IMG/VR virus record: IMGVR_UViG_3300017746_000189
Location: 1-22,136 of that record
Strand: one strand, 5' to 3'
Origin: a virus
DNA length: 22,136 nt
Of the stretch, positions 1 to 22,136 are shown in pieces (the first letter of the stretch is position 1; each line of letters opens with the position of its first letter). The notes under the pieces were generated by a model that saw nothing but the letters and a program-made list of their open reading frames with translations, had not been told where the DNA came from and did no database searches. The position numbers and the translations under genes were made by a program.

Positions 1-35
1 AGGAGTAGGTTCGCGTTGAAAAGAAGTTGTATCAT
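1..35 (-). CDS. 5' end of a truncated minus-strand gene
   Basis: An ATG at 35-33 on the minus strand overlaps the TGA of the preceding gene (ATGA arrangement) and opens a frame that stays open to the window edge, reading MIQLLFNANLL. Only 11 codons are visible, so nothing can be said about function. The call rests on the tight overlap, which repeats the arrangement of the two genes upstream and suggests one co-translated minus-strand operon running off the left edge. Confidence 0.35.
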   Translation of the reverse strand, partial: MIQLLFNANLL

Positions 36-199
36 TTTGATTTTGTGTTAGTTGGTTCCACAATCTTGACCGTCCACCCATCAGGACACCAGTCCACAGC
101 GTGTTCGAGTGCAAGGTCCAAGGTGTATGCGAGGAATTTCTCCTCTCTCCAATCGTCGCGGTCATGGCCACGATAGTACGTCATAAGGTATTCGTTCAT
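32..199 (-). CDS. Small acidic/aromatic protein, 55 aa, unknown function
   Basis: The frame starts at ATG 199-197, overlaps the stop of the upstream gene by four bases (ATGA) and ends at TGA 34-32. The product begins MNEYLMTYYRGHDRDDWREE and continues with an ALEHAVDWCPDGWTVKIVE segment, so it is rich in Asp, Glu, Trp and Tyr and looks like a small folded alpha/beta protein. No family is recognised. The ATGA junctions at both ends, with a consistent reading direction, support a genuine translationally coupled gene in the leftward operon. Small acidic proteins of this kind are typical of phage early regions, but that role is inference. Confidence 0.65.
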   Translation of the reverse strand: MNEYLMTYYRGHDRDDWREEKFLAYTLDLALEHAVDWCPDGWTVKIVEPTNTKSK

Positions 200-564
200 A
201 GGTAGATGGATTTGCTGTTAGCAAAGTCGAAGATGGCTTTCTCCTTGCGAGCCTTCGCAAGTTCAAGCGCCACGTACTTGGACCGAACAATATCAGAGAG
301 TTCGAGGTATACTCGACCTTCGTCGACCCAACCCCCAATCACCTGGGTGTCCCGATCGAGTGAGGAGGCTACGAGGCCGTTCATCACTTTCTCAAAGTGA
401 ATGAAAGAAAGGCTTTCGTTGTCGATTTCAAAGGGCTTGAAATCTTGCGCTCCGCCTACTGCATAGCCGCCTCCGTTGTATGTGTGAAGCTTGTCGATTC
501 CGACTGGTCGGACGCTGAACCCCTCTCCGCTTTGGAGTAGGTGGTATAAAGAAATTGTTGTCAT
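196..564 (-). CDS. Phage/plasmid-type hypothetical protein, 122 aa
   Basis: The preferred start is ATG 564-562, giving a product that begins MTTISLYHLLQSGEGFSVRP. A GTG at 594 would add ten residues, but it lies inside the hairpin at 591-606 and upstream of the shared CAAACTTCA leader, so it is less likely. The C-terminal part (GGWVDEGRVYLELSDIV, then ALELAKARKEKAIFD) resembles a small hypothetical family I associate with plasmids and phages, whose members end in a Gly-Trp-Val...Val-Tyr-Leu-Glu segment and a helix followed by an aliphatic strand. That comparison is from memory. Function is unknown. The start codon sits in a short hairpin (561-573) and the stop overlaps the next gene by four bases. 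Confidence 0.75.
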   Translation of the reverse strand: MTTISLYHLLQSGEGFSVRPVGIDKLHTYNGGGYAVGGAQDFKPFEIDNESLSFIHFEKVMNGLVASSLDRDTQVIGGWVDEGRVYLELSDIVRSKYVALELAKARKEKAIFDFANSKSIYL

Positions 565-606
565 CGTAGATGAATTGAAGTTTGATACTGACACCCCGAA
601 GGGTGT
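561..606 (-). promoter_or_regulatory. Structured leader of the 122-aa gene
   Basis: Read in the mRNA direction, this leader holds an ACACCC-TTCG-GGGTGT hairpin (606-591), whose loop is a C(UUCG)G tetraloop in RNA. Next comes CAAACTTCAATTCA (about 584-571), and then a mini-hairpin TCATC-TAC-GATGA (573-561) that contains the ATG. No Shine-Dalgarno sequence is present. The same order (hairpin, CAAACTTCA motif, start codon in or near a second hairpin) recurs before the gene at 886-1392, so it is probably a translation-control element. That function is inferred. Confidence 0.5.
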
Positions 607-645
607 TTCGCCTATACAAGGCTCATCAGAGTACCTGTACTGCTT

Positions 646-786
646 TCAGCAGTCAATCAAGTCGGCCAGAGTCATCTGCTCGTCGCAGGTCAGCTCGTCC
701 CACTCGGATGTGGAGGTGAGCAAGTCGAAGTCGAAAGAGGAGGTCAGGAGGTCAGCAATTAGCTGACGGCGTAGGTTCTTGTCCAT
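646..786 (-). CDS. Small acidic protein, 46 aa, unknown function
   Basis: The frame starts at ATG 786-784 and ends at TGA 648-646. The product starts MDKNLRRQLIADLLTSSFDF and then carries a Ser/Thr/Asp/Glu-rich helix-like stretch ending in DEQMTLADLIDC. It is strongly acidic after a short basic N terminus. The gene is preceded by AAACTTCAATTTAAACCC (about 812-795), the leader motif shared with two neighbouring genes, which supports the start. The stop lies in a perfect hairpin (ACTGCT-TTC-AGCAGT, 639-653). I do not recognise a family. An acidic miniprotein in a phage early region could bind a host factor, but nothing in the sequence proves this. Confidence 0.65.
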   Translation of the reverse strand: MDKNLRRQLIADLLTSSFDFDLLTSTSEWDELTCDEQMTLADLIDC

Positions 787-800
787 GATGGAAAGGGTTT

Positions 801-815
801 AAATTGAAGTTTGTT
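801..815 (-). promoter_or_regulatory. CAAACTTCAATT leader motif
   Basis: On the minus strand this segment reads AACAAACTTCAATTT, about 15 nt before the ATG at 786. It nearly matches the leaders of the genes starting at 564 (ATCAAACTTCAATTCA) and 1392 (ATCAAACTTCATAATTCA). As no Shine-Dalgarno sequence is seen, it could be a ribosome-recruiting or regulatory 5' leader element. Confidence 0.5.
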
Positions 816-818
816 ATT

Positions 819-878
819 GAGAGGTTAAGTGTATATACTCTCTTCACTCTGTTCAGAGAGTATATACACGTAACTCTC
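819..878. repeat. Long inverted repeat, 15-bp perfect core extended to about 23 bp
   Basis: The left arm 829-843 (GTGTATATACTCTCT) is perfectly complementary to 855-869 (AGAGAGTATATACAC) across an 11-nt loop. The pairing extends outward with one mismatch (828/870), three more pairs, a bulged G at 824, and GAGAG/CTCTC (819-823/874-878). The element lies between the stop of the 168-aa gene (886) and the leader of the 46-aa gene. It could be a terminator without a U tract, a dimeric repressor operator, or an RNA-processing hairpin. The sequence does not decide between these. Confidence 0.85.
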
Positions 879-885
879 TAAAGGG

Positions 886-1392
886 TTAGAAGGGTCGGTC
901 AGTGCTATCTTCGATAGCAGAACTCAGAGACGTAGTCTCCATGTGTACAGCCAAGCACTGCGTCAAGGCCTCAATCTTAGCTTCCAAGGAAGCTACTCTG
1001 TCAGTTTCACTGACACCTGAAGCCACTTGCTTGGCCTTCAGCTTCGCTGTCTTCTTGACTGCCTTCTTGGCATCCATCTCTTTCAGAGATGCTTGAGCAT
1101 CTTCTACTGAAGATGTCTTAGCCTTCTTCGAAGGCTTAACGGGACCAACTTCGTTGGTTCGCATGGCTGCCTTGTCCATGTGGTCGGCAGTCCGCTGAGC
1201 CGCTGTCCGCTTGGCCTTGCGACGACGCTTCTTCGACTTGGCCTTCGGCTTGTCCTTAACCTCTTCGAGGTTAGAGATGAAGTCCATCGCTTCTTGCAGA
1301 AGCTTCGCGGCCTCGGCTTTGCGGGCTGCAGTTGGACGGAAGGTGGCTTGGTTGACTGCCTTACGGCAATCGGAAAATTGAAAGTTATTCAT
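886..1392 (-). CDS. Lys/Ala-rich basic protein with C-terminal coiled coil, 168 aa
   Basis: The start is ATG 1392-1390, preceded by the CAAACTTCA leader and a promoter-like element at 1468-1436. An in-frame extension to 1596 is open but runs through the hairpin region and promoter, so it is rejected. Residues 1-45 form a helical N-terminal part. Residues about 46-65 are extremely basic (KDKPKAKSKKRRRKAKR), and residues 90-130 alternate Lys with Ala as in histone-H1-like proteins. The C terminus (SETDRVASLEAKIEALTQCL) predicts a short coiled coil. Binding to nucleic acid is a reasonable inference; no family is recognised. The coding DNA is packed with perfect hairpins (903-1303), so codon choice here appears constrained by secondary structure. 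Confidence 0.75.
   Translation of the reverse strand: MNNFQFSDCRKAVNQATFRPTAARKAEAAKLLQEAMDFISNLEEVKDKPKAKSKKRRRKAKRTAAQRTADHMDKAAMRTNEVGPVKPSKKAKTSSVEDAQASLKEMDAKKAVKKTAKLKAKQVASGVSETDRVASLEAKIEALTQCLAVHMETTSLSSAIEDSTDRPF
903..1303. repeat. Dense GNA-triloop hairpins inside the 168-aa gene
   Basis: Perfect hairpins occur at 903-919 (TGCTATC-TTC-GATAGCA), 927-939 (GAGAC-GTA-GTCTC), 978-995 (TAGCTTCC-AA-GGAAGCTA), 999-1015 (TGTCAGT-TTC-ACTGACA), 1076-1090, 1087-1102, 1098-1115, 1120-1136 (AGCCTTC-TTC-GAAGGCT), 1144-1158 (ACCAAC-TTC-GTTGGT), 1257-1273 (TAACCTC-TTC-GAGGTTA) and 1289-1303 (GCTTCT-TGC-AGAAGC). On the minus (mRNA) strand the TTC loops read GAA and the TGC loop reads GCA. Neighbouring hairpins sometimes share an arm (1087-1115). 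Confidence 0.85.
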
Positions 1393-1418
1393 TGTAAATG
1401 AATTATGAAGTTTGATTC
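1387..1418 (-). promoter_or_regulatory. Start-codon hairpin and leader of the 168-aa gene
   Basis: On the minus strand, ATTCATT-TAC-AATGAAT (1403-1387) forms a 7-bp hairpin whose 3' arm contains the ATG (1392-1390). Just upstream is ATCAAACTTCATAATTCA (1417-1400), the leader motif shared with two other genes. Before that, TCGGC-GATGTT-GCCGA (about 1434-1419) can form another stem. Sequestering the start codon would suit regulated translation (inference). Confidence 0.55.
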
Positions 1419-1435
1419 GGCAACATCGCCGACTC

Positions 1436-1468
1436 CAAAGATACGGCAAAGTTCTCCACAATTCCAAA
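1436..1468 (-). promoter_or_regulatory. Bacteroidetes-type promoter for the leftward genes
   Basis: On the minus strand, TTTG (1468-1465) is followed after 21 nt by TATCTTTG (1443-1436). This matches the Bacteroidetes primary sigma consensus of a -33 TTTG/TTG and a -7 TAnnTTTG. Transcription would start around 1430, giving a 5' leader of about 40 nt that holds the GATGTT-loop stem and the CAAACTTCA motif before the ATG at 1392. Confidence 0.65.
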
Positions 1469-1490
1469 TCTGAGGACCCTAATAATAAAG

Positions 1491-1830
1491 TTCCCTTAAG
1501 GGAAAAAAGGGGATTAGCGTCATGCCGTTTCCTACGCATTATGCAACGAAACCCCGCAGGAAACCTTCGGTTTCGTGAGGTGAAGAGCCTCGACAATGCT
1601 ACCCCTTTAGGGGTGTTAAGATTTCATAACCCACCGTAGGTGATGGATTGTCCTTCCCTTCGGGACAACGCATTACGCTGTATCGGTTACACCGATTGAT
1701 GAACCAATCAGTTCTAACTGACTGCAAGTCAGAAGCTTGGAGGTCATTACCTAAACCAAGAATCTAACTTCCTAAGAAGTTAGGGGGAGGGGGGTTCGAG
1801 AATCCGTTTCGGATTCTTATGCGTAGCGCA
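1491..1830. repeat. Intergenic hairpin cluster
   Basis: Successive perfect inverted repeats occur at 1491-1504 (TTCCC-TTAA-GGGAA), 1560-1574 (GAAACC-TTC-GGTTTC), 1601-1614 (ACCCC-TTTA-GGGGT), 1648-1668 (nested, with inner CCC-TTC-GGG), 1682-1696 (ATCGGT-TAC-ACCGAT), 1708-1721, 1718-1732 (CTGACT-GCA-AGTCAG), 1736-1760 (nested), 1764-1783 (CTAACTTC-CTAA-GAAGTTAG), 1799-1817 (AGAATCCG-TTT-CGGATTCT) and 1820-1830. They follow each other almost without a gap from 1682 to 1830, so the DNA or RNA could fold into a string of mini-hairpins. The sequences differ, so this is not a CRISPR or an ordinary repeat family. Confidence 0.85.
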
Positions 1831-1970
1831 CACGTATATATATAATCCCCCAGATAAACATTTCTCACCATTTTTTTCAGGGTCGTGATCGCGCTTGACT
1901 TCGTTATCTTCCCTTCAAATACATGACAATCAGTTAAATGCGGTACTTTACTTAACGTTTTGCTAGAGTA

Positions 1971-2001
1971 TTGACTTTTAAAGATTTCTGTTATACCTTT
2001 G
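1971..2001 (+). promoter_or_regulatory. Bacteroidetes-type promoter, rightward
   Basis: TTGAC (1971-1975) is followed by TACCTTTG (1994-2001), a good -33/-7 pair with 20 nt between TTG and TA. The start site would be near 2007, giving a leader of about 150 nt before the ATG at 2158. A second -7 box lies at 2145, so the rightward virion genes may have tandem promoters. Confidence 0.55.
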
Positions 2002-2144
2002 CTATCCAATCAAGAATGAAACGAACGAAATATTGGGTGTGAGTACACACAAATGCAGTTCATTGGTTGATTGACTTATATACGGGATAGCTGTGCACCG
2101 CATTGTGTTACCCACACAGGTCATTTAGAGAACAGAATAACGCT

Positions 2145-2152
2145 TATATTTG
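2145..2152 (+). promoter_or_regulatory. TATATTTG -7 box directly before a start codon
   Basis: TATATTTG ends five bases before the ATG at 2158. With the start site of this promoter class about 5-7 nt past the box, the mRNA would be leaderless or nearly so. The same TATATTTGC-plus-short-spacer-ATG arrangement recurs at 3319, 9241 and 16033. Confidence 0.55.
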
Positions 2153-2157
2153 CCCTC

Positions 2158-2841
2158 ATGGAGCTACTGAAGGATATAGGCAAGTCTCTGAACTTCCAAG
2201 AGCGCTATGACGACATGGATCGTCACGGCATGGAGTCCTACGACAGGGAGCAGTGCAAGGAGTTGCGTGAGTTGAGTAAAAGCGGTGCCCCACTCTCCCA
2301 ATCACAGAAGGATACGCTTAAGTATTGCGACACTATGCGTGGTGAGCGCACTAGGGCGGCTATGAACTTAGGTGTAGCTGGTGCTAAGGTTGCTGGAGGT
2401 GCAGCAATGGCGCTCTCTGGGAATGTCAAAGGAGGAGCCAACCTTATGAAGTCGGGAGTGACGGACGCGGGGGGTTATGTGATGGGTGAAGCGGCGGAGG
2501 TTTCGGGACCTAATGACGGTACTGGCCAGCAGCTGCAGGGTACTGACTTTATTCAGCCTGCTATGAGCTTGGCATCGGGTGTGATGATGGCGAAACAGAG
2601 TGCTGGTGGAGAGGGCAGTGGAGAGGGAGGCGGAACAGGCTCACAAGTTCCTATTGGTGGAAGCGGTCCTCCCCCTCCTCCAACTCAAACACCTACTGGT
2701 GGGTCTGGTATGGGTGCTGCCGAACAAATCGCTGCCCTTAAAGCCGAACTTGCATCACATCAGCACACCACAGGCGCTAAATTGCGCAGATCAACAAGAA
2801 AACACTCTTATATAAAAGGAAACACTAGAGGATTCGTATAA
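2158..2841 (+). CDS. Ala/Gly-rich probable virion or internal protein, 227 aa
   Basis: The start at ATG 2158 is chosen because a TATATTTGC box sits just before it; an upstream in-frame ATG at 2071 would place that promoter inside the gene. Residues 1-65 are polar and charged. Residues 66-115 form an Ala/Gly-rich, weakly hydrophobic stretch (GVAGAKVAGGAAMALSGN and following), and a second such stretch lies at 132-150. Residues 150-185 are a Gly/Ser/Pro linker with PPPPP, followed by a short helix (EQIAALKAELASH) and a basic tail. This layout suits an internal or membrane-interacting virion protein, but no family is recognised. The stop overlaps the next start (TAATG). Confidence 0.75.
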   Translation: MELLKDIGKSLNFQERYDDMDRHGMESYDREQCKELRELSKSGAPLSQSQKDTLKYCDTMRGERTRAAMNLGVAGAKVAGGAAMALSGNVKGGANLMKSGVTDAGGYVMGEAAEVSGPNDGTGQQLQGTDFIQPAMSLASGVMMAKQSAGGEGSGEGGGTGSQVPIGGSGPPPPPTQTPTGGSGMGAAEQIAALKAELASHQHTTGAKLRRSTRKHSYIKGNTRGFV

Positions 2842-3311
2842 TGGCTACACTAACAACAACTATAACCGAAGAAATCACCCTCAATGGGTCTGATAGAGGT
2901 TCAACCAATACACTGTCGGTAGGCAGCGTCACACAGATCTTTAATAGGATCGTTGCGTGCCCCTCAGGGCAGGATACTACCATAGCCAACTTCCAGGCGG
3001 CTGTCAATACATCCGACGGGGCGCTTAAGATCGCCGACGCTAAGTACATGAGGGTAACCAACCTTAGCTCCGACGACGTAGCTATGTCGCTTCAGGTCTC
3101 TCTAGCGGAGAATGGAACGGCTGACTCCTCTGCTAGTGTACTGCTTGGTGCAGGGACTAGCTTTATTCTTGGCGGAGTGGATGCGGGTATATCTGTATCG
3201 GACGCTAACGCAGACATCATAGTCGCAGGAAGCCTTAAGGATCTAGAGAGCATCATTATTGACGGCCACGGATCCAATGCAGTAAACATAGAGGTATTTG
3301 TAGCAAGCTGA
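2841..3311 (+). CDS. Beta-rich virion structural protein, 156 aa
   Basis: The start codon overlaps the upstream stop (TAATG at 2839-2843). The product opens MATLTTTITEEITLNGSDRG and is rich in Ser, Thr, Ala and Asp with alternating hydrophobic residues, as in a beta-sandwich. Its core pattern, KYMRVTNLSSDDV (68-80) then VLLGAGTSFIL (100-110), parallels the (K/A)(V/L)Y(I/L)(R/K)N ... GRLYPGDW...P pattern of the four related genes at 17020-18964, so I consider it a distant member of that set. A role as decoration, tail or fibre-associated protein is inferred from this resemblance and the context. It ends with two closely spaced stops before the next promoter. Confidence 0.8.
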   Translation: MATLTTTITEEITLNGSDRGSTNTLSVGSVTQIFNRIVACPSGQDTTIANFQAAVNTSDGALKIADAKYMRVTNLSSDDVAMSLQVSLAENGTADSSASVLLGAGTSFILGGVDAGISVSDANADIIVAGSLKDLESIIIDGHGSNAVNIEVFVAS

Positions 3312-3326
3312 TAATCCATATATTTG
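3297..3326 (+). promoter_or_regulatory. Bacteroidetes promoter, leaderless arrangement
   Basis: TTTG (3297-3300), an 18-nt spacer and TATATTTG (3319-3326) match the Bacteroidetes consensus well. The ATG at 3331 comes four bases later, so the transcript should start at or next to the start codon. The -33 box lies within the last codons of the upstream gene. Confidence 0.65.
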
Positions 3327-3330
3327 CGTC

Positions 3331-4197
3331 ATGAGAACACAGTACAGAGACGGAAAGGGAACAAAGAAGAAAAGCCCAATGCGCAACGCATTTATGGGTG
3401 CTTTCCCAGACTACACTCCAGAGCAAGCAGCACAGGCTAAGATGGAAAGAGTGTACGGCAAGGGCTTTCAGCTACCATACGATGACGACGGTCAAGCCTC
3501 AGAGGCTGACCTCAAGAAGAACCTGACGGGTAGTCAGATGAAGATCGCCAAGCAGGCTGCCCCATTTGATAGTATCACAGGAGCGGACTTCGCAGCCATG
3601 AAGAATGCCAAAGAAAATGGCATGGGGTCATACAGGGCCAAGATGGCAGCGTATGGAAGAAAGATGGCTATGCAGGGTATGCGCTTGATGAAGGAGTACG
3701 CTGACGGTACAGGAGATCCTAAGAAGCCTATGACTGACTCAGAGGTCAATCGTCAGGAGATGATGCAACAGCGTCAGGCAGATAGGGGCATGGGTATAGG
3801 AGAGAGGGAGAGAATGGCAATGCGTGATTACCAAGAAGAAACCCAATACAAGCCGCCCACTGGAGCAGACTACAAAGGAGCTCTTTACAAGATGCCAGAG
3901 ATAAAGGAGATAGTAAGAGGGGGTGACTACGAAAACGTAGACATGGAAAGACTTGCAGCAACCTTGAATAGAGGCAGTCTGCCCGCAAACCTTCGTGGCA
4001 TGATTTCTCAATTCATAGAAGAGGGCCCAGGTACTCAGCAGCAAGTGAATGAACCAGCTCCACGAGCCATGACACAGACACCAACTCAGTTCTCATTCCG
4101 AGAAGGCCCACGTGGCGAAGGCGGTAGCCTTAGCATCAGAGGCAGACAAAGCGATGTTAAGAAGCGGACTATGGGTGGAAGCATGTATATGAGATAA
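3331..4197 (+). CDS. Met/Gln/Lys-rich phage protein, 288 aa, unknown function
   Basis: The start directly follows a consensus promoter. The product begins MRTQYRDGKGTKKKSPMRNA and is rich in Met, Gln, Lys and Arg. Residues 95-170 contain several predicted helices (a KMAAYGRKMAMQGMRLMKEY segment and a Gln/Arg-rich stretch), and the C-terminal 60 residues are Gly/Pro/Arg-rich and disordered. I recognise no family. Its place after a beta-rich virion protein suggests an internal virion, neck or assembly protein. It is followed by a short CCAGT-TTT-ACTGG hairpin (4202-4214) and a strong terminator, which marks the end of the rightward transcript. Confidence 0.8.
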   Translation: MRTQYRDGKGTKKKSPMRNAFMGAFPDYTPEQAAQAKMERVYGKGFQLPYDDDGQASEADLKKNLTGSQMKIAKQAAPFDSITGADFAAMKNAKENGMGSYRAKMAAYGRKMAMQGMRLMKEYADGTGDPKKPMTDSEVNRQEMMQQRQADRGMGIGERERMAMRDYQEETQYKPPTGADYKGALYKMPEIKEIVRGGDYENVDMERLAATLNRGSLPANLRGMISQFIEEGPGTQQQVNEPAPRAMTQTPTQFSFREGPRGEGGSLSIRGRQSDVKKRTMGGSMYMR

Positions 4198-4220
4198 CAC
4201 TCCAGTTTTACTGGGTAAAA

Positions 4221-4244
4221 AAAAGGGCCCTCACGGGCCCTTTT
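4221..4244. terminator. Strong bidirectional intrinsic terminator
   Basis: AAAAGGGCCC-TCAC-GGGCCCTTTT is a perfect 10-bp inverted repeat with a GC-rich core, flanked by A and T runs. It works as a Rho-independent terminator in both directions and lies between the converging genes ending at 4197 (plus) and 4263 (minus). Confidence 0.9.
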
Positions 4245-4262
4245 CTATGGGTTAGATATTGA

Positions 4263-4712
4263 TCATTGCTGCCATAGTGCCTGGCACAGCACGGGGATGT
4301 CTTCGCGTCCAATAGCATGAGGCATGTCGCTGATTACTACATCATCCGTAATAATAGCCGATGCTTGACCTGAGACGAAGAAGTCGATGTAGTCTTCGTT
4401 CATAACGATGTGAGTTCCGAAAGACATGATGGTGTCTCCTCTGAAAGGAAGTACGAGGTACATGCCTGGCTCGGTGAACGTGAAGGCGCTGTCTCGTGGG
4501 ATAGCGGCCAAGAGGGTGTGGTTGGCATTAAACACCTCTTCATTGAGTTCTTGCTTGACTCCGTTAGGGACTTCGATGTCTTCAACAAGGAAGATGGCAA
4601 ACTCTTCAGCCAATCCTACACGAGCTACAAAGTCTTGATTGAAAGATCTTGAGAGCTGCGCAGAAGCAACGGTTGAGATAAAGGCGAGGAAGGTAATAAT
4701 GATAATACGCAT
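4263..4712 (-). CDS. Secreted/periplasmic protein with signal peptide, 149 aa
   Basis: The start at ATG 4712-4710 is preferred over an upstream in-frame ATG at 4778, because it gives a classic signal peptide, MRIIIITFLAFISTVASAQ, with likely cleavage near ASA-Q at residues 17-19. The mature part of about 130 residues is acidic and beta-rich and contains NQDFVARVGLAEEFAIFLVE and FTEPGMYLVLPFRGDTIMSF segments; one Cys lies near the C terminus. No family is recognised. The gene starts four bases after the stop of the 53-aa membrane protein, so the two form an operon. Exported phage proteins often act in lysis (spanins), superinfection exclusion or host-surface change; which applies here is unknown. 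Confidence 0.8.
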   Translation of the reverse strand: MRIIIITFLAFISTVASAQLSRSFNQDFVARVGLAEEFAIFLVEDIEVPNGVKQELNEEVFNANHTLLAAIPRDSAFTFTEPGMYLVLPFRGDTIMSFGTHIVMNEDYIDFFVSGQASAIITDDVVISDMPHAIGREDIPVLCQALWQQ

Positions 4713-4716
4713 GATT

Positions 4717-4878
4717 TTACTTTTTAATTGGTGAGTTGAGGTGATTGATTGTGATGATGGCTTCGTGCATTTGTGCATTGTTGTACCGCTTATACAGTCG
4801 GTTCTCTTTTGACGATCCGTCGTCCATAAAGAGGGCTCCTAATATACATAGAGCGGCTGATGCTATAGTGTATTTCAT
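4717..4878 (-). CDS. Small single-pass membrane/exported protein, 53 aa
   Basis: The frame starts at ATG 4878-4876 and ends at TAA 4719-4717. The N terminus, MKYTIASAALCILGALFMDD, is a hydrophobic signal-anchor or signal peptide; the rest is polar and basic with an MHEAIITINHLN segment. The Cys at position 11 does not fit a standard lipobox well. The AT-rich leader (AATTCTATTCAATATCAATACA) resembles other leaders in the window. The next gene, encoding an exported protein, starts four bases after its stop. Facing the M15 peptidase gene across a short divergent region, the pair could be lysis accessory proteins (inference only). Confidence 0.65.
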   Translation of the reverse strand: MKYTIASAALCILGALFMDDGSSKENRLYKRYNNAQMHEAIITINHLNSPIKK

Positions 4879-4882
4879 TGTA

Positions 4883-4911
4883 TTGATATTGAATAGAATT
4901 TCGTAACTTTG
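4883..4911 (+). promoter_or_regulatory. Bacteroidetes-type promoter for the lysis/LamG block
   Basis: TTG (4883-4885), an 18-nt spacer and TAACTTTG (4904-4911) fit the consensus. Transcription would begin about 4917 and read through the small frame at 4988 and the M15 peptidase at 5064. The promoter overlaps the leader of the divergent 53-aa gene, so the two directions may interfere. Confidence 0.55.
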
Positions 4912-4987
4912 TCGTTGGCGCTGATCTTAGTATATGAAAAAATTTCGATACCATCCAAATCTAGAAGTGTGAAAATTCTATAATTGC

Positions 4988-5137
4988 ATGAAGAAGTTTT
5001 ACTTCAATACGAAGAAAAAGCGCAAGGACCCTAGAGTTGAAAACGAAAAACGACGCCTAAATAATGAAGCTGTCAAAAAATTTATCTTTGGCCGAATGTC
5101 TGAAAAGTCAAACGGCAAAACGTCTTGGAATAAGTAA
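4988..5137 (+). CDS. Possible small basic protein overlapping the peptidase gene, 49 aa
   Basis: ATG 4988 opens a frame to TAA 5137 with product start MKKFYFNTKKKRKDPRVENE, rich in Lys and Arg. Its last 74 bases overlap the beginning of the M15 peptidase gene in a different frame. A TATAATTG sequence ends two bases before the ATG, but this is too close for it to be this gene's own promoter; transcription probably comes from the promoter at 4883. It could be a true leader gene, translationally coupled to the peptidase, or a chance frame. The strongly basic, non-random N-terminal part lying before the overlap is the only positive evidence. Confidence 0.4.
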   Translation: MKKFYFNTKKKRKDPRVENEKRRLNNEAVKKFIFGRMSEKSNGKTSWNK

Positions 5138-5546
5138 TGAACCACATGATGATTGGGTTGTCGAAAATCTCAGAGCTATTGCAGAAAACGTATTTCAACC
5201 TCTTAGGGACGGTCTCGGAGTTCCTATATATGTGTCGAGCGGCTATCGTGGCCCTGAGCTCAACCGTGCTATCGGCGGTTCGACTCGTAGTCAGCACATG
5301 GAAGGAAGAGCGCTTGATCTTGACGCAGATGTATTCGGAAGGACTACGAACTCTAAAGTCTTCGAATATATTCGTGAGAACCTGGAGTTTGATCAAATGG
5401 TTTGGGAGTTTGGTGATGACGATAATCCTGATTGGGTTCACGTCAGTTACGTGTATGATGGCCCTAATCGTAAAAGGTGCCTCAAGGCTTGTAGAGATGA
5501 TGAGGGCAAGACGTACTACGAAGTAATGTTTGGTAAACAACTATAA
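5064..5546 (+). CDS. M15-family peptidase, probable endolysin, 160 aa
   Basis: This is a zinc peptidase of the M15A/VanY-like group, which cuts peptide cross-links in peptidoglycan. The N terminus MKLSKNLSLAECLKSQTAKR followed by LGISNEP is the characteristic opening of phage members, which fixes the start. YVSSGYRGPELNRAIGGS (56-73) is the conserved substrate-side segment, SQHMEGRALDLD (76-87) supplies metal ligands His78 and Asp85, and WVHVSY (124-129) supplies His126. Length is normal for the single-domain type. No signal peptide is present, so release would need a holin. A virion-associated role in peptidoglycan entry is the alternative. The gene overlaps a small basic frame at its 5' end and is followed nine bases later by a 43-aa gene. 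Confidence 0.92.
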   Translation: MKLSKNLSLAECLKSQTAKRLGISNEPHDDWVVENLRAIAENVFQPLRDGLGVPIYVSSGYRGPELNRAIGGSTRSQHMEGRALDLDADVFGRTTNSKVFEYIRENLEFDQMVWEFGDDDNPDWVHVSYVYDGPNRKRCLKACRDDEGKTYYEVMFGKQL

Positions 5547-5555
5547 ACAATAACT

Positions 5556-5687
5556 ATGGAAGACGAATTTGACGACATCAGCTTTTTGGATCAAGACAAG
5601 CTTAAGAAGCAAGAAGACAAGGTTAAGTCTGGAGAGATAACTTGCAACCTCGATGCACCAGAGGACTGCGAAAGCTGTAGCGGATAA
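5556..5687 (+). CDS. Acidic 43-aa protein with Cys-rich C terminus
   Basis: ATG 5556 to TAA 5687; the product starts MEDEFDDISFLDQDKLKKQE and ends TCNLDAPEDCESCSG. The three cysteines (30, 38, 41) in a C-x7-C-x2-C pattern could bind metal or form disulfides. It lies nine bases after the peptidase stop, and its own stop overlaps the next start (TAATG), so it is part of the same operon. No family is recognised. Confidence 0.6.
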   Translation: MEDEFDDISFLDQDKLKKQEDKVKSGEITCNLDAPEDCESCSG

Positions 5688-6508
5688 TGCTGGGGCTAGG
5701 TATTTCTTCTGTTGTCGCTCCTACTCAACAAGCTGCTGCTTTGATAGGGGGTAGGGTTCAGCCTTACGCCAACACTCACGCTGTAACATTAGACGGAACG
5801 GGTGATGTCGTCACTTTGCTTACTCAAGCCCGCCTTCAGACTCTTCTCAGGTGTGAGCAGGGAACCGACCCAAAGGGTTATGCTATATCATTTTGGATAT
5901 ACGACAACGCCTATGCCACTTCGTTCCTTATGGGATTTGATGATGTTACAGGAACCCAGGATGCTTTAAGCCTTAGATATATTTCAGGATATCTGCAGAC
6001 TTTGGTTGTTGCTAACGGTTCCAGTAGTACAAGCTTTGGTCTTGCTGGGATTAGTAGCAACACATGGCACAACATAATATTTTCCGTGGAGAGAGGTGCT
6101 GGATCTAGTGATACCTCTACCGTTAGGCTTTTTGTAGACGGGGTTCAAAAGATTACTCACGCAGGCCCTACAAAAGCCAACACCGATGCTGCCGCACCTG
6201 ACAGTGGAGCTACTTTAGCCTTTGGCGCCAGAAGACTTCCTAATACAGATGCTTATGACGGCCACATCAGCGGAGTTATAGATGAAATTGCTATATGGAA
6301 TCATCATTTTACCGCTGACCAAGCTGCCGCTGTATTTAATAGCCGAGCAACTTTTGACCTGAGAAACGATAGCGGAAACTACGATCTTTCATCTAGGCTC
6401 CAGTACTACTATAGACTTAACAATGATCGGTCTGATACTATGGGCGTAGGTGCCGACGCAGGCACTGAGGGTGATCCAACATTTACTACATCACCAACAC
6501 CTGTATAA
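5687..6508 (+). CDS. LamG/concanavalin-like domain protein, 273 aa
   Basis: After an N-terminal segment (MLGLGISSVVAPTQQAAALI) of a type I associate with marine phage tail or fibre proteins, residues about 30-225 form a LamG/concanavalin A-like jelly roll. Visible marks are AISFWIYDN (66-74), WHNIIFSVERG (about 127-137), STVRLFVDGVQK (about 144-155) and GVIDEIAIWNHHFTADQ (about 197-213), the signature last strands of LamG-type domains. These domains usually bind carbohydrate or mediate virion-surface contacts, so a receptor-binding or decoration role is likely (inference). The start overlaps the upstream stop and the stop overlaps the next start (TAATG both times), which shows tight coupling with both neighbours. 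Confidence 0.85.
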   Translation: MLGLGISSVVAPTQQAAALIGGRVQPYANTHAVTLDGTGDVVTLLTQARLQTLLRCEQGTDPKGYAISFWIYDNAYATSFLMGFDDVTGTQDALSLRYISGYLQTLVVANGSSSTSFGLAGISSNTWHNIIFSVERGAGSSDTSTVRLFVDGVQKITHAGPTKANTDAAAPDSGATLAFGARRLPNTDAYDGHISGVIDEIAIWNHHFTADQAAAVFNSRATFDLRNDSGNYDLSSRLQYYYRLNNDRSDTMGVGADAGTEGDPTFTTSPTPV

Positions 6509-6753
6509 TGAAGAAGTTTGTCATAGTAACTAAGTCAGAGCTTGACGACCCCAGCTCTTCTATAGATTTTTCTCAGTTGCCTTATTCTGGAAAGAGTGTT
6601 TTAAGGTACTCTTTAGATGGCACAAAGGCTGTTATCAAGTATGAGACCCCTATCCCCTCCTTCTTTTCAGGAATGACTACATATACGCATAGCGAAATAA
6701 CTTCCGTTCTGTCCACTTCCGAATGGTATGACGAAGGAGAAGCACCAGAGTAA
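6508..6753 (+). CDS. Hypothetical protein following the LamG gene, 81 aa
   Basis: The start overlaps the stop of the LamG gene (TAATG). The product, starting MKKFVIVTKSELDDPSSSID, has strand-like segments (KFVIVTKSEL, KAVIKYETPIPSFF) and ends in an acidic tail. It looks like a small alpha/beta protein. No family is recognised; coupling suggests it is a partner or chaperone of the LamG protein. It ends 22 bases before the converging 140-aa gene, with no clear terminator between. Confidence 0.7.
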   Translation: MKKFVIVTKSELDDPSSSIDFSQLPYSGKSVLRYSLDGTKAVIKYETPIPSFFSGMTTYTHSEITSVLSTSEWYDEGEAPE

Positions 6754-6775
6754 CAGCATAATAAGTATAGGGGGG

Positions 6776-7198
6776 TCAGGGACGCTGAAACATTGAGTAG
6801 AAGCGCTGAACAAGAAGCCTTGCCTTCTGAGTAAGCGCATACCTCACCCTGTAGTTGTACTTGGTTTCATCCCTGAAGAGATGATCTTCATACGTGTCTG
6901 ATGGAGTAAGCTTATCGAAGTACTTGTATATGTACCCCTGGTTCACCAGCTCGTACACGATTCTTTCGCCTAGCTTCTTCTGAGAGTAGTCGTACTCTTT
7001 GGCGGCAAACCTAAGCGTCCAGAACTCTAGGTCGTATGCCCAGAGCATAAACATAAGTTCTTTCTCGAAGATGTCGTTCTTTCTGCAGAACTCCTTCGTT
7101 CTGGTCCTTAGATGCTTAAGGTGGTTTTTTTTTACGTATCTTTGATTGAGCTTCGAGAACTCCCGAAAGAGTTTTTTCTTTGGCTTTTTGATGGGCAT
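6776..7198 (-). CDS. Winged-helix-like DNA-binding protein, 140 aa
   Basis: The gene is encoded against its neighbours. The N terminus (MPIKKPKKKLFREFSKLNQR) is very basic. Residues 45-93 contain a helix-rich core (EKELMFMLWAYDLEFWTLRF, then YSQKKLGERIVYELVNQGYI) like the helix-turn-helix of MarR-type winged-helix proteins, and residues 113-135 (YNYRVRYALTQKARLLVQRF) look like the wing strand followed by the closing helix. This suggests a transcription regulator, perhaps of the gene 24 bp away on the other strand; the assignment is by pattern only. A TAACTTTG box ends four bases before its ATG, so its mRNA is probably leaderless. Confidence 0.7.
   Translation of the reverse strand: MPIKKPKKKLFREFSKLNQRYVKKNHLKHLRTRTKEFCRKNDIFEKELMFMLWAYDLEFWTLRFAAKEYDYSQKKLGERIVYELVNQGYIYKYFDKLTPSDTYEDHLFRDETKYNYRVRYALTQKARLLVQRFYSMFQRP
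7137..7144 (+). promoter_or_regulatory. Possible -7 box for the 7223 gene chain
   Basis: TATCTTTG matches the Bacteroidetes -7 box and could start transcription near 7150, about 70 nt before the ATG at 7223. No good -33 TTTG is seen at the right distance, and the box lies inside the opposing 140-aa gene, so confidence is low. Confidence 0.3.
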
Positions 7199-7202
7199 AC
7201 AA

Positions 7203-7210
7203 CAAAGTTA
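7203..7210 (-). promoter_or_regulatory. -7 box of the winged-helix-like gene
   Basis: On the minus strand, TAACTTTG ends four bases before the ATG at 7198, the spacing seen at the leaderless genes. A TTG lies about 20 nt further upstream, within the start of the divergent gene. Binding of a regulator here would affect both directions. Confidence 0.5.
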
Positions 7211-7222
7211 ATACATAAAGAC

Positions 7223-7513
7223 ATGGACGACCAAGAATTTTTGTATAGAGTTAGAGAGCTGGCTATAGAAATGGACAAGTTGGCCGATGAGTTTGGCGTC
7301 AGAGACAGGATGATGTCGGTGATGGTTGTGGGTGTTACCACAGTAGATATCTTTGGCGACGCATCAATGCAAGCAGTATACAGCTACAACGCACAAACGA
7401 AAGAAGAGCTCGAAGAGCTCACGGACTTTATGAAAGAAACCTACCACCCACCAGAAAAGGAGGATGACGATCTCGACGACCTTCTTAATGGCCTGGGCAT
7501 ATCACTAAATTAA
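7223..7513 (+). CDS. Small alpha/beta hypothetical protein, 96 aa
   Basis: The start is ATG 7223; an in-frame upstream ATG at 7112 would overlap the opposing gene and its promoter, so it is rejected. The product starts MDDQEFLYRVRELAIEMDKL, then has strands (RMMSVMVVGVTTVDIFGDA), a helix (TKEELEELTDFMKETY) and an acidic C terminus (EKEDDDLDDLLNGLG). No family is recognised. Its stop is directly followed by the next ATG, so it heads a chain of tightly spaced genes up to the tRNAs. Confidence 0.75.
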   Translation: MDDQEFLYRVRELAIEMDKLADEFGVRDRMMSVMVVGVTTVDIFGDASMQAVYSYNAQTKEELEELTDFMKETYHPPEKEDDDLDDLLNGLGISLN

Positions 7514-7753
7514 ATGCAAGGACTTATCAGGAAGATTATTATTGGACGCGACCCGAAAGACGCCATGGCGTACTATGTGGGTATGCGGGCAGGAAAGGGG
7601 CACGTCAGCGCCATAGTTATGGATGAAGAGCACCTGTATAGACACGGATTTAAGAGATACCTTGTATATTTGCAAGAAGAGGATGAGTCGCAGGTTCTCT
7701 GGAAGTCTGTAGATAACATGCCCTGTATGATTGAATTTGACTTAAACTTTTAA
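7514..7753 (+). CDS. Hypothetical phage protein, 79 aa
   Basis: The ATG immediately follows the TAA of the upstream gene. The product starts MQGLIRKIIIGRDPKDAMAY and has strand-rich segments such as GHVSAIVMDEEHLYRHG and RYLVYLQ, with acidic residues toward the end (QEEDESQVLWKSVDN). It looks like a small folded protein often found near packaging genes in phages of this kind (from memory). Function is unknown; there is one base between its stop and the next start. Confidence 0.7.
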   Translation: MQGLIRKIIIGRDPKDAMAYYVGMRAGKGHVSAIVMDEEHLYRHGFKRYLVYLQEEDESQVLWKSVDNMPCMIEFDLNF

Positions 7754-7754
7754 G

Positions 7755-8006
7755 ATGTCACACAGAAAATACCCTGGCGGAGGACTTATATCCGACCAGT
7801 TGCCCGATGCGTACCGCCTAGGCAACGCAAGCAAGAAGTGCTCAAACTGTGAGTTTTTCAATACCGCTCAATCTTATTGCACAAAGTGGTCAGCCATAGT
7901 AAAAGGCTCATACCTTTGCAACGCATGGAAGGCTAGAGAGAATATTCCTAGAAGCTCATCGGTTAGACAAACCACAAGCACAAGATCTTATGGAGGAGGA
8001 TACTAA
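7755..8006 (+). CDS. Four-cysteine metal-binding-like protein, 83 aa
   Basis: After a Gly-rich N terminus (MSHRKYPGGGLISDQLPDAY) comes a compact motif at residues 29-57: CSNCEFF, then YCTKW, then YLCNAW. This gives a C-x2-C-x10-C-x12-C type spacing ending in Cys-x-x-Trp. It resembles the high-potential iron-sulfur (HiPIP-like) pattern seen in small phage proteins, or a zinc knuckle; the two cannot be separated by eye. The C terminus is Ser/Arg/Gly-rich and disordered. The next gene starts inside its last codons (17-nt overlap). Confidence 0.75.
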   Translation: MSHRKYPGGGLISDQLPDAYRLGNASKKCSNCEFFNTAQSYCTKWSAIVKGSYLCNAWKARENIPRSSSVRQTTSTRSYGGGY

Positions 8007-8181
8007 GAAAAAGCCTGAGGGTCTCGGCGACACCATAGCCGACATCACCAGGATAACCAGAATTAAAAAAATTGTTGACGCATACAATAAGGCCACTAAC
8101 ACAGATTGTGGGTGTGCTAAGCGCCAGCAGAAATTAAATGAAATGTTTCCTTATAAAGACTCCAAAAATGAAGACGTTTGA
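7990..8181 (+). CDS. Small DCGC-motif phage protein, 63 aa
   Basis: The product starts MEEDTKKKPEGLGDTIADIT, then RITRIKKIVDAYNK, then TDCGCAKRQQKLNEMFPY. The GLGDTI...I..A..IKK(I/L)V...(D)CGC..R...LN..FPY pattern is one I recall from many phages of marine Bacteroidetes as a conserved small protein; its function is not known. The start lies within the end of the four-cysteine gene and its end overlaps the GroES-like gene by 14 nt, so the three genes are coupled. Confidence 0.8.
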   Translation: MEEDTKKKPEGLGDTIADITRITRIKKIVDAYNKATNTDCGCAKRQQKLNEMFPYKDSKNEDV

Positions 8182-8758
8182 CCTTTTCATAGTTGAATTA
8201 GAGAAAACCGTAGACGACACCATTAAGACTGAATCAGGCCTAGAGCTTTACGTAGAGACTAAGTTTGAGAACTCAGAGTTTGATTATAGAATCACTCAGG
8301 GTCCTGTGGTGTGTGTGCCCTTTAAGTACGATACTGGCGTTGAGGTAGGGGACACCCTGTACTTCCATCACCTCGTTGTTATGCAGGAGGGTCAGGTGCT
8401 TACTGGTGAAGACAACCACTACTTCGTGCAGTACGGAGAAGAGGCTTTGGGCAACCAGGCTATAGCATACAAGAGTAAGAAGACAGGCGAAGTAAAGTGC
8501 CTCGGCGGCTGGTGCTTGCTGGATAGCGTAGAGGAGACGGACCTTGAGTCAGATACCATCGAGATTGTTTCTACCCAAGAAGCGCTACCTACAAAGGGTC
8601 GCGTTGTTTACACATGCGACGAAGCAGTAGACATGGGACTCAAAAAAGGAGACGTGGTGGGTTTCAAGCAAAACAGAGACTACCGCATCAAGATTGACGA
8701 CGTAGAGATGTATCGCACCAGAGCTCAAGACCTACTGTATGTCGAAGAAGAAGTTTGA
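8168..8758 (+). CDS. Tandem GroES-like (co-chaperonin fold) protein, 196 aa
   Basis: The start at ATG 8168 puts MKTFDLFIVELEKTVDD first; an in-frame ATG at 8138 adds ten residues of unlikely sequence within the upstream gene. Residues 1-105 show a GroES-like beta barrel pattern: GLELYVET, GPVVCVPFKYDTGVEVGDTL (the G-x-V-x-x-V-P ... GD segment) and YFHHLVV. Residues about 130-196 (TKGRVVYTCDEAVDMGLKKG, DVVGFKQN, then a YRTRAQDLLYVEEE end) look like a second, shorter GroES-like copy. Phage GroES-like proteins can replace host GroES in folding capsid protein (as T4 gp31 does); that role is inferred here. The stop overlaps the next gene by 20 nt. Confidence 0.75.
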   Translation: MKTFDLFIVELEKTVDDTIKTESGLELYVETKFENSEFDYRITQGPVVCVPFKYDTGVEVGDTLYFHHLVVMQEGQVLTGEDNHYFVQYGEEALGNQAIAYKSKKTGEVKCLGGWCLLDSVEETDLESDTIEIVSTQEALPTKGRVVYTCDEAVDMGLKKGDVVGFKQNRDYRIKIDDVEMYRTRAQDLLYVEEEV

Positions 8759-9029
8759 CACGGTAAGCGCCGCTAAAAGGCTTATGGCTTCTATGGAGGC
8801 GGCGATAGACAATATGATCGACGAGATTAAGAAGCCTGTTGATCCAGAGATCAACGGTAGCGCACGCAAGGCAGAGCTACAGTCTATTAAGCAGACAGCT
8901 ACGGATTGTAAGGAGCTAATCGTTGAAAGACAGCGATTGGAGCAAATGATTAAAGACCTGCAGACAGATGGAGGAATTGAACAAGCAAAAGACTACAGCG
9001 GAGGTTTCGCTGAAAGATTCTCTAAATGA
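8739..9029 (+). CDS. Helical coiled-coil protein, 96 aa; candidate small terminase
   Basis: The product, starting MSKKKFDTVSAAKRLMASME, is almost entirely helical and charged, with a likely coiled coil over residues 45-75 (SIKQTATDCKELIVERQRLE and following) and a short Gly-rich end (YSGGFAERFSK). The start lies within the end of the GroES-like gene. No small terminase subunit is recognised elsewhere in the window; this gene has suitable size, helical content and position upstream of the large subunit, so it is a candidate, but no helix-turn-helix is evident. A 46-aa gene starts inside its last 62 bases in another frame. Confidence 0.75.
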   Translation: MSKKKFDTVSAAKRLMASMEAAIDNMIDEIKKPVDPEINGSARKAELQSIKQTATDCKELIVERQRLEQMIKDLQTDGGIEQAKDYSGGFAERFSK

Positions 9030-9108
9030 TTGGAAAGAAATAGTATGGCAATACAATAAAACAGATTACAAGTTCTGGGAGGATTCCTGGAACGAGCTAG
9101 AAGATTGA
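8968..9108 (+). CDS. 46-aa Trp-rich acidic protein overlapping its neighbour
   Basis: ATG 8968 opens a frame that overlaps the upstream gene by 62 bases and ends at TGA 9106-9108. The product starts MEELNKQKTTAEVSLKDSLN and continues with a Trp/Asp/Glu-rich helix (DWKEIVWQYNKTDYKFWEDS, then WNELED). The amphipathic pattern continues well beyond the overlap, which supports coding. No family is recognised. Confidence 0.55.
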   Translation: MEELNKQKTTAEVSLKDSLNDWKEIVWQYNKTDYKFWEDSWNELED

Positions 9109-9158
9109 TTTGTTGGTTTTTCGTCAGGCGGCCCTCTACGTATTGTGGGTTTATCAAC

Positions 9159-9232
9159 TGGGACGTAGTTCAGTTGGTTAGAGCGTCTGTCTTATACACA
9201 GGAAGTCGTGGGTTCAAGTCCCACCGTCCCAA
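9159..9232 (+). tRNA. tRNA-Ile (anticodon UAU)
   Basis: A complete cloverleaf of 74 nt: the acceptor TGGGACG (9159-9165) pairs with CGTCCCA (9225-9231), there is a D-arm with GGTTA, the anticodon stem is TCTGT/ACAGG around the loop CTTATAC, and the T-arm is GTGGG-TTCAAGT-CCCAC. The anticodon TAT reads AUA isoleucine codons. CCA is not encoded; A9232 is the discriminator. AUA is frequent in the terminase gene but absent from the scaffold and capsid genes. Confidence 0.92.
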
Positions 9233-9240
9233 CAATTTGT

Positions 9241-9248
9241 TATATTTG
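9241..9248 (+). promoter_or_regulatory. TATATTTG -7 box between tRNA-Ile and the basic 73-aa gene
   Basis: TATATTTG ends four bases before the ATG at 9253, the spacing seen at 3319 and 16033. No clear -33 box is seen, as that position falls in the end of the tRNA gene. A leaderless mRNA covering the 73-aa gene and tRNA-Arg is likely. Confidence 0.5.
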
Positions 9249-9252
9249 CTCC

Positions 9253-9474
9253 ATGAGACTCAAACGCGACTACAAGAAGGAGTATGCTCGGTACGGAAAA
9301 AAGCTTAAGGCTAAGAGGTACAGGGCTAAGCTCAACGCTATAGGTAGGCGCCTTGGTACTTATGGGAATGGAGATAATATCGACAATGCACATACGGGTC
9401 GTTCTGACAAAACCAAACCCCAACATCAATCTAAAAACAGAGCTAAGAAGACTGGACCTAAGCACAGTGTTTGA
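9253..9474 (+). CDS. Small highly basic phage protein, 73 aa
   Basis: The start at ATG 9253 is set by the TATATTTGC box four bases before it. The product starts MRLKRDYKKEYARYGKKLKA, continues KRYRAKLNAIGRRLGTYGNG and has a GDNIDNAHTGRSD segment followed by an SKNRAKKTG end. The (D/E)YKKEY...R..R....R...G..GDG..(V/I)DH...NR pattern recalls a widespread small basic phage protein with a degenerate HNH-like look; here the His is displaced (DNAH), so nuclease activity is doubtful. Nucleic-acid binding is probable from charge alone. The gene sits between two tRNA genes. Confidence 0.75.
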   Translation: MRLKRDYKKEYARYGKKLKAKRYRAKLNAIGRRLGTYGNGDNIDNAHTGRSDKTKPQHQSKNRAKKTGPKHSV

Positions 9475-9480
9475 CGGCAT

Positions 9481-9554
9481 GCACTCGTAGCTCAACTGGA
9501 TAGAGCATCGCCCTTCTAAGGCGAGGGTTCGGGGTTCGAGTCCCTGCGGGTGTA
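9481..9554 (+). tRNA. tRNA-Arg (anticodon UCU)
   Basis: A complete 74-nt cloverleaf: the acceptor GCACTCG (9481-9487) pairs with CGGGTGT (9547-9553) with two G-U pairs, the D-arm is GCTC-AACTGGATA-GAGC, the anticodon stem TCGCC/GGCGA encloses CTTCTAA, and the T-arm is CGGGG-TTCGAGT-CCCTG. The anticodon TCT reads AGA (and AGG) arginine codons, which are common in these genes. CCA is not encoded. It starts six bases after the upstream gene. Confidence 0.92.
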
Positions 9555-9568
9555 CTAAATTTAATTCA

Positions 9569-9748
9569 ATGGCTAGTTACAAATGTCCCTGCGGGGAGAC
9601 CAAGGAGGCCACAGGCGTCCGCATTAGTTTTGTAGACGGAAAGGCTCAACACGACGTTCTATGTTCTTGTGGCAAACACATGGAGCTTGCTAACCCCAAA
9701 AAAGGCGCCCCAAGCTTTAGAAGCAATCGCTGGGGTCAAGTATTCTAA
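9569..9748 (+). CDS. Zinc-ribbon-like small protein, 59 aa
   Basis: ATG 9569 to TAA 9748; the product starts MASYKCPCGETKEATGVRIS and has two C-x-C pairs (Cys6/Cys8 and Cys32/Cys34 in CPCGE and CSCGK), about 24 residues apart. This is the layout of a compact zinc ribbon, and the HMELANPKKGAPSF tail is basic. A nucleic-acid or protein contact role in packaging is possible, but no family is recognised. It starts 15 bases after tRNA-Arg, and its stop overlaps the next start (TAATG). Confidence 0.7.
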   Translation: MASYKCPCGETKEATGVRISFVDGKAQHDVLCSCGKHMELANPKKGAPSFRSNRWGQVF

Positions 9749-9894
9749 TGCAAGACTTTCTAGACTTCATGCAGGAGGTGGCAGGGTTCTACAATGCCTT
9801 TGGCACCGAAAACAAGACATATGACTACGACGGCGACGGCGTGGTTACTGTTCTTGATTGGCTAGAGTTTTTGTCTAATCAACCTTGGTTTTGA
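9748..9894 (+). CDS. EF-hand/dockerin-like calcium-binding miniprotein, 48 aa
   Basis: The start overlaps the upstream stop (TAATG). After an amphipathic helix (MQDFLDFMQEVAGFYNAF) comes a canonical 12-residue calcium loop, DYDGDGVVTVLD (residues 26-37), with Asp at positions 1, 3, 5 and 12 and Gly at 6, followed by a helix (WLEFLSN). Loop position 12 is Asp, as in dockerins, not Glu as in calmodulin. So the whole protein is one helix-loop-helix unit. Single-hand proteins usually pair with another copy or a partner. The terminase start lies inside its last codons. Confidence 0.75.
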   Translation: MQDFLDFMQEVAGFYNAFGTENKTYDYDGDGVVTVLDWLEFLSNQPWF

Positions 9895-12011
9895 GTGGGC
9901 TAATACAAAATAAAGACTACGATGGGGATATTGTCTCAATTTGCCCCCAGGGTACGCAAGGTGAAATTATCCAACTTGGTGATCTACTCATTGCACTTCC
10001 CGCTAAGCCTCCCAAAAAGAAAATTGAGGGACATGAAAGGTCAAAGCTCATGCAGCTGTGGGAAAGGACTCCTATGCCAGAGGAAATGTCTAGGGTTAAG
10101 AGTATGGATGAGTGGGCCGAGATGCCCAGAGAGTTCAGAGAAAGGTTTCGTCCGTATGTCGAGGAGGAGTTTAGACGTAGGCGTGAGGGCTTTTGGTTCT
10201 ATAACAACGGTGTCCCTACGTATATTACGGGTAGGCACTATATGATGCTTCAGTGGACCAAGATGGATATAGGATATCCTGACTATCTTGCGTTCCAACG
10301 TGAAATATTTCTACACATGGCTGCGTGCGAAGCTGATCCCCGTTGTATCGGTCAGCTATATACTAAGTGTCGCCGCTCTGGGTATACTAATATCTGTTCC
10401 GCTGTTCTCGTTGATGAGGCTTCTCAGGTTAAGGAAAAACTTCTTGGCATACAGTCTAAAACTGGTAAAGACGCTCAGGAAAACATCTTTATGAAGAAGG
10501 TGGTGCAGATGTTCCGCAGCTACCCATTCTTCTTCAAACCTATTCAAGACGGAACCACGAACCCTCGTATGGAGCTGGCGTTCCGTGAGCCCAGCAAGAG
10601 GATTACAAAAAACAACAAAACATCACACAAGGGCGAGGCTCTGAACACTGTAATTAACTGGAAAAACACAACCAACAATGCGTATGACGGGGAGAAGCTC
10701 CACATACTGTATTTAGATGAGGCAGGAAAATGGGAAAAACCTACAGACATAAGGGACGCCTGGAGGATTCAACGGACGTGTTTGATCGTCGGGCGAAAAA
10801 TCGTAGGAAAAGCACTGGTCGGAAGCACCGTAAATCCAATGGACAAGGGTGGGAGGGAGTACAAGGAGCTGTGGAGAGATTCGAATCCGAGCGAGAGGAA
10901 CGCCAACGGTAGAACAATATCAGGGCTGTACCGCCTATTCATTCCAGCTCACCAGTCTCTAGAGGGATTCTTTGATAGATACGGAGACGCTGTATCCAAC
11001 GACCCACCTAAGCCTGTTGACGGGATAGACGGAGAGCCCATAAACATAGGGGCTAAGACTTACCTCAAGAATGAAAGGGACTCCTTGAAGAATGACGCCT
11101 CTGAGCTCAATGAGGTTACAAGGCAGTTTCCCTTTACTACAGACGAGGCCTTTCGAGATAGTATTGATGGAAGCCTTTTTAACGTGGGTAAGATATACGA
11201 GCAGATACAATACAATGACGATCTGTTCCCGAACCCCGTAGTCATAGGTAACTTTGTGTGGAGGGGTGGGGTGCAGGACTCAGAGGTTGTGTTTTCTCCA
11301 GATCCTACGGGAAGGTTTAGGATTGCGTGGATGCCGCCTCCTGAGCTGAGAAACGTCAAGAAAGAGGAGCGTGGAAAGAGAGTTCCGCCACACCAGGTAC
11401 TAGGCGTTGGAGGTGTTGACTCTTATGACCTTGACGCTACGGTAGACGGAAGGGGGTCTAAGGGTGCGCTGCACCTGTACAATAAGTTTCACATGGAGCA
11501 CCCATCCAATATGTTTGTTCTTGAGTACGCATCTAGACCACCACTAGCCAAGATATTCTACGAGGATGTTCTTATGGCTGCTGTATTTTATGGGTACCCA
11601 CTTTTGATAGAGAACAACAAGTATGGTATAGCTAGGTATTTCGAAACAAGGGGGTATGACGGATACCTTATGGACAGACCTTCGCACCTAAGCAGTGGGT
11701 CGTCATCAGTAAAGGTCAAGACAAAGGGCATCCCTTCAAACTCACAAGACGTAATACAATCTCACGCTCAGGCCATCGAGGCCTACGTTCACGACCACGT
11801 CGGCATAAACAGAGATACAGGCGAGTTTGGATCTATGTATCTTAACCGAACGTTAGAGGATTGGATTGGATTTAAGATTACGGATAGGACAAAGTTTGAC
11901 CTTACAATATCTTCTGGATTGGCTCTTTTGGCCGCGCAAAAGTCAAAACCCAAAGAGGCATCTAACTTCTCTGAGGCTAAGTTCTTTAGAAGGTATAAGA
12001 CTATCGGCTGA
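9885..12011 (+). CDS. terL: Terminase large subunit (TerL), 708 aa
   Basis: This is the ATP-driven DNA packaging motor and headful nuclease that docks on the portal. The first in-frame start is TTG 9885 (or TTG 9891, which overlaps the upstream stop as TTGA); no ATG occurs before about residue 56, and the N-terminal residues (YDGDIVSICPQGTQGE) look like family sequence, so a TTG start is likely. The ATPase half has an atypical Walker A-like KCRRSGYTN (161-169), Walker B HILYLDEAGKW (273-283) and a coupling motif STVNP (314-318). The RNase H-like nuclease begins near GGVDSYDLD (509-517), with further acidic residues downstream. The length fits large subunits of Bacteroidetes phages. It is followed by a promoter and then the portal gene. 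Confidence 0.93.
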   Translation: MVLSGLIQNKDYDGDIVSICPQGTQGEIIQLGDLLIALPAKPPKKKIEGHERSKLMQLWERTPMPEEMSRVKSMDEWAEMPREFRERFRPYVEEEFRRRREGFWFYNNGVPTYITGRHYMMLQWTKMDIGYPDYLAFQREIFLHMAACEADPRCIGQLYTKCRRSGYTNICSAVLVDEASQVKEKLLGIQSKTGKDAQENIFMKKVVQMFRSYPFFFKPIQDGTTNPRMELAFREPSKRITKNNKTSHKGEALNTVINWKNTTNNAYDGEKLHILYLDEAGKWEKPTDIRDAWRIQRTCLIVGRKIVGKALVGSTVNPMDKGGREYKELWRDSNPSERNANGRTISGLYRLFIPAHQSLEGFFDRYGDAVSNDPPKPVDGIDGEPINIGAKTYLKNERDSLKNDASELNEVTRQFPFTTDEAFRDSIDGSLFNVGKIYEQIQYNDDLFPNPVVIGNFVWRGGVQDSEVVFSPDPTGRFRIAWMPPPELRNVKKEERGKRVPPHQVLGVGGVDSYDLDATVDGRGSKGALHLYNKFHMEHPSNMFVLEYASRPPLAKIFYEDVLMAAVFYGYPLLIENNKYGIARYFETRGYDGYLMDRPSHLSSGSSSVKVKTKGIPSNSQDVIQSHAQAIEAYVHDHVGINRDTGEFGSMYLNRTLEDWIGFKITDRTKFDLTISSGLALLAAQKSKPKEASNFSEAKFFRRYKTIG

Positions 12012-12016
12012 TTTGT

Positions 12017-12024
12017 TATATTTG
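12017..12024 (+). promoter_or_regulatory. TATATTTG -7 box before the portal gene
   Basis: TATATTTG starts five bases after the terminase stop. With the start site near 12030, the portal mRNA would have a leader of about 13 nt before the ATG at 12043. No convincing -33 box is seen. Confidence 0.5.
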
Positions 12025-12042
12025 CATCAATAATTACCGTAG

Positions 12043-14460
12043 ATGTACAATACCTCAAAGACTAATCAGTCATTTCCTGATCCCCTAGCGCCAGCGGAAA
12101 AGAAGGCAGATAAGAGGTACGGATTGATGTACGCCAAGGCCATAGAGTCGCAGTGGCGTGGTGCAGGAGACAAGAACGGTCTCCAAAAGAAGAGAAGAAA
12201 GATATTCGAGAGAAACAGAAAGTATGCTATAGGTATACAAGACACCTCTATATACAAGAGGCTTTTGAATAGCCTAGACCCTAACTCGGGTGACGGCAGC
12301 TTGATGAATATGGACTACACGCCAGTACCCGTACTGCCTAAGTTCGTGAGAGTCGTAGTAAACAAAATCCTCTCCAAGAACCCCTACCCCAATCTTGAAG
12401 CTATAGATCCCTTCTCTTCTTCTGAAAAGAACAACGAGAAGCGTAGAATCAAAAATCAGGTAGAGCTCAGGGAGGAGCTAAAGAAGCTTAAAGAAACTAC
12501 AGGCGGTCTTGTTCTTGGCGATGATCCCGACAAGTTGCCCGAAACTATGGAGGAGGCAGAAATCTACCTCGATAGCAACATCAAGACAGATGCGGAGATC
12601 TCGGCACAGATTGCTACCAACCTCACCCTGTCTTGGAACAACTTCAATGACGGAACGTTTAGGCGCTGTGTCAATGACCTCGTAGCTCTGGGTATGTCTG
12701 TGGTAAAGAGGTCCAACGATCCTAACTACGGTATCAAAGTGGAGTATGTAGATCCGTCTAGGTTTGTTCACAGCTACACAGAAGATCCCTCTTTTGATGA
12801 CATATTGTACGCAGGTCACGTTAAGACCGTAAGTATTGCAGAGCTTAAGAGGCTGGCAGGTGGTGAGCTAGAGGAGGAGGACTTTGAGAAGATCTCTAGA
12901 AAGGCCAAGGGCAAGTCCAGTTACACTAGAACCACACAGTACGACGACTTCACAGATAGAACGGCCTACGAGTATGATGAGTACTCACTGGACATTATGG
13001 AGTTCGAGTTTAAGTCTGTTGACAAGATGCACTTTGAGGAAAAGGAGAACAGACACGGAAACGTAAATTTCTTCTATCAAGGGTTTGACTACATGGAGAA
13101 GCAGAACAGCGTGTTCTCAAGAACGCCTCACTGCATGCCTATCGAGTGCGTTTACAAAGGCATATACATATTGGGCACAGACCATGTCATAGGTTACGGC
13201 AAAAGAACCAATGTCCCTAAGAATGTACACGACCTAAGCAAGGCCTCTTTGTCTTACTCTGTTGTCGCTACAAACATCAATCGCTTGATGCCTAAGTCTA
13301 TGGTAGATAGCTGTGTGGGCTTTGCCGACATGCTTCAGCTGACTCACCTTAAGATACAGCAAGCTATAGCCAAGGCCAAGCCCGACGGCTTGATCATTGA
13401 TATCGAGGGGCTGGAGAACGTACAGCTCGGCAAGGGTGGGGAGTTGCAACCGCTGGAGTTGCACGATATCTACGAGCAGACTGGTGTCTTCTACTACAGA
13501 AGCAAGAACCCAGAGGGAGGCTTCCAAAATCCTCCAGTTCGTGAGATAGGCAACAGCATAAGAAATATCAACGAGCTCATAGGTCTATACAACCACTACC
13601 TGAGAATGATCAGGGACACGACAGGCATTAACGAGGCCATGGACTCTAGCTCTCCCAAAGGAGACGCCCTGGTGGGTGTGCGAGAACAAGCAATCGCAGC
13701 GGGTAACAACGCTATCTACGACATCACTAATGCCTCTATGATACTCTACAAGAAGGTTTGTAGTGACGTGGTAAAGTGTTTGCAGATCCTGCCTGAGGAG
13801 TCCGTCATATTCAAGTCTTATGAGAACGCTATAGGTAAGGAGAATATGGAGGCTCTGTCTTCATTCAAAGACCTGCCCATGTTTAACTTCGGGGTGCAGG
13901 TGGTGAAAGAGATGGAGTCTGCAGACAAGCAGTACCTGGAGCAGAGTATACAGGTGGCCTTGAGCCAGAAGGAGATAGACCTTGAGGACGCCCTGTTGGT
14001 GCGTAACATAAAGGATGTCAATCAGGCGGAGAGACTCTTGATGGTCAAGAGAAAGAATCGTCAGAAGGAGCAACAGAAGATAGCTCAGCAGAACTCTCAG
14101 CAGCAGGCGCAGGTGGCTCAGCAGGCCGCACAAACCGCAGCACAGGCTAAGCAGCAAGAGATACAGATGGAGGCTCAAGTTGAGATGCAGAAGATACAGG
14201 CCAAGACTCAGGCGGAGATGGAGCTTGAAAAGCTCAAGCATCAGCACAGAAGAGAGATCGAGATGATTAGAGCTCAGGCTACCCTCGGATTTAGAACCGA
14301 AGACCAAGAGTTTAAAGAAAAGCTAGAGGTTATGAAAGACGAAGGCAAGGAGGCTCGCGTAAATCAGCAGGCAGCTTTGACTAGTAAGCTCATGGCTCAG
14401 AAAGAAGGGATGGGATCTCCTATGCAGCCTAACGTAGAACCAGACATAACAGATCAATAA
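12043..14460 (+). CDS. Portal protein, 805 aa
   Basis: The portal forms the dodecameric ring at one capsid vertex through which DNA passes. It is identified by position directly after the terminase, its large size and its portal-like features: NNFNDGTFRRCVNDLVALGM (about 208-227), YGIKVEYVDPSRFVHSY (about 234-250), a stem/crown helical region with an MIRDTTGINEAMDSSSP segment (about residues 522-538) and a VGVREQAIAAGNNAIYD helix. Residues about 665-790 form a long Gln-rich coiled coil (QQAQVAQQAAQTAAQAKQQE and following), as in podovirus-type portals with extended C-terminal barrels. The stop overlaps the next start (TAATG). Confidence 0.88.
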   Translation: MYNTSKTNQSFPDPLAPAEKKADKRYGLMYAKAIESQWRGAGDKNGLQKKRRKIFERNRKYAIGIQDTSIYKRLLNSLDPNSGDGSLMNMDYTPVPVLPKFVRVVVNKILSKNPYPNLEAIDPFSSSEKNNEKRRIKNQVELREELKKLKETTGGLVLGDDPDKLPETMEEAEIYLDSNIKTDAEISAQIATNLTLSWNNFNDGTFRRCVNDLVALGMSVVKRSNDPNYGIKVEYVDPSRFVHSYTEDPSFDDILYAGHVKTVSIAELKRLAGGELEEEDFEKISRKAKGKSSYTRTTQYDDFTDRTAYEYDEYSLDIMEFEFKSVDKMHFEEKENRHGNVNFFYQGFDYMEKQNSVFSRTPHCMPIECVYKGIYILGTDHVIGYGKRTNVPKNVHDLSKASLSYSVVATNINRLMPKSMVDSCVGFADMLQLTHLKIQQAIAKAKPDGLIIDIEGLENVQLGKGGELQPLELHDIYEQTGVFYYRSKNPEGGFQNPPVREIGNSIRNINELIGLYNHYLRMIRDTTGINEAMDSSSPKGDALVGVREQAIAAGNNAIYDITNASMILYKKVCSDVVKCLQILPEESVIFKSYENAIGKENMEALSSFKDLPMFNFGVQVVKEMESADKQYLEQSIQVALSQKEIDLEDALLVRNIKDVNQAERLLMVKRKNRQKEQQKIAQQNSQQQAQVAQQAAQTAAQAKQQEIQMEAQVEMQKIQAKTQAEMELEKLKHQHRREIEMIRAQATLGFRTEDQEFKEKLEVMKDEGKEARVNQQAALTSKLMAQKEGMGSPMQPNVEPDITDQ

Positions 14461-14831
14461 TGGCAACAGTAAGCACAGACATCGCTCAGACTCTCGATAT
14501 AACTCATCGTAGAGGAGACACCCTTCTGCTAAATATTAACTTTAAGGATTCCTCTGGAACGGCCTTAAATATAGATGGGTATACTTTTAAGATGGAGATA
14601 CGTAGGGAAAACACTGACGATGCACTTAATGGGGCCCTTATAAGCACTATCCCAGAAACATCTTCGCCTGCCACTAATGGCATCATTTTGATAAATGTCC
14701 CGTATACAGACATGATCGACCTTGTGGGGGGCGAATATGTATATGATATACAGGCTCTAAACACCTCTGGCCTTCAGACATGGGTGACAGGTGAGTTTCT
14801 TGTAGAAGAGGACGTTACCGTAGGCGCATAA
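14460..14831 (+). CDS. Beta-sandwich neck/baseplate-like protein, 123 aa
   Basis: The start overlaps the portal stop. The product has a pattern I associate with N-terminal domains of phage baseplate/neck proteins: THRRGDTLLLNINFKDSSGT, then GYTFKMEIR, then GGEYVYDIQALN and a GEFLVEEDVT end. The RGDT...DG(Y)tfkm.iR...Y.YDiq...G.f.v..dvT order suggests an immunoglobulin-like sandwich. A connecting or adaptor role between head and tail is inferred from its place after the portal. Confidence 0.75.
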   Translation: MATVSTDIAQTLDITHRRGDTLLLNINFKDSSGTALNIDGYTFKMEIRRENTDDALNGALISTIPETSSPATNGIILINVPYTDMIDLVGGEYVYDIQALNTSGLQTWVTGEFLVEEDVTVGA

Positions 14832-14834
14832 GTC

Positions 14835-16028
14835 ATGGGTAAGCACTACAGTGTATCTGTAGACCCCTCCGTTAAGTCCTCTGACATATCGGTTGACGTA
14901 TCTACGAAGTCATCTGACATCACCATTGACCCTTCTGTAAAGTCCGTAGACATAACAGCCGACTCTGCTGTAAAGTCATCGGATATAAGTGTTGACGTTT
15001 CTGTGGCGTCTAGCAATGTCACTATTGATTCATCTATTCAGTCGTCAGACATATCTGTTGACTCAGCAGTCAAGTCTGTAGACATAAGCGTTGATTCAGC
15101 AATCAAGTCAGCCGATATATCTATAGCTTATCAGTTAAGTCTACTGCCTCTGGTCTTAGATCTTAACGCTGCGAATTACGTTTCTGGGCAAGCCTGGGTA
15201 GACGATGTCTTCGGGCTTGTCTTTGATGCGTACAATTCTCCACAAAAAACAGATGATGGATATATAAGACTTGGACTTGATGATGGCTTCCCAGGCGGTG
15301 GTGGGGCTCACTTTCGCAGACAGGTAGTCACAGTAGCGGCGGGAGACGAAGGGGATATAGAGAAGTACACAAAAGACGCCTTCATACCTTACGACAGCAG
15401 CTTTACTGTAGAATTTGCTTTTAAGTATTCTGCGGGTATTGATCACTTAGTACCTATTGGCGCCGCAGCCAACAAAGACAACTTTAAGTTCTTCGGGTAT
15501 ACAGGCTACTATACTGAGTTCACTGGAGGTGGATTTAATTTTGGAACATCAGCGCCTAGAATAGTGGGGTCTTATCCCGATGGCACCTCAATCGCAGACA
15601 AGTTGCGCATTCCGCACGGGCTGTCCTTTGACGTTTATGCAGGTTCTCAGACTGGCAATAGCTTTGGAGGCTCTAAACCCCCACATTCTAACTTGGTGGC
15701 GGCTAATTTTAACTCAGGTCAATCTAATGAAGATTTTGACCTTGGTATACCTGACAGCGGCATACAGTTTGCTTACGATGAGATTAAGTGTCAGTTTGTT
15801 ATGGATGTAGAAAACGGAGTCAGCAAGCTTTTTGTAAACGGAACACTAGAGTCTAGCACCTCTAACGCCAAGGGTGTCGGTTTGTCTGGTTCAAATCAGA
15901 TATTTAAAATAGGTCAAAACATGCAGGGTGGATGGTCAACCCCTCAGGGCATAGATGTAAGGCGGCTTCGTGTGTACTCTAACGCCCTTAGCAACACACA
16001 GATTGGTGAAAATTTGCTAAGCCTCTAA
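14835..16028 (+). CDS. Repeat-plus-LamG-like fibre protein, 397 aa
   Basis: Residues 9-96 are eight tandem 11-residue repeats of the type VDxSVKSsDIS (last one VDSAIKSADIS), which would form a regular beta structure, probably a rod or trimeric shaft. From residue about 100, LPLVLDLNAANYVSGQAWVD opens a LamG/concanavalin-like domain: SFTVEFAFKYSAG (about 194-206), a segment with CQFVMDVENGVSKLFVNGTL (about 319-338) and IDVRRLRVYSNALSNTQIGE (about 374-393), the typical final strands. The shaft plus lectin-like head architecture suits a tail fibre or receptor-binding protein. It starts three bases after the upstream stop. Together with the LamG gene at 5687 it makes two likely surface-binding proteins. 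Confidence 0.85.
   Translation: MGKHYSVSVDPSVKSSDISVDVSTKSSDITIDPSVKSVDITADSAVKSSDISVDVSVASSNVTIDSSIQSSDISVDSAVKSVDISVDSAIKSADISIAYQLSLLPLVLDLNAANYVSGQAWVDDVFGLVFDAYNSPQKTDDGYIRLGLDDGFPGGGGAHFRRQVVTVAAGDEGDIEKYTKDAFIPYDSSFTVEFAFKYSAGIDHLVPIGAAANKDNFKFFGYTGYYTEFTGGGFNFGTSAPRIVGSYPDGTSIADKLRIPHGLSFDVYAGSQTGNSFGGSKPPHSNLVAANFNSGQSNEDFDLGIPDSGIQFAYDEIKCQFVMDVENGVSKLFVNGTLESSTSNAKGVGLSGSNQIFKIGQNMQGGWSTPQGIDVRRLRVYSNALSNTQIGENLLSL
14859..15122 (+). repeat. Eight tandem 33-bp (11-codon) repeats
   Basis: Eight units encode VDPSVKSSDIS, VDVSTKSSDIT, IDPSVKSVDIT, ADSAVKSSDIS, VDVSVASSNVT, IDSSIQSSDIS, VDSAVKSVDIS and VDSAIKSADIS. The protein period is exact, with no insertion between units, while the DNA has diverged at third positions. 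This indicates old duplication kept by selection on the protein fold. Confidence 0.93.
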
Positions 16029-16040
16029 TTCATATATTTG
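16013..16040 (+). promoter_or_regulatory. Promoter, leaderless arrangement, before the small basic genes
   Basis: TTTG (16013-16016), a short 16-nt spacer and TATATTTG (16033-16040) precede the ATG at 16045 by four bases. The -33 box lies in the last codons of the fibre gene. The mRNA for the four small basic proteins would be leaderless. Confidence 0.6.
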
Positions 16041-16044
16041 CGTT

Positions 16045-16341
16045 ATGCCACGAGTGAAGAAACGCAAAGCCAAGATGCCCAAGATGAAGATGGGTGTCCA
16101 CAAGAGTCGCTCTGGTGGGCTTACGGCAAAGGGTGTGGCGGCATACAGAAGAGCCAACCCAGGCAGTAAGCTTAAGACAGCTGTAACGGAAAGCAAACCT
16201 AAGGGGAAAAGAGCTGGGAGAAGAAAGTCTTTCTGTTCTCGTATGTGTGGTATGAAGAAAAGACTTACTAGTGCCAAGACTGCGAGAGATCCAAAATCAC
16301 GCATCAACAAGGCGCTGCGCAAATGGAAGTGCCGCTGCTAA
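16045..16341 (+). CDS. Small basic phage protein (DUF6321-like), 98 aa
   Basis: The product starts MPRVKKRKAKMPKMKMGVHK and carries the pattern GGLTAKGVAAYRRANPGSKL (24-43), then GRRKSFCSRMCGMKK (58-72) and RDPKSRINKALRKWKC (81-96). I recognise these from a widespread phage protein family of unknown function that I believe is DUF6321; the number is from memory. The family is strongly basic and Cys-containing, often encoded near head genes, so a role as DNA-bound internal protein is possible. The stop overlaps the next start (TAATG). Confidence 0.85.
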   Translation: MPRVKKRKAKMPKMKMGVHKSRSGGLTAKGVAAYRRANPGSKLKTAVTESKPKGKRAGRRKSFCSRMCGMKKRLTSAKTARDPKSRINKALRKWKCRC

Positions 16342-16532
16342 TGAAAACTGTAAAAGGAAAATCTAAGGGTAACTTCACCGTTACGAATAAGTCGAAAGAC
16401 ATCGACCCGCCATCAGGATTCCACTGGATGGAGGAGGGTGGTAGATATTACCTTATGGAAGGCAGTTACAAACCGCATCCAGGGGCCGTGGCCAAGGCTA
16501 AGTTTAAATTGGCAAATCACAAAAAATCATGA
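16341..16532 (+). CDS. Small basic phage protein with FHWM motif, 63 aa
   Basis: The start at ATG 16341 overlaps the upstream stop; an in-frame ATG at 16323 lies inside the previous gene. The product contains PPSGFHWMEEGGRYYLMEGS and ends HPGAVAKAKFKLANHKKS. The P-x-G-(F/H)-H-W-M ... Y.LM ... A..KA.F pattern recalls a small protein common in marine phages. Function is unknown. Its stop overlaps the next start (ATGA). Confidence 0.75.
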   Translation: MKTVKGKSKGNFTVTNKSKDIDPPSGFHWMEEGGRYYLMEGSYKPHPGAVAKAKFKLANHKKS

Positions 16533-16699
16533 AAGTCGTTTCTTATAGGACAGGCGGCAAAGCCAAGAGTAAAAAAGATGCTTGCTACCACAAAGTCAAG
16601 GCTGGAGAAAAAGTATTCCCAAGCGCATACGCTAGTGGCAGAATCGCCAAGTGTAGAAAGATGGGGGCAGCTAACTACGGAAAAAGCAAGAGCAAGTAA
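16529..16699 (+). CDS. Small Lys-rich phage protein, 56 aa
   Basis: The start overlaps the upstream stop by four bases. The product starts MKVVSYRTGGKAKSKKDACY, then HKVKAGEKVFPSAYASGRIA and KCRKMGAANYGKSKSK. The K(D/S)ACYHKVKA...VFPSAYASG.I.KCRK.GA.N(Y/W)G pattern is very conserved in marine phages (from memory) and usually lies near capsid genes. Two cysteines (19, 42) could form a disulfide or bind metal. Function is unknown; a DNA-binding virion protein is a fair guess. Confidence 0.8.
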   Translation: MKVVSYRTGGKAKSKKDACYHKVKAGEKVFPSAYASGRIAKCRKMGAANYGKSKSK

Positions 16700-16975
16700 G
16701 TGCCCAAGGTAAGAAAGACAAAAGCAGGTCTAGCGCTTAAGAGGTGGTTCAAAGAAAAGTGGAGAACTCCAAGGGGTAAAAAGGGCTACAGCGGAAAAGA
16801 TAGAACCTTTCGCCCTACTGTTCGCGTCTCAAAAGACACCCCCTCCACATGGAGTCAATTAAGTAAATCAGAAAGAGCTAGTGCAGCAAAAGAAAAACGA
16901 GAAAAGGGAAGAGTGTCTCGTTACAAAAAAAAGCGTAAAAAGGCAATAGACGGGTTGCGTTTGATCAAAAAATAA
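16700..16975 (+). CDS. Small Lys/Arg-rich phage protein, GTG start, 91 aa
   Basis: GTG 16700 directly follows the upstream TAA. The product reads (V/M)PKVRKTKAGLALKRWFKEK, then a GKKGYSGKDRTFRPTVRVSK segment, TPSTWSQLSKSERASAAKEK and a Lys-rich end. The L.RWFKEKW....G..GYSG...TFRPT.RVS..TP.TW.EL pattern resembles a small phage family related to the preceding Lys-rich proteins (DUF5872-like, from memory). Together with the three genes before it, it makes a cassette of very basic small proteins just upstream of the virion-protein array. Confidence 0.75.
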   Translation: MPKVRKTKAGLALKRWFKEKWRTPRGKKGYSGKDRTFRPTVRVSKDTPSTWSQLSKSERASAAKEKREKGRVSRYKKKRKKAIDGLRLIKK

Positions 16976-16992
16976 CGGAAGGGAATAATAAG

Positions 16993-17000
16993 TATATTTG
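16993..17000 (+). promoter_or_regulatory. TATATTTG -7 box before the virion-protein array
   Basis: TATATTTG ends 19 bases before the ATG at 17020, giving a short leader of about 13 nt, like the portal gene. No -33 TTTG is seen at the right distance. It may drive the whole array through scaffold and capsid. Confidence 0.5.
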
Positions 17001-17019
17001 CACTTAAACAGGACTACAA

Positions 17020-17433
17020 ATGGCAACCACGGCAACACTAACACTATCTAGCGACATCACGGGTGATGCTACCAGCATTAGCTCATCTACTACTTTGTAC
17101 AAGGCTGACTCTAACGTCACGCCTCTTGATCAGTATACTGGGGTTAATACTGTCGTGTATGCTACAGCTCAAACAGCAGAGGCCATTGTCCTAGCTGCGG
17201 ACTATGCTGATACTAGCGTAGCCCATAAGGTTTACATCAGAAACGCAAACACATCTGGGACAGAGTTTGTTACTATAGAGATTGACTCTAGTGCTAACGA
17301 AAACCTTGGTCGCTTGTATCCAGGAGATTGGGCATTTTTCCCATACGACGGCACATTGGATGTCGACATAGATACTAGCGGCGCAAATGTCACGGTCGAG
17401 TTTGCTGTTTTGTCTCAATCTGTAGCTTCGTAA
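17020..17433 (+). CDS. Beta-rich virion structural protein, array member 1, 137 aa
   Basis: The product, starting MATTATLTLSSDITGDATSI, is rich in Thr, Ser, Ala and Val with alternating strands. The family core is AHKVYIRNANTSGTEFVTIE (68-87), then LGRLYPGDWAFFPYDG (96-111), then a final strand VTVEFAVLS. The same core occurs in the next three genes, which shows an array of duplicated genes. Such proteins are probably small beta-sandwich decoration, head-fibre or tail-tube-associated proteins; which one is not shown by sequence. Confidence 0.82.
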   Translation: MATTATLTLSSDITGDATSISSSTTLYKADSNVTPLDQYTGVNTVVYATAQTAEAIVLAADYADTSVAHKVYIRNANTSGTEFVTIEIDSSANENLGRLYPGDWAFFPYDGTLDVDIDTSGANVTVEFAVLSQSVAS

Positions 17434-17443
17434 AACAAACACA

Positions 17444-17839
17444 ATGGCAACTACCACAGCAATTCTAACTCTGGATCTTCCCGACTTCACGGGAGGCGGT
17501 TCATTTTCTGTGTCTACAAACTTTCTGAAGGCTGGCAGCTCTACGGGCCTCACTCAGTTTACAGGTATCTCTAGAGTAGAGAAGGCCTCGGCCACCAACG
17601 ACATTGCAGTGTTTACTGCCTCTGAGTTTACTAACACTGGCGGCAAGCTTTACTTCAAGAACACATCCACGACTGCTGCCAACACCTACATTCTTATGGA
17701 GGTTGGGACCAACGTTATTATCGGTAGGCTGTATCCTGGCGATTGGATGCTTATCCCCGTGGATGGCACAGAGGATATTAAGGCCTCTACCTCCGAGGCT
17801 GGCATGAGTTACGAGTTCGGTATATTCCACGAAGGATAA
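17444..17839 (+). CDS. Beta-rich virion structural protein, array member 2, 131 aa
   Basis: Close in layout to the preceding protein: opening MATTTAILTLDLPDFTGGGS, LYFKNTSTTAANTYILMEVG (69-88), IIGRLYPGDWMLIPVDGTED (92-111) and a final strand MSYEFGIFHEG. The gene starts ten bases after the upstream stop with an AT/CA-rich spacer (ACAAACACA) and no Shine-Dalgarno site. Confidence 0.82.
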   Translation: MATTTAILTLDLPDFTGGGSFSVSTNFLKAGSSTGLTQFTGISRVEKASATNDIAVFTASEFTNTGGKLYFKNTSTTAANTYILMEVGTNVIIGRLYPGDWMLIPVDGTEDIKASTSEAGMSYEFGIFHEG

Positions 17840-17849
17840 TAATTAGATC

Positions 17850-18545
17850 ATGCCCACAACGACAGCAACACTTTCTTTGTCTAGCTCTGACTTGACTAGC
17901 GCCTCAACGGCTATTACTGCCACCACAGTGCTGAAAAAGGCTGGGGAGAGATCACTAGGTCTGACAGACACATCGGGCCTCGCTAGAAAAACCACAACGG
18001 CCTCTAGCGTTTTTAGATTGTTCTATGCTGATGACTACACGGCGGACAAGGCTCACAAAATTTACCTGAAGAATATGTCTACCATAGCTTCAGAATACTT
18101 TACCATCACTATTGATGACGAAGAAATCGGAAGACTGTACGCGGGTGATTTTGCTTTCTTTCCTTGGTCCGCAAAAGACGGAACTAAAGAGGTGTTTACC
18201 GCCTCATGCGCTGACACCTGGCAAGTGGCAGACACCTTGACGTTTGACGGTGTTCAGGTGAATGCTGGAGCAAGCGCTTCCGCTACGGCTGCAATTCTAC
18301 GAGCCACAATCTACCCAAACTGGATAGTAACAGGATCTGGAGATGATGCAATATTTACCGCCAAAAGATCTAGGGCTGATCAAGAGATAGATGTTAGTGA
18401 ATTTGTTCTTGTGGACGCGGCATCTAGCGACGCTACTTTTACTATAGCAACCACTACAAACGGTCTTGACGACGCAGCCGACATCAAAATTACACCAAGT
18501 GTAGCCACGTCAATGACGCTGGAGTACATGCTAATAAACGAATAA
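17850..18545 (+). CDS. Beta-rich virion structural protein, array member 3 with insertion, 231 aa
   Basis: The opening (MPTTTATLSLSSSDLTSAST) and core (AHKIYLKNMSTIASEYFTIT at 68-87; IGRLYAGDFAFFPWSA at 93-108) match the two preceding genes. In place of the short end, it carries about 100 extra residues (about 118-215: an ADTWQVADTLTFDGVQVNAG segment and an ILRATIYPNWIVTGS segment) before the shared last strand TLEYMLINE. The insertion looks like an additional beta domain, so this copy may have gained a new surface function. The stop overlaps the next start (TAATG). Confidence 0.82.
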   Translation: MPTTTATLSLSSSDLTSASTAITATTVLKKAGERSLGLTDTSGLARKTTTASSVFRLFYADDYTADKAHKIYLKNMSTIASEYFTITIDDEEIGRLYAGDFAFFPWSAKDGTKEVFTASCADTWQVADTLTFDGVQVNAGASASATAAILRATIYPNWIVTGSGDDAIFTAKRSRADQEIDVSEFVLVDAASSDATFTIATTTNGLDDAADIKITPSVATSMTLEYMLINE

Positions 18546-18964
18546 TGGGAAGTCTAAGAGTTTCTTTGTCTATGATAAGCACCGACGTGCTTAGCTCACC
18601 CATATCTCTCGGTGTAGACTCTGTCTTGTCCGTTGACTCTGGAAGCCTCTTGAGGGCCAAGGTGAAGGGCACAGTAGCCGACACTGATGATATGATAGTG
18701 TATCTGGCCAACGACAAGGTGGATAGAGCATATCTATACATTAAGAACCTTGCCCCCATATACGAGGACTACATCTACTTGAGAAATGAAACGGAGAGTG
18801 ATTCCGCTTTGTTCGCTAAGATCCCAGGAGGAGAGTTTGCATTCATACCTCTGGCCGTAGATAAGACTTGCGCAGTATACGCAACTAAAATAGACACGCT
18901 GATAGAATACGGTGTGTTTGGAGATGATAACTCAGGTGCTATCTTTGGTGGCTCAGGATCCTAA
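18545..18964 (+). CDS. Beta-rich virion structural protein, divergent array member 4, 139 aa
   Basis: The sequence starts MGSLRVSLSMISTDVLSSPI and has AYLYIKNLAPIYEDYIYLRN (62-81), then LFAKIPGGEFAFIPLAVD (89-106) and the end strand IEYGVFGDD. The YIKN...(I/L)...P(G)GE/DFAFIP arrangement parallels the other members, but identity is low, so it is an older duplicate. A Gly/Ser-rich tail (GAIFGGSGS) closes it. The gene is coupled to the previous one by TAATG. Confidence 0.78.
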   Translation: MGSLRVSLSMISTDVLSSPISLGVDSVLSVDSGSLLRAKVKGTVADTDDMIVYLANDKVDRAYLYIKNLAPIYEDYIYLRNETESDSALFAKIPGGEFAFIPLAVDKTCAVYATKIDTLIEYGVFGDDNSGAIFGGSGS

Positions 18965-18974
18965 TAAATAAGAC

Positions 18975-19559
18975 ATGGCAACATTTGCAAATCAGGGAGT
19001 ATCAAGCCAAATGGCTTTTGGACAGTTCGGAAGTGCTTTTACAGAAACCAACGCTGGTGTCCTTGTACCGCCTCAGGGTATGGTCATCACGGCTATCCAG
19101 TGTCTTGACGCCACCAAGTTTGATATCCTTATTTCAGAGAGACCTGACACTATTGCCAGCGTCCAACACGCTGCACACGCCACGCCTCAAGACACTGTTT
19201 CGGCAGCTGTTACAGCTGGGACCTTTGTAGACTTCGGTGCAGCAGCAACGGCTAAGGCTGGCGACGCTATGTACATAGCATCTACTGGTGTCTTTGTAGC
19301 CAATGTAAAGGCGGTAGGCTTTGACAGCACAGGTGCTGAGAACGAGAACTTTATAGAGCTAGATCGTCGTACAGACGTAGGAAACGTAGCGCACCTGTTC
19401 GCTGGGTCTGAAGGGGCGGGAGGTCAACAAATTACTTCTGATAACGTGTTTCCTGCGGGACTCACTATATACGGTAGATGGACAGCCATGAGCTTGTCAG
19501 AGGATCAAACTTCTGGCGGAGCGATCTGCTACTTTGGTCCTACGGATAGCAAGAAATAA
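18975..19559 (+). CDS. Probable head decoration/virion protein, 194 aa
   Basis: The product opens MATFANQGVSSQMAFGQFGS and is rich in Ala, Gly, Thr and Ser with strands such as GMVITAIQCLDATKFDILIS and FIELDRRTDVG, ending AGLTIYGRWTAMSLSEDQTS. It lies immediately before the scaffold and capsid genes, a common place for decoration or stabilisation proteins. No defined family is recognised. Confidence 0.75.
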   Translation: MATFANQGVSSQMAFGQFGSAFTETNAGVLVPPQGMVITAIQCLDATKFDILISERPDTIASVQHAAHATPQDTVSAAVTAGTFVDFGAAATAKAGDAMYIASTGVFVANVKAVGFDSTGAENENFIELDRRTDVGNVAHLFAGSEGAGGQQITSDNVFPAGLTIYGRWTAMSLSEDQTSGGAICYFGPTDSKK

Positions 19560-19577
19560 TTCACTTAACTTAATATA

Positions 19578-20663
19578 ATGGAAGAGCAAAATGACGCAGT
19601 CGGCGGTTTCGAGGTATTCGATTCTGCCGAAGCCATGATGGAGTCTAATGACCCACAGGCAGAACAACAAGTAGAACAGCAGGCTGATCAAGTCGATCAG
19701 TCGCAGTCGGAGCAGCCTCAGGTTGAATCTGCACCTAGTGCAGAACCTCAGGCTCAGCCGTCTGAACAGGGGACTATGTCCTCTCAGAATGAGCAAACGC
19801 TCGGTGACGAAGATCTAGATGCTATGACACTGAAATACCTTAGCGAGAAGCTGGGTACTCAGTTCGAGTCATTTGATCAAATCACTGCGCAACAGCAGAC
19901 ATCCGCGCTCGATGAGCGGGTTGAGGCTATTTCTCGGTTTGTACAGGAGACAGGGCGTTCTCCTCAAGACTGGTTCGCTTACCAGTCGTTGAATCCACAA
20001 GAGATGGATGATACGACGGCAGTGCGAGTCAAGCTGGCTACCGAGCACCCCAACCTTAGTTCAGGTGAAGTGGACCTGCTAATGAAGAGCAAGTATAATG
20101 TTGACGACGCCCTCGCTTCAGAGGAAGAAGTCAATGTAGCTAAGCTCCAATTAAAGATCGACGCCGAAGGAGCGCGTCAGGCTATTGACGGCATCCGCCA
20201 ACAATACTTGGCTCCTACTTCGAACGAAGATCCTGTGCTTGAGTCTTTCATTGACGACCAGTGGATTGACACCATGTCGAAAGAAGTAGATGCCTTGCAA
20301 GGTCTAGAGTTTGACGTTGCAGACGGAAAAACATTTACTTTCTCGCTTGATGACAATTACAGGGGTCAGCTGAAGGACAAACAAGCCAACCTAGATTCCT
20401 TCTTCGATCGTTTTGTTCAAGACGATGGGAATTGGGATTTCGACGGTTTGTCTTCTATGTTCGCTGTCCGAGACAACATCGACAAGATTGTGTCTTCCGC
20501 TTATCGCCAAGGCATGAGCGACGGTCAACGTAACGTAGTATCGCAAGCCGCCAACATTTCTACTGAATCACCACAGGCTACTGGAACGGAGCAAAACAAT
20601 CCGCTTTCAGACCAGGTGAGACAGCTTATGCGAGGGTCCAATGGACTCACTTTTAAAATCTAA
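19578..20663 (+). CDS. Scaffold-like capsid assembly protein, 361 aa
   Basis: Located 12 bases before the capsid gene. Residues 20-75 are a disordered Gln/Glu/Ser-rich region (QAEQQVEQQADQVDQSQSEQ and following), and the rest is acidic and helical (DEDLDAMTLKYLSEKLGTQF, then LDERVEAISRFVQETGRS) with a basic-containing C terminus (SDQVRQLMRGSNGLTFKI), which in scaffolds contacts the capsid protein. Acidic, helical, low-complexity proteins in this place are the scaffold in most tailed phages. No protease motif is seen. None of its 11 Ile codons is ATA, unlike the terminase, which suggests host-adapted codon use for high expression. Confidence 0.82.
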   Translation: MEEQNDAVGGFEVFDSAEAMMESNDPQAEQQVEQQADQVDQSQSEQPQVESAPSAEPQAQPSEQGTMSSQNEQTLGDEDLDAMTLKYLSEKLGTQFESFDQITAQQQTSALDERVEAISRFVQETGRSPQDWFAYQSLNPQEMDDTTAVRVKLATEHPNLSSGEVDLLMKSKYNVDDALASEEEVNVAKLQLKIDAEGARQAIDGIRQQYLAPTSNEDPVLESFIDDQWIDTMSKEVDALQGLEFDVADGKTFTFSLDDNYRGQLKDKQANLDSFFDRFVQDDGNWDFDGLSSMFAVRDNIDKIVSSAYRQGMSDGQRNVVSQAANISTESPQATGTEQNNPLSDQVRQLMRGSNGLTFKI

Positions 20664-20675
20664 AAACTAGAAAAA

Positions 20676-22106
20676 ATGGCTGATATTAAAGCAAGTCAAC
20701 CAGCACTCGATAACTCCCTGAGTGTTGGAAGCAAGACTGTAGCAAACACTCTCTTGCAGAGAGGGTTTAAACTTACCCCAGACTCCTACACCACTGTAGA
20801 CGAACTCATCAAAGCTACACGTGAAGACGTGATGCCCGAGTTGGTCCAGGTATACGGTGACCAAGGTTTGACAGGGTTTTTGAAGCTCACTGGAGCTGTA
20901 AACAGCGGTGGCTCTTCTGATCAGATCGACTGGTGGGAAGCAGGTCGTCGTCACAGAGCATACGCTGGAATCGACACATCTGGCACAGGTGCTTCTATTA
21001 CTATCTCTGACGCAACATTCATCGCTAACGTTCAGAAGAACGATGTGGTAATGGACGCAGAGACTGGAACTAGATTCATCGTTCAGGCTGGTGGTGCAAC
21101 CACATCTACTTCATCTCCTTCCAACGCTGTGTTGGTGAAGATGGATAACAGCCTTGTGGCAACAGGAGACGGAACTTCTTCCTCTACCTTGGTTGTTATC
21201 GGTAACATCTACGGACAGGGAACAAACCAGCCTACTGGTTTCACCGATCCAGGGATCGTCCGTTACACCAACCCATACATGATCGTCAAGGATCGTTACG
21301 AGGTGAATGGCTCACAAGCCACTAACGTCGGATACGTCAACTTGGGCGGTGGTGACTACCGTTGGTTCATGTACGGCGAGAAAGAAGCTCGTGCTCGTTT
21401 TGAGGACAAGCGTGAATTGATGATGCTCTTCGGTGAGAAGAGAGGCGGCACCGCTGGAACTGCCTTGGACAACGCTTTGGCTGGATCTGAAGGTTACTTC
21501 TCTGCTATCGAGAACAGAGGTATTGTTGTTCAGAATGCTGCTTCCAACCCAATGGATAGCTTCTCTGAGTTTGACGACATCATCTTGGAACTCGACAAGC
21601 AAGGCGCTCCTTCTGAGTACGCTATGTACGTGAACAGAAAGCAGGACTTGGCTATCGACGATATGTTGGCAGCAGGTTTGTCTACTTCTGTTACTGCAGG
21701 CTTGCCAGGTCAGTTTGGTTCTTTCCAGAACAACTCAGACATGGCTGTGCAGCTCGGATTTAAGAGCTTTACTCGCGGTGGCTACACCTTCCACAAGCAC
21801 GACTGGAGATTGTTGAACGATCCAACTATGTTGGGTGCTGCAGACAACAACTTCATTCAGGGTGCTATGGTGCCTTTGAGAACTGTGAACGACGCCCGTA
21901 GCGGTGCTTCTGTTCCTGCGCTCTCTATGCACTACAAGGAAGCAAACGGCTACTCTCGTGAAATGGAGCACTGGGTATCTGGTGGCGGAGTCTTGGGTCA
22001 CACCAACAACGGTGACCTCGGTACCGACCAAGCAGTATTCCACTACCGCTCTGAAGTTGCTCTTTGCGTTCGCGCTGCAAACCAGCACGTAATGATCAAG
22101 GGGTAA
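20676..22106 (+). CDS. Major capsid protein, 476 aa
   Basis: Identified by position after the scaffold, size and composition. The start MADIKASQPALDNSLSVGSK follows an AT-rich leader (AAAACTAGAAAAA). Segments LIKATREDVMPELVQVYGDQ (44-63), IDWWEAGRRHRAYAG and RWFMYGEKEARARFEDKREL (about 231-250) suit the helical parts of an HK97-type capsid fold, and SMHYKEANGYSREMEHWVSG lies near the end. The fold assignment is inferred, as no single signature is diagnostic. All 19 Ile codons are ATT or ATC, so it does not use the AUA codon served by the phage tRNA. The gene is complete and is followed by an AT-rich 30-bp tail at the window edge. Confidence 0.88.
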   Translation: MADIKASQPALDNSLSVGSKTVANTLLQRGFKLTPDSYTTVDELIKATREDVMPELVQVYGDQGLTGFLKLTGAVNSGGSSDQIDWWEAGRRHRAYAGIDTSGTGASITISDATFIANVQKNDVVMDAETGTRFIVQAGGATTSTSSPSNAVLVKMDNSLVATGDGTSSSTLVVIGNIYGQGTNQPTGFTDPGIVRYTNPYMIVKDRYEVNGSQATNVGYVNLGGGDYRWFMYGEKEARARFEDKRELMMLFGEKRGGTAGTALDNALAGSEGYFSAIENRGIVVQNAASNPMDSFSEFDDIILELDKQGAPSEYAMYVNRKQDLAIDDMLAAGLSTSVTAGLPGQFGSFQNNSDMAVQLGFKSFTRGGYTFHKHDWRLLNDPTMLGAADNNFIQGAMVPLRTVNDARSGASVPALSMHYKEANGYSREMEHWVSGGGVLGHTNNGDLGTDQAVFHYRSEVALCVRAANQHVMIKG

Positions 22107-22136
22107 TAGTATTATTCACTAACTATTAAAACCTAA

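Follow-up and report, generated by a model that had tools for sequence, protein, structure and literature searches.

A conserved field of minimal DNA hairpins across the first early genes of a group of uncultured bacterial viruses

Small DNA hairpins are known as single sites, of which the early promoters of coliphage N4 (Schitoviridae) are the best-studied case. The N4 hairpins have a 7-bp stem and a 3-nt loop with a sheared G:A pair, lie close to the genome end that enters first, and are extruded by supercoiling driven by gyrase (PMC4496689). N4 has three such early promoters, upstream of genes, with conserved bases from -17 to +1, and they are read by a virion RNA polymerase (vRNAP) of 3500 aa. 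Other elements, including the single-strand promoter of the F plasmid and the attC sites of integrons, are recognized by the folded shape of one strand rather than by sequence alone, each being a single, longer, imperfect hairpin served by dedicated enzymes. In plastid DNA, the loops between inverted repeats undergo minute inversions, flipping to their reverse complement between relatives. Here we describe a group of uncultured viruses of bacteria that carries, across the start of its early genes, dozens of tiny perfect hairpins whose shape has been kept for a long time while their letters, and even the encoded protein, changed around them. Nothing like this array turned up in our searches, and a literature search confined to open-licence papers found none describing one.

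The window analysed is the whole 22,136-nucleotide stretch of the IMG/VR record IMGVR_UViG_3300017746_000189. An earlier note, made from the sequence alone, had reported about 35 short perfect hairpins of unrelated sequence at positions 131 to 1830, in coding and noncoding DNA, 11 of them with stems of at least 7 bp and loops of at most 5 nt, and this observation is confirmed. In this region we found 35 perfect hairpins with stems of at least 5 bp and loops of 3-5 nt (mean of dinucleotide shuffles 5.1), 23 with stems of at least 6 bp (1.3 +/- 1.1, maximum 4 in 200 shuffles), and 13 with stems of at least 7 bp (0.4, maximum 3), while a non-overlapping list with loops of 2-5 nt contains 31. The stems are unrelated in sequence, as the note stated, and thus do not resemble the sequence-sharing copies of REP/BIME-like palindromes. 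The remaining 20.3 kb holds 27 hairpins with stems of at least 6 bp where 14.5 are expected, a mild excess; its 500-bp bins hold 0-3, compared with 4-8 in the bins of the field. Synonymous-codon shuffles of the main gene of the window gave 1.0 hairpin against 10 observed. The two outcomes that the note had named as refuting, similar density in shuffled controls and unconserved stems without compensation in relatives, were both looked for and neither was seen. Our results refine the description in two respects: the unit, with a stem of about 7 bp and a loop of 2-4 nt, mostly 3, is narrower than the stems of 4-8 bp and loops of 2-6 nt first described, and the field is tied to a gene and a place in the genome rather than to this contig. 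The features are collected in the table.

Table. Features of the hairpin field and its surroundings (positions in the window; a point in the strand column marks features without assigned strand)
Position	Strand	Feature	Details
131..1830	.	Hairpin field as seen in this contig	Contig may cut its downstream side; in relatives it fades about 1.4-1.8 kb after the first ATG
886..1392	-	First early gene ("field gene"), 168 aa	Basic, Lys/Ala-rich, two-helix N-terminus; densest part of the field; no PHROG, Pfam or INPHARED match
646..786	-	Small ORF, 46 aa (MDKNLRRQLIADLL...), second early gene	Similar leader and start in relatives
196..564	-	Third early gene, 122 aa	Weak match to PHROG 17808 (unknown function)
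1837..1852	-	Conserved block (TG)GGGGATTATATATA	Immediately before the first hairpin; candidate early-arm start signal
1971..2001	+	Conserved Bacteroidota-type promoter TTGACTTTT...TTATACCTTTG	Reads away from the field into the structural genes
1799..1817	.	Hairpin, 8 bp, loop 3 (AGAATCCG AAA CGGATTCT on minus)	First hairpin; conserved in relatives with changed stems
1764..1783	.	Hairpin, 8 bp, loop 4	
1708..1732	.	Overlapping hairpins	1708-1721 (6 bp, loop 2) and 1718-1732 (6 bp, loop 3)
1682..1696	.	Hairpin, 6 bp, loop GTA on minus	
1601..1614	.	Hairpin, 6 bp, loop 2	
1560..1574	.	Hairpin, 6 bp, loop GAA on minus	
1491..1504	.	Hairpin, 6 bp, loop 2	
1387..1403	.	Hairpin, 7 bp, loop 3	Spans the start codon of the field gene; conserved
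1289..1303	.	Hairpin, 6 bp, loop GCA on minus	
1257..1273	.	Hairpin, 7 bp, loop GAA on minus	Site present in 31 of 31 aligned relatives; stem co-varies
1144..1158	.	Hairpin, 6 bp, loop GAA on minus	Codons TNEVG
1120..1136	.	Hairpin, 7 bp, loop GAA on minus	29 of 31 relatives
1075..1115	.	Three overlapping hairpins	1075-1091, 1087-1102, 1098-1115
999..1015	.	Hairpin, 7 bp, loop GAA on minus	SETD/NEVD codon swap in relatives keeps the hairpin
978..995	.	Hairpin, 8 bp, TT loop (CTTG on minus)	28 of 31 relatives
927..939	.	Hairpin, 5 bp, loop 3	21 of 31 relatives
903..919	.	Hairpin, 7 bp, loop GAA on minus	30 of 31 relatives; 9 different inner arms
877..890	.	Hairpin, 5 bp, loop 4	
751..767	.	Hairpin, 6 bp, loop 5	
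639..653	.	Hairpin, 6 bp, loop GAA on minus	Over the stop codon of the small ORF
591..606	.	Hairpin, 6 bp, loop 4	
561..573	.	Hairpin, 5 bp, loop 3	Over the start codon of the third gene
499..512	.	Hairpin, 6 bp, loop 2	
424..444	.	Hairpin, 8 bp, loop 5	
384..400	.	Hairpin, 7 bp, loop 3	
244..261	.	Hairpin, 7 bp, loop 4	
211..225	.	Hairpin, 6 bp, loop 3	

All 63 IMG/VR loci that encode a relative of the field gene carry a hairpin field in the same place, although it is weaker in the most divergent members, and in four long contigs it occurs nowhere else. The field starts just after a conserved block in the divergent early/late region and runs through the first early genes. Because density peaks in the field gene and the field always accompanies it, the basic, helical product of this gene may bind the hairpins by shape, organize, protect, or partition the early region, and regulate its own expression. 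The protein has a conserved KKRRRK tract and a C-terminal D-x-x-PF-like tail in many copies. However, no DNA-binding fold was recognized, the structure model combines a confident two-helix start with low overall confidence (pTM 0.28) and was too weak to search with, and the association may be one of position only, since all loci were found through this gene; we regard this reading as doubtful, though still possible. A pattern search of bacterial genomes for the field gene gave 101 matches but no relative.

The unit is sharply defined. The excess over random expectation stops at a stem of 7 bp (203, 343, 397, 109, and 26 hairpins with stems of 5, 6, 7, 8, and 9 bp, falling beyond 7 by the random factor of about 0.25) and is confined to loops of 2-4 nt, with a 30-fold excess of triloops. 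Codon shuffling removes it (429 versus 48). A C-G or T-A pair closes the loop in 141 of 153 triloops from ten fields, and in most unique triloops both upstream and in the genes. Among stems of at least 6 bp, 394 of 627 triloops read GNA on one strand or the other (63%), against 1020 of 7077 single-pair sites (14%). Beyond the closing pair and a weak bias of the inner stem, we found no consensus in stems or flanks that would act as a promoter. Spacings between hairpins peak near 23, 31, and 42 in the coding part, but power at 10.5 was not raised and positions are inherited, so we rejected helical phasing.

Comparison of relatives indicates that the field evolves as DNA rather than RNA structure. 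Stems change more slowly (0.074) than spacers (0.126) and loops change faster (0.172), with 78 compensated pair changes and 18 loops replaced by their exact inversion. G.T mispairs are no commoner than A.C mispairs (18 versus 29, 36 versus 52, and 30 versus 59 in separate counts; 1.0% G.T and 1.9% A.C), a single TTCG loop was found in the whole binned set, and the only Rfam matches in the window are two tRNAs. An RNA role in early mRNA stability, shielding, or translation control could be entertained because the field begins near a candidate start signal, and so may be largely transcribed, and because hairpins overlap start codons; yet the intolerance of G.T pairs, the near absence of UUCG loops, and the flipping of loops to their reverse complement make it very unlikely. 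A different possibility is that the hairpins have no function, and that hairpin-templated repair or template switching in an often single-stranded region rewrites one arm from the other and flips loops, so that perfect hairpins build up by mutation. Consistent with this notion, at low divergence stem changes are often compensated already and loops flip whole, as in plastid minute inversions. We nevertheless find it doubtful, though still possible, because stems change more slowly than spacers, the excess ends sharply at 7 bp, and sites persist at the same place down to about 50% protein identity even when the encoded residues change. Amino acid conservation does not help here, as hairpin codons are neither more nor less conserved than other codons of the gene (0.78 versus 0.76).

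The position of the field could also suggest a replication origin or priming zone, in which forks start near the first early gene and the hairpins sit in DNA that becomes single-stranded, where the phage primase-helicase or a primer-making polymerase would start. This is the main divergent region of the genome, primase/helicase and exonuclease VIII genes lie in the early arm, and in four contigs the GC-skew minimum, judged from contig coordinates, falls in the early arm within about 0-6 kb of the field, although divergent transcription alone shifts GC skew. A switch in the strand bearing GNA at the gene start looked strong on raw counts but shrank to a modest effect among unique triloops, in which GNA lies more often on the gene strand in the coding part (42 versus 18) and on the other strand upstream (21 versus 32; Fisher p 0.0014). 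This shift partly reflects coding composition (2140 versus 1498 trinucleotides) and hairpins in relatives are not independent, so we retain it only as a hint and consider the origin reading unlikely, though still possible. A genome terminus was rejected: 44 of 63 contigs end within 4 kb downstream of the gene and 1 within 4 kb upstream, but the ends are spread, one long contig has overlapping ends that close it, and repeated elements of about 90 bp in the early arm offer an assembly reason. Thus, no physical end is claimed. A search for the RVT_1 reverse transcriptase of DGR and retron systems found it in 0 of 8 long contigs, with controls detected in 3.

Our preferred, though tentative, reading is that the field is a selected DNA-level array in which each unit is any perfect stem of 6-7 bp closed by a C-G or T-A pair over a loop of 2-4 nt, often GNA on one strand. 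The array, its conservation at one place in the genome, the shape of its unit, and its evolution as DNA structure rest directly on our analysis; what the array does is inferred from sequence alone. In this view, when the early region of the entering or newly supercoiled genome is underwound or single-stranded, the units would extrude or fold as the N4 promoter hairpins do, and a run of them would keep this stretch open and mark it by shape alone, so that early phage machinery (an injected or early polymerase, or the primase-helicase) loads there and the first early genes are expressed or copied first. Weighing against this reading, most units lie inside genes, they lack a promoter consensus, and no vRNAP was recognized. 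Motif scans of the giant proteins found none, searches with these proteins returned only an LPD38 domain and PHROGs without a polymerase annotation, a PDB search gave nothing useful, and a search with the single-subunit RNA_pol family gave no match but did not detect any control either. The interpretation in the earlier note is thus partly supported. Its proposal of selection for, or a mutational process creating, local secondary structure is upheld by the conserved positions, compensation, slow stems, fast loops, and loop inversions, whereas among its three suggested roles RNA shielding is argued against, hairpins read as promoters fit N4 in shape only, and a single-stranded replication or entry region remains possible and is not separated from our preferred reading.

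More broadly, we consider it slightly more likely than not that these viruses have written a shape-only code into DNA: dozens of sequence-free mini-hairpins of 7 bp, laid across regulatory and protein-coding DNA alike, which the encoded protein has to accommodate and which would work by extruding or folding in the early genome region. A conserved array under strong selection inside coding DNA would show that DNA shape alone can be a dense genetic signal, and that it can dictate codons and even amino acids. The field also provides a natural test bed for whether short cruciforms form in living cells, with built-in mutants (compensated stems and flipped loops) from 63 relatives, and the same simple statistic, an excess of 7-bp stems with 3-nt loops and no excess of G.T pairs, could be applied to all viral genomes to find other such arrays.

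Among described systems, the marine flavobacterial podovirus relatives (Elemovirus, Pervagoviridae phi38:1, Pachyviridae phi13:2 and Gundel_1, Maribacter phage Panino, and isolate ctfjg026) share a related terminase (about 31-50% identity), but none of them has a hairpin field (at most 3-5 hairpins per 500 bp) and none has the field gene. The minute inversions of plastid DNA resemble the field in the flipping of their loops, but are scattered single hairpins, usually in spacers, without a conserved array or unit length. The folded sites of conjugation and integrons share recognition by shape, if our preferred reading is correct, but are not arrays of minimal perfect hairpins. With the N4 promoters the field shares the 7-bp stem, the 3-nt loop, the location in the early region, and structure in DNA rather than RNA, and GNA-type loops occur in many units, though not all, as judged from sequence rather than observed base pairing. 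The N4 promoters are nevertheless few, lie upstream of genes, and carry conserved bases, whereas the field consists of dozens of units of unrelated sequence, mostly inside genes and densest inside the first of them.

The 22,136-base IMG/VR virus contig holds a terminase (PHROG 6681), a portal (PHROG 6547), a virion structural protein (PHROG 13704) and two tRNA genes. Its terminase matches cultured marine flavobacterial phages at about 31-50% identity, and crAss-like phages more weakly; hosts are inferred from relatives and promoters. The structural genes lie behind a conserved Bacteroidota-type promoter, and to the left of it three genes run the other way. Longer relatives show that these genes are the start of the other arm, which also holds a primase/helicase and an exonuclease, and which we call the early arm by analogy alone. 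In two relatives, giant virion proteins of about 2450-2800 aa carry an LPD38 polyvalent-protein domain, and a 2088-aa neighbor has a weak crAss muzzle C-terminal match.

Coordinates of features in the contig (window) and in related contigs (handles beginning with G or L)
Location	Strand	Feature
Window 131-1830		Hairpin field
Window 196-564	minus	Gene of the early arm
Window 646-786	minus	Gene of the early arm
Window 886-1392	minus	Gene of the early arm (field gene)
Window 802-874 and 583, 812, 1413; G001 41.2, 42.4, 43.6, 44.6 kb	minus for window 583, 812, 1413	Shared leader of early genes, with AAACTTCA shortly before the ATG
Window 824-843 and 855-874		Arms of the inverted repeat in the roughly 90-bp repeated element, ending GAGAGTATATACAC
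Window 1971-2001		Conserved Bacteroidota-type promoter
Window from about 2.1 kb	+	Structural genes
Window 4221-4244		10-bp GC-rich hairpin AAAAGGGCCCTCACGGGCCCTTTT between convergent genes, probably a terminator
L106:37-7401 and L103:15-8417		Giant virion proteins with LPD38 domain
L073:2500-3500		Second stretch of dense hairpins, in this one contig

The dense field of short perfect hairpins that the earlier note had described is real. The field contains 23 perfect hairpins with a stem of at least 6 bp and a loop of 3-5 nt, whereas 200 dinucleotide shuffles gave 1.3 on average and at most 4; the other 20.3 kb gave 27, against 14.5 expected. Furthermore, shuffling synonymous codons within each gene, over 39 relatives, lowers the total from 429 to 48, and 38 of the 39 genes exceed all of their 60 shuffles.

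A search with the field-gene protein found 13 loci, and a search with the alignment found 63, all of which show raised hairpin counts around the homologous gene. Because these relatives are all metagenome contigs found through the field gene, a field without that gene would have been missed; hairpin counts among the relatives are not independent. The most distant members are weaker, with 3-10 hairpins in the peak 500 bp, the lowest being cut by its contig end after 136 bp. In four long contigs no other 500-bp stretch reaches five. In one contig, L073, a second dense stretch (7 and 15 per 500 bp) lies upstream of the usual field. In 52 non-redundant loci the density is 11-13 per kb in the 600 bp before the gene, 24 and 20 per kb in its two halves, and then 11, 8, 6 and 4 per kb, reaching the background of 2-2.5 by about 1.8 kb. 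Named relatives lack both the field and the gene, and no relative was found in bacterial genomes. The novelty of the array rests on searches of Rfam, PHROGs, Pfam, INPHARED and open-licence papers, which cannot exclude a description elsewhere. Contigs end within 4 kb downstream of the field gene in 44 of the 63 cases and upstream in 1, for which repeats in the early arm are a likely but unproven cause.

In regard to the unit itself, stem lengths peak at 7 bp and then fall by the factor expected of chance extension, whereas the background falls from 5 bp on. Loops of 3 nt are 30 times, of 2 nt 11 times and of 4 nt 6 times as frequent as outside the field, while loops of 6-8 nt are near background. 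The closing pair is C-G or T-A in most cases, and apart from a weak bias next to the loop there is no stem or flank consensus. A GNA loop on one or other strand occurs in 63% of triloops with such closing pairs and stems of at least 6 bp, compared with 14% where only the closing pair matches. C-GNA-G triloops and CNNG, GNNA and TTTA loops are unusually stable in DNA. All of these are common here, while TTCG, a favored RNA loop, occurs once.

If transcripts were selected, G.U would replace G-C and A-U freely. Among stems with one interruption, however, we counted 18 G.T and 29 A.C at 7 positions or more, and 36 and 52 at 6 or more. On 22 aligned sites in 31 genes, for which sequences were required to keep at least four of six pairs, 92% of inner pairs are Watson-Crick, 1.0% are G.T and 1.9% are A.C. 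There is no G.U tolerance, and this is our main reason to place the structure in DNA.

Hairpin sites stay in place among relatives while their stems differ, for example taacctc-GAA-gaggtta, caacctc-GAA-gaggttg and tgacctc-GAA-gaggtca at one site, and ctcagct-GAA-agctgag and ctgagct-GAA-agctcag at another. Some sites keep a hairpin while the codons change meaning, such as SETD and NEVD. In 22 close pairs, stems change at 0.074 per base, spacers at 0.126 and loops at 0.172; 78 pair changes are compensated and 85 are single, and 18 of 101 loop changes are exact reverse complements of the loop. These numbers are descriptive because the pairs overlap in membership. Even at about 3% divergence compensated changes occur. 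Slow stems argue for selection, while flipped loops and quick compensation suggest that the hairpins physically form in DNA and may be templates for their own repair. Both can be true. The interpretation in the earlier note, that selection or a mutational process produces local secondary structure, is supported, while RNA shielding, one of the possible roles it named, is argued against.

On the early strand a block GTGGGGATTATATATA is conserved, and four contigs each have one close copy at this place, about 20 nt before the first hairpin, which could be the early start signal. The field then covers a leader of about 450 nt, the start codon itself and the first genes. Early genes share a leader that is often preceded by a roughly 90-bp repeated element with a 15-20 bp inverted repeat, possibly a repeated early promoter or promoter-terminator unit. 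Rivals to the array proposed below are an origin or priming zone, and mutation without function.

Another rival is that the hairpins form a binding array for the basic field-gene protein. This protein is mosaic among relatives (loci L003-L102): blocks such as RQEMANKTNEVGP and SQEKAFHGKADSP, or SLKEMDxK and SAKAVSEATGAAQ, swap between them as if exchanged in cassettes. In many relatives its C-terminus is a D-x-(L/V)-PF tail, sometimes followed by EL, that resembles the acidic tail of single-strand binding proteins.

The closest mechanism is that of coliphage N4, in which 7-bp stems with 3-nt G:A loops extrude under gyrase supercoiling and are read by the injected polymerase (PMC4496689). The unit described here matches in shape. 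It is not a member, because N4 promoters have conserved bases and are three in number, and no N4-type polymerase was recognized here, in an RNA_pol search that was also blind in its controls. We therefore propose, as a step that is inferred from sequence rather than shown, an array that would work like the N4 hairpins in forming, but would recruit by shape and number.
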